From positions 1,984,001 to 2,048,000 of the forward strand of contig NZ_CP067089.2 in assembly GCF_016616095.2 (NCBI RefSeq): a stretch of 64,000 nucleotides of DNA, read 5' to 3'. Origin of the DNA: Breznakiella homolactica (GTDB lineage: Bacteria; Spirochaetota; Spirochaetia; Treponematales; Breznakiellaceae). Positions within the stretch are counted from its first letter, which is position 1, and each line of letters opens with the position of its first letter. The position numbers and the translations under genes were made by a program. A model generated the notes under the pieces. It had not been told where the DNA came from and searched no databases. It saw only the letters and a program-made list of their open reading frames with translations. This document shows positions 1-64,000 of this stretch, one piece after another.

Positions 1-2
1 AA

Positions 3-1754
3 AACAAAAGCCCCGCTATGATGACGCTGATATCCCTTGGCATTACCACCGCCTATGTGTACAGCGTCTATGCTTTTCTGTCAAATATATTCAGCCCCGG
101 CGGAATCCACCGGATGGACTTTTTCTGGGAACTGGCAACCCTCATTATCATAATGCTCCTGGGACACTGGATCGAAATGAACGCCGTCGGCCGGGCCGGT
201 AACGCCCTTAAAAAAATGGCCGAACTGCTCCCGGATACGGCGGTGGTGACAGACAGCAGCGGCAAGACACAGAAAGTACTGTTACGTGACCTTGCCATAG
301 GAAACATGGTTCTGGTAAAAACGGGAGAACGGATTCCCGCGGACGGAACGGTTGTACAGGGACAGACCACGGTAAACGAGTCCATGGTTACCGGAGAATC
401 GGGGGAAGTTAAAAAAGAAACCGGTGACACCGTAATCGGCGGAAGTATCAATGGATCGGGAACAATAACGATTACCGTAACCGGTACCGGCGATTCGGGT
501 TACCTCTCGAAGGTTATGGATCTGGTAAAAAACGCCCAGCAGGAAAAATCGCGGTCCGAAACCCTGGCGGATAAAGTCGCGAAATGGCTTTTTTACGCTG
601 CCCTGGCGGCGGGTATCCTGTCACTGATCATCTGGTTTATCGTAACAGGGGATTTTTCAATTGCCCTGGAGAGAATGGTAACGGTACTCATCATAGCCTG
701 TCCCCACGCCCTCGGTCTGGCGATTCCCCTGGTCATTGCCCGGTGTGTTTCCCTGGGCGCGAAACACGGCCTCCTGGTCCGCAGCAGAAAAGCGCTGGAG
801 CTGGCGGTTAAAACCGATACTATTATGCTCGATAAAACAGGAACCCTGACGGAAGGAAAATTCAGTATTTCCCGCATAGTTCCTTTCAGCGGCGCCTATG
901 ACGAAAATACAATTCTTTCTCTGGCCGCCGCGGTGGAAGCGAAATCGAACCATCCCCTTTCGGCGGGCATTGTCCGGGAGGCAGAAGCCCGGGGGATCAC
1001 CATAGAGGACGCGAAGGACAGCGTCAGCATGGCGGGAATCGGAATTCAGGGCACCGTAAACGGGAGGAATATTAAAATTGTCAGCCCGGCCTATATGGAC
1101 AAAGAGGCAATACCGTACCCGGCGGAGAAAGCCGAAGAACTGGCGAAAGAGGGGAACTCCATCAGTATAATCCTTGAAGACGGCAAAGCCCTGGGGCTGA
1201 TTGCCCAGGGAGACCGTATCAAAGAGGATGCGAAGGATTTTATAGAAGAACTGAAGCGAAGAAAAATCAATCCGGTTATGCTGAGCGGCGACAACCGGAA
1301 CGCTGCGGAACGGGTTGCTTCGGCCCTGGGGATTGCCGACGTCCGCGCGGGGCTGCTTCCGGAAGACAAGGAACGGGAAGTAACGGCCTACCGGGAAAAA
1401 GGGAACGTTGTTATGATGGTGGGAGACGGTGTCAATGACGCCCCGGCTCTGGCCAGGGCCGATGTCGGCGTTGCCATCGGCGCGGGTACGGATATCGCGG
1501 TTGATACGGCGGACATTATTCTGGTAAAAAACAACCCGGCGGACATCCTTCATTTTCTGTCGCTTTCAAAAAACACTTCCAGGAAAATGAAACAGAATCT
1601 CTGGTGGGGCGCTGGGTACAATATCGTCGCGATCCCGCTGGCCGCGGGGATTCTTGCCCCCATCGGGATCGTGCTTAGTCCCGCCGTGGGGGCCATTCTC
1701 ATGTCCCTCAGCACCGTGATCGTCGCGGGTAATGCATTTTTACTGAAACTGTAA
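3..1754 (+). CDS. Heavy-metal (copper-type) P-type ATPase, 5' end outside window
   Basis: Membrane pump of the P1B ATPase family, moving a soft metal ion (probably copper or silver) across the cytoplasmic membrane using ATP. The frame is open from base 3, before the first ATG at 18, and the residues there (NKSPAMMTLISL) belong inside transmembrane segment 2-3 of the family, so the N-terminus with any metal-binding domain lies upstream. Visible in order: actuator motif TGES (about residue 125 counted from base 18), ion-site motif CPH in a membrane helix (about 228), phosphorylation motif DKTGT (about 272), nucleotide-binding HP motif (SNHPLSAG), hinge GDGVNDAPALARAD and two C-terminal helices with MSLST. 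CPH rather than CPC places it with CopB-like P1B-3 pumps; the exact metal cannot be read from sequence. It converges with the next gene, 11 bases apart. Confidence 0.93.
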   Translation, partial: NKSPAMMTLISLGITTAYVYSVYAFLSNIFSPGGIHRMDFFWELATLIIIMLLGHWIEMNAVGRAGNALKKMAELLPDTAVVTDSSGKTQKVLLRDLAIGNMVLVKTGERIPADGTVVQGQTTVNESMVTGESGEVKKETGDTVIGGSINGSGTITITVTGTGDSGYLSKVMDLVKNAQQEKSRSETLADKVAKWLFYAALAAGILSLIIWFIVTGDFSIALERMVTVLIIACPHALGLAIPLVIARCVSLGAKHGLLVRSRKALELAVKTDTIMLDKTGTLTEGKFSISRIVPFSGAYDENTILSLAAAVEAKSNHPLSAGIVREAEARGITIEDAKDSVSMAGIGIQGTVNGRNIKIVSPAYMDKEAIPYPAEKAEELAKEGNSISIILEDGKALGLIAQGDRIKEDAKDFIEELKRRKINPVMLSGDNRNAAERVASALGIADVRAGLLPEDKEREVTAYREKGNVVMMVGDGVNDAPALARADVGVAIGAGTDIAVDTADIILVKNNPADILHFLSLSKNTSRKMKQNLWWGAGYNIVAIPLAAGILAPIGIVLSPAVGAILMSLSTVIVAGNAFLLKL

Positions 1755-1765
1755 TCCGGCGTCCG

Positions 1766-2428
1766 TCACAGGTGCAGGCGCCGCTGCAGTTCCTTCCAAA
1801 GCGCTTTTCCCTCAAAGAGCAGAATAGATCCAATGGAAATAACTGACAGGGCAAAACATACCGCCGCCGGATATACAATGGTAACGACATCAAACAGAAT
1901 AAGGAGCAGGGAAAAAACACCCATTACGCTGATTATCAGCAGGTACAGGGTGTAATCCTCAACGCCGAGCTTCATTATTTTTGCGTATACCGCCAGCGCC
2001 ACCATCGCGAAACTGAATAAAATAGGAAGCACAAAATTGAGGGACCACCCGTTGAATCCGGTAAAAAAATCCCATGCCAGGGCGAGAACAGAAATAAAAA
2101 TAACCTGTTTAAAAATATTCTTTGGTATATTCTTCCATTTATTTATCAATAAGAATGAAAGCCAGAGACTTCCAAGCCCCGCGACAACAAACAGGGACCA
2201 CCACCCGCCGAAGGGAACGCTTATGTTAACGGCAATACTTGCCGCCGCGGCAATGACAGTACCAAAGGCAATCAGATTTATCAGTGTTCTGTACGGGGAA
2301 ACCACCGGCGGGATTACCGGGAAAACATTCCCTGATTCATCGGGGGTTCCCGCCAAATCCCCCTGGCAGAGAGGACAGTTTTTCGGGGTGCCGGCGGCCC
2401 GGATATTGCATTTTTTGCAGTACAGCAT
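1766..2428 (-). CDS. Zinc-ribbon integral membrane protein (DUF6320-like)
   Basis: A 220-residue protein starting with a short zinc ribbon (Cys4, Cys7, Cys18, Cys21, in CKKC and CPLC) followed by about six hydrophobic helices from residue 48 on. I chose the ATG at 2428 because the ribbon begins there and because it lies one base after the TAA of the acyltransferase gene upstream, which implies translational coupling; a longer reading from 2620 would lie entirely inside that gene. The arrangement resembles the DUF6320 family, which has no assigned reaction as far as I know. The tight pairing with the acyltransferase suggests the two work together at the membrane; that is inference. Confidence 0.8.
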   Translation of the reverse strand: MLYCKKCNIRAAGTPKNCPLCQGDLAGTPDESGNVFPVIPPVVSPYRTLINLIAFGTVIAAAASIAVNISVPFGGWWSLFVVAGLGSLWLSFLLINKWKNIPKNIFKQVIFISVLALAWDFFTGFNGWSLNFVLPILFSFAMVALAVYAKIMKLGVEDYTLYLLIISVMGVFSLLLILFDVVTIVYPAAVCFALSVISIGSILLFEGKALWKELQRRLHL

Positions 2429-2429
2429 A

Positions 2430-3707
2430 TTACGCACCTTCCCCGCGGAGTTCCGTGGTATTGGAAACGATCTCCACCTCGAGGCCCAGCCCGGTGAGGG
2501 TGCGGAAGAAACACCGCTGAATATCGCTGCTGATAAAGGGAGAAGAAAAACTGATAACCAGATTATCCTCAAAGGAACAGACACATAAATGGGGCCGTTT
2601 GCTGCTGTTGAATAAATCAAACAAACGGATATAGGGGCTAAGCTCCGGCGGCATGGTTATCTTTCCGATATTGGAAAATACCGCGGTATCCTCTTTTTCC
2701 ACTTTCCATGCCGAAAACTTGAGTACCGGAGCCTTTATGAAAAGCGGAACCACTTTGATAAACATCCGGTGCTCCAATGCGGAGAACTGATTGAGCCGCC
2801 GGGATATTTTTTCAGGAGCTAGCTGCTCCTTGAAGGAACGCTTTACCTGGGCAAGAACATTCTCAAACCCGGCGCCGTCTTCCTGGAAATTATGGCTTAC
2901 ATTGAAGGTACCGAAAAAGTTTCTCGCTGAAAGGCTGGAAAAAAAACGCCTGAGATCAACCGGGATGATAACCGAGACCGGTTTCTCTTCGTCACGGAAG
3001 GTCATTCCTTCGTGGATGGAAAGAATAAGCACCGAGGTCAGATACTCACTCACGGTGGCGCCCATTTCACGTACTTTTTCTATCAGAGCCTTTGCGGAAA
3101 GACAGCCTTCGATGACACCCAGCCGGTATTCGGGGAAACGTTCCCCGCGGACATAGTACGCCCTGGGACGCTTCTGAATCTGACCGAGCTTCTGCGCTGA
3201 GTAGTACTTGTCAAAGGCATCTCTCCGTTTCTGCTCATCAGACGCATCGTAATCGTGCATTACCACATCGCTGTCAATGGTGTCCTTGTGTTTTTCCAGC
3301 AGGTAATAATAAACAAGCGTTTTAAGAAACTGGAGCGCCCCGGTTCCGTCCGCCAGCGCGTGGTATATTTCCAGGTTTATTCTTTTCCGGTAATAGGTTA
3401 CTTCGAACAAAAGGCTCTTATGGTCCGCATCGTACAGCGGCGCGCAGGGAGGTTTGTTTTCTTCCCTGACTATAGGTATAAACTTGCTGTCTTCAAAATA
3501 ATACCAGAAGACCCCCCGCCGGAGGATTGACCGGTAAAATGGAAACTTCTCCATTGTGTGGTCAAGGGCATTCTGCAGCACCGCGGGATCAACGGTTTCG
3601 TACAGCTCACAGGCGAAACGGAAAACCTTGGTATCCCCTCTCGTTGTGGTAGGCGGGAATATTTTCGCGGCATTATCAAGTCGGCTCCATTCTCGGTTAT
3701 ATTCCAT
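2430..3707 (-). CDS. Condensation-domain-like acyltransferase (alcohol acetyltransferase type)
   Basis: A 425-residue protein with the HxxxD active-site motif of the CoA-dependent acyltransferase superfamily (His116-Ala-Leu-Ala-Asp120-Gly) and the usual order of two half domains; the stretch VSVIIPVDLRRFF around residue 245 matches the solvent-channel region of condensation and wax-ester-synthase-like enzymes. No signal peptide or membrane segment is obvious. Related proteins are annotated as alcohol acetyltransferases, but substrate is unknown. A weak AAAGG lies 9 bases before the ATG. It is followed, after one base, by the zinc-ribbon membrane gene, and lies upstream of nothing else on its strand until two alpha/beta hydrolases, so the group may modify or release an acylated lipid or alcohol. 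Confidence 0.75.
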   Translation of the reverse strand: MEYNREWSRLDNAAKIFPPTTTRGDTKVFRFACELYETVDPAVLQNALDHTMEKFPFYRSILRRGVFWYYFEDSKFIPIVREENKPPCAPLYDADHKSLLFEVTYYRKRINLEIYHALADGTGALQFLKTLVYYYLLEKHKDTIDSDVVMHDYDASDEQKRRDAFDKYYSAQKLGQIQKRPRAYYVRGERFPEYRLGVIEGCLSAKALIEKVREMGATVSEYLTSVLILSIHEGMTFRDEEKPVSVIIPVDLRRFFSSLSARNFFGTFNVSHNFQEDGAGFENVLAQVKRSFKEQLAPEKISRRLNQFSALEHRMFIKVVPLFIKAPVLKFSAWKVEKEDTAVFSNIGKITMPPELSPYIRLFDLFNSSKRPHLCVCSFEDNLVISFSSPFISSDIQRCFFRTLTGLGLEVEIVSNTTELRGEGA

Positions 3708-3818
3708 ACACCAGTACCTTTATATTACAATATACTGTATAACACCGCAAATTTGATTATTTATTCTTTATAAATTCGGATATAAAAGCAGTGTGAAGTA
3801 AAATAACAACAACAAACG

Positions 3819-4751
3819 TTAAGCTCCGCAGTCCCCTAAAAATTTGTTTATTAACTGATAGGTTCTTTTTACGTGCACAAACCGCGGGGGCAGCATCATG
3901 TACGCATGGAAGGCGTCTTTCATCCGGTAGATGGTTACTTTGTTTCCGGCTTCTTCGAGTTTTTTGCCGTAATATTCACCTTCATCCCTGAGGGGACAGT
4001 ACTCGGCGGTAATAATCAGCGTATCCGGCTGACGGGTGAGGTCATCCGCTTCCAGAGGGGCAAAATACGGATTGGTAAGATCCTCCTCCGAGGAACGGTA
4101 CAGCTCAATAACATCCTGGACCCGTTTGGAAGTTAAGAGGTAGTCATAGCCGTTTTCCCGTATCGAAGGGAACGGCGAATTTTCACTGTGGTCGTTTCCT
4201 GTGGCGGGGTATAACAGAATCTGCCTCCTGGGCATGAATTCTCCCCTGTCCCGGGCCATGAGGGATACGGCGGCGGCAAGATTTCCGCCGGCACTGTCCC
4301 CGATAAGGACAATATCCTCGGGCCGTATATTGAAAAAACCTTTACCGAGAAAAAGTTCCCGGGCAACGGCGTAGCAGTCATCGGGACCGGCGGGAAATTT
4401 ATGTTCCGGCGCCAGGCGGTAATCAACGGATGCGACGATGCTGCAGGTTGCCCCGGCCAGATTTGCGCACATGCTGGTGTAGCTTTCGATACTTCCGGTC
4501 ACCCATCCTCCGCCGTGGAAGAAAAGCAGCAGGGCCCGGGGATTGCCTTTCTGGGGAAGGAAAAGCCGAACCTGGACCTGATGGTCACCGACGGTGACGC
4601 ACTGGTCCCAGATAGCGTATTCCGGAGGAACCCCTTTCAGTTTGGCGGACAGGTTTTCAAACTGCCGTTCAACCTTATAGGTTTTCTTTACGTCCACGTC
4701 GAGAAAAGCGATTGCCTTAAGGGCCGCCCGCATTGCAGAATTTATAGCCAT
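3819..4751 (-). CDS. Alpha/beta hydrolase, hormone-sensitive-lipase (HSL) type
   Basis: A cytosolic esterase or lipase of the bacterial HSL family, 310 residues from the ATG at 4751. Visible: oxyanion motif HGGGW (79-83), nucleophile elbow GDSAGG with Ser153, acid Asp256 (LRDEG) and His282 (FHAY), spaced as in the family. I preferred the start at 4751 over one at 4874 because the longer version would overlap the upstream hydrolase gene by more than 100 bases and because AAAGG precedes 4751. The gap to that upstream gene is 10 bases, so the two hydrolases are cotranscribed. Likely acts on short acyl esters; the natural substrate is not evident. Confidence 0.9.
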   Translation of the reverse strand: MAINSAMRAALKAIAFLDVDVKKTYKVERQFENLSAKLKGVPPEYAIWDQCVTVGDHQVQVRLFLPQKGNPRALLLFFHGGGWVTGSIESYTSMCANLAGATCSIVASVDYRLAPEHKFPAGPDDCYAVARELFLGKGFFNIRPEDIVLIGDSAGGNLAAAVSLMARDRGEFMPRRQILLYPATGNDHSENSPFPSIRENGYDYLLTSKRVQDVIELYRSSEEDLTNPYFAPLEADDLTRQPDTLIITAEYCPLRDEGEYYGKKLEEAGNKVTIYRMKDAFHAYMMLPPRFVHVKRTYQLINKFLGDCGA

Positions 4752-4761
4752 AGGGTTATCA

Positions 4762-5691
4762 TTACCTTTTTTTGGAAATCCAATCAAGCATAAACGAAAA
4801 CACCCTATTTCGTACAGGCTCCCGGGAAAGAACGAGATCATGGAGCCCTTCGGGTATTTCCGCCAGGGTAACACTGTGGGCGAGACGGGGGGCGTATTTC
4901 TTTATATGCCGGACATCAAGGACCGCATCGGACCGCGCGATAATATCATCCCACTCTTTTTCCCAGGAGGAACGTTCCGAATGCATCACCAGGACAGGCA
5001 CCGCTATTTTCAAACCGCGCTTAACCCGCTTCTGCCCGAGGCGGACAGCCCGCAGCCACGCGAGATACAGGGGCACCCCTTCAGAGGGTTTCAGCTTGAG
5101 ATCGTAATCCCATTCGCCCTTCATGGATTTATGGACGCTGACCGCATAGTACGGCGACAGAACATTTTTCATTTTCGCGTACGGGAAAAGACGGCTCACG
5201 GAGGAAATAAGGGGTATACCGACGGCCCGGACAAACCACGGAGTATTAAATTCAAGGAAGGGGCTGTTGAGAATGAGCTGGTTCACATATATCCGGTTTT
5301 TTCCGCCCTGCCCGTCCTCGGCGCAGTACAATGAAGCCAGCAGGCCTCCGGTGGAGTGGCCGATCATGGCAATAAAACTGTTTCCTTCGGAACGGATGGT
5401 TTCTATGGCTTGGTCGATCTCGGGATAATATTCCTTCATGTCCCTGCAGTAATTGAAATGCTGGTGTTCCAGGAGAGAACGCCCGTATTTTCTCAAATCA
5501 AGAGCGTAAAAATTGTAACCCGCCTGGAGAAAAACTTCCGCCATGTGCAGCTGGAAGAAATAGTCTATATACCCGTGAATATACAAAACCGCCGATTCGG
5601 ATTTTTTCGGTGTCTGCGCCGAAATCAGAGTCGATATGACCGGACCTTCATAATCATCGGGAAAGTTAAAAACCCGTTCAACCAGTTCCAT
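4762..5691 (-). CDS. Alpha/beta hydrolase, serine aminopeptidase S33 / monoacylglycerol lipase type
   Basis: A 309-residue hydrolase of the Hydrolase_4 group. The oxyanion motif HGYID (39-43) and the nucleophile elbow GHSTGG with Ser113 are present; the C-terminal ARLAHSVTLAEIPEGLHDLVLSR contains the catalytic His (GLHD). It has no signal peptide. Relatives include monoacylglycerol lipases and lysophospholipases, so release of a fatty acid from a glyceride is the best guess. It is the first gene of a two-gene unit with the HSL-type esterase. Confidence 0.88.
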   Translation of the reverse strand: MELVERVFNFPDDYEGPVISTLISAQTPKKSESAVLYIHGYIDYFFQLHMAEVFLQAGYNFYALDLRKYGRSLLEHQHFNYCRDMKEYYPEIDQAIETIRSEGNSFIAMIGHSTGGLLASLYCAEDGQGGKNRIYVNQLILNSPFLEFNTPWFVRAVGIPLISSVSRLFPYAKMKNVLSPYYAVSVHKSMKGEWDYDLKLKPSEGVPLYLAWLRAVRLGQKRVKRGLKIAVPVLVMHSERSSWEKEWDDIIARSDAVLDVRHIKKYAPRLAHSVTLAEIPEGLHDLVLSREPVRNRVFSFMLDWISKKR

Positions 5692-5761
5692 GGATAGTCT
5701 CCGCTTTTTTAGATAGACCCCGGGGAGTCATAATATAAGTATAGCGGAAAGAACGGTTTTT

Positions 5762-6514
5762 TCAAAATGCGGACAATTCAAAAAATGCCATCACCGGCCA
5801 GTGGTCTGACAGGGGAAACCCATGGGCGTAGTAGCGCGGGACCGCAGCGAGCAGGGGCTTTACCGGTCCTTTTACCATTATTTTGTCTATTGCTTCATTC
5901 ATGAAGATCTCATCGGTGATGGGCTGACTCGGAAAGGTAACCGGCGGAAGCAAGCCAAGGGAATTAAACACTTCCGAAAATCCCGCGGATGATAATATCC
6001 GCGCGGGGTGGATAGGATCGTTGAAGTCGCCAGCAACAAAGGCCGCCTCATCTTTGGGTACAATATCCGCGAGGGCCCTGGCCGCAAGGACCGCCTCATT
6101 GTGGCGGTATGATACTCCCGTGGCCATCTCGTCGGCGTTTTCCTGGTGGGTAAAATGGACGGTCGAGACAAACAACGGCCTGTGCCCGCCGATGGTCTCC
6201 AGCCGTACCCAGAAAAGCCTCCGGTCTTTCTCGGGCATATCCAGGGGAACAGCGCCGTGTTCGATTTCCCTGAAAAACCTGTTCTTAAAATAAATATTGC
6301 CTTCGGTTTTCCATCCCCGGAATGAATCCTCAACCCGGCTGTATCCCGGCAGGGCATTGTCAAGCACGGGAACCGTGGCGGGCTGCAGTTCCTGGAAACA
6401 GCAGATATCGGGCTCGTAAATTTTCAGGAAGGAGACAACCGTTTTTTCACGGTCAGCCCACCGTTCCGTTTTCCAGAGATTTAAACTTAACAAACTGAAG
6501 CGGGGACTATTCAT
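5762..6514 (-). CDS. Endonuclease/exonuclease/phosphatase (EEP) family hydrolase
   Basis: A 250-residue metal-dependent phosphoester hydrolase fold. The EEP motifs are in order: Asn in LNLW near the N-terminus, Glu in CCFQEL, His in STVHF, GDFND, Asp in AIDKIM and the terminal SDHWPV with the catalytic Asp-His. There is no signal peptide. Its ATG overlaps the stop of the preceding glycosidase-like gene (ATGA), so it is translationally coupled to a sugar-uptake operon. The family spans nucleases, sphingomyelinases and sugar- or inositol-phosphate phosphatases; the context favours a phosphatase acting on an imported compound, but this is inference. Confidence 0.87.
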   Translation of the reverse strand: MNSPRFSLLSLNLWKTERWADREKTVVSFLKIYEPDICCFQELQPATVPVLDNALPGYSRVEDSFRGWKTEGNIYFKNRFFREIEHGAVPLDMPEKDRRLFWVRLETIGGHRPLFVSTVHFTHQENADEMATGVSYRHNEAVLAARALADIVPKDEAAFVAGDFNDPIHPARILSSAGFSEVFNSLGLLPPVTFPSQPITDEIFMNEAIDKIMVKGPVKPLLAAVPRYYAHGFPLSDHWPVMAFFELSAF

Positions 6515-8601
6515 ACATCCTCCCTGCCGCTTCCCAGCACATCAGGGAAACGGCGGCTGATCCGCTGGTACGCGCCGAGACCGAGCACATGGACCCAGGC
6601 AATATCGATATCGAAATAACCGCTGCGGCATCCGGGCCGGCCGAAGTAATCCCATTCGGTATGGTTGAGCTGCTCCGGCTGCCAGCCCGTATCTTCAGCG
6701 CCCCGGCCAAGGAGATCATCACCGCGGGCCACAAGCTGCGTGCAGGAATTCACCATAAGACAAGCCTGGTCGTAATAAAAGGACTCGCCGGTATGTTCCC
6801 AGAGCCTGAGAAAATCATAGGCGATGGCCATTCCGTAAAAATCGAGATGGTGGTGCGCTACGGAAACCGAAGTTAAACCGGCGGTCCTGAATCCCCGTTT
6901 CCCCAGGGGGGTGTCGGGCCGGAAAAATACATTGTACTGCCATATCCATGAGATGACAAAATCCGCGGCTTCCCGGGCGTACCGGAGCAGGGATCCATCG
7001 TTATTCCGTTCGTACAAATCAAGGAACATGGCAAGAAGGGCTGTGCCCGCTTCCTTGTCGCAGGAATCCGCATCCAGGGTGTCGCCGAAAAAAGCGCCCT
7101 CATCCGCAAGCGCGGAGTAATACCCCGCGGCACGGGAAAGCGAATCATCCAGTGCTTTCCGGTCTTCGAAGTACGGCTCAAGCGCTGTGAGGAATGATAC
7201 GATATACGCGCCATTCGTTCCCAGGCTGTTGACCGGCTTTCCGTCAGGGGACCACCACCGGCCGAAGGAACCGCTGTCGCCGTCCCGCATCTGATGGGCA
7301 AGATAAAAAGCAGCGACCCGCTTGGGCAGTTTGATAAACTCAGGGATGGTTCTGCCCCGGTTTTTCAGTTCTTCATACAAATACACGTAAGACTTCATAA
7401 CTTCGCCGTTGCACCGGGCATTGACGAGGAATCTGAAGGCATCGTTTTCCGAAATGCCCAGGTATCCGCCCCAGATTTTTCTGTTCGGATCGTAGCAATC
7501 CTGGTGAACCCCCGGCGCTGTTTCTCCCTTCAGAAAAAAACGTCCGATCCCTTCGGCCAGCGCGGCAAGGAATTCGCTTTTTCCGGTTTTTCCGTCCCGG
7601 AGCCGGGGAGAAACGAAACGGAACACCAAATCGGGCAGGACTTCGCCGTCGGCTCTGAGAAAAATCAGGGCGGCCTCAAGGCTCTTTACCAGAAACGATC
7701 CCGCGGTGTAATCATACACACTCTGCAGCTCGCCGTTGTTGCGGCCCATGGCGATATAGGCGCCGCCGTTTTCGGCCGGTTCGGCCATGGACAGGAGATG
7801 GGTGAATTTGAGGTCCCGGTATTCTTCCCAGGAAAGGACCGGAGCATAAATTTTCCCGAAGCCGGCGGATGCCGCGAGCTTTTCCGCAAACTGCCGGAAC
7901 CGGAAAAAGATACTGCCCCGGGCGGGACCGGCGGAACAAAAAAAATCACGGGTCACGGTAAAAGGAAAACCGCTGCCGGAAATGAGGCTGGTACCGGAAG
8001 CATCGTCCGGCGAAGGAACCAGGGATTTCTTCCCGGTATAGGAGGCGGGCCATTCCCGCCCCGGCATGCGGATGGAAATCTGTCCCCTATCGTCCCGATG
8101 TTCCGCGGATACACTGGAAACATAACGGGCTTCCCGGGCCGGTTCGGTACAGCAGATAAAAAAACGCGACGCCGAATAAAAGCTTGCGCATGACGGAAGA
8201 GGCATACGGTTTTCGAGGAATGACCAGGGCCCATCCGATTCCCGGGGGAATGAACCCTTCCCCATTCTGTTTCCCCGGTACATCACCGAGGGGATGAACA
8301 GTTCACATTCTTCCCCGAATCCGGAAGCGGCGGTAAAACTCAGCGCCCAGTCCGTTTCTTTCAGAATCTCCCAGGTCCGGCGGACCTTTACGATACCCGA
8401 CTCTTCGGAAAACTGATCCCGGATGGACACCGCCGGACTTCCGCTGTCAGGGAATTCGGCGGATACGGAAAGACCGCTTACTTCAATTCTGCCGGGGAGA
8501 ACCGGCTCTCCGTGAAGTTCCATTCCGTACTGCACGGAAAATTCCGGGGAATCATTGAGATAAACATCCACCTGTCCGCAGCCGCCGGTTTCCAAACGCA
8601 T
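6511..8601 (-). CDS. Large intracellular glycosidase-like protein with (alpha/alpha) toroid
   Basis: A 696-residue protein without signal peptide. The first 240 residues look beta-rich; from about residue 260 on there is a helical repeat region with acidic and aromatic patches typical of six-hairpin glycosidases (KIWGGYLGISENDAF, GRWWSPDG, ADSCDKEAGTALLAMFLDLYE, TEWDYFGRPGCRSGYFDIDIAW). I do not recognise a specific GH family. It begins 2 bases after the stop of a sugar permease gene and overlaps the next gene by 4 bases, so it sits inside the ABC operon and probably cleaves or phosphorolyses the imported oligosaccharide in the cytoplasm. Candidate acid catalysts cannot be assigned by eye. 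Confidence 0.72.
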   Translation of the reverse strand: MRLETGGCGQVDVYLNDSPEFSVQYGMELHGEPVLPGRIEVSGLSVSAEFPDSGSPAVSIRDQFSEESGIVKVRRTWEILKETDWALSFTAASGFGEECELFIPSVMYRGNRMGKGSFPRESDGPWSFLENRMPLPSCASFYSASRFFICCTEPAREARYVSSVSAEHRDDRGQISIRMPGREWPASYTGKKSLVPSPDDASGTSLISGSGFPFTVTRDFFCSAGPARGSIFFRFRQFAEKLAASAGFGKIYAPVLSWEEYRDLKFTHLLSMAEPAENGGAYIAMGRNNGELQSVYDYTAGSFLVKSLEAALIFLRADGEVLPDLVFRFVSPRLRDGKTGKSEFLAALAEGIGRFFLKGETAPGVHQDCYDPNRKIWGGYLGISENDAFRFLVNARCNGEVMKSYVYLYEELKNRGRTIPEFIKLPKRVAAFYLAHQMRDGDSGSFGRWWSPDGKPVNSLGTNGAYIVSFLTALEPYFEDRKALDDSLSRAAGYYSALADEGAFFGDTLDADSCDKEAGTALLAMFLDLYERNNDGSLLRYAREAADFVISWIWQYNVFFRPDTPLGKRGFRTAGLTSVSVAHHHLDFYGMAIAYDFLRLWEHTGESFYYDQACLMVNSCTQLVARGDDLLGRGAEDTGWQPEQLNHTEWDYFGRPGCRSGYFDIDIAWVHVLGLGAYQRISRRFPDVLGSGREDV

Positions 8602-8603
8602 GG

Positions 8604-9422
8604 TTATTCCTTAATACCGGTCATGGCAATGCCGGCGATTATTTTCTTTCTGAAAAATATATAGAAAATAAACTGGGGTACCGAGGCGATCACCGCCCCG
8701 GACATAATAAGGGCATACTGAGTCCCATGGGTTCCCTGAAAATTAGCGATCCCCACGGTAATGGTGTATTTTATCGTATCATTGATTGCGATCAGGGGCC
8801 ACAGAAAATCATTCCACGCGTTGATAAAGGACAGGATGATAACCGTAGCCATGGCCGCTTTTCCCAGGGGAAGAATAATCGTGAGGAAAATCCTGAACCG
8901 GCCGGCGCCGTCTATAAACGCGGCCTCCTCAAGGGCAGCGGGAATACCTTCATAAAACTGTTTCAGGATAAATATCCCTATGGGCAGGGCGAGCCGCGGC
9001 AGCACCGCCGCCGTAAGGGTATTGATGATACCGTACGTATTAAACTGGAGGTAGAGCGGTATTATCAATACCTGAAAAGGAACCATCATCCCCGCCATGA
9101 CCAGCCAGAACAGTACATTCCGGCCGGCGAATTTTATCTTCGCAAAGGCGTACGCGATGGGAGCGTCCAGAATAACCGTAAAGATCATTGCGGCCAATGA
9201 GACAAGAAAAGAATTCCCCATCCAGTTGAGTATATATGTGGAATTAAAAGCCTTGATATAATTCGCCACGGTTGGGCTTTTGGGGAACAGGGTAAAAACA
9301 TCCGTAAGCACATCCTGTTCCAGTTTAAGGGAAGTGATTACCAGCCATATCAGGGGAAAGAACCAGATAAGAATCAGCAGCGCCTCAAGCAGCCTTTTGA
9401 TAATAGGGGCAATACGTTTCAT
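8604..9422 (-). CDS. Carbohydrate ABC transporter permease, MalG/LacG family
   Basis: A 272-residue inner-membrane permease with six predicted helices and the cytoplasmic EAA loop (EEAAFIDGAGRFRIFLTIILPLGKAA, about residues 165-190) that contacts the ATPase subunit. It forms a heterodimer with the permease encoded just upstream, whose stop overlaps this ATG by 4 bases. No ATP-binding subunit is encoded in this operon, so a shared MsmK-type ATPase elsewhere must energise it. Confidence 0.95.
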   Translation of the reverse strand: MKRIAPIIKRLLEALLILIWFFPLIWLVITSLKLEQDVLTDVFTLFPKSPTVANYIKAFNSTYILNWMGNSFLVSLAAMIFTVILDAPIAYAFAKIKFAGRNVLFWLVMAGMMVPFQVLIIPLYLQFNTYGIINTLTAAVLPRLALPIGIFILKQFYEGIPAALEEAAFIDGAGRFRIFLTIILPLGKAAMATVIILSFINAWNDFLWPLIAINDTIKYTITVGIANFQGTHGTQYALIMSGAVIASVPQFIFYIFFRKKIIAGIAMTGIKE

Positions 9423-10291
9423 GATTCCTTCCTTCCAAGGGCAATATACTGAACAACGGAAATCACCAGTATTATCAGGAACAGCACATAGGACATGGCA
9501 GCGGAATACCCCATCTTGTAGTATTTAAATCCCGTTTCATACACATACTGAATCAGGACCCTGGTTGTCCCGTAGGGGCCGCCGCCGGTCATAACGTACA
9601 CCTGCCCGAAAACATTAAATGACGCTATTACCTGGAGGATGAGGCACAGTACCGTGGTGGGTTTTACCAGGGGTACGGTTATATTAAACAATACCTGGCG
9701 GTAATTCGCGCCGTCCATCTGCGCTGATTCGTAAATTTCCTTTGATATCTGTTTAATAGCCGCGGAAAAAAGGATCATATTGAAACCGGCGGTCCACCAT
9801 ATAGTGGCAAGGCAGACCGACCAGATCGCGAGGTTCGGGTCCGTGAGCCACCCTATCGGGGTTGACCCCAGGGATGTCAGAATCTGGTTGAAGAGTCCGT
9901 AGTTCCGCTGCATCATCCAGGCCCAGAGGGTACTTACCACGGTCATGGATAAAATGTAGGGAATAAAAAAAACATTTTCCGCGATAATCCGCAGAGGGCT
10001 CTTTGAGGTTACCAGGAGAGCCATAAGAAATCCCACCACCAGCAGGACCGGAGTTGTTATCAGCACAAACTGGACCGTATGCCAGAGAGAGCTGAAAAAC
10101 ACTTCATCCTTAAACATGGTGATATAATTCGCCAGCCCCACAAATTCGCGGGTCGAAAGAATATCCCATTTAAAAAAACTGATGAATAATCCGAACCCCA
10201 GGGGGAAGATCATCAGTACCGTAAAAACAATCATAAATGGGAGTGAAAAAAGAATACCGTCCCGTAAATCCTTGTTGCCTGGAATTGCCAT
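9419..10291 (-). CDS. Carbohydrate ABC transporter permease, MalF/UgpA family
   Basis: A 290-residue permease: a cytoplasmic N-terminus, six membrane helices and an EAA loop (YESAQMDGANYRQVLFNITVPLVKP, about 190-215). It pairs with the MalG-type permease that overlaps it by 4 bases. The solute-binding protein gene lies 84 bases upstream, separated by a strong hairpin. Confidence 0.95.
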   Translation of the reverse strand: MAIPGNKDLRDGILFSLPFMIVFTVLMIFPLGFGLFISFFKWDILSTREFVGLANYITMFKDEVFFSSLWHTVQFVLITTPVLLVVGFLMALLVTSKSPLRIIAENVFFIPYILSMTVVSTLWAWMMQRNYGLFNQILTSLGSTPIGWLTDPNLAIWSVCLATIWWTAGFNMILFSAAIKQISKEIYESAQMDGANYRQVLFNITVPLVKPTTVLCLILQVIASFNVFGQVYVMTGGGPYGTTRVLIQYVYETGFKYYKMGYSAAMSYVLFLIILVISVVQYIALGRKES

Positions 10292-10326
10292 ACCCTGTCC
10301 TGCTTTTCCGCATGAGAATAAAACAC

Positions 10327-10357
10327 TGAATCATGCGGCGTTGGACCGCATGATTCA
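10327..10357 (-). repeat. Intercistronic hairpin after the binding-protein gene
   Basis: A perfect 12-bp inverted repeat (TGAATCATGCGG, 7-base loop, complement) sits between the solute-binding protein and its first permease. No T-run follows on the minus strand, so it is more likely a 3'-end stabiliser of the binding-protein message than a full terminator. The same position is occupied by a hairpin in the two other ABC operons of the window. Confidence 0.75.
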
Positions 10358-10375
10358 AGTTCTGCAGATTATCTA

Positions 10376-11665
10376 TTAATAGGAAGCAATTATGTTATTA
10401 ACCTTCCGCTCCATTTCGGCCAGGGCCGTCTTTACATTCTGGTTTGTGGCGACCGCGTACTCGAGGCTGTCCGAAAGGCCGTTGTAAATTTCATCCCAGG
10501 CGCCGGTACGGGGCGGAGCGATGGCAGAGGCCGCCGCGTCGGCATACCCGCTGCGGTACGGCAGGGCTTTGAATTCCGGTTTTTCCGAAACCGACTTCCG
10601 TGTGGGGATGTGGCCGGCTTTGGCCCAGAGTTCACCGTGCTCGGTCATCCAGAGAATAAACGTTACCGCGGCTTCAAGTTTCTTCTGATCCATGGTTTTC
10701 TGGACGGGGACCGCCAGGGTGTGGGAACCGGACCACGCCGCGGGCTGGCCCATCATGGCCGGAAGCGGAACCGCGGCGAAGGTAAGGCCGTCCTGTTTTT
10801 CAAAGGCGCCGGTCGCCCATACGCCGTTAAAGTGCATACCCGCTTTGCCGAGCCGGAATTCCGCCATGGCGCCGTCGTAATCGAGCTGCGCCGGGGTTAC
10901 CTTATAACGCTGGACCGTATCGATAAGTCCCTGGAGGGCTTTTTCTCCGGCGGCGTTGTTGAAATTGGCTTTCGTATTATCCGCGCTGAGAATATCCACA
11001 CCCTGCTGCTTCAGGAGCGACATGAAAAGCCGGGTAAGGGTATAGGCCTTGTAGGTTGCGGTGGTGTTATCCACGGCAAGACCCATGGCGCCGGTTCTGT
11101 CCCGGACTGCCTGAGCGGCCTGGATTACTTCGTCGTAGGTAACCGGGACCTTGGATACCCCCGCCTGCCTGAAGAGTTCGGTATTGTAATACATGATGAG
11201 GGCATGGACATCCAGCGGAAGGGCGTACAGCTTACCGTCGAACCGGCAGGCTTCCAGGGGCGCGGCAAAAAAATCATCCAGGGGGGCGTTCACCTGGGTG
11301 AGGAGATCATCCAGGGAATAGAGGGACCCCTTGGGGACGTAGTTAAGCAGGTTGCTCTGGTGGACCACCACTACATCCGGAGCGTTCCGCGCCGCGAGAG
11401 CGGTGGTGAGTTTCGTGTAGTAATCGTCGAATTTAACCGTATCGGTTTTCATGACGATATCGGGGTGGGTCCGGTTAAACTCAGCGACCATGGCGTCGAA
11501 GAATTCACCGTCGCCGCCGGTAAAGAGGGACCAGAAACTAACTTCCACCGGACCTCCGGCGCCTGTTGCTTTATCCTGGCCGCCGCCCGCCAAAAGCGGT
11601 GCTGCGCAGAATACCGTCAAAATCAGTGCTGCAAATAAAGACCGTTTCAGGGTAGCTTTATTCAT
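10376..11665 (-). CDS. Extracellular sugar-binding protein, ABC family 1
   Basis: A 429-residue periplasmic solute-binding protein (family 1, MalE-like) that delivers an oligosaccharide to the two permeases downstream. The signal peptide runs over residues 1-26 (hydrophobic LFAALILTVFCAAPLLA) and is followed by GGGQDKATG. There is no Cys at the position expected for a lipobox +1, so it looks secreted or anchored by the uncleaved peptide rather than lipidated. Features of the family such as VVVVHQSNLLNYV and the hinge ALPLDVHALIMYYN are visible. It is the second gene of the operon, after a lacI-type regulator 66 bases upstream. Confidence 0.93.
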   Translation of the reverse strand: MNKATLKRSLFAALILTVFCAAPLLAGGGQDKATGAGGPVEVSFWSLFTGGDGEFFDAMVAEFNRTHPDIVMKTDTVKFDDYYTKLTTALAARNAPDVVVVHQSNLLNYVPKGSLYSLDDLLTQVNAPLDDFFAAPLEACRFDGKLYALPLDVHALIMYYNTELFRQAGVSKVPVTYDEVIQAAQAVRDRTGAMGLAVDNTTATYKAYTLTRLFMSLLKQQGVDILSADNTKANFNNAAGEKALQGLIDTVQRYKVTPAQLDYDGAMAEFRLGKAGMHFNGVWATGAFEKQDGLTFAAVPLPAMMGQPAAWSGSHTLAVPVQKTMDQKKLEAAVTFILWMTEHGELWAKAGHIPTRKSVSEKPEFKALPYRSGYADAAASAIAPPRTGAWDEIYNGLSDSLEYAVATNQNVKTALAEMERKVNNIIASY

Positions 11666-11681
11666 ATTCGCCTCCTTGTCC

Positions 11682-11717
11682 CCGGCATTGCCGGGTATGT
11701 TGCTCCGGCAAAGCCGG
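11682..11717. repeat. Paired GC palindromes between lacI-type and binding-protein genes
   Basis: Two 13-bp near-identical palindromes, CCGGCATTGCCGG (11682-11694) and CCGGCAAAGCCGG (11705-11717), fill the short gap between the regulator and the binding-protein gene. Each can form a 5-bp hairpin. They could be an operator pair, an RNA structure that tunes expression between the two genes, or REP-like repeats. Confidence 0.6.
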
Positions 11718-11731
11718 TATGGTACATTTTT

Positions 11732-12757
11732 TCAGGAACCTTTTGCCTCGGGATCTATCTTTTTCTGAACCGTTGTTTCCCGGTAAATAAGCCGGGGTTT
11801 AAGGTTAACGGTTTCGTATTTCCGCTCCGGATCCTCTATATGCAGGACCAGTTCCTCGAGGGCGGTTTTCCCCAGAATGTTTTTGGGAACATCCACGGTG
11901 CTGAGCCGGGGCTGCATAAACTGGGACATATACAGGTTGTCATACCCGAATACTTCCGTATCACCCGGAACATTCCGTCCGTTTTCATACAATGATTTGA
12001 GGACTCCCATGGCAAGCAGGTCATTGAAACAGGCCACCGCGGTAAAATCGATTCCCCGGTGAAGTGCCTGGTTTATCTGGGCGTATCCGTCTTCGATGTG
12101 GCCCGACGTTGTTATGGTATAGGATTCATCCCACTTGAGATCCCGGGACCGGTACGCGTCCTCCAGGCCTTTTATTCTGTCATGGGTATTGCTGATAAAG
12201 TCCGGTCCGGCCAGGTAAAGAATTTTCCGGTGTCCCCGGTCAAGGAGATCCTCAAAGACCTGCCGCTGCCCTTCGGCATCACCGTGTAGTATGGAGTGAT
12301 CCTCCAGCCCCGGAAGGTAGCGGCCCACAAGAAGAAAGGGAATTTTTAGGGAATGAAACACCGAGGGCTGCTTTCCGCCGCTCAGGGACGGAAACCCCAG
12401 CAGGCCGTCTACCTTTCTTCCAAGAAGCAGTTTAACCGCCGCCCGTTCGTTTTCGGTCTGTTCTTCGGTATTAATCAGGAGAATACTGTAATTCTGTTTC
12501 CGGGCGGCTTCCTCAATTCCGACAATTACCTCGGCAAAGAAGGGGTTCGCGGAATCCGCTGAAACCACCCCGATCGTGTGGGACCGGTTGGAACGCATAC
12601 TGCCGGCGACCATGTTCGGGATATACCCCATTTCATGGGCTTTTTCCGTTATTAATGCCCGGGCGGCGGCGCTTATCCGGGTATCCCCCCGGAGCGCTCT
12701 GGATACGGTATTTATCGAATAACCCGTTGATTCCGCCAGGTCCTTCAGCTTCACCAT
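11732..12757 (-). CDS. LacI-family transcriptional regulator of the sugar operon
   Basis: A 341-residue regulator: helix-turn-helix and hinge at residues 1-60 (LKDLAESTGYSINTVSRALRGD, then AARALITEKAHEMGYIPNMVAGSM) followed by a periplasmic-binding-protein-like effector domain starting at HTIGVV. It is the first gene of the sugar operon, and two TTAACGTTAA palindromes lie directly upstream, so autoregulation plus control of the whole unit is likely. No Shine-Dalgarno sequence is visible before the ATG; the nearer operator occupies that place, which would give weak, operator-sensitive expression. Confidence 0.93.
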   Translation of the reverse strand: MVKLKDLAESTGYSINTVSRALRGDTRISAAARALITEKAHEMGYIPNMVAGSMRSNRSHTIGVVSADSANPFFAEVIVGIEEAARKQNYSILLINTEEQTENERAAVKLLLGRKVDGLLGFPSLSGGKQPSVFHSLKIPFLLVGRYLPGLEDHSILHGDAEGQRQVFEDLLDRGHRKILYLAGPDFISNTHDRIKGLEDAYRSRDLKWDESYTITTSGHIEDGYAQINQALHRGIDFTAVACFNDLLAMGVLKSLYENGRNVPGDTEVFGYDNLYMSQFMQPRLSTVDVPKNILGKTALEELVLHIEDPERKYETVNLKPRLIYRETTVQKKIDPEAKGS

Positions 12758-12760
12758 AGA

Positions 12761-12770
12761 TTAACGTTAA
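12761..12770. promoter_or_regulatory. LacI-type operator 1 (TTAACGTTAA)
   Basis: A perfect 10-bp palindrome with a central CpG, the classic shape of a LacI-family operator core, starting 4 bases upstream of the regulator's ATG. It is identical to the copy at 12856. Confidence 0.75.
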
Positions 12771-12855
12771 CACTGATTTTAAGAATACGCAAGAAAAAGT
12801 TTTAAAAAATCCACTTTATATAGAGAATTCGGCCTGTTTTCCAGACTTTTTTGAT

Positions 12856-12865
12856 TTAACGTTAA
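12856..12865. promoter_or_regulatory. LacI-type operator 2 (TTAACGTTAA)
   Basis: Second copy of the same palindrome, centred 95 bp (about nine helical turns) upstream of operator 1. The spacing would allow DNA looping by a tetrameric or paired dimeric regulator. Confidence 0.75.
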
Positions 12866-12881
12866 TTCAACAAATAACAAA

Positions 12882-12912
12882 AAACCGCTTCCATAGAATA
12901 CGGAAGCGGTTT
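12882..12912 (-). terminator. Rho-independent terminator of the aminotransferase gene
   Basis: Perfect 11-bp stem (AAACCGCTTCC, 9-base loop, complement), followed on the minus strand by the T-rich TTTTGTTATTTGTT. It lies 27 bases past the stop of the aminotransferase gene and separates it from the LacI operon. Confidence 0.8.
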
Positions 12913-12938
12913 AGTTTATTCGGTGCCGCCAGATTCAA

Positions 12939-14285
12939 TTATGAGGGAACGCTCTCCAGGTACGTCCGGACCGAATCCGCTATGGTTTTGTATATCCAGC
13001 GGCGTTTTTCGTCGTCATGCTCCAGGAGGGTGAACCGGAATCCCGGAAGTTCGCTGGCGAACCCCGAGAGAGGCACCACGCAGATGCCGGTGGAAGCCAG
13101 AAGCCAATAGACGAACCGTTTGTCCGGCGCAACATCGGCGGTTTTTTCGCGGATAAAGTCCGCAAGGGACGGGTCCGACACCGGAAGGGACCGGTTGATG
13201 GAATTGCCGTCATGGAGTACGGCGGCATCGAATATGGCAGTCGCGTAAAGGGCGCCCCGGGGCTTCACCAGGGATATACCATTGGTATCCGCAAACGCCG
13301 TATAGGCTTCCTCCGCCCGTTTTTCGAACATCGCCGCCCGGCGGGTAAGATGCTCGGGGTACCGGGCGTCGCCCATGATGGCCGGGATACAGAGCTGGGG
13401 AAGGCTGGTGGAACAGACCTCCAGGCGTTTGGCGTCCACGAGGCTCTGGATGTACGTGTCGAACCAGGGATCCGCCTTGCGGTTGTACACTTCGATCCAT
13501 CCGCACCGGGCGCCGGGCCAGGGGACTTCCTTTGAGATTGACCTGAGGGAAAGCCCCGGAACGTCGCCGATTACCTGGGAAAGGGCCGCGGTTTCGGCGC
13601 CGCCGTACACAATATTGGCGTATGTTTCGTCGCAGACAATAAAAAGGCCGTAGGTCCGGGCGATCCGGACGAATTCCCTGAGAACCTCCACGGGGTAGAC
13701 CGCCCCGGTGGGATTATCCGGGTTGATGAGGAGTATTCCGGCGATGGAGTCGTTGTACCGGACCTTAAGTTCCACATCGGCCATATCGGGCATCCAGGAC
13801 CGTTCCGGGTCGAGGCGGTAGGTCAGGTGCTCGTAGCCCGAATGGGCCGCTTCGGCGGAGGAAAGGGTTGAATACGCCGGGGACGGCCCGAGCACCCGCG
13901 CCTCACGCCGGAGAAACCCGAAGACCTTGGCCACCGCGTCGCCGAGGCCGTTGAAAAACAGGATATCCCCGGCGTTGATCAGCGCGGGATCGGGATCCCC
14001 GGGACCGCCGATCTTTTTCCGCTGGTTTGCCTTTTCGGCCAGGAAATCCCGGGATTCCCGGGCGCCTTCGGTTTCGGAATACGCGTAGGAAAGGTCCTCC
14101 GCGGCCTTCTGCATGACGATATCCTTGATCCACTGGTCCACGGGCTCGCCCTTTTTAACGGGGTCACCGATATTTTCCCACTGGATAGGGATATTCCACT
14201 TTGACAGTTCCCGGGCAAAGGCCACGATTTCCCGGATTTCGTACTTGAGCTTGCCGGCTCCCGGATGAACAATATTTCTTCTCAT
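12939..14285 (-). CDS. PLP-dependent class I aminotransferase
   Basis: A 448-residue fold-type I aminotransferase. Visible are the substrate-side NPDNPTGAVYP, the cofactor-binding DETYANIVY and the Schiff-base lysine motif SISKEVPWPGARCG, plus a C-terminal Arg in GFRFTLLE. I chose the ATG at 14285 because GGAG stands 8 bases before it and because the attenuator terminator lies between an earlier possible start (14393) and the promoter. The substrate is not certain from sequence. The upstream leader peptide with five Ala codons, flanked by Ile and Leu codons, suggests that it makes alanine or a branched-chain amino acid. It is a single-gene unit ended by its own terminator. Confidence 0.9.
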   Translation of the reverse strand: MRRNIVHPGAGKLKYEIREIVAFARELSKWNIPIQWENIGDPVKKGEPVDQWIKDIVMQKAAEDLSYAYSETEGARESRDFLAEKANQRKKIGGPGDPDPALINAGDILFFNGLGDAVAKVFGFLRREARVLGPSPAYSTLSSAEAAHSGYEHLTYRLDPERSWMPDMADVELKVRYNDSIAGILLINPDNPTGAVYPVEVLREFVRIARTYGLFIVCDETYANIVYGGAETAALSQVIGDVPGLSLRSISKEVPWPGARCGWIEVYNRKADPWFDTYIQSLVDAKRLEVCSTSLPQLCIPAIMGDARYPEHLTRRAAMFEKRAEEAYTAFADTNGISLVKPRGALYATAIFDAAVLHDGNSINRSLPVSDPSLADFIREKTADVAPDKRFVYWLLASTGICVVPLSGFASELPGFRFTLLEHDDEKRRWIYKTIADSVRTYLESVPS

Positions 14286-14393
14286 GGTGCGCTCCTTCGG
14301 CGGATTTCCGGAAATATCCCGAAAGTCCCGCCCGGCCGTATCCCCGCAGAGGAAAACTTCCTTTTTTGGCTTAAGCTTGCCCGCAGGGGGCAC

Positions 14394-14429
14394 AAAAAAG
14401 GCCGTAATCCTCTCAGGAGGATCACGGCC
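14394..14429 (-). terminator. Attenuator terminator of the aminotransferase leader
   Basis: On the minus strand a 13-bp stem with one G-U pair (GGCCGTGATCCTC, loop, GAGGATTACGGCC) is followed directly by T6, which makes it a strong intrinsic terminator inside the leader, about 110 bases before the aminotransferase ATG. Its 5' arm contains GATCCTCC, the exact complement of GGAGGATC in the leader-peptide coding region, so the two structures are mutually exclusive. Confidence 0.88.
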
Positions 14430-14451
14430 CGATCATCTTTATCGTGAACGG

Positions 14452-14526
14452 CTAAACGCGATCCTCCCGGATAGCGGCCGCTGCTGCAAGAATGGTTTCT
14501 GTCATGGACACAAATTCAACATTCAT
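14452..14526 (-). CDS. Leader peptide with five consecutive alanine codons
   Basis: A 24-codon reading frame: MNVEFVSMTETIL, then five Ala codons (GCA GCA GCG GCC GCT), then IREDRV and TAG. There is no Shine-Dalgarno sequence; the predicted transcription start falls on the A of the ATG, so the message may be leaderless. The segment complementary to the terminator's 5' arm (14460-14467) is codons 20-23. A ribosome stalled at the Ala codons would leave it free to form the antiterminator, and a ribosome reaching the stop would cover it. This is the layout of classical amino-acid attenuation; I infer response to alanyl-tRNA charging. Confidence 0.8.
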   Translation of the reverse strand: MNVEFVSMTETILAAAAAIREDRV

Positions 14527-14532
14527 ACAATA

Positions 14533-14561
14533 AGTATGCCAGGGTTTTCCGCGCGTGTCAA
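14533..14561 (-). promoter_or_regulatory. Sigma-70-type promoter of the aminotransferase transcript
   Basis: On the minus strand TTGACA (14556-14561), a 17-base spacer and CATACT (14533-14538). The expected start is 6-7 bases downstream, at or next to 14526, the first base of the leader ATG. Confidence 0.78.
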
Positions 14562-14590
14562 TAATGAGGGAGAGCACCGGGACTGACAAG

Positions 14591-14698
14591 CAGGAAAGCA
14601 CCCGTGGATACGGCGCCGCGGGTCCTGTCATAGAGCAATGGGTTTGGTTCCCCGGTATAAGGAACTATTCTGCTATTTTGTCGCCGGCAGCCGGCTGC
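14591..14698. other. Intergenic stretch with several hairpins
   Basis: No coding sequence is evident between the aminotransferase promoter and the promoter at 14715. The stretch holds an imperfect hairpin at 14591-14627 (CAGG and ACCCGTGG pairing with CCGCGGGT and CCTG), a small hairpin GTTCC/GGAAC at 14646-14665 and a 12-bp palindrome GCAGCCGGCTGC at 14687-14698. Function unknown. Confidence 0.5.
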
Positions 14699-14714
14699 AT
14701 GGGGATTTTTTTTA

Positions 14715-14743
14715 TTGCATCCTTCTGCCGGGTGCAATATAAT
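14715..14743 (+). promoter_or_regulatory. Promoter of the structured RNA unit
   Basis: TTGCAT (14715-14720), a 17-base spacer and a perfect TATAAT (14738-14743), predicting a transcript from about 14750 on the plus strand. Confidence 0.72.
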
Positions 14744-14749
14744 TTTATC

Positions 14750-14915
14750 TAGATTTTTTAGTGATTATCCCGCTGACGGCCGATCTTTTTTATTCATATT
14801 TTAAGGAAAATAATGAATGGGCCGTTGCTGCCGCTACGTGTTTTTTCCTGCACTAAGCTTTACTATTAGTCGGATAATCACAGCATCAACGCGGTAAGCA
14901 TGATGCTGTTTTTTT
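14750..14915 (+). ncRNA. Putative structured RNA (leader element or small RNA)
   Basis: About 165 bases between a promoter and an intrinsic terminator, without a convincing reading frame. The outer arms GTGATTATCC (14761-14770) and GGATAATCAC (14872-14881) close a domain. Inside, ACGGCC/GGCCGT form a second helix capped by an AT-rich helix (ATTCATATTTT with AAAAT-A-ATGAAT around an AAGG loop). A terminator follows immediately after the closing arm and shares its last base. The receiver gene begins 72 bases after the terminator, so this is either a riboswitch-like leader of that gene or an independent small RNA. I could not match it to a known class such as c-di-GMP-I or cobalamin riboswitches. 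Confidence 0.6.
14881..14915 (+). terminator. Intrinsic terminator after the structured RNA
   Basis: CAGCATCA (14881-14888), 12-base loop, TGATGCTG (14901-14908) and T7. Its first base is the last base of the closing helix, so the helix and the terminator compete only marginally. Confidence 0.82.
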
Positions 14916-14986
14916 ATGAACCACCGGCCGTTGCTGAGGCCGGGCGCCCCCGCATCATTCCCGGATTCCGCGTTGGAAGGGGAATT

Positions 14987-15415
14987 ATGTACAACGAAGA
15001 CAAACCGCTCATTGTCACCATAGATGATGACCCTATCATCCTTAACACTATTTTAAGTATTCTAAAACCCTACTACAGGGTATGCCCTTTTGATTCCGGA
15101 GAGACGGCGCTGAAATTTCTTACGTCCTCTCCCGCAGATCTGATTCTCCTTGACTGTAATATGCCCGGAATGAGCGGATTCGAGGTCATGGACAGCGTTA
15201 AAAATAATATACTGATCTCTGAAATCCCCATCCTTTTTTTAACCGGAAAGGAGGACCATAACAGTGAGATCCTGGCACTGGAAAAAGGCGCGGCGGATTA
15301 CCTGCGCAAACCCATAGAACCGGAAGTTCTCCTGACCCGTGTACGCCAACAGCTGGAATTGCAGCGTTACCGGAAGCATCTGGAAGCTCTTGTTGAAAAA
15401 AAACGAAAGACTTAA
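14987..15415 (+). CDS. Response-regulator receiver domain, separated from HD-GYP by a frameshift
   Basis: A CheY-like receiver of about 125 residues: acidic pocket DDD (residues 14-16), phosphoacceptor Asp in LILLDCNMPG, Thr in FLTGKED and Lys in LRKPIEP. The ATG at 14987 is preceded by GGAAGGGG. The frame ends in ALVEKKRKT at 15415, in the linker helix where relatives continue into an HD-GYP domain. One extra A in the A8 run at 15396-15403, or a -1 ribosomal shift there, would give KKTKDLIHAYNRIK and join the two parts. Alone, this half could still be phosphorylated but would have no output. Confidence 0.85.
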   Translation: MYNEDKPLIVTIDDDPIILNTILSILKPYYRVCPFDSGETALKFLTSSPADLILLDCNMPGMSGFEVMDSVKNNILISEIPILFLTGKEDHNSEILALEKGAADYLRKPIEPEVLLTRVRQQLELQRYRKHLEALVEKKRKT

Positions 15416-15462
15416 TCCATGCATACAACCGGATAAAACTCCGGGAAGACGCCACCCTCAAC

Positions 15463-16131
15463 ATGCTGGCAATGGCCACGGATATACGGGACCACAGTAC
15501 AGGAGACCACATCTGGCGCGTTACGGAATTCGTCCGGGTGCTCACTTGGAAACTGCTGGATAAGCCTGATAACAGCCATGGCCTGAGTTTTGATCAAGTG
15601 CAGGATATTGTTAAAGCGTCAAAACTCCATGATTTAGGAAAGATCGCTATTCCCGATCAAATTCTCAGAAAAGCGGATAAACTTACCGCCGGGGAGTTCG
15701 AAATCGTAAAGGAGCACCCCCTCCAGGGGGCAAGGTTTCTTGATGGGTTTGCAGACCCCCTGGGGGACGATGTCTTTCTCTCCATCGCCAGGGACATTGC
15801 CCTTTACCATCATGAAAAGTGGGATGGAACCGGTTATCCCACAGGTCTTATGGGGGAAGATATTCCTCTATCCGCCCGGATTGTGGCAATTGCCGATGTT
15901 TATGACGCCCTTATCTCGATCCGGCCTTACAAGAAAGCATTCACCCACGAAGATTCAGTGGAAATAATTATAAATGACAGTGAACGGCATTTTGATCCTT
16001 ACTTGGTGGAACTCTTCGGTGAATGTACCGATGTATTTAAGCCCATTCCGGAGGAAGCTATCCGGAGGAGCAGAAAGTCCGGAAGTGACGGAGAACAGAA
16101 ATGGTCAACCGACAAAGGGACCGGACTATAA
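15463..16131 (+). CDS. HD-GYP domain, c-di-GMP phosphodiesterase part of a split response regulator
   Basis: The catalytic half: metal-ligand motif HDLGKIAIPD, then HHEKWDGTGYPTGL, which is the GYP signature, then DVYDAL. These are the residues needed for hydrolysis of cyclic di-GMP. Its frame is open upstream back into the A8 run at about 15396, and the residues encoded there (DLIHAYNRIKLREDATLN) are the normal linker of RpfG-like proteins, so the apparent start at 15463 is probably not a real initiation site and no Shine-Dalgarno sequence precedes it. Whether the intact protein is made depends on frameshifting, transcript slippage or population variation in the A run. Confidence 0.83.
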   Translation: MLAMATDIRDHSTGDHIWRVTEFVRVLTWKLLDKPDNSHGLSFDQVQDIVKASKLHDLGKIAIPDQILRKADKLTAGEFEIVKEHPLQGARFLDGFADPLGDDVFLSIARDIALYHHEKWDGTGYPTGLMGEDIPLSARIVAIADVYDALISIRPYKKAFTHEDSVEIIINDSERHFDPYLVELFGECTDVFKPIPEEAIRRSRKSGSDGEQKWSTDKGTGL

Positions 16132-16268
16132 AACTGAAATTCCCCATTTTCCAGCGGCTGCTTCTTGCAGCCTTGCCGCACCTGGTGCTGATATTTACCG
16201 TGGTCATCGCCATAGTTATGCAAAGCGTTTTCCAGGCCAGCGTATCAGCGGCCTGGATGTTGGAATGA
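16101..16268 (+). pseudogene. Short remnant of a membrane sensor protein
   Basis: A 55-codon frame overlapping the end of the HD-GYP gene by 31 bases, with GGAGA before the ATG. It encodes a basic N-terminus (MVNRQRDRTIKLKFPIFQ) and one hydrophobic helix (RLLLAALPHLVLIFTVVIAIVM) and stops at WMLE. This is the shape of the first membrane anchor of a sensor kinase or receptor, without any sensing or kinase domain. The truncation, next to the frameshifted regulator, suggests decay of a former two-component pair. A functional single-helix peptide cannot be excluded. Confidence 0.55.
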
Positions 16269-16295
16269 AAAAACGGAAATCACCATACGGCGGTT

Positions 16296-18503
16296 TTATT
16301 CAACCTTAAACCGCGATACTTCCTTTACCAGCAGCTCTATGTTTTCACGGTTCTTCACGCTTATCTCATTTACGCGGGTTACCGCTATGTTTATCTGATC
16401 CGCTCCGGCCGCCATCTCATTCATTCCTCCGTTTATCTCCTGGGTCATCATCTCAAGATTCTTGCTTTCATGGATCACTTCCTTGCTCCCATCAAACATT
16501 TCCGTCGAACCTTCTTTCACCTGCTGTGTTATCTCATTGAGCCGCCCTATCGCTTCCAGGATCTGTTTGCTCCCCTGACTCTGTTCTTCCATCGCGTTCC
16601 GGATGTTCTCTTCCTGCTGCGCCACCGTCTTTACACCGCTGTCGATCAGCTCGAACTTCTTCAGCACGTTGTCTGTTGAGGCTGTAATTTTGTCTATCGA
16701 AGCCTTGATCTTCTTCAGCACTGTGCTGATCGTCTTTGACTGTTCCCCGGAGTTCTCCGCCAGTTTCCGGATTTCATCCGCCACTACCGCAAAGCCTTTC
16801 CCCACATCTCCGGCGTGCGCCGCTTCTATCGCCGCGTTCATCGACAATAGATTTGTCTGGCTTGCGATGCTTTCCATCACCGAGTTGATTTCAAGCAGCC
16901 CCTCCGATTCCCGGGCTATTTCCTGAATATCCGCCACAACATCCTCAAGCCCGCCGCGGCCAACTTCCGACGATTCAATCAGTTCCTTTACATTCTCCCC
17001 ATTGTTTATCAGTGTCTGTGTTACAGAATGGATATTGGCCAGCATTTCTTCTATCGCCGACGACGATTGCACGACACTGGCACTCTGGTTTTCCACATGA
17101 CCGTTCAGCTTGTCGATATTCACCGTGATATGTTCCATAGCCGTGTTCGTTTCCGTTACACTTACGCTTTGGCTGGTGATCCGCCCCTTGATATTCTGGA
17201 CATTCGCCGTTATCTGATTTATCGCCGCCGCAGTTTCCGTCATGTTGCTTGACAGTTCGCTTCCGATGTCAAACAGCGTTCCCGTCTGGTGTTCTATCGT
17301 TATGACAAGGTTCTTTATTTTTTCCAGTGTCTGGTTAAAATAATGCGCAAGGCTCCCCACTTCGTCCTTTGAATTGATGTGGAGCGTCCGCGTCAGATCC
17401 CCTTCGCCTTCGGCTATGTCTTTCAGGTTTTCCGTTATCTTGACAATCGGGTTGGTCATACTCTGAAGCACGAGGAAAATAATGGCCGCCACAGCCAGTA
17501 TCGCTATACCTGCCACGATCATGGTAAAACGGGTAAGGTCACTTACGTCGGTAAGAATGTACGATTCCGTGGCGGCGACCATGACCGCCCATGTCATGGA
17601 GGAATTGCCGATCCGGAACGGAGTTATCACCATCTCCACGTTGGTACCAAGGACAGGCGCGTAGGAACTGCATTCGAATGGCCTTCCTTCACGCACGGCC
17701 GCAGCCGCGGCCTGTATGTAATCACCGTAGATAGTATCAACATCAGTAAGGTTCTTTCCTACCCGGTCGGACTGATAACTGCCCAGAATAAATCCGCTCT
17801 GGCTGTAGATCGACATCGCGGCAATTTCATCCCCATGGCTTTGCAGCAATTCCGTCACCGCTGGCTGCACCGCATCGATAGACAGGAGACAGCCGACCCG
17901 TGCCACCGTCTGTCCGGTTTCGGTGTTGATAACAGGAATCGCCATTTTGACAAGATACGTATCTTTGCCGTCTGCTTTTCCGGGGACAGGCTCAAACACC
18001 ATATCCATCTGCGCGGTCGCGCCGTCCATATTGGCTACCGCGGTATCAATTTCATCCTTGGGCATTGCGCCGCCATATATTACCGATCCATCCTTCGTAT
18101 AACGTATGGCATACTGCCCCGTAGGGGAGGAACCGTTCCTGCCTATATATTGGCTGTCCATGCCATCGACACCATTGACCCGCCATACCGTATATATTGA
18201 AGTCATAGCAGTCTCACCCGCAAGGACGCCGTGAAGCAGAGTGTCGTAGCGGTCCCGTCTGAGTTCCGGCTCAACAGACTCATAGTCCTCCATGACGCTC
18301 GCCACCGTACGCAATACCCGAATGAAGGCGTCTTCCCTTCCCTTCCAGTGTTCCGCCTGTACTTCGGTCAGATATCTGATCGCGGTTTTGCTTTGCCTAA
18401 GGCTAATACCGGATGCTGTTTGCAAAAGCGTAAAAGAAATTCCGAAAACAAGAGCAACCATAATTGTGATTACAATAAGGCTGAGTTTGAATTTCAATTT
18501 CAT
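16296..18503 (-). CDS. Methyl-accepting chemotaxis protein with Cache-type sensor
   Basis: A 735-residue transmembrane chemoreceptor. Helix 1 is about 6-28; the periplasmic region to about 320 has double-Cache features; helix 2 is about 324-347; HAMP follows ([23 protein letters not shown]), then a long coiled-coil signalling domain with the conserved hairpin tip [20 protein letters not shown]. It clusters at the pole and controls CheA; the ligand is unknown, with small organic acids or amino acids usual for Cache sensors. I set the start at 18503 because GGGGG lies 8 bases before it and the protein then begins with the typical short basic tail. Its 3' end faces the sensor remnant. Confidence 0.95.
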
Positions 18504-18557
18504 TTCTATACCCCCATATCCTTTATAAGGTTTCATAGCTATGAGAAAACTGATAAC

Positions 18558-18595
18558 GGTAAAAACCCCGGCATTCTTGCGCCGGGGTTTTTACC
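18558..18595. terminator. Strong bidirectional terminator upstream of the chemoreceptor gene
   Basis: A perfect 15-bp stem (GGTAAAAACCCCGGC and complement, 8-base loop) whose arms carry A5 and T5. It would stop minus-strand transcription coming from the EamA transporter gene before it enters the chemoreceptor gene. Confidence 0.85.
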
Positions 18596-18922
18596 ATAGA
18601 TATTTTTATTGTTTATTATATGCTGGCAGGCATTCTGATATCTCTATTTTGCCTTGTCAAGCTGGATTCTCATTATATAAGCGGTTTGCCAGCGTTTTTA
18701 ACCAAAAACTAACAAAGCGACTGTTCTGCAGACATTCCCAAGGAGTACAGCCGGATTTTATGGGAGGATTCTACGCCAGTGTATTACTCTCAAATGACCA
18801 TAGGGGACAATTCCTCACGCCATACCATATCTAACAGATAATTGCTGTAACCTCGGACATAAGGGCCGAACATATCTCCTTGGGTATTGGTATCAAGCGC
18901 ACTAGTCCATTTTTCAGGGTTT
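18596..18922. other. Gene-free stretch between terminator and EamA transporter
   Basis: No frame here has convincing codon use or a recognisable motif. On the minus strand, short blocks (PKEICSALMSEV, then WECLQNSRFVSFWLKTLANRLY in other frames) are interrupted by stops, which could be a decayed gene, but I cannot identify it. Confidence 0.4.
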
Positions 18923-19837
18923 CTACTGGATAAATATGAGGGCGGCACCTCCCACCGCGGCAATGGCGCCGATGACTTCTTTTATCCTGATCTTTTCCTT
19001 CTTTATAATGGCGTCGGGTATCAGTATCAGTATGGGAGTAAGCCCCATCAGGGTGGCGGCAACCCCCGAGGAGGTCCGCTGCATGGCAACTAAGCCCAGG
19101 GTAACACCCATAAAGGGCCCGATAAACGCCCCCAGGGTAAGGGAACGGACCGCCGGTAGATCCCGCAGGCCCCGCAGAGGGGCCTTGATCTGACCCATGC
19201 ACAGGGCCAGAACAATAAACCCCAGGAGTCCAGCGATGACTCTGATATGGGTTGCCGCTATGGGATCCGACGCGGGTGCGCCGATTTTTGAAAGAATAAG
19301 CCCGCCGGACTGGCCCAGGGCCGCGAAAAAAGCAAACACAATCCCCCGGATGCGGCGGCTGGATGCGCCGGGGGCGGCCGCGGACCGGTCCGGTTTATCC
19401 GGACTGCGGTCAAGGATAACAAATACAATGGCCGCGGTTACAATCAGCATTCCCGTTATTCCCAGGGGGCTGATACGCTCACCGAAAACGAAAAAACCCA
19501 ATACCGCGGTAATCAGCGGGGACGACACAAAAACAACCTGCGCCATCCGCGCTCCGATATCTATATACGACTGGAAGAGAAAAATATCGCCGAAAACAAA
19601 CCCGACCAGCCCGGAAATGCTCAGCCAGATCCAGACTTCCCTGCCCGCACTGAACGGGATAGGTTCTCCTCTGAGGATTATCCCGGCAATGGTAAAAAAG
19701 ATCAGCGCCGCCAGAAGACGGAGTATGTTCAGGGCGATGCTCCCGATGCGTTTAGCGGCGAATTCAAAACACAGGGCCGTAAATGTCCAGCAGACCGATG
19801 TTGCCAGGGCGGCGATTTCTCCTACGTAATTGCTCAT
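18923..19837 (-). CDS. EamA/DMT-family transporter
   Basis: A 304-residue inner-membrane protein with ten predicted helices arranged as two EamA repeats, separated by a loop at residues 140-165 (DRSPDKPDRSAAAPGASSRR). Members export metabolites such as amino acids or carry small organic compounds; the substrate is not evident. It is divergent from an AraC-type regulator gene, which may control it; the gap of 147 bases contains long hairpins rather than an obvious operator. Confidence 0.9.
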   Translation of the reverse strand: MSNYVGEIAALATSVCWTFTALCFEFAAKRIGSIALNILRLLAALIFFTIAGIILRGEPIPFSAGREVWIWLSISGLVGFVFGDIFLFQSYIDIGARMAQVVFVSSPLITAVLGFFVFGERISPLGITGMLIVTAAIVFVILDRSPDKPDRSAAAPGASSRRIRGIVFAFFAALGQSGGLILSKIGAPASDPIAATHIRVIAGLLGFIVLALCMGQIKAPLRGLRDLPAVRSLTLGAFIGPFMGVTLGLVAMQRTSSGVAATLMGLTPILILIPDAIIKKEKIRIKEVIGAIAAVGGAALIFIQ

Positions 19838-19904
19838 ACTGTTATATACAACAATTTTTCAGGTTTGTCAGGCAAGGCCGGCTTCGGGAAGCCATGCAGG
19901 CCAA

Positions 19905-19959
19905 GCCCGCATCCAGCGTGGCGCCGGTTTTCCGGAAAAGCCGGACCCTGGATGCGGGC
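19905..19959. repeat. Long imperfect hairpin in a divergent intergenic region
   Basis: Perfect outer arms GCCCGCATCCAG (19905-19916) and complement (19948-19959), with the inner part CCGGTTTT/AAAAGCCGG also pairing. A smaller hairpin GGCTTC/GAAGCC lies at 19879-19892. Because both neighbouring genes read away from here, it is not a needed terminator; it may be a REP-like palindromic element or an RNA structure in the regulator's leader. Confidence 0.65.
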
Positions 19960-19984
19960 AGGACACTATGATAATCTGGAAACA

Positions 19985-20848
19985 ATGACGGGTTTTGACT
20001 ACATCATCGCGGCAATCGAACTATTTGAGAATTCCCTGCGCCGGGAATCACCGGCCCATCCGGTTTCCAGTGTATCCGTCTGGGCATCCAAGGTCGGATA
20101 TTCAAGCCACCATTTTACCCGGCTTTTTTCGGAAATCACCGGCATGGGGGCCCGGGAATATATCACCGGACGCCGGCTGAGCGAAGCGGCCAGACGCATC
20201 ACCGGTTCCGATACTCCCCTGGCGGTGACCGCCGCCGAACTGGGTTACGCCGACTATGAAACCTTTTCCCGGTCCTTTAAAGCCTATTTCGGGGTAAATC
20301 CCAAAACATACCGGGACGGAACCCCCGGCTCCGTCCCCATCCTCGAACGGGCAGAACCCCGCCGGCAAAACCCGGGAGCGTTCCTGGAACCGCCGGAACC
20401 GGATATTATAGAAGAAGATAAACACTGTCTTACCGGTATGGCGTTTTTTATGGACGACGGCACCCCGAGTTTCCACAAACCCTGGCGGATCTTTTCGTCG
20501 GTGGAACATCTCGTCAGGGACCCCCTCCAGCCCCTCCGGTATTACCAGTTCTCATCCTGGCCCTCCGGAACGGAGGAGCTCGGCGGGCAGCCCATACTCT
20601 GCGCCATGGAGACCCGGGAAACGTCCGGACAGGAGACTTTTCTGTATACCCGGATTATACCGCCGTCCCGGTACATCCGTTTCGTGCACCGGGCGGATAT
20701 TTCGGAAATAAGAAAAACCTACGCCTATATCTACGGCGTGTACCTGTCCGAAGCGCACATCGCTCCCGGGGAATCTTGGGAATTCCAGCGTTACGGAAAT
20801 CCCGGAGATCCCCTGGAAATACTGATTCCCCTGGAAACTAGAAATTGA
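19985..20848 (+). CDS. AraC-family regulator with C-terminal effector-binding domain
   Basis: A 287-residue regulator from the ATG at 19985, preceded by GGAA. The DNA-binding domain is N-terminal (residues 1-110; VSVWASKVGYSSHHFTRLFSEITG and AAELGYADYETFSRSFKAYFGVNPKTYR are its two helix-turn-helix units). Residues 150-287 form a GyrI-like/AraC effector-binding domain, which binds small hydrophobic or aminated ligands in relatives (Rob, SoxS-like families). It is divergent from the EamA transporter, a plausible target. Its 3' end overlaps that of the convergent trmO gene by 11 bases. Confidence 0.9.
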   Translation: MTGFDYIIAAIELFENSLRRESPAHPVSSVSVWASKVGYSSHHFTRLFSEITGMGAREYITGRRLSEAARRITGSDTPLAVTAAELGYADYETFSRSFKAYFGVNPKTYRDGTPGSVPILERAEPRRQNPGAFLEPPEPDIIEEDKHCLTGMAFFMDDGTPSFHKPWRIFSSVEHLVRDPLQPLRYYQFSSWPSGTEELGGQPILCAMETRETSGQETFLYTRIIPPSRYIRFVHRADISEIRKTYAYIYGVYLSEAHIAPGESWEFQRYGNPGDPLEILIPLETRN

Positions 20849-21305
20849 ATTCCTCTTCCCAGCCGAATTCGCCGCTGTCCTCGTACCATTGGGGCCAATG
20901 GGAACACCACGCGGGAACGGAAATTTCCCGGACCCGGTCCTCCGACGGGTGGTAGGGCTTAATATCGAGTACCGGCGATCCCGGGGCCGCGTCGGTCCAC
21001 TCAATGCGGATGGTCCCGTTTTTTGCGTCGATCCCCGTTACCCGGTTCACCGAAATGCACAGAGGATTCGGCCTCATAGGTCCGCGTCCGGCAAACACGC
21101 CGAGCCGGGCCGGGCCCTTGGTATATGGGCCGGGAGTCTCCAGATAGTCATCCGACCATGGGGGCAGCTGATTGGGCACCCAGACAATCACGACATGGCC
21201 GAACCCTTCCAGCCCCAAAAGGCCGGGGGCGTATTTGGGATCCAAGGCGATGTATGGGCCGTTTTCATCCCGAATTTCCCCGATACTGTTAACCGTAAAT
21301 TTCAT
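20838..21305 (-). CDS. trmO: tRNA (m6t6A37) methyltransferase TrmO/YaeB family
   Basis: A 155-residue single-domain protein of the TrmO (YaeB, VirR/AtsE) family, which methylates N6-threonylcarbamoyladenosine at tRNA position 37 with S-adenosylmethionine. Motifs: GHVVIVWVPNQLPP, GVFAGRGPMRPNPL (the conserved F-A-x-R-xx-RPN-P block) and DIKPYHPSED. I started it at 21305, where GGAGG stands 5 bases before the ATG. Proteins of this length lack the C-terminal extension of E. coli TrmO. The t6A-forming Sua5 enzyme is encoded at 57574-58635. Confidence 0.85.
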   Translation of the reverse strand: MKFTVNSIGEIRDENGPYIALDPKYAPGLLGLEGFGHVVIVWVPNQLPPWSDDYLETPGPYTKGPARLGVFAGRGPMRPNPLCISVNRVTGIDAKNGTIRIEWTDAAPGSPVLDIKPYHPSEDRVREISVPAWCSHWPQWYEDSGEFGWEEEFNF

Positions 21306-21458
21306 AGCAACCTCCGTAAGGTAATTACCCAGAATATGCCCTAAGTCCGGCCTATTGTCCCTGACAAAACGGAACACTTATTTGACTAAACGGGATATTG
21401 GATACACCGCCGTTTACCCTGTTATCCCGGAGCGGCGCCGGGGATATGTTCCGGTAGC

Positions 21459-21487
21459 TTTACACCGCTCCGGAAAATCTGTATATT
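21459..21487 (+). promoter_or_regulatory. Promoter of the rsgA leader transcript
   Basis: TTTACA (21459-21464), 17-base spacer, TATATT (21482-21487) on the plus strand, about 195 bases before rsgA and just before a strong Shine-Dalgarno sequence and a small reading frame. Confidence 0.6.
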
Positions 21488-21519
21488 GTTTGTAATATTA
21501 CTGTCCAAGGAGGCTGAAC

Positions 21520-21576
21520 ATGAAACACAGAGAGATTGCGCTTACGGATAAAACCTCCGGGACACAGAATTCATAA
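21520..21576 (+). CDS. Small leader reading frame upstream of rsgA
   Basis: An 18-codon frame (MKHREIALTDKTSGTQNS) with an excellent Shine-Dalgarno AAGGAGG 6 bases before the ATG. From its tenth codon it runs into the 5' arm of a long inverted repeat that ends at 21643. A translating ribosome would therefore open that structure. It may be a regulatory leader peptide for rsgA or the front part of a lost gene. Confidence 0.5.
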   Translation: MKHREIALTDKTSGTQNS

Positions 21577-21643
21577 TTATAAAAATCAATACTTTCTGAT
21601 TTTTTAAACCATCCGAAATTCTGTTTCTCCCGGGGTTTTATCC
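21546..21643 (+). repeat. Nested inverted repeat in the rsgA leader
   Basis: Outer arms GGATAAAACC...(21546-21571) and ...GGTTTTATCC (21617-21643) pair almost completely with two small bulges. Nested inside is a second hairpin, AAAAATCA/TGATTTTT (21580-21603), followed by a T-run. In RNA this forms one long stem, or an alternative weak terminator. Confidence 0.72.
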
Positions 21644-21681
21644 TCTCACCTGGCCGCATTATTTAACAGGGAGAAACTACC

Positions 21682-22791
21682 ATGAATAATAACGAAACAA
21701 TCGAAAGCTGGGGCTGGAACCGTTTTTTGGAAAAGACCTCAGGACAGTATATCCGTACCGGCACGGTACGGGGACGTATCCTCGAAGTCCGGCGGGCGGA
21801 TTGGCTCGTAATCGCCGAATCACCGGAAAACACCATGACTCAATACAACGCGGCGGTTTCGGGGACGCTGGCCCGGGATGCGGGCTCAGGCATGCCGGTC
21901 ACCGGCGACTGGGTCACGCTTCGTCTGCCGGAATCCGGCGGTCCCGGGCTCATAACGGCGGTGCTTCCGCGGTATTCGAAATTCTCCCGGAAAGCTCCGG
22001 GGGATGTGGATCATGACCGGATACAGGAACAGATTATTGCCGCGAACATCGATACGGTCTTTATTGTTGCCGCGGCCGGCCACGACTGGAATCCCGGCCG
22101 CATAGAACGGTACGTCACCCTTGCCTGGGAATCCGGAGCCAGTCCCGTTCTGGTCATCACCAAGGCGGATATTGCCGAAAATCTCGATGAGCTCATAGCC
22201 GAAGGGTATACCGCGGCGCCGGGTATTCCAGTCATTCCCGTAAGCGCAAAAACCGGCATCGGAATAACGGATCTTACGGCAATTCTGACCGCGGGAAAAA
22301 CAGCGGTACTCCTGGGTTCCTCAGGGGCGGGAAAAAGCACCCTGCTCAATGCCCTGGCGGGAACGGACCTTCAGCAGACGCGGGAAGTAAGAGCCGACGA
22401 TCACCGGGGAAGGCATACCACCACGGCGAGAACCCTGTTCCGGCTGGCATCGGGGGCGCTCATAATAGACACACCGGGTCTCCGGGAGATCCAGCTCTGG
22501 ACCGACGCCAAAGGGGTTGATACCGCTTTTGAGGACGTTGAACGCTTTGCGTCCCAATGCCGGTTCAGGAACTGCGGCCATACCGGGGAACCGGGCTGCG
22601 CGGTACAGGCGGCCCTGGAATCGGGGGATCTGCCGGCGGACCGGTATAACCGCTGGAGGAAACTCCGCAGGGAAGCGGATTACCTTGAACGGAAGACCAA
22701 CAAGGCCGCCGAACTGGCGGAACGGGAACGGTGGAAGGATCTCACCAAAACCATTCGTCACATCAAAAAAGACACGAAGGGACTTCGGTAA
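21682..22791 (+). CDS. rsgA: Ribosome small-subunit-dependent GTPase RsgA
   Basis: A 369-residue late-stage 30S assembly GTPase. An N-terminal OB fold is followed by a circularly permuted GTPase domain with VITKAD (G4), VSAKTG (G5), GSSGAGKSTLLNAL (P-loop), RHTTTARTLF (G2) and DTPGLRE (G3), then the zinc finger CRFRNCGHTGEPGCAVQAAL and a basic tail. The ATG at 21682 is preceded by GGGAGA. The leader is unusual (see 21459-21643). A terminator follows at 22804. Confidence 0.96.
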   Translation: MNNNETIESWGWNRFLEKTSGQYIRTGTVRGRILEVRRADWLVIAESPENTMTQYNAAVSGTLARDAGSGMPVTGDWVTLRLPESGGPGLITAVLPRYSKFSRKAPGDVDHDRIQEQIIAANIDTVFIVAAAGHDWNPGRIERYVTLAWESGASPVLVITKADIAENLDELIAEGYTAAPGIPVIPVSAKTGIGITDLTAILTAGKTAVLLGSSGAGKSTLLNALAGTDLQQTREVRADDHRGRHTTTARTLFRLASGALIIDTPGLREIQLWTDAKGVDTAFEDVERFASQCRFRNCGHTGEPGCAVQAALESGDLPADRYNRWRKLRREADYLERKTNKAAELAERERWKDLTKTIRHIKKDTKGLR

Positions 22792-22803
22792 TCAAAAAAA
22801 TTA

Positions 22804-22831
22804 CAGCCCCGGGAAACCGGGGCTGCTTTTT
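22804..22831. terminator. Bidirectional terminator between rsgA and acyl-CoA ligase genes
   Basis: Perfect 9-bp stem CAGCCCCGG/CCGGGGCTG around a stable GAAA tetraloop, with T5 on the plus side and A-rich sequence on the other. It serves the two convergent genes. Confidence 0.88.
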
Positions 22832-24564
22832 CAGGAATTAACGAGATCCTTGTACAGATAACGTTTTATTTTCTTCTGAGCGTTCTTTTCAAATTCTTCA
22901 TTGACAATTTTAAAATCCGCGATCTTTTTGAAAGCTACCAGCGTCCGGTTGGCCTGTTCAATTTCTTTCTTAACCAGATCATGGATAAACTGACCATCCA
23001 GGGATTTTCCGGGATAATCCTCCGCCAGGGCTTCCATATTGGGATAGACCATGGCGACAATCTGTTCGGCGCCAGATTCGGCCTCCCTGCGTCCGGCGAC
23101 CAGGATTTCCCCCACCACCCGGGATCCTTCAAAGCAGGTTTCAATCTCTTCGGGGTAAATATTTTTGCCCCCGGAACTGACAATAAGATTTTTCTTTCTG
23201 CCGTTTATAAAAATAAACCCATACTTGTCCATAAAACCGAGGTCGCCGGTTCTGAGGAACCCGTCTTGGGTAAAGACCTCGGCGGTGGCTTCGGGGTTCT
23301 CATAATACCCCAGCATAAGGGACGGCGATTTCACCGCGATCTCCCCCACTCCGTCGGCGTCCCGATCGATAATTTTAACGTCCGTATATTTTACCGCGAG
23401 CCCCACGGAAACATTGTTTTTATGCCAGGGGGTATTTACGCTTATCAATGGACTGTTCTCGCTCATACCATACCCGTGGACAATGCAGAACCCCAGGGAA
23501 TCGAAAAAGTCCGCGGTTTTGGGGTTGAGCGGACCGCCCCCGGCAACCATGATGCGCACCGAATCGAGACCTATTTTTTTCCGTATGCTCTTAAGCGCCG
23601 CCTTTCCGAACTGCGGGAATTTACGTTTGTTGAAGAACGTGGTGATCTTCCGAAGAAGGGAAATCAGTTTCTGTACGATTTTCGGCTGCTGGGTAAAACC
23701 GTGTTTGATTCCGGCCATAACTTTATCGTACAGAATGGGAACCGCGATAAGGAAGGTTCCGCCGCCGTCACGGATATCGTCGATAACCACCTTTCCGACG
23801 AGTTTTTCTACAATAATAATACCCGCGCCCACGGAAAGGGGTGAAATAAAGGAACAGGTCGTGGGATAGGTATGATGCAGGGGAAGGACATTGATAAATA
23901 CATCCCAGTTGTATGCCCGGAGGGAACGGACCGCCGCGTTGGCGTTGGCGATGATCCCCTTATGGTGGAGCATCACGCCCTTGGCAAGGCCCGTTGTACC
24001 TGAGGTAAAAATAATGGAAACGGGATCGTGCGCATCAATTTCCGATACCGCCGGAAGCGTCTGGGACACGTTGTCCTTTCCGAAGGAATAAAAATTCTGT
24101 CCGCCCTCATGCCCCAGGACAATGAGAGCATCCAAAGATACGCCCATAGAAGAAAGGGACGCGGCAAAATCCTGTTTACGGGATGAGTAGAAAAAAGCCC
24201 GGGGATTTGCCATTTTTAAAATATTGGCGCATTCCTTTTCGGATACGGTAAAATCAATGGGAACAATCACGAGGCCGGCAATAACCGTCCCCAGCCAGAC
24301 TATCATCCATTCGGGCCGGTTCTCCGCCCAGAGCGCGACCCGGTCGCCTTTTTTTAAACCCAGCGCAAGAAGTCCCCGGGCTATTCTCCGGGATTCATCC
24401 GCCAGCTGTTTATATGTCAGCAGGGAAAACTCGGTCTGTTTGCCCGTCCGGGACAGAATCGCGCGGGTATCGGAATATTTTTTTTCAATCCCGTCGAGCC
24501 ATGCGATGAAATTCGGATAATCCATATCCGGCCAATCGGCAATATATTCTTCCGGTTTCAGCAT
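22831..24564 (-). CDS. AMP-forming long-chain acyl-CoA ligase
   Basis: A 577-residue member of the ANL superfamily that activates a carboxylic acid, probably a fatty acid, with ATP and CoA. Motifs: P-loop-like IIFTSGTTGLAKGVMLHH, A5 HGYGMSENSP, A7 FLRTGDLGFMD, A8 FINGRKKNLIVSSGGKNIYPEEIE and the C-terminal catalytic Lys in NAQKKIKRYLY. I used the ATG at 24564 because family members begin near LKPEEY and the residues before it (24708 start) look non-native; no strong Shine-Dalgarno sequence supports either choice. It stands alone, ended by the terminator at 22804. Confidence 0.92.
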   Translation of the reverse strand: MLKPEEYIADWPDMDYPNFIAWLDGIEKKYSDTRAILSRTGKQTEFSLLTYKQLADESRRIARGLLALGLKKGDRVALWAENRPEWMIVWLGTVIAGLVIVPIDFTVSEKECANILKMANPRAFFYSSRKQDFAASLSSMGVSLDALIVLGHEGGQNFYSFGKDNVSQTLPAVSEIDAHDPVSIIFTSGTTGLAKGVMLHHKGIIANANAAVRSLRAYNWDVFINVLPLHHTYPTTCSFISPLSVGAGIIIVEKLVGKVVIDDIRDGGGTFLIAVPILYDKVMAGIKHGFTQQPKIVQKLISLLRKITTFFNKRKFPQFGKAALKSIRKKIGLDSVRIMVAGGGPLNPKTADFFDSLGFCIVHGYGMSENSPLISVNTPWHKNNVSVGLAVKYTDVKIIDRDADGVGEIAVKSPSLMLGYYENPEATAEVFTQDGFLRTGDLGFMDKYGFIFINGRKKNLIVSSGGKNIYPEEIETCFEGSRVVGEILVAGRREAESGAEQIVAMVYPNMEALAEDYPGKSLDGQFIHDLVKKEIEQANRTLVAFKKIADFKIVNEEFEKNAQKKIKRYLYKDLVNS

Positions 24565-25018
24565 AGAATAAAAGTATACGAAAATATTGGACTTTGCAAC
24601 ATTGCTTATAAGTCCGGCACAAAAAAAAGAAAAATAATCCAAGGATTCCATAATTTCGCCATAAATGAGACCGCCCGGGAAGAATATCCGTTCCGGCGGC
24701 CAAGTCACCGGCTTTTCGCGTGAGGACGAAAGAGGTATCTATTTTAGTCATTGTCCTTAAGATTCTATTATATTTATAGAAAAGAATTGAATGGTTTTTG
24801 ATCGGGGCCCGTACCGGGCAGGAGGAAACACTGTCTTACCGGCATTAGTTGAAGTTTACGAATTATATTTTTTAAATTTGGATTTTTCTCTGGATAAAAA
24901 TCCAATATATGATATAATTCTAAAACCTCCAACTATATGGTGAATTCAGAAGAATACTCACTATAAAGAGTCGTTAATCTCTGAAAACATAGTATTCTCA
25001 CTAGAGTGTAGCAGTGTT
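24565..25018. other. AT-rich intergenic region before the XRE gene
   Basis: About 450 bases without a recognisable gene and lower in GC than the surroundings. It contains a perfect 10-bp hairpin (TTGGATTTTT and complement, 24878-24905) and a pair of 13-base repeats, AGAATACTCACTA (24951) and AGTATTCTCACTA (24991), just before the small XRE gene; these could be its operator sites. Confidence 0.5.
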
Positions 25019-25225
25019 ATGGATCAAGAAGTAGAATCTGTTTTAGACCGAATAAGAACAATCCGCATTACTAAGCAGCTTTCTGTTCTTGATGTAGCAA
25101 CTAAGGCTGGTATCTCCCATTCCTATCTTTATTACATTGAATCAAAAAAAAAGATCCCCACCATAACAACCCTGCACAAACTGGCTACCGCTATGGATAT
25201 CAAAATGATTGATTTCTTTAAATAG
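25019..25225 (+). CDS. Small XRE-family DNA-binding protein
   Basis: A 68-residue single-domain helix-turn-helix protein (LSVLDVATKAGISHSYLYYIESKKKIPTITTLHKLATAMDI), the size of controller proteins and phage-type repressors. Its codon use and flanks are more AT-rich than its neighbours, which suggests acquisition by transfer. No Shine-Dalgarno sequence is obvious. Repeats at 24951-25003 may be its own operator. It converges with the DUF4062 gene. Confidence 0.85.
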   Translation: MDQEVESVLDRIRTIRITKQLSVLDVATKAGISHSYLYYIESKKKIPTITTLHKLATAMDIKMIDFFK

Positions 25226-25288
25226 CGGTCCGGTTTTCAGAAACCTGTCCGCCTTTATAATCCTCCGTCCAAAGAGCCTCCTTGCGAT

Positions 25289-26296
25289 TTATTTTTTTTC
25301 TTTTGCGGTCCGTTCAAACTGGTATCGCCTGTAAAAAGAATACAGTTCCTTACCGTATTCACTCAGTTCCCATTGTTCGTCGCCCTTGTTTTCGCCGGCC
25401 AGGCTGACTATCCGGAACGCCCTGAAATCGGTCATAATTTTCTTTACCGTGTTTGACGGCGTGGGATAATCCTTACGGATTTTTTTTGCCAGATCCGGGT
25501 TCAGTACGTTTCCGAGAAACCGAGAAAGCTCGGATGTCGTTTTAACCGAGTACAGTTCCGGGGCGAGGATTTTGAAAAGTTTAATATATCTGAAGTTGCG
25601 GGTGTTCTCCCAGTTTTCGCCGTTCACGTAAAAGAAGCTGATCGGTTCCTTGTTGTACGCCAGGAGCCGGAGGGTATACTTCATTTTAACCTTGATCCGG
25701 GACATTATTTCCTTGTCTTCGATTTTAAGCTCATAACGCAGTTTGGCGTTTTCCCGGCTGAGGCGGCCGAGCTCATTCGCGGCGGAGGCTTCCATGATCT
25801 GGTCGGACCGGACCCAGCCGGTACGCGGTTCGATACTCATGGTCCTGATCAGCAGCCCCCTGGATTTATTAACCAGGTCGCCGCTGTTGGACCACCGTTC
25901 ATGGGGATTTTCCAGCAGCTTCGTTTTAAAATCATTGAGGCGCTTGTTGCTTTCCTTGTCCTTTTCAATCCGCGAAGGGGATTTCCGCGCCTTATCCGCC
26001 ACGACCATGGCAATTACCGGGATGCCCCGCTTCCGCGCCTGGATATATTCTTTTTCGGCAACGGAAGACTTGTCCCCAAGCATGTTGTATTTATGGGCAG
26101 CAACCGCGAGAAAATAATCACAGTCATCTATTGTTTTTTGTATGAAGGCCCATTGTCCGGGATCGCCCGCGTCAAACTGGTCCATAGTAACCGGGATATG
26201 GCCTAATTCAATCACCATCTTAGCCAGTTCGTGGCGCTCATTCTTTAAATCATCCAGGGTAGAGCTTATGTACACATGGTACTTTTTTTCCATCAT
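25289..26296 (-). CDS. DUF4062-domain protein with coiled coil and C-terminal winged-helix-like region
   Basis: A 335-residue protein. Residues 1-95 match the DUF4062 pattern (YHVYISSTLDDLKNERHELAKMV, then FLAVAAHKYN), a Rossmann-like domain related to TIR or nucleotide-processing folds and often found at the N-terminus of defence-related STAND ATPases. Residues 175-205 look coiled-coil and 205-335 may be winged-helix. There is no ATPase domain. GGAG stands 7 bases before the ATG. It is divergent from a WYL regulator gene and convergent with a small XRE gene, so it sits between two regulators. A defence or stress-effector role is possible but unproven. Confidence 0.82.
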   Translation of the reverse strand: MMEKKYHVYISSTLDDLKNERHELAKMVIELGHIPVTMDQFDAGDPGQWAFIQKTIDDCDYFLAVAAHKYNMLGDKSSVAEKEYIQARKRGIPVIAMVVADKARKSPSRIEKDKESNKRLNDFKTKLLENPHERWSNSGDLVNKSRGLLIRTMSIEPRTGWVRSDQIMEASAANELGRLSRENAKLRYELKIEDKEIMSRIKVKMKYTLRLLAYNKEPISFFYVNGENWENTRNFRYIKLFKILAPELYSVKTTSELSRFLGNVLNPDLAKKIRKDYPTPSNTVKKIMTDFRAFRIVSLAGENKGDEQWELSEYGKELYSFYRRYQFERTAKEKK

Positions 26297-26418
26297 TCAT
26301 TTTCTCCATTCCATGGTAATGAGCATAGTTCCGGAATCGTAAGAAAACCCACTCATTTTTTTTATCTTTTTTAAGCATAGTTTTCATATCAAAAAAAAGC
26401 AACCTTTATCTTGAAACT

Positions 26419-26433
26419 TGACACAATATGTCA
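26419..26433. promoter_or_regulatory. Palindrome TGACA-N5-TGTCA upstream of the WYL gene
   Basis: An inverted repeat that overlaps a TTGACA hexamer (26418-26423), a likely -35 box for the WYL gene 29 bases downstream. A second TGACA/TGTCA palindrome lies after that gene at 27395-27410, so both are candidate sites for the WYL regulator itself. Confidence 0.55.
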
Positions 26434-26461
26434 CAATTATACATGATAAACGGATAAAACT

Positions 26462-27379
26462 ATGCAGATACACCGACTGTTCGAAATCCTTTACCTGCTG
26501 CTGGATAAAAAGCAGGTCACCGCCAAGGAGCTGGCTTCCCAGTTTGAGGTTTCTTCCCGGACCATATACAGGGACCTGGAAACCCTCTGTGAAGCGGGCA
26601 TCCCGATTTATACGATCCAGGGCAAGGGAGGCGGAATTTCCCTGATGGATTCATTTGTTCTCGATAAGGCGCTGCTTTCGGAAAAAGAGCAGAATGACCT
26701 GCTCATGTCGCTCCAGAGCCTCGGGGCTTCCGGCGCGGTCGATTCGGGGCCTATTCTTTCAAAACTGGCGGGAATATTCCGAAAACCGGCGGTAAACTGG
26801 ATCGAAGTCGACTTTTCCCGGTGGGGAGCCGCCGGGGGAGAAAAAAAGAAATTTGACCTTCTGCGGACAGCCCTGATTGAGTCACGGATGATACGGTTTA
26901 CCTACTTTGATTCCCAGGGAAAAACCACAGCCAGGTACGTCTGTCCCGTAAAACTGTTTTTTAAATCCCGGGCCTGGTATCTGCAGGCGTATGCCCTGGA
27001 AAATAAAAGCCACCGGACCTTTAAGATAAACCGCATGTTTACCATCAGCATCTGCCGGGAACAGTTTAAACGGGAGGAACTTCCCCTGCTCCCTTCGGCG
27101 GATGAGATTCAGGAAAATACATGGCCCTATACGGAACTGACCATAAAATTCTCTCCCGCCGTAGCGTACCGCCTGTATGATGAGTTCGATGCCCGAACAG
27201 TGGTGAAACGGCCCGACGGATACTATGAAGTCACGGCGGCCATGCCCGAGGACAGCTGGCTGTACAGCTTTATTCTTTCCTTCGGGGACAGCGCGGAGGT
27301 ACTCAAGCCGGAACGGGTCAGATCGCGGCTTAAGGAGTATCTGATGGCCATGAACCGCCTATACAACGAAAATTCATAA
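26462..27379 (+). CDS. YafY-type WYL-domain transcriptional regulator
   Basis: A 305-residue regulator: N-terminal HTH_11 winged helix (LFEILYLLLDKKQVTAKELASQFEVSSRTIYRDLETLCEAGIPI), then a WYL ligand-binding domain about 135-215 (MIRFTYFDSQGK, RAWYLQAYALENKSHRTFKINRM) and a WCX-like tail. WYL domains bind nucleotides or nucleic acid fragments in studied cases. It is divergent from the DUF4062 gene and is followed by a small zinc-ribbon gene that probably shares its regulation. Confidence 0.9.
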   Translation: MQIHRLFEILYLLLDKKQVTAKELASQFEVSSRTIYRDLETLCEAGIPIYTIQGKGGGISLMDSFVLDKALLSEKEQNDLLMSLQSLGASGAVDSGPILSKLAGIFRKPAVNWIEVDFSRWGAAGGEKKKFDLLRTALIESRMIRFTYFDSQGKTTARYVCPVKLFFKSRAWYLQAYALENKSHRTFKINRMFTISICREQFKREELPLLPSADEIQENTWPYTELTIKFSPAVAYRLYDEFDARTVVKRPDGYYEVTAAMPEDSWLYSFILSFGDSAEVLKPERVRSRLKEYLMAMNRLYNENS

Positions 27380-27391
27380 AAAAAGATTTTA

Positions 27392-27413
27392 ATATGACAA
27401 ATTGCTGTCATAT
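27392..27413. promoter_or_regulatory. Palindrome ATATGACA-N6-TGTCATAT upstream of the zinc-ribbon gene
   Basis: A 22-bp inverted repeat in the 76-base gap before the zinc-ribbon gene, sharing the TGACA/TGTCA half-sites with the palindrome upstream of the WYL gene. The spacer is one base longer than there. Confidence 0.55.
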
Positions 27414-27455
27414 TATATCAGCTAAAATAAAGCATCAAACACCAAGGAGAAAAAA

Positions 27456-27722
27456 ATGGAAAATCAGATCTTTTGCCAGAGCTGCGGTATGCCTTTGAAC
27501 GGAGAAGCGGATTTCGGCACCAATGCCGACGGAACGAAAAACCAGGATTACTGCTCGTACTGTTACCAGTCGGGGGCTTTTACCAGTGATACAACCATGG
27601 AGGAAATGATCGAAGTCTGCGTTCCCCATATGTCCGGCGCCAATTCGGGGATGAGCGCGGAGGAAGCCAGGAAACGGATGACCCAGTGGTTCCCGACCCT
27701 GAAACGCTGGAAAAAGGCGTAA
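27456..27722 (+). CDS. Small zinc-ribbon protein
   Basis: An 88-residue protein with two Cys pairs in an N-terminal zinc ribbon (CQSCGMPL at about 8-15 and YCSYCYQSG at about 35-43), matching the putative zinc-ribbon family PF12674 by pattern, followed by a helical tail ending in TQWFPTLKRWKK. AAGGAG precedes the ATG. Small proteins of this type frequently accompany YafY-like WYL regulators; the role is unknown. Confidence 0.85.
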   Translation: MENQIFCQSCGMPLNGEADFGTNADGTKNQDYCSYCYQSGAFTSDTTMEEMIEVCVPHMSGANSGMSAEEARKRMTQWFPTLKRWKKA

Positions 27723-27795
27723 CCGCCCCTGCGGATCCGGGGACATTCCCCGGACCGCGGCGGAAAAAATGTAAAAAATTCAGTATATTTAAGAT

Positions 27796-29244
27796 ATGAA
27801 AAAAAATGGAACCATGATGCAGTACTTTGAATGGTATCTGCCCGCAGGAATGCTCTGGAAACAAATCGCCGAACAGGCGGAAGAGCTCAAAAACAACGGA
27901 ATTACCGCCCTCTGGATACCGCCGCCCTATAAAGGAAGCAGCGGGATCAAAGACGTAGGATACGCGGTATACGATCTGTATGACCTGGGAGAATTCGACC
28001 AGAAAGGAACTGTTCCCACCAAGTACGGAACCAAGGATGAACTCCTGGCTGCGATACAGGCGGCCCACCAGCACGGCATGCAGGTCTACGCCGATATTGT
28101 CCTGGACCACAAAATGGGAGCCGACGCAACGGAAACCGTGGCGGCCAAGGAGTACAACCCGGAAAACCGGAACGAACAGGAAGGGGCAAGCAAGGAAGTT
28201 ACCGTCTGGACCCATTTTACCTTTCCGGGGCGCAATAAAAAATATTCGGATTTTGAGTGGCACTGGAACGATTTTGTTGCCATTGACTGGGATGAAAAAC
28301 GGGATGAAAAGGGCATCTTCAAATTCCGGGGAAAGGAATGGCAGGAAAATGTTGACGGGGAACTGGGCAATTACGACTACCTCATGGGTGCGGATATTGA
28401 TCTCAACAATCCCGATGTGGTGGAAGAATTAACCAAATGGGGGTACTGGTTTCTTAAGACCACCGATGTGGACGGGTTCCGCCTTGACGCGGTCAAGCAT
28501 ATGGAATTTACATTTTACCGTGACTGGCTGGAAACCCTCAGAAAGGAAGTCAAGGAAGAACTGTTCAGCGTCGGGGAATACTGGCAGAGCGATTACAATG
28601 CGCTGAAAAACTATATCGAAACAACAGAAGGCACCCTGTCCCTGTTTGACGTTCCCCTGCATTTCAAATTCAGTGAAGCGTCGAACCAGGGAAACAAATT
28701 TGATATGCGGACTATTTTTGACGGCACCCTGACCAAGGATGATCCGCTCCGGTCGGTCACCTTTGTGGATAACCACGATACCCAGCCGGGCCAATCCCTG
28801 GAATCCTGGGTACAGGATTGGTTCAAACCTCTGGCGTACGCGCTGACCCTGCTCAGGGCCGAAGGGTATCCCTGTGTTTTTTACGGCGACTACTATGGGA
28901 TTCCTCATAACAATATACAGCCCAAGAAGGATATGCTGGTTCCCCTGCTCAAGGCCCGGGAACTCTACGCGTACGGGGAACAGCACGATTACTTTGACCA
29001 CGCCAATACCATCGGATGGACCAGGGAAGGCGACGATGAACACGAAGGGTCAGGCCTCGCGGTGGTGCTTACCAATGGCAGCAGCGGGGACAAAGTAATG
29101 TATGTCGGGAAAAAATTCGCCGGGCACCAGTTCCGGGATTATACCGGAAACCGGACGGAACTGGTTGCCATCGGGGAAGACGGCAACGGCAAGTTTCCCG
29201 TAAACGGCGGGTCCGTTTCCGTATGGGTGGATAAAAAAGATTAG
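27796..29244 (+). CDS. Cytoplasmic alpha-amylase, GH13
   Basis: A 482-residue alpha-amylase without signal peptide, similar in layout to intracellular AmyA/GH13_5 enzymes. Conserved regions in order: DIVLDHKMGAD (region I), GFRLDAVKHM (nucleophile Asp), LFSVGEYW (acid/base Glu) and FVDNHDTQPGQS (third catalytic Asp). It would cleave alpha-1,4 glucans or maltodextrins in the cytosol, for example stored glycogen or imported dextrins. No clear Shine-Dalgarno sequence precedes the ATG; an alternative in-frame ATG lies 6 codons later. Strong hairpins follow the gene. Confidence 0.95.
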   Translation: MKKNGTMMQYFEWYLPAGMLWKQIAEQAEELKNNGITALWIPPPYKGSSGIKDVGYAVYDLYDLGEFDQKGTVPTKYGTKDELLAAIQAAHQHGMQVYADIVLDHKMGADATETVAAKEYNPENRNEQEGASKEVTVWTHFTFPGRNKKYSDFEWHWNDFVAIDWDEKRDEKGIFKFRGKEWQENVDGELGNYDYLMGADIDLNNPDVVEELTKWGYWFLKTTDVDGFRLDAVKHMEFTFYRDWLETLRKEVKEELFSVGEYWQSDYNALKNYIETTEGTLSLFDVPLHFKFSEASNQGNKFDMRTIFDGTLTKDDPLRSVTFVDNHDTQPGQSLESWVQDWFKPLAYALTLLRAEGYPCVFYGDYYGIPHNNIQPKKDMLVPLLKARELYAYGEQHDYFDHANTIGWTREGDDEHEGSGLAVVLTNGSSGDKVMYVGKKFAGHQFRDYTGNRTELVAIGEDGNGKFPVNGGSVSVWVDKKD

Positions 29245-29329
29245 TCCGTTCCCGGAAAAGGGCAGATTCGGATTCCCGGCTTAAAACCGGCGGATTGCGG
29301 TGGACCAGAAGCCAATAATTCCGTATAGT

Positions 29330-29359
29330 ATAGTCAAATAATTTGAATTATTTGACTAT
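29330..29359. repeat. Perfect 14-bp inverted repeat after the amylase gene
   Basis: Arms ATAGTCAAATAATT and complement with a two-base loop. AT-rich, so as DNA it looks like a protein site or cruciform rather than a classical terminator. Confidence 0.75.
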
Positions 29360-29373
29360 TTCCGATTGCAAGT

Positions 29374-29415
29374 GTTTCTGATGCAAGGAATTAGTTAATT
29401 CCTAACATCAGAAAC
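29374..29415 (+). repeat. Long two-part hairpin before the YesL-like gene
   Basis: Outer arms GTTTCTGATG (29374-29383) and CATCAGAAAC (29406-29415); inner arms AGGAATTA/TAATTCCT around a GT loop. The paired TTGC and GCAA just outside extend it. It lies 25 bases upstream of the next ATG, in the leader of that gene. Confidence 0.75.
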
Positions 29416-29439
29416 GCAAAGTTAAGGGGTATATACGGT

Positions 29440-30213
29440 ATGATTGGATTTCTCATAAAGAAGACATTTTTCGATCTCTGGGATAATATGTTCCGGGTCG
29501 CCCTGATCAATATCGGTTTTATTGCATCCCTCGCGATCCCCGTACTGCTTCCGTCGGTTCTCGAATCGGTTCCCGCCGCGGCGATTGCGGTTATTGTGAT
29601 CGGGGTATTATGGTGTTTCGTGTACCTGTCCGCGGCGGCTCTGTGCGTAAAATCGATTTCCGACTACGGATCCTTCGGGTTCCGGGATTTTTTCCAGAAC
29701 CTTAAACTAGCCTGGCCGTCGGGGATTGTGCTTGGCTTGATTGTCCTGCTCATGCTGTTCCTGGTGAACGTCGGCATCCCCTTCTACCTTGCCATGGATT
29801 CCATGGTCGGGCTGCTTCTGGCGGCGGTCATTTTCTGGACCCTGGTGGTGGGGATACTGTCTTTCCAGTTTTTCTTCGCGGTCCGGGCCCGGCTGGATAC
29901 AAAGCTGTCCAAGGTTATTAAGAAGTGTTTTATCTTCTTTTTCGACAACCCGGGGCTGTGTTTCTTTTCCCTGCTCCACAATATAGTTATTCTGGTGATA
30001 TCCGCCCTGCTGGCGTTCCTGTTTCCCGGCCCCGCGGGGATTCTGCTGTACATGGACGAAGCCATGCGGCTCCGCCTGTTAAAGTACGACTGGCTTGAGG
30101 AGAATCCCGAAGCCGACCGCAGAAAAATCCCCTGGGACGCGCTTCTTATTGAGGAACGGGAAAAGACCGGTACCCGGTCTTTCAAAAACTTTATTTTTCC
30201 CTGGAAAGATTAA
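29440..30213 (+). CDS. YesL/DUF624-like integral membrane protein
   Basis: A 257-residue protein with about six hydrophobic helices (about 20-40, 45-70, 95-118, 120-148, 172-198) and a charged C-terminus. The N-terminal block FLIKKTFFDLWDNMFRVALINIG and the overall layout resemble the DUF624 (YesL) family, which often accompanies sugar uptake genes but has no defined reaction. Its relation to the amylase gene upstream is only positional. Confidence 0.75.
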   Translation: MIGFLIKKTFFDLWDNMFRVALINIGFIASLAIPVLLPSVLESVPAAAIAVIVIGVLWCFVYLSAAALCVKSISDYGSFGFRDFFQNLKLAWPSGIVLGLIVLLMLFLVNVGIPFYLAMDSMVGLLLAAVIFWTLVVGILSFQFFFAVRARLDTKLSKVIKKCFIFFFDNPGLCFFSLLHNIVILVISALLAFLFPGPAGILLYMDEAMRLRLLKYDWLEENPEADRRKIPWDALLIEEREKTGTRSFKNFIFPWKD

Positions 30214-30271
30214 GGGGTCACCCTCTGCCGGAATCCGCGCGGCTAATTGTCTTTGTAAGCCGTTTTTTGCG

Positions 30272-30297
30272 GGCCATTTCCGCTTAAGGAAATGGCC
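30272..30297 (+). terminator. Terminator after the YesL-like gene
   Basis: Perfect 10-bp stem GGCCATTTCC/GGAAATGGCC with a 6-base loop, followed by the moderately T-rich TGTTTGTGT. It lies between convergent genes. Confidence 0.7.
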
Positions 30298-30319
30298 TGT
30301 TTGTGTATAGCGGCTCAGG

Positions 30320-31318
30320 TTATTGTTGATTTTTAGGATTTTTTATCCTGCGGATTTTTCCCTTTTTGGTGCCGTCACCGATCATGATTACCGCGAGAAT
30401 TATCATCAGTCCCTTTACCACCATCTGCGGTTCCGACGGAATCGTAAGCAGGTTCATAATATTGGTGATTGAATAGATTATCAGCCCGCCAATAACCGAA
30501 CCGATTGGCCCGCCGGTTCCGCCGGCAAGTGAGGCGCCGCCGACAACCACAGCGGCAATTGTATCCAGTTCATAACCCTTTGCGAGCAGCGAGCTTCCCT
30601 GGGTAAGCTGCGCGGCGAGAACGAGCCCGCCCAGTCCGGACAGTAATCCATTTATTGTATAAACCTTCAGAAGTGAACGTTTAACCGGTATTCCCGACAG
30701 ACGAGCGGATTCGGAATTTCCGCCTATTGCGTAAAGGCTTCTTCCGAATGTGGTGTAGTGCATTACAAACGCGGCAACAAGCATAACCGCAATGAATAGA
30801 ATTACCGGATTTGGAATTCCCAGAGTTTTTCCGGAAAACGCCCAGATAAAATTATTATCGTAGATACCAATGAGACTTCCGGACTGAACGAGATACGCAC
30901 AGCCCCGGACGATGCTCTGGGTCGCAAGGGTTACTACAAAGGGTGTTATTTTTGCACCTGTCACAAGTGCCCCGTTGACCGCTCCCCATAAAGCCGATAA
31001 TCCAAGCGCGCAGGCGGCGGCGATAACCGCGGGGATGCCCTTAGCCATCATGACTGCGGAAATTACGGTCGCAAAAGCCGCAATGGAGCCAACCGAAAGA
31101 TCAATACCGCCGGTGACCACGACAAAAAACTGTCCCACCGCAATGATCGATATTACGGCAGAAAACTGAAGAATGTTTCCCAAATTACGGGATGTTAAAA
31201 AGTACGGAGAAACTATTGAACCGACCACCACTGTAAGAATCAAAACTAATACTAAGTAATTGGAAATCAGCTTCTTTCCGAAGGTTACCAATAACTGTTT
31301 GCCGCTTTCTGCGTTCAT
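30320..31318 (-). CDS. Sugar ABC transporter permease, RbsC family
   Basis: A 332-residue permease of the ribose/branched-chain type with 8-10 helices; GGIDLSVGSIAAFATVISA and the loop ARLSGIPVKRSLLKVYTINGLLSGLGG are typical. It is the last gene of the glycyl radical enzyme operon, 17 bases after the ATPase gene, and forms the membrane channel of an RbsABC-type importer. Confidence 0.95.
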   Translation of the reverse strand: MNAESGKQLLVTFGKKLISNYLVLVLILTVVVGSIVSPYFLTSRNLGNILQFSAVISIIAVGQFFVVVTGGIDLSVGSIAAFATVISAVMMAKGIPAVIAAACALGLSALWGAVNGALVTGAKITPFVVTLATQSIVRGCAYLVQSGSLIGIYDNNFIWAFSGKTLGIPNPVILFIAVMLVAAFVMHYTTFGRSLYAIGGNSESARLSGIPVKRSLLKVYTINGLLSGLGGLVLAAQLTQGSSLLAKGYELDTIAAVVVGGASLAGGTGGPIGSVIGGLIIYSITNIMNLLTIPSEPQMVVKGLMIILAVIMIGDGTKKGKIRRIKNPKNQQ

Positions 31319-31335
31319 AATGCTATCTCCCGCCG

Positions 31336-32856
31336 CTACTGGAATAAATTTAAAATTGAGTCCTCAGACTCGATATCATCGTGGGATATTTTTCCCTTAA
31401 TAACACCCTGGTGCATGATAAGAACTTCGTCGCACATAATTGCTTCACTGATTTCGCTGGTTATCAGAATTACTGAATTTCCGGCTTCCGCATATTGGCG
31501 GATAAGCTGGTAAATTTCTTCCTTAGCGCCGACATCAACACCCCGGGTTGGTTCAGCGAAAATCAGGATATTGCAGTTACTGACCAGCCATTTCGCAAAA
31601 ACCACCTTCTGCTGGTTTCCGCCGCTCAATGCGGCTACCGGCTGCAGGTAATTATTTGAACATTTCAGCTTCACCTGACGGGCCATGTTTCCGACCACTT
31701 TTGCTTCTTTTACCCGGTTCATCACCGAAGCCCTGCTGAATGCCTTTAAACTCGCCAGAGACATGTTATGGGTTATGGACAATGGCAGGACCAGGCCCTG
31801 AAGCTTTCGTTCTTCCGGCAGCAGACCGAGGCCATACCGGACAGCATCCTGGGGGCTTTTGATTTTTACTTCCTGGTTATGTATACATACCCGGCCTTCC
31901 TTGAGAGCTTTGCCGTCAAAGAGCATCAGGGCCAATTCGTTCTGACCGCTTCCGACCAACCCGGTAATGCCGAGGATTTCTCCTTTATGGAGTTCGAAAT
32001 TGATATTGCTTATATTCGCTCCGTTTCCGATATTTTCGGCGGAAAGAACCACCTCGTCAGTCCCCCCTTTTCCTAAACGGACCGCTTTTCCTTCAAGGGT
32101 GCTTTCCATAAGCGATGTCTGCAGATCCTGGCCGATCATCGCCTTGACGAGGAATTTTTCATCCACTCCCTGGAGGGGATACGTATCAATTTTCTTTCCA
32201 TCCCGCAGAACTGTTGCTTTTCCGCAGAGCTGAAGCATTTCATCCAGCCTGTGGGAGATAAAGATAAAAGTAATGTCCTGCTCCGCCGAGAGGGTTTTAA
32301 GAACCGAGAAGAATTTTTCCACATCGGGCTTGGGCAATGCCGCGGTGGGTTCATCGAGCAGAACAATCTTTGCCTTATGATGAAGGGCTTTTCCGAGCTC
32401 GACACACTGTTTCTGGGCCATACTCAGAGAGCTGATCGGCACTGTGACATCAAGGGAAAATCCGAGCCACGACATAATTTCCCGGGCTCTTTTATTCATG
32501 GTTTTCCAGCTGATAATCCCCATCTTGTTTCTCGGCAGGGATTCAAGAAAAATATTCTCCGCCACGGAGAGGGCCGGAATAAGACTCAGCTCCTGAAAGA
32601 TCGTAAAAATTCCAGCCTTCTGGGAGTCCCGGGGATTATGGATGCTGGCTTTTACGCCGTCAATTATTATCTCGCCGGAATCCGGTATTTCCACACCGGA
32701 AATCATTTTTACCAGGGTCGATTTTCCCGCGCCGTTCTGCCCCAGAAGACCATGGATTTCCCCTTTATGCAGATCCAGGGAAAAATCAGCGAGGGCGTGA
32801 ACCCCGGGATATGTTTTATTGAGATTTCTAAGCTTTAATAACGGCTGACTATTCAT
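31336..32856 (-). CDS. Sugar ABC transporter ATPase, RbsA/MglA family
   Basis: A 506-residue protein with two ABC cassettes. The first has GQNGAGKSTL, signature LSMAQKQ and Walker B IVLLDEPTAALP; the second has the degenerate P-loop GLVGSGQNELA, LSGGNQQK and ILIFAEPTRGVDVG, as usual for monosaccharide importers. It powers the permease that follows. The activating-enzyme gene is 26 bases upstream. Confidence 0.96.
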   Translation of the reverse strand: MNSQPLLKLRNLNKTYPGVHALADFSLDLHKGEIHGLLGQNGAGKSTLVKMISGVEIPDSGEIIIDGVKASIHNPRDSQKAGIFTIFQELSLIPALSVAENIFLESLPRNKMGIISWKTMNKRAREIMSWLGFSLDVTVPISSLSMAQKQCVELGKALHHKAKIVLLDEPTAALPKPDVEKFFSVLKTLSAEQDITFIFISHRLDEMLQLCGKATVLRDGKKIDTYPLQGVDEKFLVKAMIGQDLQTSLMESTLEGKAVRLGKGGTDEVVLSAENIGNGANISNINFELHKGEILGITGLVGSGQNELALMLFDGKALKEGRVCIHNQEVKIKSPQDAVRYGLGLLPEERKLQGLVLPLSITHNMSLASLKAFSRASVMNRVKEAKVVGNMARQVKLKCSNNYLQPVAALSGGNQQKVVFAKWLVSNCNILIFAEPTRGVDVGAKEEIYQLIRQYAEAGNSVILITSEISEAIMCDEVLIMHQGVIKGKISHDDIESEDSILNLFQ

Positions 32857-32882
32857 CAGACAGTTCCTCCCGGATACACAGG

Positions 32883-33839
32883 TTAGATTTCCTTAAATTG
32901 GTATGAAGCCAGCAGTTCCCTGTAAGGTTTGAGAGATTCCTCCGTACAGGGTTCAAGGTCGGTCAAGGAATACTCAATTCCCAGGTCTTCATACTTTCCG
33001 CGGCCCAGTCTGTGGTAGGGCATAATTTCCACGGAAGTTTGCGGCGACAGATTGCCCTTCACGAAATCAAGGATATTCCGGAAATCAGGCAAAGATGAAA
33101 CAGTCGGGATAACCGGTATTCTGACGGTGAAATCTTTCTGCAGGCGGTCCATCAGTTTTGACATTTCAACCGCGTTGCTTAATACGAGCTCGTTTCCAGT
33201 TCCCATAAAAGTTTTATGGAGCTCATTGTCAAAGAGTTTTATATCAAGGAAAAGATAATCCAGACTGTTCAATAACTTTTCAAAAACTTCCCAGGATGCG
33301 ATGCCGCAGGTTTCCATCGCGGTAGTTATTCCCAATGATTTTGCCCGTTCCAGAAGGGAATACGCGAAGGCATCCTGCATGGATGCTTCACCGCCGGAAA
33401 GGGTTAAACCTCCGACCCGGCTCTTCTGGTACATCAGCTCATCCTTCATAACCTCACGGATTACTTCATCGACGGTTTTCAATTCCGCCACAGCCCGGAT
33501 CGCCTTCGCGTAACACTGCTTCGTGCAGGGAAAAACGTTGAGCCCTTCTTTATAACAGGTCTCCCTGCAGATCTTACGGTTGTAAGCCTGCCGGCCGTCT
33601 TCTAGCGTTACCGCGCCATGGGGACAAAGGCTTACACAGCGGTGGCATCCGATACACTTATCCTTAAAGAAAACAAGTTCATTATGTAAATTCTGGGATT
33701 CAGGATTACAGCACCAATTACAGCGCATGGGACAGCCTTTGAGAAAAACAACAGTTCTTACCCCAGGTCCGTCATGAATGCTCCAACGCTGAATATCAAA
33801 AACCAAACCCTTGTCCGCACCCAATTCACCCTTTGCCAT
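32883..33839 (-). CDS. Glycyl radical enzyme activase (radical SAM)
   Basis: A 318-residue radical SAM enzyme that installs the glycyl radical on the partner enzyme. It has the radical cluster motif CxxxCxxC (GCPMRCNWC), then two further ferredoxin-like Cys clusters (CIGCHRCVSLCPHG and the region CRETCYKEGLNVFPCTKQC), as in activases of glycerol dehydratase and CutC types but not PflA. The ATG at 33839 has GAGGAG 5 bases before it; an upstream in-frame ATG at 33944 has none. Two hairpins precede the gene, which may keep its level below that of the enzyme. Confidence 0.94.
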   Translation of the reverse strand: MAKGELGADKGLVFDIQRWSIHDGPGVRTVVFLKGCPMRCNWCCNPESQNLHNELVFFKDKCIGCHRCVSLCPHGAVTLEDGRQAYNRKICRETCYKEGLNVFPCTKQCYAKAIRAVAELKTVDEVIREVMKDELMYQKSRVGGLTLSGGEASMQDAFAYSLLERAKSLGITTAMETCGIASWEVFEKLLNSLDYLFLDIKLFDNELHKTFMGTGNELVLSNAVEMSKLMDRLQKDFTVRIPVIPTVSSLPDFRNILDFVKGNLSPQTSVEIMPYHRLGRGKYEDLGIEYSLTDLEPCTEESLKPYRELLASYQFKEI

Positions 33840-33942
33840 GGTACTCCTCAAACAGTTCTTCGATATATTTGAAAAAGAACAAAAGCCATATTTAAAAACC
33901 CTCGCCGCTGGTTTGGGCAAATTTTTAATATACCATAGTGAC

Positions 33943-34044
33943 AAAAAGCCTAGCCTATGGATGGCTTTTGAATATTTATTGCCTCGCCGGCAGAATGGAA
34001 TCTTACAACCCGGAATGGTTCCGTTATCTGCAGAACCATTCCGG
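33943..34044 (-). promoter_or_regulatory. Two hairpins between radical-domain and activase genes
   Basis: In transcription order: a perfect 12-bp stem CCGGAATGGTTC/GAACCATTCCGG (34010-34044), then a stem AAAAGCC/GGCTTTT (33944-33969) that on the minus strand ends in a T5 run, a weak terminator shape. Together they would allow partial read-through into the activase and transporter genes. Confidence 0.65.
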
Positions 34045-34057
34045 ATCGGTATAACGC

Positions 34058-34315
34058 CTAAATCCGTTCCTCTGTACGCTCGATGATATCCTGCTGTACT
34101 GTTTTATCGAGTCCGACAAAATACGCTGAATACCCAGCGACACGGACAATCAGGCTCCGGTATTTATTGGGATCCTCCTGGGCCCGCTGCAGTGTCTCTC
34201 GGGAGACAACATTAAATTGCATCTGCATTCCGCCTTTATCAAAGTAGAAGTCAATAAGATTCACCAGACGTTCCAGGCCTTTTCCGATTTGAACTTCCTG
34301 TGCGGCTACTGCCAT
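34058..34315 (-). CDS. Separately encoded glycyl radical domain
   Basis: An 85-residue protein equal to the C-terminal domain of a glycyl radical enzyme: LERLVNLIDFYFDKGGMQMQFNVVSRETL, then the radical loop RVAGYSAYF with Gly61. A strong AGGAGG lies 8 bases before the ATG at 34315, and the preceding gene's TAG overlaps this Shine-Dalgarno sequence, so the split is a designed gene boundary, not a sequencing frameshift. A GTG 9 bases earlier lies too close to the Shine-Dalgarno sequence. E. coli GrcA (YfiD) is the known stand-alone analogue, but that one rescues an intact enzyme; here the large protein has no radical domain of its own. Confidence 0.93.
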   Translation of the reverse strand: MAVAAQEVQIGKGLERLVNLIDFYFDKGGMQMQFNVVSRETLQRAQEDPNKYRSLIVRVAGYSAYFVGLDKTVQQDIIERTEERI

Positions 34316-34327
34316 AGTACTCACCTC

Positions 34328-36598
34328 CTAGTCCCGCAGATCCGCGGGGCTTAATTTCAAATTGTACAGAGAACCCTCGGACAGATATTTCAGTTCGAGT
34401 TTCGAAACTGAACTGACCGCTGCCGTGGGGCCGAGCACATCGGTACCGCGGAAAGGGGACTGCCCGTCAGAGAGCGGGGTTTCTGCCTTTCTGCCGTCCG
34501 GTGTAGCGCCGATTGACTTTCCAAAGGGCGTATTGGATGAAACCGTTGTTGTTGACGCCTGGAAATGGCACCCGATTGGTCCCCGTCCATACCGTGTATT
34601 CTTGTATTTGGGGAATTCATCACAAACCATCCTGAGGGCGTCCCGGGCGATAAAATCGACTTCATCAATATCATTGCCGTACTTCGGAACCGACAGACAC
34701 ATCTGCTGGATCATCGGACCGGTAGGATCGGTGGTCATATCGGTGAAGTCCGTCCGCAGGGCGTGCTGGAGCTGTTCTCCGGTAATCATTTTATCTTCAA
34801 AAATAAGCTTGCGGATGGCGTACAGACTGTTGGCAACCACCGCGAGTCCAATGGTTTGATTGCCGGTAAAGTCGTATTTGGCGCCGCCCTTTTTAATGGA
34901 TTTTCCCCTGGGAAGGGTTGTTTCCGGACAGGCAAGTATGGCGCTAAAGGGTTCATCGATGTATTCTTCGTATTCCTTGTCGATAGCCTGGTCAATGATT
35001 ACATGAAGACGGAGGTAATATTTCGCCTGCTCCACAAAGGAATCCCAGAGTTCGTCGTAGCTGGTAAAGGTCCGGAGATCCTTGCCGTTTGAGTTCTTCA
35101 GGAGACAAATATCCGTATTGGGATCTGTCCCGCCGTACAAAGCCATTTCCATGCACTTTGCCAGGGAATACCAGGCGGCACCGGTTCGTCCGCCCCGCAG
35201 CCCGGGAGGTCCCGGTTCGGCGCATCCGATAATGCAGTAATTTGCGGCATCCTCCTGGCTGTACCCGCGGTTCATCATCGCTTCCATATACATTTTGTCG
35301 TTGGCCACCGCAGGGAAACCGGTACCGAGACGGATGGTTTCTACCACTTTCTTTTTGTATTCCGGGGATGATTTATCATTCCACCGGGCGTAGTGCGAAG
35401 GCTGGATGGTCCTGGTGTTCTGAATGGCATCGAGAATCAGCATTGACACTTCGTTGGCCGCGTCCTCGCCGGTCTTGGGATCAATACCGCCGATCGTCAG
35501 ATTCTGGAAAATCGGTTTTCCCCGGAAAAACTGTGTATCGGTCCAGCTCCGGACCCGTTCTACCTGGGAGAGCATGATAAAGAAATTCTCCATCAGTTCC
35601 AGAGCGGTTTCATAGGTTTCTATTTTTGCATCAATATCGTGGCGGTAAATATCGATCATCACCTGGTCAAATCTGCCGGGGCATGTTGCCTGGGCGTTGT
35701 CTTCGACCTGGACGGCCAGCTGAAGGAACGTGATAAGCTGGAGCGCTTCATGGTATGTCTCGGCGGGAAACTCAGGAACCTTCCGGGCAATTGACGCCAT
35801 TTTAAGCAGTTCGGCTTTCCGTTTCGGATCACTTTCCTTGGCCGCGGTTTCCTCGGCAAGGTCCGCGTACCGGTGGGCCCATTTGATCACCGCTTCGCAG
35901 GATATGATAACAGCCTTGTAAAAAGCCCTCTGATCCATACCGTCACTGCTGGTGGGATCGGCTTTTTCCAGCCCGTCTTTTGCCTGGTTTATTACATCCC
36001 GCAGGCCGTGTTCAATATGCCATTTGTAGGGCGGCGCAAAATGGCCGTCTCCGCCCTGGACGTAATTCAAATCATTAATAACACCGATTTTATCCTGCGC
36101 AATCAGGACTTCCTCGGGAAGATGGGCGTACACATGATCCTGGTGGGTCTTTCCGCTCCAGTACTCGGCAATTTCCTTTAGTTCAGGAATAATTGCGGGA
36201 TCCACATTGAATTTATCCGCCGGACGGTCAGGAAGGAAATACGGCTGGCCGCCGATGATTTCCTGCTTAATAAAGTCGGTCGAAAAATCAGGTGCCAGGG
36301 GAGAATAGTTGGGCTTGCATGCGTGGCCGCCCATCAGCAGGCTGCCCGGTAAAATGTATAAGGTCATTTTATCCAGGGCATTGGCAAAAGCCATGGCTCT
36401 CCTGATAATCTGGGGATATTTTTCTGTCTTTTTGTACGATTCGGTAAAATACCGGGCACGCTCAATGTCGATACCGGCTTTCTGGGAGGATACGTAATCA
36501 TACAAATTCTGTATCCGGTCCGTCCGCTTTGCTTTTATTGCATATTGGAAATGCAACGGTTCATTTTCCATTGACTCCTGATCACCTGTAAAACTCAT
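34328..36598 (-). CDS. Glycyl radical enzyme catalytic subunit lacking its radical domain
   Basis: A 756-residue protein with the ten-strand barrel of the pyruvate formate-lyase/glycerol dehydratase superfamily. It has the thiyl Cys in CIIGCAEPG (Cys459, Glu461), the C-x-E pattern of eliminases such as glycerol dehydratase, CutC and isethionate lyase, instead of the Cys-Cys pair of pyruvate formate-lyase. It ends in SLYNLKLSPADLRD, exactly where relatives continue into the glycyl radical domain, which is here a separate protein. The substrate is unknown. The operon's monosaccharide-type importer suggests a sugar, sugar acid or polyol. GGAG lies 7 bases before the ATG. Confidence 0.93.
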   Translation of the reverse strand: MSFTGDQESMENEPLHFQYAIKAKRTDRIQNLYDYVSSQKAGIDIERARYFTESYKKTEKYPQIIRRAMAFANALDKMTLYILPGSLLMGGHACKPNYSPLAPDFSTDFIKQEIIGGQPYFLPDRPADKFNVDPAIIPELKEIAEYWSGKTHQDHVYAHLPEEVLIAQDKIGVINDLNYVQGGDGHFAPPYKWHIEHGLRDVINQAKDGLEKADPTSSDGMDQRAFYKAVIISCEAVIKWAHRYADLAEETAAKESDPKRKAELLKMASIARKVPEFPAETYHEALQLITFLQLAVQVEDNAQATCPGRFDQVMIDIYRHDIDAKIETYETALELMENFFIMLSQVERVRSWTDTQFFRGKPIFQNLTIGGIDPKTGEDAANEVSMLILDAIQNTRTIQPSHYARWNDKSSPEYKKKVVETIRLGTGFPAVANDKMYMEAMMNRGYSQEDAANYCIIGCAEPGPPGLRGGRTGAAWYSLAKCMEMALYGGTDPNTDICLLKNSNGKDLRTFTSYDELWDSFVEQAKYYLRLHVIIDQAIDKEYEEYIDEPFSAILACPETTLPRGKSIKKGGAKYDFTGNQTIGLAVVANSLYAIRKLIFEDKMITGEQLQHALRTDFTDMTTDPTGPMIQQMCLSVPKYGNDIDEVDFIARDALRMVCDEFPKYKNTRYGRGPIGCHFQASTTTVSSNTPFGKSIGATPDGRKAETPLSDGQSPFRGTDVLGPTAAVSSVSKLELKYLSEGSLYNLKLSPADLRD

Positions 36599-36632
36599 AG
36601 ATCTCTCCGCTTCCAGTTAAAAAATTTACATC

Positions 36633-36665
36633 CTGATAGGGAATGGTATCCCCATTCCCTATCAG
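36633..36665 (-). repeat. Hairpin between binding-protein and glycyl radical enzyme genes
   Basis: Perfect 14-bp stem (CTGATAGGGAATGG and complement, 5-base loop). A T6 run lies 8 bases beyond it on the minus strand, so partial termination or message stabilisation is likely, giving more binding protein than enzyme. Confidence 0.8.
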
Positions 36666-36679
36666 CCGGAACAGCCCGC

Positions 36680-37714
36680 TTATTTTTTCACCTTGCGGCT
36701 GTTTATACAAATCAGAGAAGGATCGTAATACTTCGCGGCGTCTTCGGGGCCGAATGAAGAGGTCTCAACGTATACGGTACCTTCGGGCTGGCCGCCGTTG
36801 ATCGCGCGGAGCGCCATCTTAACCGCGTCCCATCCCTGGGAATAAGGCTCATTTGTGGTCATGGCCTGGATCGGGCCGTTGGGATTATCCATCATTTCCT
36901 TAACCGTCGTCTGGTATCCGTCGTATTCAGCCATAATAACATTGGGCCATATCCCGGCCGCATCCAGGGCCTGAACGATGCCCGCATGCATTACGTCACT
37001 GAGACTGACCACGACCTGGAGATCCTGGTGGGCCGTCGCGATGTCACGGATTACCGGCATGGCATCATTGGGAAGCCAGTTGCCGTACTGCAGCGGAAGC
37101 CAGTTAATTGTTATCGATTTTGAGGGATTGTCGTTGTTCCACTGGGTCCAGCCTTTCATATATCCTTCAGCGCGGTTTTCGGAATTCACATCCCCGGGAT
37201 TGCCGCCGATTATGACGCCTTTTGTGCGCCGGACACCGGGGTATTTTTCAGAGAACTTCTGAGCCAGGAGATATCCGCCGGTAGCGCCGCCCGCGACCTC
37301 ATCTTCAACAACATAACCGTAAATTTTGCGTGCCAGGGTTGCATCCAGCGCGCAGTTAGCGGCAATTACCGGAATCCCGGCATTGTTGGCGGCATTAATT
37401 GCTGCGGTAAGTCCCAAAGGATCATTGGGATTGACAATAATCGCACTCACACCACGGTTGATGAGAGTGTTAATATCGGCATTCTGCTGTACCGTATCGC
37501 CATTGGCATCAAGGACGATAAGTTCCACATTAGCTTCCTCTGCGGCACTTTCGGTTGCCCCCTGAACCATGGTTTTCCACCAATCACTTCCGGCCAGTCT
37601 CCGCTGGGAATAGCCGATAACGATCTTTCCTGAATCGGTATCGGTCTTTCCGCCGGCAAAAATCGAGCCTCCCAAAACAACAAGCGCTAAAAATAAAACG
37701 ACCAACCTCTTCAT
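36680..37714 (-). CDS. Sugar-binding protein, RbsB-like (peripla_BP_4)
   Basis: A 344-residue periplasmic binding protein, first gene of the glycyl radical enzyme operon. The signal peptide MKRLVVLFLALVVLGGSIFA is followed by GGKTDTDSG; no lipobox Cys is present. The mature part begins IVIGYSQRRLAGSDWW and has the type I fold (AIIVNPNDPLGLTAAINAANNAGIPVIAANC). Two ATGs compete: 37720 and 37714; AGGAGG is 3 bases from the first and 9 from the second, so I prefer 37714. An operator and a consensus promoter lie directly upstream. Confidence 0.94.
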   Translation of the reverse strand: MKRLVVLFLALVVLGGSIFAGGKTDTDSGKIVIGYSQRRLAGSDWWKTMVQGATESAAEEANVELIVLDANGDTVQQNADINTLINRGVSAIIVNPNDPLGLTAAINAANNAGIPVIAANCALDATLARKIYGYVVEDEVAGGATGGYLLAQKFSEKYPGVRRTKGVIIGGNPGDVNSENRAEGYMKGWTQWNNDNPSKSITINWLPLQYGNWLPNDAMPVIRDIATAHQDLQVVVSLSDVMHAGIVQALDAAGIWPNVIMAEYDGYQTTVKEMMDNPNGPIQAMTTNEPYSQGWDAVKMALRAINGGQPEGTVYVETSSFGPEDAAKYYDPSLICINSRKVKK

Positions 37715-37740
37715 CTTCATTGTCCTCCTAAAATACTGAT

Positions 37741-37756
37741 GCGTTAACGTGCACGC
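37741..37756. promoter_or_regulatory. Operator A of the divergent LacI-type regulator
   Basis: GCGTTAACGTGCACGC. Its reverse complement matches operator B at 37900 in 14 of 16 positions. It starts 6 bases past the -10 box of the minus-strand promoter, covering the expected transcription start. Confidence 0.75.
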
Positions 37757-37762
37757 ATGTGT

Positions 37763-37790
37763 ATTATACTCCAATTTCTTAGGTTGTCAA
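37763..37790 (-). promoter_or_regulatory. Consensus promoter of the glycyl radical enzyme operon
   Basis: On the minus strand a perfect TTGACA (37785-37790), 16-base spacer and perfect TATAAT (37763-37768). Both hexamers are consensus, so strong repression by the bound regulator is probably needed to shut it off. Confidence 0.85.
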
Positions 37791-37870
37791 CTTTTTTTTA
37801 TTTATACAATTTTTTAGAATTTTTATATTATTTAGATAAAAAAAAATTTTCTTATTTTTATTTTTTTTGT

Positions 37871-37899
37871 TTGACTGCTAATTACTTCTGTGATATTAT
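37871..37899 (+). promoter_or_regulatory. Promoter of the LacI-type regulator gene
   Basis: TTGACT (37871-37876), 17-base spacer, TATTAT (37894-37899) on the plus strand. Operator B starts at the next base. The transcript would have an untranslated leader of about 200 bases. Confidence 0.8.
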
Positions 37900-37915
37900 G
37901 CGTGTACGATAACGC
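37900..37915. promoter_or_regulatory. Operator B of the divergent LacI-type regulator
   Basis: GCGTGTACGATAACGC, an inverted near-copy of operator A at 37741, placed over the start point of the plus-strand promoter. Bound regulator would block both promoters and could bridge the 159 bp between the sites. Confidence 0.75.
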
Positions 37916-38112
37916 TTTCAGTGGCAGAATTGTGTTTTTTGGGGGATTGTTTGGCGGAAAAATGGTGAAATAGTATTTTTCGGCGAATTTGTTATATAAT
38001 TTATAATTGGTTTTTCTGCTTTTTTTCAGAAGAATCTTTAAAAAAGGTTTGCCTGAAAGATTAATATTGAAACTCCAAGAAAATTATCTAACACCGATTC
38101 AGGGGATATGCC

Positions 38113-39180
38113 ATGACTGTCAAACAGATTGCTGAACTCGCGGGGGTCTCCATAGGAACAGTTGACCGTGTTCTGTACCGAAGGGGCCGGGTTTCGCCGG
38201 AAACAACAGCAAAAATTGAAGCACTAATCGCAGAGCATAATTTTACGCCAAATCCAATCGCCAGAAGGCTGAAGCGGAACAGGGCTTACCGGTTTTACGC
38301 GCTGGTTCCCCAGCAGAATCAGGATTCCGGATATTGGAGACAGGTACGTGAGGGAATCCAGGGAGGGGCCAGCGAAATAACATCCATGGGTGTTGAGACT
38401 GAGGTTCTTGAATTTGACCGGTACAGCCCGGCTTCCTTCCATTCCGCGGCCCATTCTATCCTGGAAGCGAAACCCGACGGGGTACTCTTCGCGCCGATCA
38501 TGCCCAGTGAAACGATTCAGTTTATTCGTTCCCTGGAGGAAAACCGTATTCCCTATGTCTTCTTTGACGCGGATATCCCGGAATCCAACCCTCTGAGCAC
38601 AATCGGCCAGGATTCATCGAAGGGAGGTTACCTAGCGGGAAGGCTTATCCATCTTTTTGCGGGAAACATCACCGGGCCCGTGGCGGTGCTGGATGTCCAT
38701 GGTGAGGACTACCATATCATCCGCCGGAAGGATGGGTTTCTCCGGTATGCGGCGGAGACTGGTATAAAAACAATAACTAAGGAATATTTTGATTCATCGG
38801 GAGCTCAGCCGGATGAAGGGGAAATGGAGGAATTTCTCCGTGAACACAGCGACCTTAAGGGAATTTTCGTAACGAACTCATCGGCGCACCGTATTGCCAC
38901 GGTCCTAAAAAAGCTGGGAAAGAAAAAGGATGTTATTATAGTCGGGTACGATTTAATTCCCGAAAACCACGCTCTTTTGAAAGAAGGGTTTATCGACGCC
39001 ATTATTTCACAGAGACCTGCGACTCAGGGACGGCAGGCGCTGCTTAATCTGTACCGGAATATTGTATTGGACAGGCTTGTTCCGGCAAAAGTAGACATAC
39101 CCCTGGATGTCTATATCAAGGAAAACGTACCGTCGGAACTTATTGAGATAAATTCAAATACCGATAAAACGGATCAATAA
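38113..39180 (+). CDS. LacI-family regulator of the glycyl radical enzyme operon
   Basis: A 355-residue regulator. The helix-turn-helix is VKQIAELAGVSIGTVDRVLYRRGRVSPET, the hinge region PNPIARRLKRNRAYR and the effector domain a RbsB-like fold (VREGIQGGASEI, PDGVLFAPIMPSETIQF, FVTNSSAHRIATVLKK). It resembles the type that senses the imported sugar itself. It is divergent from the operon and flanked by two related operators, so it represses both. The first 200 bases of its transcript are AT-rich and not coding. Confidence 0.94.
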   Translation: MTVKQIAELAGVSIGTVDRVLYRRGRVSPETTAKIEALIAEHNFTPNPIARRLKRNRAYRFYALVPQQNQDSGYWRQVREGIQGGASEITSMGVETEVLEFDRYSPASFHSAAHSILEAKPDGVLFAPIMPSETIQFIRSLEENRIPYVFFDADIPESNPLSTIGQDSSKGGYLAGRLIHLFAGNITGPVAVLDVHGEDYHIIRRKDGFLRYAAETGIKTITKEYFDSSGAQPDEGEMEEFLREHSDLKGIFVTNSSAHRIATVLKKLGKKKDVIIVGYDLIPENHALLKEGFIDAIISQRPATQGRQALLNLYRNIVLDRLVPAKVDIPLDVYIKENVPSELIEINSNTDKTDQ

Positions 39181-39260
39181 ACCCCGCGGAGGCTCGGTAC
39201 AATACCATTCCGGCTGTACTGTTTCCCGGATTCATACCTGGACGTTGTACGGACGGAAGG

Positions 39261-40085
39261 CTAATGACGCTTTTTCGGGCCGCTGCTTTTGACCGCGGTT
39301 ACGAAGGAATCCGGCGCGGGGACTGAAAAGCGCATGACCGTTCCGTTCCGGGGATGGCAGATAACCAGGGATTCCGCGTGCAGGGCGAGCCGTCCCACAG
39401 GATTGGTTTTTGCGCCGTACTTCGCGTCTCCGGCGATAGGATTGCCGATATGGCTGAGGTGGACCCTGATTTGATTGCGGCGGCCGGTACCGAGTTCCAG
39501 GGAGAGCAATGTGTAAAAGTCCCCGCTGCGGATAGTTTTCCAGTGAGTTACCGCCGGGCTTCCGGTGCTGGTCACCGTCATACGGCTTTCGGAGATTTCT
39601 CCCACAGGAGCGTTGATGGTTCCCTGTTCTTCCGCAATCCGCCCCTCCGCTAAGGCTACATACCGGCGCTCCCGGACGGATTCGTTCCATCGTTCCATAA
39701 GGTGCTGTTTGATCCGGCCCGATTTTGCCCAGACCATGACACCCGATGTATCCCGGTCCAGCCGGTGAACCGCCGCGGGCCGCCGCTGCTCGCCCTTCTT
39801 CCGGAGATACTCGGACAGAATCCAATAGACGGTTCTGTCCCTTTCCGAGGAAGTCGCCACCGAAAGAAGCCCCGCCGGTTTATTTACCACCATGAGATCC
39901 CGGTCTTCATAGAGCAGTTCCAGCCGGCCCGGAAGCATCTGGGGAAAACGCGGCCCGCGGCCCCGCGGCGGAGATTCCGCAGCGGAAGGGTTCGTTCCGG
40001 AACGGATATTTCCGCCGGCGCTGGGGGCAGAATGTTTTCTACTCATCGGTGTTTTTCCGGAATCACCGCGGCGGCTTTTATTCAA
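39261..40085 (-). CDS. RluA-family pseudouridine synthase
   Basis: A 274-residue RNA pseudouridine synthase. The catalytic Asp lies in HRLDRDTSGVMVWAK; LELGTGRRNQIRVHLSHIGNPIAGDAKYGA and the family's RLALHAESL block follow. There is no S4 domain. Residues 1-45 are a basic, low-complexity tail, and a start 13 codons later is possible. It follows ilvB by 64 bases on the same strand; its functional link to that operon is probably only transcriptional. Confidence 0.9.
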   Translation of the reverse strand: MNKSRRGDSGKTPMSRKHSAPSAGGNIRSGTNPSAAESPPRGRGPRFPQMLPGRLELLYEDRDLMVVNKPAGLLSVATSSERDRTVYWILSEYLRKKGEQRRPAAVHRLDRDTSGVMVWAKSGRIKQHLMERWNESVRERRYVALAEGRIAEEQGTINAPVGEISESRMTVTSTGSPAVTHWKTIRSGDFYTLLSLELGTGRRNQIRVHLSHIGNPIAGDAKYGAKTNPVGRLALHAESLVICHPRNGTVMRFSVPAPDSFVTAVKSSGPKKRH

Positions 40086-40149
40086 TAAAGTCCATCCTCA
40101 GGAAGATAAAAACAATCCGTCATATCATGGTCCACAAAAATCTCAATTC

Positions 40150-41895
40150 CTATAATATCTGTTCATCAATAGGTTTGCCCCCGGGAACCATGGGAAGGAC
40201 TTTTTCATCCCGGTCGATCCGGGCATCAATAACCGCGGTTTTCCCCGCGGCGATATCCTTCATGGCGTTTTCCAAAGCCGCCGTAAACGAGGCTTTGTCA
40301 TGGGCGCTGTATCCGGTCAGGCCGTAGGCTTCGGCGAGTTTCACGAAATCCGGCGGACGGTCCAGGGTTGTTTCGGCGTACCGGCCTTCGTAGAAGAGGG
40401 TCTGCCACTGTCTGACCATGCCCAGGACACCGTTGTTGAATACAACCACCAGGACAGGAATTTTGTAGGCGTTCACCGTTGAAAGCTCCCCGCAGTTCAT
40501 CCTGAAGCAGCCGTCGCCGGTAAAGAGAACCACCGGTTTCGCCGGGTTGGCGATCTTGGCTCCCTCGGCGGCTCCCAGGCCGTACCCCATGGTACCGAGC
40601 CCGCCGGATGTAAGGAAGCTCCGGGGTTTCGTAAAGGGATAGAACTGGGCGGTCCACATCTGGTGCTGCCCCACATCGGTGGCCACAATCGCTTCGGGAC
40701 CGAGACGCTTGGCTGTTTCTTCTAATATAAAGCGCGGATGAAGGGCGGTATCACGGCTGTTGGCGGCGGGGCTTTTCTTTTTCCAGCCGTCGATATCCCC
40801 GTTCCACTGGGTTTCCATTTTCTGGGGAAGCTTGCCGAGAATTGTTCTGATGATGCATTTAATATCCCCGATAACCCAGGCTTCGGATTTTACGTTTTTA
40901 TTGATCTCCGCGGGATCTATGTCAAGGTGAAGCACTTTGGCGCCCCGGGCGAATTTATCGGCCTGGCTGGTGACCCGGTCGGAGAAGCGTGCGCCGATAC
41001 TGACCAGAAGGTCCGCCTTCTGGACCGCTCTGTTGGACGCAACCGTACCATGCATGCCGATCAGTCCGGTGTACAGCCGGTGGTCCGACGGAAAGGAACC
41101 GATTCCCATGAGACTTAACGCGACCGGGGCATTAAGCCGTTCGGCAAAGTTCTTAAGCTCTTCGCAGGCGCCGGAAATAATCACCCCGCCGCCGGCATAC
41201 AGAACCGGCCGTTTGGCTTCAAGGAGCAGTTTTACCGCGGCACCAATATCCGCTTCGGTTACGGTCTGCCGGGTATTGCGTTCAGCCAGGCGCTGAGCTC
41301 TGAGGTTAAGGGAGGATTCTCCAGCAGGCGAGTTTTTATCCCGGGGCGCAAGCGCCGCGGTACCGGAATCTGCGGGCCGCCATTCCGCCATGGCGGCGGT
41401 AACGTCTTTGGTAATATCGATCAGCACCGGCCCGGGCCTGCCCGACCGGGCCACAGCAAAGGCTTCACGGACAACCTCTGCCAGTTCATTGACATCTTTT
41501 ACAATCCAGTTGTGCTTAACGATGGGCATGGTAACCCCGGTGATGTCCACTTCCTGGAAACTGTCCTTGCCAAGGAGTCCCGTGGCGACGTTTCCGGTAA
41601 TTGCCACCAGGGGAACCGAATCCATGTACGCGGTGGCTATACCGGTTACGAGGTTCGTCGCCCCGGGACCGGATGTGGCCAGACATACGCCGACTTTTCC
41701 CGTGGACCGGGCGTAGCCGTCCGCCGCGTGGGCGGCGTGCTGTTCATGGCTTACAAGAATATGCCGTATCCGGTCGCTGTTTTTGTACAATTCATCATAG
41801 ATAAAAAGGACCGAACCGCCGGGATATCCGAAGACAGTGTCCGTGCCCTGTTCGATAAGCGCTTCAATCAGTATCCGGGCTCCGCTGTACTGCAT
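40150..41895 (-). CDS. ilvB: Acetolactate synthase large subunit
   Basis: A 581-residue thiamine-diphosphate enzyme that condenses pyruvate to acetolactate, or pyruvate and 2-oxobutanoate to acetohydroxybutanoate. Catalytic Glu region DTVFGYPGGSVLFIYDEL, then ATSGPGATNLVTGIATAYMDSVPLVAITG, and the cofactor motif GDGCFRMNCGELSTVNAYKIPVLVVVFNN. Its Shine-Dalgarno sequence is inside the end of ilvD and its ATG lies 1 base after the ilvD stop. It needs the regulatory subunit IlvN encoded at the other end of the operon. Confidence 0.96.
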   Translation of the reverse strand: MQYSGARILIEALIEQGTDTVFGYPGGSVLFIYDELYKNSDRIRHILVSHEQHAAHAADGYARSTGKVGVCLATSGPGATNLVTGIATAYMDSVPLVAITGNVATGLLGKDSFQEVDITGVTMPIVKHNWIVKDVNELAEVVREAFAVARSGRPGPVLIDITKDVTAAMAEWRPADSGTAALAPRDKNSPAGESSLNLRAQRLAERNTRQTVTEADIGAAVKLLLEAKRPVLYAGGGVIISGACEELKNFAERLNAPVALSLMGIGSFPSDHRLYTGLIGMHGTVASNRAVQKADLLVSIGARFSDRVTSQADKFARGAKVLHLDIDPAEINKNVKSEAWVIGDIKCIIRTILGKLPQKMETQWNGDIDGWKKKSPAANSRDTALHPRFILEETAKRLGPEAIVATDVGQHQMWTAQFYPFTKPRSFLTSGGLGTMGYGLGAAEGAKIANPAKPVVLFTGDGCFRMNCGELSTVNAYKIPVLVVVFNNGVLGMVRQWQTLFYEGRYAETTLDRPPDFVKLAEAYGLTGYSAHDKASFTAALENAMKDIAAGKTAVIDARIDRDEKVLPMVPGGKPIDEQIL

Positions 41896-41896
41896 G

Positions 41897-43558
41897 TCAG
41901 ACCTCCTTAAAGACCGCCCCGGAAGCGGCGGACGTTACCTGCTGAGCGTAGCGGGCAAGGTATCCGGTGGTCACCCTGGGCGGCAGAGGCTTCCATTCAG
42001 CCTTCCGCCGCTCGAGTTCACTGTCGCTGAGTTTTACGGAAATTGAATGGTTATCGATATCGATCGAAATGATATCTCCGTCCTTGAGCAGTCCGATGGT
42101 TCCGCCGTCGGCGGCCTCCGGGGAAACGTGGCCGATGGATGCGCCCCTGCTGGCGCCGGAAAACCGGCCGTCGGTGATAAGCGCTACTTTGTCGTCGAGC
42201 CCCATTCCGGCTAAGGCGCTGGAGGGTCCGAGCATCTCCCGCATTCCCGGGCCGCCCCGGGGGCCTTCGTAGCGGATGACGATCACATCCCCGGCTTTGA
42301 TCGTACGCTTCATCACCGCGTCAAAGGCGTCATCCTCGCAGTCGAAAACCCGGGCGGGACCTTCGTGCTTAAGCATGGCAGGCGCCACGGCGCTCCGCTT
42401 TACCACCGAACCGTCGGGGGCAAGATTTCCTTTGAGGGCCGCCAGGCCGCCGGTTTCGGAATAGGGATTTTCTATCGGGCGGATAACCTCCGTATCGAGA
42501 TTAACGGCATCCCGGTAGGCGTCCTCCAGGGTTCCGTACACCGTGGCGGCGGAACCGTCCACGAGATTCCGTTTTGATAACTCCTTGAAGACCGCGGGAA
42601 TCCCGCCGGCGGCATGGAGGTCCTCTACCGCATGGAATCCCGCCGGGGACAACTTGCAAAGGTTGGGGGTAACTTCGCTGACCGTATTGAGCAGATCCAG
42701 GTCGAGCTTTATCCCGGCCTCATGGGCCACCGCCGGGAGGTGGAGCGCCGTATTGGTGGAACAGCCCAGAGCCATATCGAGAGCCAGGGCATTCATGAAA
42801 CCTTTCTCTGTCATAACCGACAGGGGAAGGATATTCTTTTTCAGAATGTCCATAACCAGCATGCCGGTCTTCTTGGCCAGGCGCAGCCGCTCGGCCATTA
42901 CCGCGGGGATAGTACCGTTTCCCGGCAGGGCCATTCCCAGGGCCTCGGTGACGCAGTTCATGGAATTGGCGGTAAACATCCCGGAACAGGAACCGCAGCC
43001 GGGACAGGCCGCTTCCTCCAGGGCGTACAATTCAGCCTCATCCATGGTCCCGGCGCCCACGGCGCCCACCGCCTCGAACATGGAGGTAAGGGTCAGAGGC
43101 TTGCCCTTCCTGCGGCCCGCGAGCATGGGACCGCCGGACACAAAGATCCCCGGTATGTTCAGCCGGGCCGCGGCCATGAGCATTCCCGGAACGACCTTGT
43201 CGCAGTTGGGGATATACACCATGGCGTCAAACCCGTGGGCTTTGACCATACACTCCACGGAATCGGCGATCAGCTCCCGGGTAACCAGGGAATAGCGCAT
43301 GCCCTCATGGCCCATGGCGATTCCGTCGCAGACGCCGATAACCGGGAACTGTACCGGAATACCTCCGGCAAGCCGGACCCCGTCGGCGGCAGCTTTGGCC
43401 ACGGTATCGAGATGAATATGGCCGGGCACAATCTCACTTTTTGCCACCGCAATACCGATGAGGGGCCGCTGGAATTCCTCATCGATGAATCCCATGGCTT
43501 TGAACAGCGACCGGTGGGGTGCCCGGGCAATACCTTTATTAACGGAATCGCTTCTCAT
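41897..43558 (-). CDS. ilvD: Dihydroxy-acid dehydratase
   Basis: A 553-residue iron-sulphur dehydratase that forms the 2-oxo acids of valine and isoleucine synthesis. Cluster cysteines lie in [20 protein letters not shown] and [18 protein letters not shown]; the substrate region [23 protein letters not shown] is near the C-terminus. It follows leuB by 18 bases. Confidence 0.97.
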
Positions 43559-43576
43559 ATTTTTCTCCTTCCAAAT

Positions 43577-44713
43577 CTACAGCTTGCCTTCCAGAGCCTT
43601 GATCACCGCTTCGCCCATGGCTTTGGTACCGACGATTTTCTCTTCGCCCTTTTTGCCGTCCCGCCGGGCAATGTCCCCGGTACGGTACCCCGCGTCGAGC
43701 ACCGCGCTGACCGCGGCTTCCACAGCGGCGGCTTCCTTCTCCAGTTTGAAGGAATACCGAAGCATCATGGCCGCGGACAGAATCGTCGCCAGGGGATTGG
43801 CAGTATCCTTCCCCGCGATGTCCGGCGCCGACCCGTGGATCGGTTCGTACATCCCCATGACGGTTCCCTTTTCCGAATCTGTACCGGCGGATCCGAGGCT
43901 GGCGGACGCCAGCATGCCGATGGAACCGGTCAGCACCGAAGCCTCATCCGACAGGATGTCGCCGAAGAGATTGCTGGTCACCATAACATCGAACTGCCCC
44001 GGAGCCCGGACAAGCTGCATGGCCGCGTTGTCAACATACATATACGTTGTTTCAATATCGGGATACTGCTTTGCCGTCTCCTGGGCAATTTCCCGCCAGA
44101 GCCGGGAGGATTCCAGGACATTAGCCTTATCCACAACGCAGAGTTTTTTGCGGCGGACCGCCGCCGCCGCGTATCCCGAGTGGAGAACCCGTTCGATCTC
44201 GGCTTTGGAGTAGGTCTCGGTATCGAAGGCGGACGTGCCGTCACTGCTCCGCCCCCGCGCTCCGAAGTACAGCCCGCCGGTGAGCTCCCGGACGATCAGG
44301 AGATCAAAACTGGGTTTGCCCTCGGGATTGCTGGCCGCCAGGACTTCATCCTTGATGGGACAGGCATCCCGGAGCTGGGGCAGCAGCGCCGCGGGCCGGA
44401 GATTCGCGAACAGGCCGAGTCCGGACCGGAGCCCCAGAAGCGCCCGCTCCGGGCGGAGATTTCCGGGGAGGGTTTCCCACTGCGGGCCGCCCACGGCACC
44501 CAGGAGAACCGCGTCGCACTGTTTTGCCGTTTCCAGGGTCGACGCAGGCAGGGGTTCGCCGGTACTGTCAATGGCGCAGCCGCCGGCTTCAAGTTCAGCG
44601 TAATTAAATATATGGCCGAACGTATCACCCACTACATCCAGAACTTCCAGGGCAGGGGCAATTACTTCGGGGCCGATACCGTCTCCGGGAATAACAGCAA
44701 TTGAATAATTCAT
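43577..44713 (-). CDS. leuB: 3-isopropylmalate dehydrogenase
   Basis: A 378-residue beta-decarboxylating dehydrogenase: [21 protein letters not shown] at the N-terminus, [11 protein letters not shown], metal ligands in [27 protein letters not shown] and cofactor region [18 protein letters not shown]. With a citramalate synthase in the same operon it may also oxidise 3-methylmalate on the way to 2-oxobutanoate. It follows the citramalate-synthase-like gene by 16 bases. LeuC and LeuD are not in the window. Confidence 0.97.
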
Positions 44714-44729
44714 GTGATTAATAACCTCT

Positions 44730-46433
44730 CTATAAATAAGCCTTAAAACGGCGTTCTATATCGCCGATCAGTTTGTATTCTATGGAATCCACCAGGGCGG
44801 CCCGGCTTGCTTCAATAATGTCGGCGGAAACACCAACGGTACTCCAGTTTGACATGCCGTCGGTGGATTCGATGAGTACCCGGACCTTTGCGGCGGTGGC
44901 ATCCTTGCCGTCGATAACCCGGACCTTAAAGTCCGACAGCCGGACCTGTTTCAGTTCGGGGTAGAAATGGTTAAGGGCCCGGCGCAGGGCGCCGTCCAGG
45001 GCGTTCACCGGTCCGTCCCCTTCGGCGGCGGCAATTTCGGCCTGGCCGTCGACCCAGACTTTTGCCCAGGCGTGGGAACAGGTTAAGGCATCGCTGCTGG
45101 GATGTTCACTGACTACCCGGTACCCTTCAATCTTGAATAGAGGTTTGTACTTGCCCAGCTCCCGCCGGACCAGAAGCTCGAAACTGGCGTCGGCTCCTTC
45201 AAACTGCCATCCTTCGGCTTCCAGTGCTTTAAGCCGGGATGCCAGCGCGGCGGTTACGGGATGATCCTTGGTGATCGACGGATCGATTTTTTTAGCCCGC
45301 TCCGCGATTGCCGAACGGCCCCCTACTTCGCTCATGAGAAAGCGCCGGTCGTTGCCCACCTTCGCGGGATCGATATGCTCAAAGGAGCGGCTGATCTTGA
45401 GGATCCCGTCGGCGTGCATCCCCGCCTTGTGGGCAAAGGCCCGGCTGCCCACGTAGGGCATATCATCCGGAACCGCCACGTTGGCGATCTCCGCCACCCG
45501 GCGGGTGATTTCAGAGATTCGCTCCAGCTTTCCCTCCGGCAGGCAGCGCAGCCCGAGTTTAAGCTCTATGGAAGGGATTACCGCTGCCAGGGCGGTATTG
45601 CCGGACCGTTCCCCGAAACCGACCAGGGTTCCCTGAACGTGGCGGCAGCCGGCCTGGACCGCGGTGATCGTGTTGGCGCTGGCCATGTCCGCGTCATTGT
45701 GGGCGTGGATACCGATCATGGAGGAGGCCGTGACGGAGCCGCCGCCCGCCTTCACCGCGGGGACCTTCATGGATTCACTCTGCTGTATTACAGCGGCGAT
45801 CCCCGCCCTGATCGTATCCGGAAAGCAGCCGCCGTTGGTATCGCAGAGTACGATCCGGTCGGCTCCGGCTTCCAGGGCCGCCTTTATTGTCGACAGAGCA
45901 TATTCCGGATTGGCGAGCCACCCGTCAAAAAAATGCTCCGCGTCGTAGATGACGGTCTTGTTCTCTTCCTTAAAGAACGCCACCGTCTCGGCGATCATGG
46001 CCAGATTTTCCTCCAGGCTTACCCGGAGGACTTCGGTCACATGGAGATCCCAGCTTTTCCCGAAGAGCACCACCGCATCGGTTCCGGCGTCCAGGAGGCT
46101 TTTTACCATGGGATCTTCCCCGGGGGTGGTCCCCTTCTTGCGGGTTGCGCCGAAAGCGCAGAGGGTGGCATTTTCCAGTTTAAGTTCCCCGGCGATCCGG
46201 AAGAACTCCATATCCTTGGGATTGCTCCCGGGATTGCCCGCCTCTATCCAGCGGACTCCCAGTTCATCTAAGGCCTGGGCGACGGCGATTTTATCCTGTA
46301 CCGAAAAAGTTATCCCCTCCCCCTGGGCGCCGTCCCGCAGGGTGGTATCGAATATCTCAACTTCCGGATGAAACCGCTGGTCTTTCTCTAGATGCTCCTC
46401 CGGGCTTTTACCGGAATTCCGGTTTTGTTCCAT
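44730..46433 (-). CDS. cimA: (R)-citramalate synthase-like enzyme
   Basis: A 567-residue DRE-TIM aldolase: [21 protein letters not shown], metal-binding [27 protein letters not shown], then a C-terminal regulatory (LeuA-dimer) domain from about residue 410. The GAQGEG form of the motif and the second LeuA-like protein next door fit the citramalate synthase group (TIGR00977-like), which makes the isoleucine precursor from pyruvate and acetyl-CoA. I chose the ATG at 46433, which has GGAG 6 bases upstream, over 46445, 46460 and 46595; the 98 bases after leuA would then be a spacer with a small hairpin. Confidence 0.88.
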
Positions 46434-46531
46434 ATATTTCTCCATAATAAAGGCCTTCATCGGATCTATACGGATGCTCCAATGGAGCACCCGTGAAAAC
46501 CCAAGTACGAAGCTAAGCTTCATACTCTGAT

Positions 46532-48094
46532 TCAGACACCTTTCATTGCCTCTTCCCGTTTTCCCTTGGCAACATCCGTGGCGGACAGTTCCCACTCCAT
46601 AGCGTTGATGGCGGCGATATACGCCTTAATTGAAGATTCCACCACGTCCGTGGAAATACCCCGGCCGTTCCAGAACCGGCCGTCCCAGCTGATCTTAACC
46701 GTGGTCTCGCCTTGGGCGTCCTCGCCGCCGGTGATGGCTCCCAGTTCATAGGATTCTAGGTCTGGGTCTTTGCCGGTGATCTGATCGATCGCCTTGAACG
46801 CCGCGTCGATGGGGCCGTCCCCGACGGCGACCTTTTCATGGAAACTGCCGTCCTTGTGCTGGAGCCTGATGGTACTGGTGGCGGTCAGAGCGGAACCGGA
46901 GTTGACCACCCAGCGGTCGAGCTTGTAGGTCTCGGGCACCGACGAGGCGGCCCCCATCACCAGGGCTTCGATGTCCCGGTCGCTGACCACTTTTTTCTTG
47001 TCCGCCAGAACTTTGAACTCCATGAATACCGCGTCCAGGGTTTCCTTCTCCACGGTATATCCCATATCCTTGAGGCGGTCCTCGAAGGCGTGGCGGCCGG
47101 AATGTTTGCCCAGGACCATGCGGTTCTTGGGGATACCCACGGATTCGGGGGTCATGATCTCATAGGTCGCCCGGTTTGCCATGACGCCGTGCTGGTGGAT
47201 TCCCGCTTCGTGGGCAAAGGCGTTTTCACCCACCACCGCTTTGTTGGGCTGTACCTTGACGCCGGTCACCTGGGAAACCAGGCGGCTGGTTGAATAAATC
47301 TGTGCCGTATCGATCCGGGTATCGATACCATAGAAATCCTTCCGGACCTTGAGGCCCATAACGATTTCCTCGAGGGAGGCGTTGCCGGCCCGCTCGCCGA
47401 TGCCGTTTACCGTACATTCAAGCTGGTCCGCACCGGCGGCGGCGGCGGCCAGGGTGTTGGCGACACCGAGCCCCAGGTCGTTGTGGCAGTGCACCGAAAG
47501 CCGGGCCCTGTCCATATTAGGGGTGTTCTCTTTCACGTAACCGATAAGCTTGGCGAATTCGTCGGGCATGGCGTACCCCACCGTATCCGGCACATTGACC
47601 ACCGTGGCCCCCGCGTTTATTACGGCCCCAAAGACTTTGCACAGAAAATCGGGATCACTCCGGGAAGCGTCCTCCGCGGAAAACTCCACATCGCCGCAGA
47701 ATTTTTTGGCGTAGGCCACCGCTGAAACCGCCCGTTCAATAACCTGTTCAGGGGTCATCTTCAGCTTGTACTCCATGTGGATGGGACTGGTGGCGAGGAA
47801 AATATGGATCCGGGGACTTGCCGCGTTCATTAGGGCTTCCCGGCCGGCGTCAATATCCTTTTCCAGGGACCGACACAGGCCGGCCACGGAACAGTCCTTG
47901 ATAATGCCGGCAATGGTTTTTACCGCTTCCAGGTCTCCGGGACTCGCCGCGGGGAACCCCGCTTCCATCACATCCACGCCGAGTTTTTCAAGCCGGCGGG
48001 CTACTTCCAGTTTCTCCTGGAGATTCATGCTGCATCCGGGAGCCTGTTCTCCGTCCCGGAGGGTGGTGTCAAATATCTGCGCAATACGGGCCAT
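46532..48094 (-). CDS. leuA: 2-isopropylmalate synthase
   Basis: A 520-residue enzyme joining 2-oxoisovalerate and acetyl-CoA, first step of leucine synthesis. [60 protein letters not shown] and [11 protein letters not shown] are in order, followed by the leucine-sensing C-terminal domain from about 390. The gap to ilvC is 19 bases. Confidence 0.96.
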
Positions 48095-48113
48095 AGGGGC
48101 CTCCTTCCTTTAT

Positions 48114-49115
48114 CTAGACTTCAGATTTCGGGAGCCAGCTCATCATAGAGCGCAGCTCCTTTCCCACTATTTCGATGGGGTGCTGGGCTTCGATAGCCCG
48201 GGTTCTATTGAAGAAGGGACGGTTGGTCTGGTTCTCGCTGATCCAGTTCTTGGCAAAGGTGCCGTTCTGTATCTCCTTCAATACCTGGCGCATGGTGTTT
48301 TTCGTTTCCTCGGTGATGATCCGGGGACCGGTAACGTAATCGCCGTATTCGGCGGTGTCCGAGATGGAATACCGCATGTAGGAAAGACCGCCCCGGTTCA
48401 CCAGATCGATGATGAGCTTCATCTCATGCATCACCTCGAAATAGGCGCTCTCCGGCTGGTAACCCGCTTCGGTAAGCACTTCGTAACCGGCTTTCATGAG
48501 GGCCGACACGCCGCCGCAGAGGACCGCCTGTTCACCGAAGAGATCGGTTTCGGTTTCTTCCTTAAAGGTGGTCTCCAGAACACCCGCCCGGGCGCCGCCG
48601 ATTGCCGCCGCGTAGGCAAGGCCGAGGCGCTTGGCGTCTCCCGAGGCATCCTGGTACACCGCAATCAGACAGGGAACCCCCGCTCCGGCTGCGTACTGTT
48701 CCCGTACGGTGTGGCCCGGGCCCTTGGGGGCGATCATCACCACATTGATATCCTTGGGCGGAACTATCTGACCGAAGTGGATATTGAAACCGTGGGCAAA
48801 GGCCAGGGTCTTTCCGGGCTTGAGCGCGGGCTTGATGGATTCATCGTAGAGCTTCGCCTGCTTTTCATCGTTGATAAGGATCATGATAAAATCCGCGGCG
48901 GCGGCGGCGTCCTTGGCGGTCATGACCTGGAGCCCCGCTTCCTCAGCGCGTTTCCAGGATTTTGAACCTTCGTATAGGCCGACTATTACCTTCATGCCCG
49001 ATTCTTTGGCGTTGAGCGCGTGGGCGTGTCCCTGGGAACCGTACCCGATAATCGCGATGGTTTTGCCCTGTAGGGCCCCTAGGTCACAGTCTTTTTCATA
49101 GTACATAATAGCCAT
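48114..49115 (-). CDS. ilvC: Ketol-acid reductoisomerase, class I
   Basis: A 333-residue NADPH enzyme of valine and isoleucine synthesis. Rossmann motif [20 protein letters not shown]; metal ligands in the C-terminal knotted domain ([25 protein letters not shown]). The length is that of class I. A 238-base gap with inverted repeats separates it from ilvN upstream; GGAGG lies 5-6 bases before the ATG. Confidence 0.97.
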
Positions 49116-49195
49116 AATGCCTCCTGCACACGGTTTTTCCGTGCAAAATTAATTGTGATCAATTTCAAAAAACGGTTATTTTCGAAATCAATCCT

Positions 49196-49271
49196 GGAAA
49201 AAACAGCGTAAACTCCGCTTTTTCCTATACGTCTGCTGTTACTTTTTCAAAATTGGACATTTTGAAAAAGT
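49196..49271 (-). promoter_or_regulatory. Inverted repeats in the ilvN-ilvC gap
   Basis: In transcription order: a perfect 12-bp inverted repeat ACTTTTTCAAAA/TTTTGAAAAAGT (49241-49271), then a terminator-like stem GGAAAAA-GCG/CGC-TGTTTTTTCC (49196-49225). Between them, the first repeat encloses a possible 11-codon frame (MSNFEKVTADV) on the minus strand. This could attenuate transcription into ilvC or mark an RNA processing point. Confidence 0.55.
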
Positions 49272-49353
49272 CCTTCCTGAGAATCCGGCGCAACCATTGA
49301 CATTCCGGCGAAGCCGCTCCGAAGAGGACCGCCGCGTTCAATACCTGCGCCGG

Positions 49354-49869
49354 TTAAATGCTAATGCTTAGGGAAGGTACCGATAGTACCAGGGAGCCGC
49401 GCTCCAGGGCTACGAGGCCGGTGCGGGCGAGTTCAAGGATGCCGTAGGGGCGTAGCAGGATAAGGAGGCCTTCCAGCTTTTCAATATCACCGGTAGCCTC
49501 GACGGTAATGGTAGAAGGGGATACGTCGATAATCCGTGAGCGGAAAATAGAAGCGATTTCGATAACCGCGGGCCGGGTCGTTTCGTCGGCGCTGATTTTT
49601 ATGAGCATGATTTCCCGGCGGATACAGGATGAAGAATCCAGTTCCCGGACGGAAATTACGTCCACCAGTTTGCTGAGCTGCTTGACGATCTGTTCAAGCA
49701 CCGAATCGTCTCCGGTCACCGCTATGGTCATCCGGGAAACCGAAGGATCTTCGGTCTCCCCGACAGTCAGGCTGTCGATATTAAAACCGCGGCGGCTGAA
49801 GAGGCCGGAAACCCTGCTCAAGGTTCCCGATCGGTTTTCGACCAAGGCCGAAACCACGTGCCGTTTCAT
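49354..49869 (-). CDS. ilvN: Acetolactate synthase regulatory (small) subunit
   Basis: A 171-residue subunit with an N-terminal ACT domain (VSALVENRSGTLSRVSGLFSRRGFNIDSLTVGETED) that binds valine for feedback inhibition, and the ALS_ss_C domain. The partner IlvB is encoded about 7.5 kb downstream in the same operon, with five genes between them, which is an unusual separation. It begins 25 bases after the fused aromatic enzyme. Confidence 0.95.
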   Translation of the reverse strand: MKRHVVSALVENRSGTLSRVSGLFSRRGFNIDSLTVGETEDPSVSRMTIAVTGDDSVLEQIVKQLSKLVDVISVRELDSSSCIRREIMLIKISADETTRPAVIEIASIFRSRIIDVSPSTITVEATGDIEKLEGLLILLRPYGILELARTGLVALERGSLVLSVPSLSISI

Positions 49870-49894
49870 GCCTGCCCCCTATCCCATGGCTTCA

Positions 49895-51814
49895 TTATGA
49901 AGCCCTGTACATCCCGAGGAAACGGAAGTCCTCGGTCTTCGTCTTAAGTTCCTCCACGGCTTCATGGAAAACGGAACCCGTTTCAGGAAGTCCCACATCG
50001 ACGTAAAACATATACCGCCAGGGCTGGCCCTGGATCGGCCGTGATTCAAGCTTAGATAAATTGATACCCTTTTCGCTGAGGATTTTCAAGCATTCAAAGA
50101 GGGAACCCGGTTTATCGGAAACCGTAAACACCACCGACGCCTTGTTGGGCGTTCCCGAGCCGAGGCTCGGGGGAACCGGGGCCGCGTCGCCGCCGTTCCG
50201 CCGGGAGACAATAACGAACCGGGTATAGTTTAAGGGGTTGGTTTCGATCCCCGCCTTAAGTACCTTGAGGCCGAAGGCTTTGGCCGCGGCCTCACCGGCA
50301 ATAGCGGCAACCCTGGTGGCTCCTTCCCGGGCGATGGAAGCCACGGCGCTGGCGGTGTCGTTGCATGCCTCCAGCTGCCATTCGGGATGCTTATCGAGAA
50401 AGTCCCGGCACTGGGCGAATCCCTGGGGATGGCTGCGGACAATTTTTATGGAATCCATATCGGCTTTTTCATCCCCGATAAGGCAGTGGACAATGCGTAG
50501 CTTCAGTTCCCCCACCACGGCGATATCGGGATACCGGAGGAAGAGGTCGTAATTTTCGTGGACCGAACCGGCCAGGCTGTTTTCCACGGGCACCACCCCG
50601 TAGACCGCTGAGCCGTCAAGCACGGCATCGAAAATAGCGCTGAATGACGGACAGGAAAGCCGGGGAGCTTCCTCACCGAAGGCCCGCATGAGGGCCTGTT
50701 CGGCGAAGGCTCCGGTTTCGCCGGAAAAGGCGATCTTATCGGAAACAGGGGTTTCCGCGGTTTTTTGAAGGGAAACGCCGGGGGCCGACGGCCGGGGGGT
50801 CCGGAGAAGCTCCTTACCCACCACCGGGGCCAAAGCCTCAATATCCCGCATGAGCCGTTCGAACTGTTCCGGGTACAGGGACTGGGGCCCGTCGGAAAGA
50901 GCCTCGTCCGGGCGGGGATGAACTTCGACGGTGAGGCCGTCCGCCCCGGCGGCGATGGCCGCGAGCCCCGCGGGGCTTACCTTGGCCCGGATACCCACTG
51001 CGTGGCTCGGATCCACGATAACCGGCAGATGGGACAGGCGCTTGACCACGGGGATGGCGGAAATATCCAGGGTATTCCTGGTATAGGTCTCAAAGGTCCT
51101 GATTCCCCGTTCGCAGAGAATCACGTCCTTAGTCCCGGAGGCCAGGAGGTACTCCGCTGAAAGAAGCCATTCTTCTATGGTCGCGGATGGTCCGCGTTTG
51201 AGGAGCACCGGTTTTCCCAGGGCTCCCACTTTCTTGAGCAGCTCAAAGTTCTGCATATTCCTGGCGCCGATCTGGAACATATCCGTCAGATCGTTCATCT
51301 GGGCCGCCAGTTCCGGGGAAACTATCTCGGTCACAATGGGCATGCCGTAGGCCTCGCCGGCTTCCTTCATGTATTCCAGGCCCTTCATCCCCAGGCCCTG
51401 GAAGGCGTAGGGGCTGGACCGCGGCTTAAAAGCGCCGCCCCGGAGGATTACCGCCCCGGATTCCCTGACCCGGCCGGCGGTTTCCATGATCTGGTCCCGG
51501 CTTTCCACGGCGCAGGGACCGGCGATGACGGAAATCCGCGATCCGCCGATCTTTACGGGCCCCACCGTGACAATGGTATCCTCGGGTTTCGTTTCCCGGG
51601 AAGCCAGTTCGTAGGGTTTTGACGTGGCGGCGACCCGCTCGACCCCGGGGAGCAGCCCCAGTTCGCGGAGATCCGCCACGCCTTTTCCGGAAGCCCCGAT
51701 GAGTTCGTCTTCCCCGAAATGCTGATCCCGGACGGAAAACCCCCGGTCCCTGAGATAAATACGGACCAGTTCTTTTTCATGGGGAGAAGCATCTTTGGAT
51801 AAAACGACAATCAT
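49895..51814 (-). CDS. DAHP synthase-prephenate dehydratase fusion
   Basis: A 639-residue fusion. Residues 1-70 are the ferredoxin-like regulatory domain and 80-335 the type I-beta DAHP synthase barrel (IAGPCAVES, AFKPRSSPYAFQG, VIVDPSHAVG). After a short linker, 360-540 is prephenate dehydratase (AFSGETGAFAEQAL, GVVPVENSLAGSVHENYDLF, NYTRFVIV with the catalytic Thr) and 555-639 an ACT domain with the phenylalanine motif ESRP (590-593). No chorismate mutase domain is present. It thus joins the first step of the shikimate pathway to the last specific step of phenylalanine synthesis. GGAGG lies 8 bases before the ATG at 51814; it heads the branched-chain operon. Confidence 0.95.
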   Translation of the reverse strand: MIVVLSKDASPHEKELVRIYLRDRGFSVRDQHFGEDELIGASGKGVADLRELGLLPGVERVAATSKPYELASRETKPEDTIVTVGPVKIGGSRISVIAGPCAVESRDQIMETAGRVRESGAVILRGGAFKPRSSPYAFQGLGMKGLEYMKEAGEAYGMPIVTEIVSPELAAQMNDLTDMFQIGARNMQNFELLKKVGALGKPVLLKRGPSATIEEWLLSAEYLLASGTKDVILCERGIRTFETYTRNTLDISAIPVVKRLSHLPVIVDPSHAVGIRAKVSPAGLAAIAAGADGLTVEVHPRPDEALSDGPQSLYPEQFERLMRDIEALAPVVGKELLRTPRPSAPGVSLQKTAETPVSDKIAFSGETGAFAEQALMRAFGEEAPRLSCPSFSAIFDAVLDGSAVYGVVPVENSLAGSVHENYDLFLRYPDIAVVGELKLRIVHCLIGDEKADMDSIKIVRSHPQGFAQCRDFLDKHPEWQLEACNDTASAVASIAREGATRVAAIAGEAAAKAFGLKVLKAGIETNPLNYTRFVIVSRRNGGDAAPVPPSLGSGTPNKASVVFTVSDKPGSLFECLKILSEKGINLSKLESRPIQGQPWRYMFYVDVGLPETGSVFHEAVEELKTKTEDFRFLGMYRAS

Positions 51815-51855
51815 TGCAGGGACCTCCGAATCCCCCAAACAAATGGGTGATCCTT

Positions 51856-51884
51856 ATAGTATCCGTTCACCAGGAAATATTCAA
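51856..51884 (-). promoter_or_regulatory. Promoter of the eight-gene amino-acid operon
   Basis: On the minus strand TTGAAT (51879-51884), 17-base spacer, TACTAT (51856-51861). The predicted start near 51849 leaves a leader of about 35 bases, too short for a classical attenuator. Confidence 0.65.
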
Positions 51885-51970
51885 GGGTATTTATGCATGG
51901 ATATGCAATAAAAGGGATATCCGCTGTATTTTTTTTCACAATTAAAGAAACTGAATTATAGTTAAAGTTT

Positions 51971-52414
51971 TTATATATCCATATCCAAAAATATCCGGGC
52001 CAGGGCCTCCTGCATGGTGGTGCAGGACTGCAGAAGGGATTTCTGCTCCTCCTGGGTCAGTTGGCTGAATGCCGTGTTCATAGCTTCGTACCGGCGGTCC
52101 ATCTCATTTTCCGCCATTTTTGTCCCCTGGGGCGTAAGGGTGACAAGGATTTCCCGGCGGTCGCTGTCATTGGCAACCCGGTCCACCAAGCCCTGTGTTA
52201 CCAGCTGGTTGACCCGGTTGGAACAGGCGGAGGCCTTGAGTCCCAGGGTTTTCGCCAGTTTATTGAGGGTACATTTCTTCTGGTTGTACAGAACGAGAAT
52301 GGCCCGGATATTCAAACTGTAGCTTCTGTTCGGTTCGTTGATGATCCTGTGGAAAATACTCATGCTTCGCCAGGTATCGTAATAGGCCTTTGCCAGTCCG
52401 GGGATTGTTGTCAT
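51971..52414 (-). CDS. MarR-family transcriptional regulator
   Basis: A 147-residue winged-helix dimer-type repressor: KCTLNKLAKTLGLKASACSNRVNQLVTQGLVDRVANDSDRREILVTLTPQG contains the recognition helix and the D-x-R wing. It follows the AEC transporter gene, and a 20-bp palindrome stands directly upstream, so it probably represses itself. Other likely targets are the transporter and aldolase genes upstream. Confidence 0.92.
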   Translation of the reverse strand: MTTIPGLAKAYYDTWRSMSIFHRIINEPNRSYSLNIRAILVLYNQKKCTLNKLAKTLGLKASACSNRVNQLVTQGLVDRVANDSDRREILVTLTPQGTKMAENEMDRRYEAMNTAFSQLTQEEQKSLLQSCTTMQEALARIFLDMDI

Positions 52415-52425
52415 CGTGTCAGTCC

Positions 52426-52445
52426 TTAATAATTACTATTATTAA
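52426..52445. promoter_or_regulatory. 20-bp palindrome, candidate MarR operator
   Basis: TTAATAATTACTATTATTAA, a perfect inverted repeat of 8 bp around TACT, 11 bases upstream of the marR-type ATG. Length and symmetry fit a MarR dimer site. Confidence 0.7.
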
Positions 52446-52477
52446 TTTGCAGCATTAATAGTACATTATTGTAAATA

Positions 52478-53398
52478 TCAGAAAAGCACGAGGTACGCAA
52501 GGGCAGGAATGGTGAAAACCGCCAGGACCGTTGAGCAGACCAGGAGTTTCCCCGCGGCGGCGGTGTCGGCATGGTACCGCTGGGCCAGTATGGGAATGGT
52601 ACTGGCCGACGGCATGGCGGCAATCAGGGTCGGAACCGCCCACATATAGTAATTATCCGGAAACAGCGGACGGAGTATCCCGCACACACCCAGGGGCAGC
52701 ACCACGAGCCGCAGCAGGCAGGTAAGGTAAACCCGTTTATCCATCAGGGCCTCCCGGATCGGCAGGGACGCGATGGTGATTCCGATACTGAACATCGCCA
52801 GGGGCGTGGTGATTCCTCCGATCTGGTTAACAAAAGCCAGCAATTCCGGGCCTACCGGAATCCGCAGAAAGGACAGAATCAGTCCCAGCAGGGCGCCGAG
52901 CAACGACGGCGTCAGGAGAATATCCTTCAGCTTCCGCCCTTTTCCGCCGGATAGGATATACGCCCCCGCGGTATGGTTAAACAGACTGAAAACCACGATG
53001 AACATGGACGCGTACAGCATGGCGTCCGCGGGCCAGAACGCCCGGATTATGGGAATCCCCACAAAGGCGACATTGGAAAAAACAATACAGTACTGGTGGA
53101 CACCGGCGCTCTGTTTCGGCAGACCCAGGATTTTCGCGTAGGGTACTGAAAGAAGGAAGCATGCGCCATAGATGGAAATGGCAATCAGGAGGACAATCCC
53201 GGTTTCTCCGAGGTTGTCCGGCGAAAAGTTGGTATATACAGAAGAAAAGATCAGCATGGGCAGGGAAATATTGAAGGTAATCCCCGTTATGGTTTTGGGG
53301 GCGGAATCATCAAGTATTCCCGCTTTTTTAGCGATAAAACCGATAACAATCATCGCCACGATAAGCAGCAGCCGTATGTAGATGACACTGAAATCCAT
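52478..53398 (-). CDS. AEC-family (auxin efflux carrier type) transporter
   Basis: A 306-residue membrane protein with ten predicted helices in two repeats of five; MIVIGFIAKKAGILDD and the PMLIFSS motif are typical, as is VFSNVAFVGIPI. Bacterial members include malonate and malate carriers, so an organic acid is a reasonable substrate. Its neighbours (MarR regulator, Nramp-like transporter, aldolase) suggest a small catabolic module. A terminator separates it from the Nramp-like gene. Confidence 0.9.
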   Translation of the reverse strand: MDFSVIYIRLLLIVAMIVIGFIAKKAGILDDSAPKTITGITFNISLPMLIFSSVYTNFSPDNLGETGIVLLIAISIYGACFLLSVPYAKILGLPKQSAGVHQYCIVFSNVAFVGIPIIRAFWPADAMLYASMFIVVFSLFNHTAGAYILSGGKGRKLKDILLTPSLLGALLGLILSFLRIPVGPELLAFVNQIGGITTPLAMFSIGITIASLPIREALMDKRVYLTCLLRLVVLPLGVCGILRPLFPDNYYMWAVPTLIAAMPSASTIPILAQRYHADTAAAGKLLVCSTVLAVFTIPALAYLVLF

Positions 53399-53423
53399 GG
53401 TGGTTAACCTTCTAAAAAAACGG

Positions 53424-53464
53424 CCCCGCGATCCCGGAGCAGAGTGCGTTCCGGGATCGCGGGG
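53424..53464 (-). terminator. Strong terminator of the Nramp-like/aldolase operon
   Basis: Perfect 15-bp stem (CCCCGCGATCCCGGA and complement, 11-base loop), followed on the minus strand by T7. Confidence 0.92.
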
Positions 53465-53481
53465 TATGGCGGAATCCGGTC

Positions 53482-54771
53482 TCAGCGCCGGAGCAGGCCG
53501 ATGACCGTGTTGAGGGTCAGGCCGAGGGCAAAAAGATAACTGAGGACCATAAAGACAATGAGGGCGGTGGGCCGTTTGTATCCCTGGTTCAGTTTCTTGC
53601 TGAACAGCAGCAGCGTAAGGAAGAGCCCAGCCACGGGGGTGGCCACGGAGGTACAGACCTGGGCAACGATGACCAGCTGTATGGGCTGGCGTCCGAAAAT
53701 AAACGCAACAATCGCCCCGAATGCCAGTACGCAGGAAGAGAAAATCTTGGTGCTCATGTTGTCGAGGCCGCAGGGTTTTCCCAGACTGTCCAGCATCAGC
53801 ACGGCGGTCCGCTGGGAGGTACCCAGCAGGGAGGAAAACGCGGCGCCCAGCATGCTGAGGCCCATAATTATGGGGGCGAAATTGCCCAGCACCGGACGGA
53901 GCTGCTCCGCAAGTTCAGTGGGGCTGCGTACGATTACTCCCTTGGGATAGAGCACAATGGCGCTGGTGAGCAGCATGAGTACCGTTATCAGGGTTACCGA
54001 AAAGACGTGGGCCATGGAATCGGTGGTGGTGGCGCCGTTAAAGAGATCCGCCTTCTTCCACTTTTTTTCCCGGCCCAGGTAGGTACCGTAGAGTCCGGTG
54101 GTTACCGTGGCGCTGGTACTGATAAACGCCAGGGCGGCGGGAAGAGAACCTTTGGGTACCGAGGGAATAAAAAATCCCTTGGCGAATTCTCCCCACTTCG
54201 GCCCGCCGGAAGCGATAACGGTGATGCCGAAACAGATTATCATCAGAAACACGCAGGCGGTTATGGCTTTTTCCAGAATTTTGTAAACCCCGCCGCGGTA
54301 AAAAATAACCAGGAGGCACACCAGGCCCATGATGCAGGCGCCGGCCTGCCAGGGGATCCTGAAAATAAGGGTCATGCCGATCCCCGTACCGGTAAAGTTA
54401 CTGATCGTAAAGGCGGCGCCGCTGAGAAAAGTGGCGGCACCGACAATTACCGTCACCGTACGGCCGTAATGGTCGTGGATGACCTGCAGCACCGGCTTGC
54501 CCGCCAGCATTGCCACCCGGTAATTGGTAAGGACAAAGGCGGTTCCCATGACGAATATGGGAATCAGGAGCCACATGAGCTGGTAGCCATAGGTCGAACC
54601 GAGAACCGCGGCGGTGGTAATACTGCCGGGACCGATGACCACACCGGTGAGGATCATGCCGGGTCCAACCCTTTTCAGAAGTTCCTTAAAGGGCAGTCTT
54701 TTTAATTGGGACGGATCCACCGGTTCTTCGGCTTCCGCCGTGATGGTTCTGCCGGTTTCATTGTTTGACAT
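53482..54771 (-). CDS. Nramp-superfamily transporter without canonical metal ligands
   Basis: A 429-residue protein with eleven hydrophobic helices and the Nramp layout (KRVGPGMILTGVVIGPGSITTAAVLGSTYGY at the N-terminus). The canonical metal site is absent: DPGN in helix 1 reads GPGS, and the helix 6 MPH reads TTG (ATVTTGLYG). So manganese or iron uptake is unlikely; it may belong to a divergent Nramp-related group for another ion or an organic solute. AAGGAGGT precedes the ATG. The DapA/NanA-type aldolase gene is just upstream in the same unit. Confidence 0.85.
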   Translation of the reverse strand: MSNNETGRTITAEAEEPVDPSQLKRLPFKELLKRVGPGMILTGVVIGPGSITTAAVLGSTYGYQLMWLLIPIFVMGTAFVLTNYRVAMLAGKPVLQVIHDHYGRTVTVIVGAATFLSGAAFTISNFTGTGIGMTLIFRIPWQAGACIMGLVCLLVIFYRGGVYKILEKAITACVFLMIICFGITVIASGGPKWGEFAKGFFIPSVPKGSLPAALAFISTSATVTTGLYGTYLGREKKWKKADLFNGATTTDSMAHVFSVTLITVLMLLTSAIVLYPKGVIVRSPTELAEQLRPVLGNFAPIIMGLSMLGAAFSSLLGTSQRTAVLMLDSLGKPCGLDNMSTKIFSSCVLAFGAIVAFIFGRQPIQLVIVAQVCTSVATPVAGLFLTLLLFSKKLNQGYKRPTALIVFMVLSYLFALGLTLNTVIGLLRR

Positions 54772-54802
54772 ACCGTACCTCCTTACTGTGACTTTTATAT
54801 AC

Positions 54803-54870
54803 CCCCCGGGCGTAATGCCTCGGGGGCAAATTCTCCTGTACAGCGGTTTGGCCGCTGTATGTAAACCCGC
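54803..54870 (-). repeat. Cluster of hairpins between aldolase and Nramp-like genes
   Basis: A perfect 8-bp hairpin TACAGCGG/CCGCTGTA (54839-54859) is flanked by an imperfect GC-rich hairpin (54803-54825) and a GTAAACCC/GGGATTTAC pair (54861-54880) that reaches the end of the aldolase gene. No T-run follows on the minus strand. Confidence 0.6.
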
Positions 54871-54876
54871 CGGGAT

Positions 54877-55914
54877 TTACCGCGGCAGTTTGTTGTACAC
54901 CGCCATGATCCTGTCCTCTGAAATTACCGGCTGGCCGGCAGCGGTGAGCAGGACGCGGAGGTCGTCGATTTCACTCTTCAGAGGGAGTATCATCGGAAGG
55001 CGGAGGTATGGGGTGGGATACAACCCCTTGAGCCAGGCGGCGACCTTAAACACCGTGTGCAGCCGGGCATGGGAGCGACCAACGTAGTTGTGCAGATTGT
55101 ACAGCCCTTTCTCCAGCCAGAATTTTTTAGCTTCGCCGTAGTTTCCGGCCCGCAGGGCGGTGATCAGTTCAATATTGGGTTCCTTGGAATAATTCCAGAA
55201 ACAGCTCACACTGCCGTCGAGAAGATCGTAAAAATAGTCTTCGTAGAAATGGTGGGCACTGGACTGCAGAAGCCCCACATGGGGTTTGCCCTGTTTTTCC
55301 CGTTCCCGGATATGGAAACCCACATCCTTGATGGCCCGGAAGTTGTACATCATTTTCCACCCGACAATATTGGGGAAATGGTCGAGAATAAAATCCACCG
55401 TATCCGGGGGATAGGAAAGGCCGTAGACAGGATCTCTGGGACCCGCGCCATGGATGATAAATGGTACGTCACCCACCGCATCGGCGATTATCCCGCAGTT
55501 GCTGGTAAAAACCTCGGGGAATCCCCGTACATCCCAGCCGGTGGTCACGTCCAGGCAGCCCATGGGGGGCATAACAAAAATGCCGTCCGCCCCTTCGGCC
55601 ATGGCATCCTTGGCTTCGTCCCCGAGATAATACGGATCGGCATTGATCACCCCGCAGAACATGGGGACTTTTCCGTTATTTTCTTCCGCCGCGATAGCCA
55701 TGATCTTCCGTTTTTCTTCCCGGGTCATGGTAAAGATTTCCCCGGCTTCGGGGTTGACGATCAGACCGCCGCCGATACCGATAAAGTCGTCGGTAAGAAA
55801 ATACCGTACCAGGCTCCTGAACGCTTCATAATCAATTGTGTGGCAGTCTTCCTTTATCGGGAGTCCCAGGGCCACATAAAACCGGTCATACTTGTTTCCG
55901 AAATTAACAGCCAT
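54877..55914 (-). CDS. DapA/NanA-type aldolase (dihydrodipicolinate synthase family)
   Basis: A 345-residue class I aldolase or synthase. GLIVNPEAGEIFTMTREEKRKIMAIA matches the GTTGE region in a divergent form, and the Schiff-base lysine is in NIVGWKMMYNF. It is longer than true DapA (about 290) and lacks the usual GTTGES, so it is a family member of unknown substrate, perhaps a sugar-acid or hydroxy-acid lyase. AGGAG precedes the ATG at 55914; an upstream ATG at 55932 has none. Tandem repeats lie upstream. Confidence 0.85.
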   Translation of the reverse strand: MAVNFGNKYDRFYVALGLPIKEDCHTIDYEAFRSLVRYFLTDDFIGIGGGLIVNPEAGEIFTMTREEKRKIMAIAAEENNGKVPMFCGVINADPYYLGDEAKDAMAEGADGIFVMPPMGCLDVTTGWDVRGFPEVFTSNCGIIADAVGDVPFIIHGAGPRDPVYGLSYPPDTVDFILDHFPNIVGWKMMYNFRAIKDVGFHIREREKQGKPHVGLLQSSAHHFYEDYFYDLLDGSVSCFWNYSKEPNIELITALRAGNYGEAKKFWLEKGLYNLHNYVGRSHARLHTVFKVAAWLKGLYPTPYLRLPMILPLKSEIDDLRVLLTAAGQPVISEDRIMAVYNKLPR

Positions 55915-55934
55915 ACCATTTCTCCTTGTCATAT

Positions 55935-56011
55935 ATAATTCGATTATCGTAATATATGATTTTCATATATTTTGATTATCAGATAATTCGATTTTCGTAA
56001 TATTTGATTTT
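55935..56011. repeat. Tandem 29-base repeats upstream of the aldolase operon
   Basis: ATAATTCGATTATCG... (55935-55963) and ATAATTCGATTTTCG... (55983-56011) agree in 27 of 29 positions and are 48 bp apart. Each contains a small CGATNATCG-like core. The position, just upstream of the aldolase gene, suggests regulator binding sites. Confidence 0.72.
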
Positions 56012-56171
56012 AGGAGTTTATCACTGCTTTACTGTTCTGTCCAGAAAAATGTTATTGGAGAAATAAGATTTTTAAGACAAATATCCGCCGGCCGGGAATG
56101 GAACAGAAATGATATCAATAATACCAGCCTCCCGGTTGACCTCCAGCCCCGGTCCGTGTCCTAATTGTTAT

Positions 56172-56960
56172 ATGAAGAAAAACCTAACCCATATCAGGTC
56201 GAAAAAAGCGTTTATAATTGACATGGATGGTGTCATTTACCATGGGAATCAGCTGCTCAAGGGGGCCGCGGAATTCGTGGAATGGCTTAACCGTAATGAA
56301 AAATCCTATCTTTTTCTGACCAATTCAAGCGAACGTTCTCCCCTGGAACTTTCACAGAAGCTTGCCCGATTGGGGATCATGGTTGATCCCATACATTTCT
56401 ATACCAGCGCCCTGGCGACGGCGGCGTTTCTGGCGACCCAGAATCCCGGCGGGTCCGTATACGTCATCGGCGAGCCCGGACTTATCCAGGCGCTGTACGA
56501 CGCCGGTTTTACCATGAATAATGTTAATCCCGATTATGTGGTGGTGGGGGAAGGCCGGGGCTACGGGCTGGAATCCCTGGAAACCGCTGTAAGCCTCGTG
56601 CGGAAGGGAGCCCGGCTTATCGGAACGAATTCCGATATCAACGGGCCGTCGGAAAAAGGCATTGTCCCGGCCTGCGGCGCGCTGGTAGCTCCCATAGAAC
56701 TGGCCGCCGAAACCAAGGCGTATTTTGTGGGGAAACCGAACCCGCTGATGATGCGCCACGCCCTTAAACGGCTTAACGTAAAACTGGAAGACACCGCCAT
56801 AATCGGCGACCGCATGGATACAGACATTCAGGCGGGGGTTGAATCGGAGATCGAAACGGTTCTCGTTCTTTCGGGGGTAACGGCGCCCGGGGATATCAGC
56901 CGCTTCCCGTACCAGCCCAAGCATGTGCTGGAAGGGGTTTTTGAAATCCCCGAAGACTGA
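56172..56960 (+). CDS. HAD-superfamily phosphatase, NagD type
   Basis: A 262-residue HAD phosphatase: motif I FIIDMDGVIYHG (nucleophile and acid Asp), motif II LTNSSERS, a C2 cap, motif III Lys in FVGKPNPLMM and motif IV IIGDRMDTDIQAGVESE. NagD-type enzymes dephosphorylate small sugar phosphates or nucleotides. I used the ATG at 56172, where the family begins; the Shine-Dalgarno sequence is poor. It converges with the hemerythrin gene 14 bases away. Confidence 0.9.
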   Translation: MKKNLTHIRSKKAFIIDMDGVIYHGNQLLKGAAEFVEWLNRNEKSYLFLTNSSERSPLELSQKLARLGIMVDPIHFYTSALATAAFLATQNPGGSVYVIGEPGLIQALYDAGFTMNNVNPDYVVVGEGRGYGLESLETAVSLVRKGARLIGTNSDINGPSEKGIVPACGALVAPIELAAETKAYFVGKPNPLMMRHALKRLNVKLEDTAIIGDRMDTDIQAGVESEIETVLVLSGVTAPGDISRFPYQPKHVLEGVFEIPED

Positions 56961-56974
56961 TAAACCGATAGTTC

Positions 56975-57418
56975 CTACGCTTTGCTCTGGAGCTTTCCCT
57001 GTTTTTTAAGCTGAATAATATAGTCCGCGTATTGTTTGTCAGAAACCGCGATGTGGGTCAAAACCCAGTCCCGGAGAAACCGCACAAAGGTATTGGGAAC
57101 GAATTTTTTACCGTCCTGGAAATTCTTTACCTCGTTGAGCACTTCCATCACAAAATCTTCATGCTGTTTCTTGTGTACGGAATAATCGGGATAGCTTATT
57201 TTCCTGAGAATTTTTTCTTCCGTGTCAAAATGAAGTTTTACGTAGTCCACCGCTTCATGGATAGTCTTAAGAAAAAACGCCCGGGCGGCATCATCCCCCA
57301 AACGGCAGCCGGTATAAAGGTCGTTGGTCATCTTCACAAGACCCCGGTGCTGGTCATCGACAAGGGGAATTCCCACGGAAAACCGGTCGTCCCATTCTAC
57401 AATATGTACCTCGCTCAT
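56975..57418 (-). CDS. Bacteriohemerythrin
   Basis: A 147-residue four-helix protein with the di-iron ligands in order: His in VDDQHRGLVKMTND, His and Glu in VKLHFDTEEKIL, His in YSVHKKQHEDFV and the final His and Asp in WVLTHIAVSDKQYADYI. It binds O2 reversibly and may buffer or sense oxygen in an anaerobe that also makes a glycyl radical enzyme. Confidence 0.94.
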   Translation of the reverse strand: MSEVHIVEWDDRFSVGIPLVDDQHRGLVKMTNDLYTGCRLGDDAARAFFLKTIHEAVDYVKLHFDTEEKILRKISYPDYSVHKKQHEDFVMEVLNEVKNFQDGKKFVPNTFVRFLRDWVLTHIAVSDKQYADYIIQLKKQGKLQSKA

Positions 57419-57573
57419 AACGCCCCCAAAACACCAGAAAGTATATCCGGTAATTTGCTAAAAAGCCAGAATTTTCATTGCTGAAATTCATTTTTCCCTG
57501 TATTAGTTTATCATTTCTATCAGGTTTTTCAAGAAAAAAATTAGATATTTCTAACTAAATTAGCTAAGGGAAT

Positions 57574-58635
57574 TCAGCCGGTTTGACCCTGATACGGCTG
57601 GGGATTGTCCTTTGCCTCGGCGCGGGCTTTTCGGAGCCGGTCATTGACCGCGGGTCCCAGTCCGGTCTCCGGCACTTCCACAGCCCGGATCGCGGTGTAC
57701 TGCGGATTGTCCAGTTCGTGGAGAAAGTCAAAAAGATTGGCCGCGGCTTCGTTCATGCTGCCCGATTCGCTGAGGACCCGGATGTTGGCGGGCACCCCGC
57801 CGGATGATTCTTCCAAACGGTTTCCGGCTATCCATTGATCCCGGAATTTTCCGTCAAAAAAAACAAAGGCTTCGCTCTTGTTCCAGGGAACCGCCATCAT
57901 CGCCTCCGGGGAATACAGGTAAAGCCCGGTCCGCGGCGCGTAATGGCTTTTCAGCTGCCCCGGTGCTGCGGGAAGGGGCCCCTCAGCCGCCGCGGTATCC
58001 ACCGGGCCTATGAGTTCCTCAATCCGTTCCCGGGGCATGCCTCCGGGCCTGAGTATACGGGCACGGCGGCCGCTGATATCGAGAACCGTGGACTCCACGC
58101 CGACCCGGACCTTTCCGCCGTCAACGATATAATCCACCCGCCCGCCGAGCTGCTCCGCCACGTGTTCCGCCCGGGTGGGGCTGAGGTACCCGAAGGGATT
58201 GGCGCTGGGCGCGGCCACCGCGCCGGTGGAATACCGGATGATTTTCAGCGCCACCGGGTGGTCCGGCAGCCGTACCGCGGCGGTCGGAAGGCCGCTGGTC
58301 GCCAGATCGGGAACGGAGTTTTTTTTGGGAAGCACCAGGGTAAGCGGGCCGGGCCACAATTCCGCGCTGAGTATATCCAGGGCTTTCCGCATTTCCGCAT
58401 CCAGGGCGGTAAGGTCCGCGACCCGTTCCAGGACGGAAACCTCGGCGATATGGATTATGAGCGGATCGAACCGGGGACGCTGTTTCGCCTCGAAGATTTT
58501 TGCCAGCGCCGCCGGGTTAAAGGCGTCCCCGCCCAGACCGTATACGGTCTCTGTGGGAAAGGCCACAAGATCGCCGGAACGCAGCGCGGCGGCGGCCCGG
58601 CACAGGTCATCTTCCGAGTCGGAAAGCATCTCCAT
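57574..58635 (-). CDS. L-threonylcarbamoyladenylate synthase, Sua5 type
   Basis: A 353-residue enzyme that forms threonylcarbamoyl-AMP for the t6A modification of tRNA. The YrdC-like domain covers residues 10-200 (GDLVAFPTETVYGLGGDAFN, KQRPRFDPLIIHI, RLPDHPVALKI, SANPFGYLSPTRAEHV); the C-terminal Sua5 domain, from about 230 (GQLKSHYAPRTGLYLYSP), marks it as Sua5 rather than TsaC. It begins 6 bases after the YgjV-like gene. It supplies the substrate for TrmO (20838-21305). Confidence 0.95.
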   Translation of the reverse strand: MEMLSDSEDDLCRAAAALRSGDLVAFPTETVYGLGGDAFNPAALAKIFEAKQRPRFDPLIIHIAEVSVLERVADLTALDAEMRKALDILSAELWPGPLTLVLPKKNSVPDLATSGLPTAAVRLPDHPVALKIIRYSTGAVAAPSANPFGYLSPTRAEHVAEQLGGRVDYIVDGGKVRVGVESTVLDISGRRARILRPGGMPRERIEELIGPVDTAAAEGPLPAAPGQLKSHYAPRTGLYLYSPEAMMAVPWNKSEAFVFFDGKFRDQWIAGNRLEESSGGVPANIRVLSESGSMNEAAANLFDFLHELDNPQYTAIRAVEVPETGLGPAVNDRLRKARAEAKDNPQPYQGQTG

Positions 58636-58641
58636 GGACGG

Positions 58642-59298
58642 CTACACTTCTTTTCTGAAAAGGACCGCGGAACCGGTTCTTCCGATTTCCGTAAACCCGA
58701 TGCGCCGGAGGTACGATTCGTGGGCGGGAACCTCCGCGGCGGCGGTAAAGACGGATCCCTTCGGCGCGATGCTGGTGGCGGCGGTTTCGAAAAAGAACCG
58801 TGCGTTTTTCAGGTCCCGGTATGCCGGCACCGCGTAATCGAGGAGAATCGCGATTTCATTGTCCTTTTCCCGCCGGAACGCCACCAGAGAAACCGGCAGG
58901 GTTTCCCGCAGGATAAAACAGCACTCCGCTCCGGCCAGGGTACCGGTTTCGGGATCGGAATTATACGAAGGAAAAAAACGGCGTATATCGTCGTTGCTGA
59001 AACGGAGGAACCGCCGGACGTATTCATCCTGCTTCGGATCCACGGCTATGACATCAAACACGCTGGGTTTCCGGTAATCCTTCTGCATCCGGATCAGGTA
59101 AAAAATATTGACCCCCACGGTAAACACATTCAAAATCATCACCGGGAAGGATACGATACAGAAACCGTACACCGCAAAACAAAAAGACCCGATCAGATTC
59201 ATGATCCGCAGCCACTTGATATTCTTCATGGTGAGACTCACCGCGACCAGCACGGAAGACAGCACACCGAACCATTCGACAAACACAGCCCAGCTCAT
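58642..59298 (-). CDS. YgjV-like membrane domain fused to GNAT-like acetyltransferase domain
   Basis: A 218-residue protein. The first 75 residues form about three membrane helices in the pattern of the YgjV family (EWFGVLSSVLVAVSLTMKNIKWLRIMNLIGSFCFAVYG). Residues 95-218 look like an N-acetyltransferase fold, ending in ESYLRRIGFTEIGRTGSAVLFRKE. I prefer the ATG at 59298 (AAGGA 10 bases before) over a TTG at 59304. It is cotranscribed with the Sua5 gene, and CorA is 13 bases upstream. Function unknown. Confidence 0.78.
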   Translation of the reverse strand: MSWAVFVEWFGVLSSVLVAVSLTMKNIKWLRIMNLIGSFCFAVYGFCIVSFPVMILNVFTVGVNIFYLIRMQKDYRKPSVFDVIAVDPKQDEYVRRFLRFSNDDIRRFFPSYNSDPETGTLAGAECCFILRETLPVSLVAFRREKDNEIAILLDYAVPAYRDLKNARFFFETAATSIAPKGSVFTAAAEVPAHESYLRRIGFTEIGRTGSAVLFRKEV

Positions 59299-59311
59299 TG
59301 GCAATTATTCC

Positions 59312-60376
59312 TTATATCCATTTTTTTCTTTTGAAGTATACTATCATACCGATAACAATTACAAACATCACCCCCCAGGTGACGTAATAGGCGTAGGGAT
59401 AATCCAGTTCCGGCATATTCGAAAAATTCATACCGTAAACACCGACAATAAATGTTATGGGGATAAAAATAGTTGAAATAATGGTCAGTACCTTCATGAC
59501 GCTGTTCATGCGGTTTGAAACCGCCGACATGTTGACTTCCAGAACCCCCGACAGAAGCTCCCGGTAAGTTTCGACGGTTTCCGCGGCCTGGAGCACATTG
59601 TCGTAGAGATCCTTGAGGAAGGGGTCGAGATTCTCATTTACCAGGGGCGTTTCCATGCGCTGAAGGGAAGACAGGTTTTCCCGCAGAGGCCAGACAATCC
59701 TGCGGATTTTGAGGAGCAGCTGCTTCATATCCTGGAGATCCGGAATAAAGGACGCGTCGTTGTCCAGAATTGCCCGGTCCTCAAAATCTTCTATTTTAGT
59801 TCCGATATCATCAAGGGCGACGAAGTACCCGTCGATGACGGAATCCATGATTGCGTAGGCGAGGTAATCGGAACCCATTTTGCGGATCCGCCCGACATTG
59901 CCCAGAATCCGCCGGCGGATAGGCTCAAAGAAGGGGCCGTGGCTTTCCTGGAAGGTTATTACCGTATCCTTAGTGAGGATAATGCTGACCTGCTCAATCT
60001 CAATACGGCGCTCGGAATTCGCTTTAATGAGCTTAAACGTAATAAAGATGTAATCATCGAATTCCTCAACCTTGGGGCGGTGCTCCGTATTGAGGATATC
60101 CTCAAGGGTCAGCGGGTGAACGCCGTAGGTTTCGGAAAGCCGGGAAAGAGCCTCGCCGCAGTCCTTTAGGCCGTTGACGTTAATCCAGGTGATACCCCCG
60201 GAACTCCGGTAGCCCAGGAGTTCCTCCATCGTGCCGGCCTGCCGCATCCAGGCACCGGACGGATCGTACCCTATGATGGAAAGCTGCATTTCCCCGGGAT
60301 CTTTATCCCCCACATACACGGCGCTTCCCGGAGGCAGGCCGATGTCCGGACGATTACTGTTTGCAAGTGAATCCAT
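59312..60376 (-). CDS. corA: Magnesium/cobalt transporter, CorA family
   Basis: A 354-residue channel protein: large cytosolic funnel domain, long stalk helix and two C-terminal membrane helices with the selectivity motif GMNF (VYGMNFSNMPELDYPYAYYVTWG). It moves magnesium into the cell. First gene of a three-gene minus-strand group. Confidence 0.96.
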   Translation of the reverse strand: MDSLANSNRPDIGLPPGSAVYVGDKDPGEMQLSIIGYDPSGAWMRQAGTMEELLGYRSSGGITWINVNGLKDCGEALSRLSETYGVHPLTLEDILNTEHRPKVEEFDDYIFITFKLIKANSERRIEIEQVSIILTKDTVITFQESHGPFFEPIRRRILGNVGRIRKMGSDYLAYAIMDSVIDGYFVALDDIGTKIEDFEDRAILDNDASFIPDLQDMKQLLLKIRRIVWPLRENLSSLQRMETPLVNENLDPFLKDLYDNVLQAAETVETYRELLSGVLEVNMSAVSNRMNSVMKVLTIISTIFIPITFIVGVYGMNFSNMPELDYPYAYYVTWGVMFVIVIGMIVYFKRKKWI

Positions 60377-60484
60377 ATTTTAACGATAGTACCGATTACG
60401 GTTCCGGGCAAGGTCCGCGGGGAACCGCAAACAGCACAAAACCAGCCGCCGGAATACCCGGTTTTTTTATTAAAATATTATCAG

Positions 60485-60514
60485 TATTTATATCATATTA
60501 ATATGATATAAATA
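60485..60514. promoter_or_regulatory. Perfect 30-bp AT-rich palindrome upstream of the third ABC operon
   Basis: Two 15-base arms (TATTTATATCATATT and complement) with no loop, 49 bases before the -35 box of the operon promoter. It may be an operator or an upstream element; TATCAT recurs between the -35 and -10 boxes. Confidence 0.7.
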
Positions 60515-60562
60515 ATATATTTTATTTCATTATATTATATAAAGTTACAGATAAATAAAAAA

Positions 60563-60591
60563 TTGACATCGAGTTAATATCATGTTATTCT
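60563..60591 (+). promoter_or_regulatory. Promoter of the third ABC operon
   Basis: TTGACA (60563-60568), 17-base spacer, TATTCT (60586-60591), followed by inverted GTTAAT/ATTAAC half-sites at 60573 and 60606. It drives the binding-protein gene, which has AAGGAG 8 bases before its ATG. Confidence 0.8.
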
Positions 60592-60649
60592 GCTTTAAAC
60601 AGATTAACCTGATTTTATATTCAAAATTTAACAGAACAAGGAGAAGTCT

Positions 60650-61903
60650 ATGAAACGAGCTGCGGCGCTATTTTTGACCCTGTTCATCGTCCTGTCCGGC
60701 GCTTTTGCCGGAGGGTCCCAGGACACCAAAGGAAAAACAACGGTGGTATTCTGGAACGGCTATACCGGCCCCGACCGGCCGGTATTGGAAAAAATTGTTG
60801 AAGATTACAACAATGCCCAGGATTCGGTGATCATAAAAATGGAAATTATGCCCTGGGATACCCTGTTCCAGAAGCTTATGCCGGCGCTGATCGCCGGCAA
60901 CGGACCGGACCTGATCGCCATGTCGGTAGGCCGGTACGCGGAATACGCCCAGGCCGGAAAGCTGGCTAACCTTGATTCCATGCTGGCCCAATCAAAAGAC
61001 CTCAGCGCCACGGATCTGGTCCCGGGGCTTATGGATGCCGGGATCTTCGGCGGCACCCGGTACGCCATGCCCATGTCTTTCGCGGCGATCGTTATGTACT
61101 ATAACAAGGCCATGTTCCGGGAAGCCGGCCTCAACCCGGACAATCCCCCCAAAACCATGGCGGAGCTCCAGAACGCCTGGGGCCGGCTCATTAAAAAAGA
61201 CGCCAGCGGCCAGGTAACCCAGTACGCCCAGGCGGTGGGGGTTAAATCGACGGTCGCCATGGTGCCGATCTTTATGTGGATGTACGGAGCGGACTACCTG
61301 AAGGACGGAAAGAGCGTGCTCAATACGGCCCAGGCGCGGCAGGCCATGACCGTACTGGCGGACGCCTACAAATTGGGTCTGTCCCCGGTGGGCCTTACCG
61401 GCCAGGAAGCGGACAATCTCTTTGCCGCGGGCAAGGCGGCTATTGAATTCAACGGCCCCTGGGCCATTAACGGCTTCCGGAACGCCGGAATCGATCTCGG
61501 CATTGCCGAGGTTCCCGCGGGACCCGCCGCGCACGTGACCTGGGGAGGAGACACGGTTCTCAGTATTACCGCGGATTCCAAGGTCAAGGAAGCGGCATGG
61601 GCTTTTATAGAACACTGGAACAGCGCGGAAACACAGCGGACCTGGGCCCTGAATGTGGGGTTCCCCCCTACCCGCACCGACATGGGGAACGACACCGAAC
61701 TGCTCAAGGGAAATCCCGACATTGTCTATTTCCTCAGGTCCGCCCAGTACGCCCGGATTTTCCTCCCGGCGGAACCCAAGGCTAACCGGATCGATGAGGA
61801 AATTCTCGTTCCGCTGTACGAATCGGTATTCCGGGGACTCAAGACTCCCGAGGCGGCCCTCGCCGAGGCCCACGAAAAACTGAATGCCCTGATGGCCGAG
61901 TAA
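60650..61903 (+). CDS. Extracellular sugar-binding protein, ABC family 1
   Basis: A 417-residue solute-binding protein. Signal peptide MKRAAALFLTLFIVLSGAFA, then GGSQDTKGK; as in the other two binding proteins there is no Cys for lipidation. The mature part starts VVFWNGYTGPDRPVLEKIVEDYN, and AMPMSFAAIVMYYNKAMFREAGL is the typical substrate-side block. It feeds two permeases and a GH1-like glycosidase, so a beta-linked glucoside or similar is a plausible ligand. Confidence 0.94.
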   Translation: MKRAAALFLTLFIVLSGAFAGGSQDTKGKTTVVFWNGYTGPDRPVLEKIVEDYNNAQDSVIIKMEIMPWDTLFQKLMPALIAGNGPDLIAMSVGRYAEYAQAGKLANLDSMLAQSKDLSATDLVPGLMDAGIFGGTRYAMPMSFAAIVMYYNKAMFREAGLNPDNPPKTMAELQNAWGRLIKKDASGQVTQYAQAVGVKSTVAMVPIFMWMYGADYLKDGKSVLNTAQARQAMTVLADAYKLGLSPVGLTGQEADNLFAAGKAAIEFNGPWAINGFRNAGIDLGIAEVPAGPAAHVTWGGDTVLSITADSKVKEAAWAFIEHWNSAETQRTWALNVGFPPTRTDMGNDTELLKGNPDIVYFLRSAQYARIFLPAEPKANRIDEEILVPLYESVFRGLKTPEAALAEAHEKLNALMAE

Positions 61904-61915
61904 ACCGCAGAGACC

Positions 61916-61960
61916 GTTCCTTCCGGGACCGCCGGCGTTCCGGCGAACCCCGGGAGGAAC
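61916..61960 (+). repeat. Long GC-rich hairpin after the binding-protein gene
   Basis: Outer arms GTTCCTTCCGGG (61916-61927) and CCCGGGAGGAAC (61949-61960), inner arms CGCCGG/CCGGCG around CGTT. No T-run. It occupies the same place as the hairpins at 10327 and 36633. Confidence 0.75.
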
Positions 61961-61976
61961 CGCGCAAGGAGATAGG

Positions 61977-62873
61977 ATGAAAGCACTCAGCCTCGACCGG
62001 AAAGCCGCCCGCTCCGGGGTGGGCATGGTACTTCCGGCGATGATTATCCTCGGAGTATTTATACTGTACCCGATTGTTCAGTCTTTCTGGATGAGCCTCC
62101 ACGACTGGAATATTCTGAAAAACCAGAGATCCTTTACGGGGATTTCAAATTATACAAAGGCCTTCAGCGACGAACGCTTTATAGGCGCCATGAAGAATAC
62201 CCTGATCTATACGGTGAGTTACGTACCGATCCTGATCGTAACATCCCTTATCACCGCGGTATTCCTGAATTACGGATTTACCGGCGCGGGCTTTTTCAAG
62301 GGGCTGCTCTTTATACCGGCGATTACATCCATGGCGATCATCGCCATCATTTTCCGGTTTCTCCTGGACGGTGACATCGGGCTGGTGAGTATCTGGCTGC
62401 GGAACGCCGGACTGCCGGTAAAGGATTTTCTCAGGATGCCCGAGACGGCCATGGGATCGGTAGTTTTCGTGGGGATCTGGCGTCAGCTGGGATTCAACAC
62501 GGTGATCTTTCTTTCCGGCCTGAACGCCATCCCCGACAGCCTGTATGAGGCCGCGGAAATCGACGGAGCCGGACGGTTCAGGCAGTTTATTTCCGTCTCG
62601 CTTCCCCTGCTCATGCCCACGATGAGTTTCGTGCTCATCACCAATCTGATCAACTCCTTTCAGGTCTTCGATCAGATTTACGTCATGACCAAGGGCGGCC
62701 CCATGTTCAGCACCGAAGTGCTGGTGTATTACATTTATTACCGTGGATTCAATGTGTTTGATATGGGCTACGCCTCGGCGCTGGCGTTCCTGCTGTTCTG
62801 CATAATCCTGGTCATTACACTTTTCAATCTGAGGGGATTCGGCAAGGCTGAACGGGGCGGAGGTTACGGATGA
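61977..62873 (+). CDS. Sugar ABC transporter permease, MalF/UgpA family
   Basis: A 298-residue permease with six helices and an EAA loop (LYEAAEIDGAGRFRQFISVSLPLLMP, about 182-207). AAGGAGA stands before the ATG. It overlaps the next permease gene by 4 bases (ATGA). No ATPase gene is visible in the operon up to the window end. Confidence 0.95.
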   Translation: MKALSLDRKAARSGVGMVLPAMIILGVFILYPIVQSFWMSLHDWNILKNQRSFTGISNYTKAFSDERFIGAMKNTLIYTVSYVPILIVTSLITAVFLNYGFTGAGFFKGLLFIPAITSMAIIAIIFRFLLDGDIGLVSIWLRNAGLPVKDFLRMPETAMGSVVFVGIWRQLGFNTVIFLSGLNAIPDSLYEAAEIDGAGRFRQFISVSLPLLMPTMSFVLITNLINSFQVFDQIYVMTKGGPMFSTEVLVYYIYYRGFNVFDMGYASALAFLLFCIILVITLFNLRGFGKAERGGGYG

Positions 62874-63697
62874 CGAAACTTTCAAAACCCGCCAACGCGA
62901 TTTTTCTGCTGCTCTTCATCTGCATCGGGGTGATTTTTTTTATTCCCTTCCTGTGGATGTTCCTTTCGTCGTTTAAGCCCGAGGCGCTGATCATGGGGCA
63001 GCCGGAAAAACTGTTTCCCGCAAAGGTAACCATGGACAACTACCGGAGCCTGCTGACCCAGATACCCTTCGGGCGGTTCCTGTTCAACTCCCTGTTCTTC
63101 GCCGGAGGCGTTACCCTCTGCTCACTGGTCCTGGATTCCATGGCTGGGTACGCCTTCGCGAAACTTCCCTTCAGGGGGAGCCCGGTCCTGTTTATTCTGG
63201 TACTGATCACCATGATGGTCCCCTTTCACATTACCATGATTCCCCTGTATCTGATGATGAGCAAAGTCAGAATTATCAACACCTTCTGGGGACTCATGCT
63301 GCCGCGTTTTTCCAACGCCTTCGGAATTTACTTTATGCGCCAGGCCTTCCTGTCGGTGCCCAACGACCTCATGGACGCGGGAAGGATCGACGGGCTTTCG
63401 GAATTCGGTATCTTCCGGCGGATCATGCTTCCGGTGGTGACGGCGTCTCTTTCGACCCTGGGGGTCTTTCACTTCATGTACAACTGGAACGATTTTCTCT
63501 GGCCCATGCTGATGACCAACACCGTGGAGATGCAGACCCTGCCGGTGGGACTCGCCCTGTTCCAGGGGGAGCATGTTATGGAACACGGCCCGATTTTCGC
63601 CGGCGCGGTCCTGTCGATCCTGCCTATTCTGGCAATCTTCCTGGCTTCGCAGAAAACATTTATCAAGGGGGTTGCCCTGAGCGGCATCAAAGGATGA
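62870..63697 (+). CDS. Sugar ABC transporter permease, MalG family
   Basis: A 275-residue permease paired with the MalF-type protein upstream. Six helices; the EAA loop is degenerate at its start (LMDAGRIDGLSEFGIFRRIMLPVVTAS, about 165-190). Confidence 0.95.
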   Translation: MTKLSKPANAIFLLLFICIGVIFFIPFLWMFLSSFKPEALIMGQPEKLFPAKVTMDNYRSLLTQIPFGRFLFNSLFFAGGVTLCSLVLDSMAGYAFAKLPFRGSPVLFILVLITMMVPFHITMIPLYLMMSKVRIINTFWGLMLPRFSNAFGIYFMRQAFLSVPNDLMDAGRIDGLSEFGIFRRIMLPVVTASLSTLGVFHFMYNWNDFLWPMLMTNTVEMQTLPVGLALFQGEHVMEHGPIFAGAVLSILPILAIFLASQKTFIKGVALSGIKG

Positions 63698-63700
63698 ATC

Positions 63701-64000
63701 ATGAACAAAGCTGACACCTCGAAGTTTCTCTGGTGCGCGGGTATCGAGGATACTTTCATAGCGGACCCCTTCCCCGCCACGGGAAAGACCCTGGATGAAT
63801 ACGAACTGACCGGCCATTACGGCCAATGGAAAGAGGACTTCGACCGGGTGCAGAACCTCGGGGTGGACGGGCTTCGCTGGGGCATGCCCTGGTACAGGGT
63901 GAACCCCGAAAAAAATAAATGGGACTGGACCTGGACCGACGAAACGATCCCCTATCTCGCCGAAGAAAAGGGCATCACCGTGATCCTCGACCTGATGCAC
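63701..64000 (+). CDS. GH1-like glycosidase, truncated by window end
   Basis: The first 100 codons of a TIM-barrel glycosidase: FLWCAGIEDTFI at the N-terminus, WKEDFDRVQNLGVDGLRWGMPWYRVNPEKNKWDW and KGITVILDLMH, the block that ends with the His-containing strand of clan GH-A. The pattern is that of family 1 beta-glucosidases in a divergent form. AAGGA lies 7 bases before the ATG, 3 bases past the permease stop. It probably cleaves the sugar imported by this operon; catalytic Glu residues lie beyond the window. Confidence 0.85.
   Translation, partial: MNKADTSKFLWCAGIEDTFIADPFPATGKTLDEYELTGHYGQWKEDFDRVQNLGVDGLRWGMPWYRVNPEKNKWDWTWTDETIPYLAEEKGITVILDLMH

Follow-up and report, generated by a model that had tools for sequence, protein, structure and literature searches.

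Classical trp, his, leu, thr, phe and ilv attenuators combine a leader peptide containing a run of the sensed residue with three alternative RNA helices and an intrinsic terminator located before the structural gene. The same combination was found in the window, the 64,000-nucleotide stretch of the Breznakiella homolactica genome analysed here, with the differences that alanine is the predicted sensed residue, that the element resides in a member of the Spirochaetota, that it precedes a single aminotransferase gene and that its leader start is predicted to be leaderless. In Firmicutes, Ala-specific T-box leaders also let the charging of the alanine tRNA control a terminator, but the T-box RNA binds the tRNA itself and operates without a leader peptide. 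Another related system is the whiB7/wblC upstream ORF, which was reportedly addressed by Poulton in 2024 and whose control of termination is linked to alanine starvation by a title; unlike a direct attenuator of an alanine enzyme, it controls a transcription factor and integrates many signals. Passages from two papers likewise link alanine starvation to the mycobacterial whiB7 upstream ORF (PMC13236596, PMC11550727), and aspC, an alanine biosynthesis gene, belongs to the WhiB7 programme (PMC13236596). With respect to the leaderless start, the S. meliloti trpL transcript starts with the leader ATG (PMC7298713), and the mycobacterial polycysteine short ORFs are leaderless Cys leaders according to the citing text (Canestrari 2020, cited in PMC9031893). 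Both share with the present locus an AUG-initial transcript, which is a prediction here, and an ORF with a run of the sensed residue, but they contain Trp or Cys instead of Ala, occur in other phyla and are unrelated in sequence. The literature search yielded no account of an attenuator that senses Ala directly and specifically, which is weak evidence since subscription papers were mostly outside the coverage of the search. If the reading presented below is true, alanine joins the amino acids that are sensed through direct leader-peptide attenuation, and the mechanism reaches the spirochaetes in a form whose leaderless start is conserved.

All elements of the architecture proposed in the initial annotation were located on the minus strand of the window sequence, upstream of a gene encoding a class I/II PLP aminotransferase of the PRK06855 family (12939..14285; NF005334, PF00155), which is the putative regulated gene. 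The sigma-70-type promoter TTGACA-N17-CATACT (14533..14561) is present as claimed, with the -35 hexamer at 14561-14556, the -10 hexamer at 14538-14533, a spacer of 17 nt, 10 of 12 consensus matches and a TGn motif ahead of the -10 hexamer. Only the six bases TATTGT lie between CATACT and the ATG at position 14526 of the leader ORF (14452..14526), which specifies the 24-residue peptide MNVEFVSMTETILAAAAAIREDRV and ends with the TAG stop codon at 14454-14452. The five consecutive Ala codons GCA GCA GCG GCC GCT (14473..14487) represent codons 14-18 of the leader and constitute the predicted stall site.

The minus-strand RNA can be divided into four segments. Segment 1 (CCGCTATCC, 14469..14477) overlaps Ala codons 4-5 and provides the 5' arm of a protector hairpin (1:2), the 3' arm of which is segment 2 (GGAGGATCGCG, 14457..14467). 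According to pairing statistics and fold simulation, segment 2 additionally serves as 5' arm of the antiterminator (2:3), while segment 3 (GGGCCGTGATCCTCC, 14416..14430) acts as antiterminator 3' arm and as terminator 5' arm, and segment 4 (GAGGATTACGGCC(T) plus the T6 run, 14394..14412) forms the terminator 3' arm (3:4). The complement of the terminator 5' arm that had been pointed out in leader codons 20-23 is indeed located there as GGAGGATC, and the antiterminator joins GGAGGATCGCGG with CCGTGATCCTCC. The protector is a third helix that was absent from the initial annotation and connects leader codons 17-20 with codons 21-24 by pairing CCGC-T-ATCC with GGAT-C-GCGG. A terminator of 13 bp with a T6 run had been proposed; the terminator and the T6 run (14399-14394, right after the stem) were recovered, but the terminator scan extended the stem to 14 pairs (14430-14399), the outermost of which is a G-U pair. 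The distance from the T6 run to the aminotransferase ATG at 14285 is about 100 nt. The three helices share segments, the antiterminator and the terminator are mutually exclusive, and folding of the leader RNA yielded z = -3.4. A search against Rfam returned no gathering-level match in the whole window and none credible in the leader region, and the locus is accordingly not assigned to the T-box riboswitches or to another Rfam leader family.

A comparative search upstream of orthologous genes, as suggested by the initial annotation, recovered the Ala run and the terminator directly before the gene in 11 non-redundant spirochaete orthologues, the window included, but the element is absent from seven other close orthologues (L036, L037, L038, L008, L010, L011 and L012). 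Its conservation is therefore patchy. The 11 loci, hereafter the close set, are L006 (the window), L009, L039, L041, L042, L017, L018, L043, L021, L022 and L023, with protein identities of 57-81% to the aminotransferase of the window; L040 is near-identical to L039, and L013, located at a contig edge, retains the terminator. Throughout the close set the leader carries four (L023) or five consecutive Ala codons, and the codons of the five-Ala leaders vary synonymously only, at the third position. The length of 24 codons is kept in ten of the 11 leaders (23 in L043), with an amino-acid identity of 11% over codons 2-11, the first half, and of 81% over the last twelve codons. This fixed length along with the diverged first half suggests that it is important how far the stall site lies from the 5' end. 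Arg, Gln, Leu or Pro is encoded at the protector loop, an indication that the constraint at this position acts on the RNA and not on the peptide.

The promoter region is conserved as well, since TTGAC(A/C/G) occurs in the equivalent position of all orthologues with the element. The leader ATG follows the -10 hexamer at a distance of 6 nt in eight orthologues, 7 nt in two and 8 nt in one, and no consistent Shine-Dalgarno sequence precedes it across the 11 close-set orthologues, which together predict a transcript whose 5' end coincides with the leader AUG or is immediately adjacent to it. A GGAGG motif was considered as an internal Shine-Dalgarno sequence and rejected, as no start codon follows at a usable distance. 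The leaderless start inferred at the outset thus appears to be conserved in view of the short spacing in all 11 orthologues, whereas its designation as an oddity does not hold given the precedents of S. meliloti trpL and the mycobacterial Cys leaders.

In alignment A1, the two partners can pair in 95.8% of the cells of helix 1:2, in 93.8% of those of helix 2:3 and in 95.0% of those of helix 3:4. Sliding the partners by 1-3 columns reduced these values to 31-57% overall and to 33-53% for helix 2:3, and the antiterminator pairing is thus kept among the orthologues. Two pairs of the terminator are altered on both sides. The covariation score of the close set, in which few pairs are altered on both sides, did not exceed the column-shuffle control; this measure is uninformative here because the sequences are too alike and most columns hardly vary. 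Between the leader stop and the terminator (14431-14451, minus strand), a small hairpin of differing sequence is seemingly kept in the orthologues, for instance CTGATA/TATCAG in L018 and L021 and CTGTT/AACAG in L043, and may extend the antiterminator.

The aligned sequences, with their conserved parts, Ala codons and pairing and the spacing between -10 hexamer and ATG, argue for a ribosome-mediated transcription attenuator that very probably senses charged tRNA-Ala and controls the PRK06855-family aminotransferase. Transcription would start on the leader AUG or immediately beside it, with a ribosome translating the leaderless leader. Under a shortage of Ala-tRNA, the ribosome would stall on the early Ala codons and cover segment 1, allowing segment 2 (GGAGGATCGCG) to pair with segment 3 (CGTGATCCTCC) and RNA polymerase to read through. 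When Ala-tRNA is ample, the ribosome would reach the stop codon and cover segment 2, leaving segment 3 to pair with segment 4, and transcription would terminate at the T6 run. When translation does not occur, the 1:2 protector may favour termination in some of the orthologues.

This switch was simulated with a ribosome footprint assumed to span 13 nt, counted from the first base of the A-site codon. When Ala codons 1-3 occupied the A site, segment 3 in the leaders of the close set was paired upstream with values of 0.67-1.0 before the terminator 3' arm exists, and a ribosome positioned on the stop codon favoured the terminator in every case simulated. Stalling at Ala codons 1-3 favoured the antiterminator also at equilibrium, most clearly in L009, L039, L017, L018 and L021, whereas in L041, L042, L043, L022 and L023 switching is confined to the kinetic, pre-terminator reading. 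The window leader is a softer switch than the clearest cases, with equilibrium antiterminator probabilities of 0.47-0.62 for stalling at Ala codons 1-2, 0.17 at Ala codon 3 and 0.00 at the stop codon. Hardly any switching was detected in L044 and L128, two more distant versions described below.

The orthologues lacking the element bear on a different explanation, namely that the promoter and the intrinsic terminator yield an ordinary short transcript, or the source of a small RNA, and that the gene is served by another promoter without conditional readthrough. In L036, L037 and L008, a TTGACA motif together with the -10-like sequence CATAAA precedes the aminotransferase ATG by about 10 nt, and the whole leader therefore seems to be missing. 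A promoter-like TTGACA so close to the gene would suit this explanation, as would the use of terminated attenuator RNAs as small RNAs, exemplified by S. meliloti rnTrpL (PMC7298713). It leaves unexplained, however, the conserved Ala codons and the fixed leader length as well as the complementarity of segment 2 to the terminator arm, which persists with changed sequences in distant lineages, and is regarded as very improbable compared with attenuation by a translating ribosome.

Each part of the element is common on its own, and a GC-rich repeat, a promoter-like match and a terminator might have come together by chance. Runs of five GCN codons occur 166 times on each strand of the 4.65-Mb single-contig genome, and within the region, promoter-like and terminator-like matches are about as numerous as expected from shuffling. 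Without mismatches, the core motif occurs once in the genome; the single match with three mismatches was read as coding DNA. A detector was constructed with three requirements: a short ORF in which at least four consecutive codons specify the same amino acid, an intrinsic terminator no more than 140 nt away and an antiterminator complement of 7 or more, with G-U pairs counted half. Its application to 113 non-redundant regions upstream of PRK06855 orthologues resulted in 15 matches for Ala, one for Leu and none for any other amino acid. No match was obtained in 60 dinucleotide-shuffled sets of these 113 regions, and across 1.49 Mb, comprising both strands of all examined loci and the window, every match was located upstream of a PRK06855 orthologue; one of the latter matches (L076), about 430 nt upstream, is less certain. 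The folding score of z = -3.4 and the absence of the full architecture from all 60 shuffled sets place the combination far beyond chance. The comparative data, including conservation over 11 orthologues, refute a fortuitous assembly, to which we attach virtually no probability.

Since the detector was designed after the sequences had been seen and the close set is not independent, better evidence is provided by the far set, in which six of 94 regions were matched, all of them with Ala. These six matches have other arm sequences that again form complementary pairs and are located before orthologues with 51-62% identity; four originate from other spirochaete groups or families (L044, L128, L136 and L065) and two from Desulfuromonadales (L106 and L107). 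Complementary arms are, for example, ACTGTGGTT and AACCACAGT in L065 and CTGTCCAT and ATGGACAG in L107. A leaderless start seems to apply to L044, L128 and L136; in the Desulfuromonadales, a Shine-Dalgarno sequence precedes the leader ORF, and the same may hold for L065. The weakest far-set case is L128, the element of which is the same as that of L047, as the terminator chosen by the detector is far from the leader; the pair ACTGCGGT/ACCGCAGT, closer to the leader, also fits. A search of 393 genomes of the phylum with the covariance model R1 returned, apart from true orthologues, weak matches in G324, G192, G214 and G342, which were judged to be generic terminators; the match in G466 turned out to be a genuine attenuator before the PRK06855 orthologue. 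These independent versions, with other arms before the same gene elsewhere, lend support to the Ala-specific attenuator before an aminotransferase that had been postulated at the outset, in addition to the Ala run, leader length, antiterminator and terminator kept in the close orthologues. We consider it fairly likely that Ala-specific attenuation is a recurrent partner of PRK06855 across phyla, in the sense of several spirochaete families and the Desulfuromonadales, with the RNA arms being replaced and the Ala run being kept.

The distant versions also help to judge whether translation of the leader might sense a broader signal, such as a general slowdown, an antibiotic or nascent-peptide arrest, with the Ala run as a by-product. 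The actinomycete whiB7/wblC leader responds to antibiotics and to amino-acid starvation (PMC11550727), and the C-terminal leader sequence AIxEDRG is conserved like the Ala run. The conserved tail is nevertheless explained by the RNA pairing, with its unpaired position varying among R, Q, L and P, and the distant versions have unrelated tails but retain the Ala run. As the Ala run is the protein feature common to all versions and the target resembles AlaA, a broader signal appears unlikely, and sensing of charged tRNA-Ala is preferred.

The functional prediction for the gene is based on a match to NCBIfam NF005334 (PRK06855) with 618 bits against a cut-off of 443, on a second NCBIfam match to an alanine aminotransferase family, and on E. 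coli AlaA (4cvq, E 6e-32) and the putative transaminase 1xi9 as best solved relatives. The alanine dehydrogenase domain AlaDh_PNT_N had no match in the genome, and the next-best relative of the aminotransferase within the genome is weak (E about 2e-12). Accordingly, no better candidate for alanine synthesis by pyruvate transamination emerged from the genome than this gene, and the encoded enzyme is probably an alanine transaminase, as judged from its sequence relatives. A recurrent association with Ala-specific attenuation would mark PRK06855 as a main alanine-forming transaminase. The Ala run predicts alanine synthesis and thereby offers a clue to the function of a large group of aminotransferases named only by fold. 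Several genomes bearing PRK06855 (for example G000, G038, G079 and G001) have no second AlaA-like aminotransferase, with the next match at about 1e-11 to 1e-13, and most relatives without a PRK06855 gene have an AlaA-like aminotransferase at 1e-23 to 1e-33, which hints that one enzyme replaces the other. A plasmid search gave no match.

A further strongly structured leader (z = -3.9) was observed on the plus strand of the window at 14760-14915, before a response-regulator gene with a likely ATG near 14986. It had no Rfam match and no DNA match among 89 other genomes of the family. This riboswitch-like leader consists of a branched fold enclosed by the helix GTGATTATCC/GGATAATCAC and ends in a terminator-like hairpin, GCATCA..TGATGC, with a T7 run.
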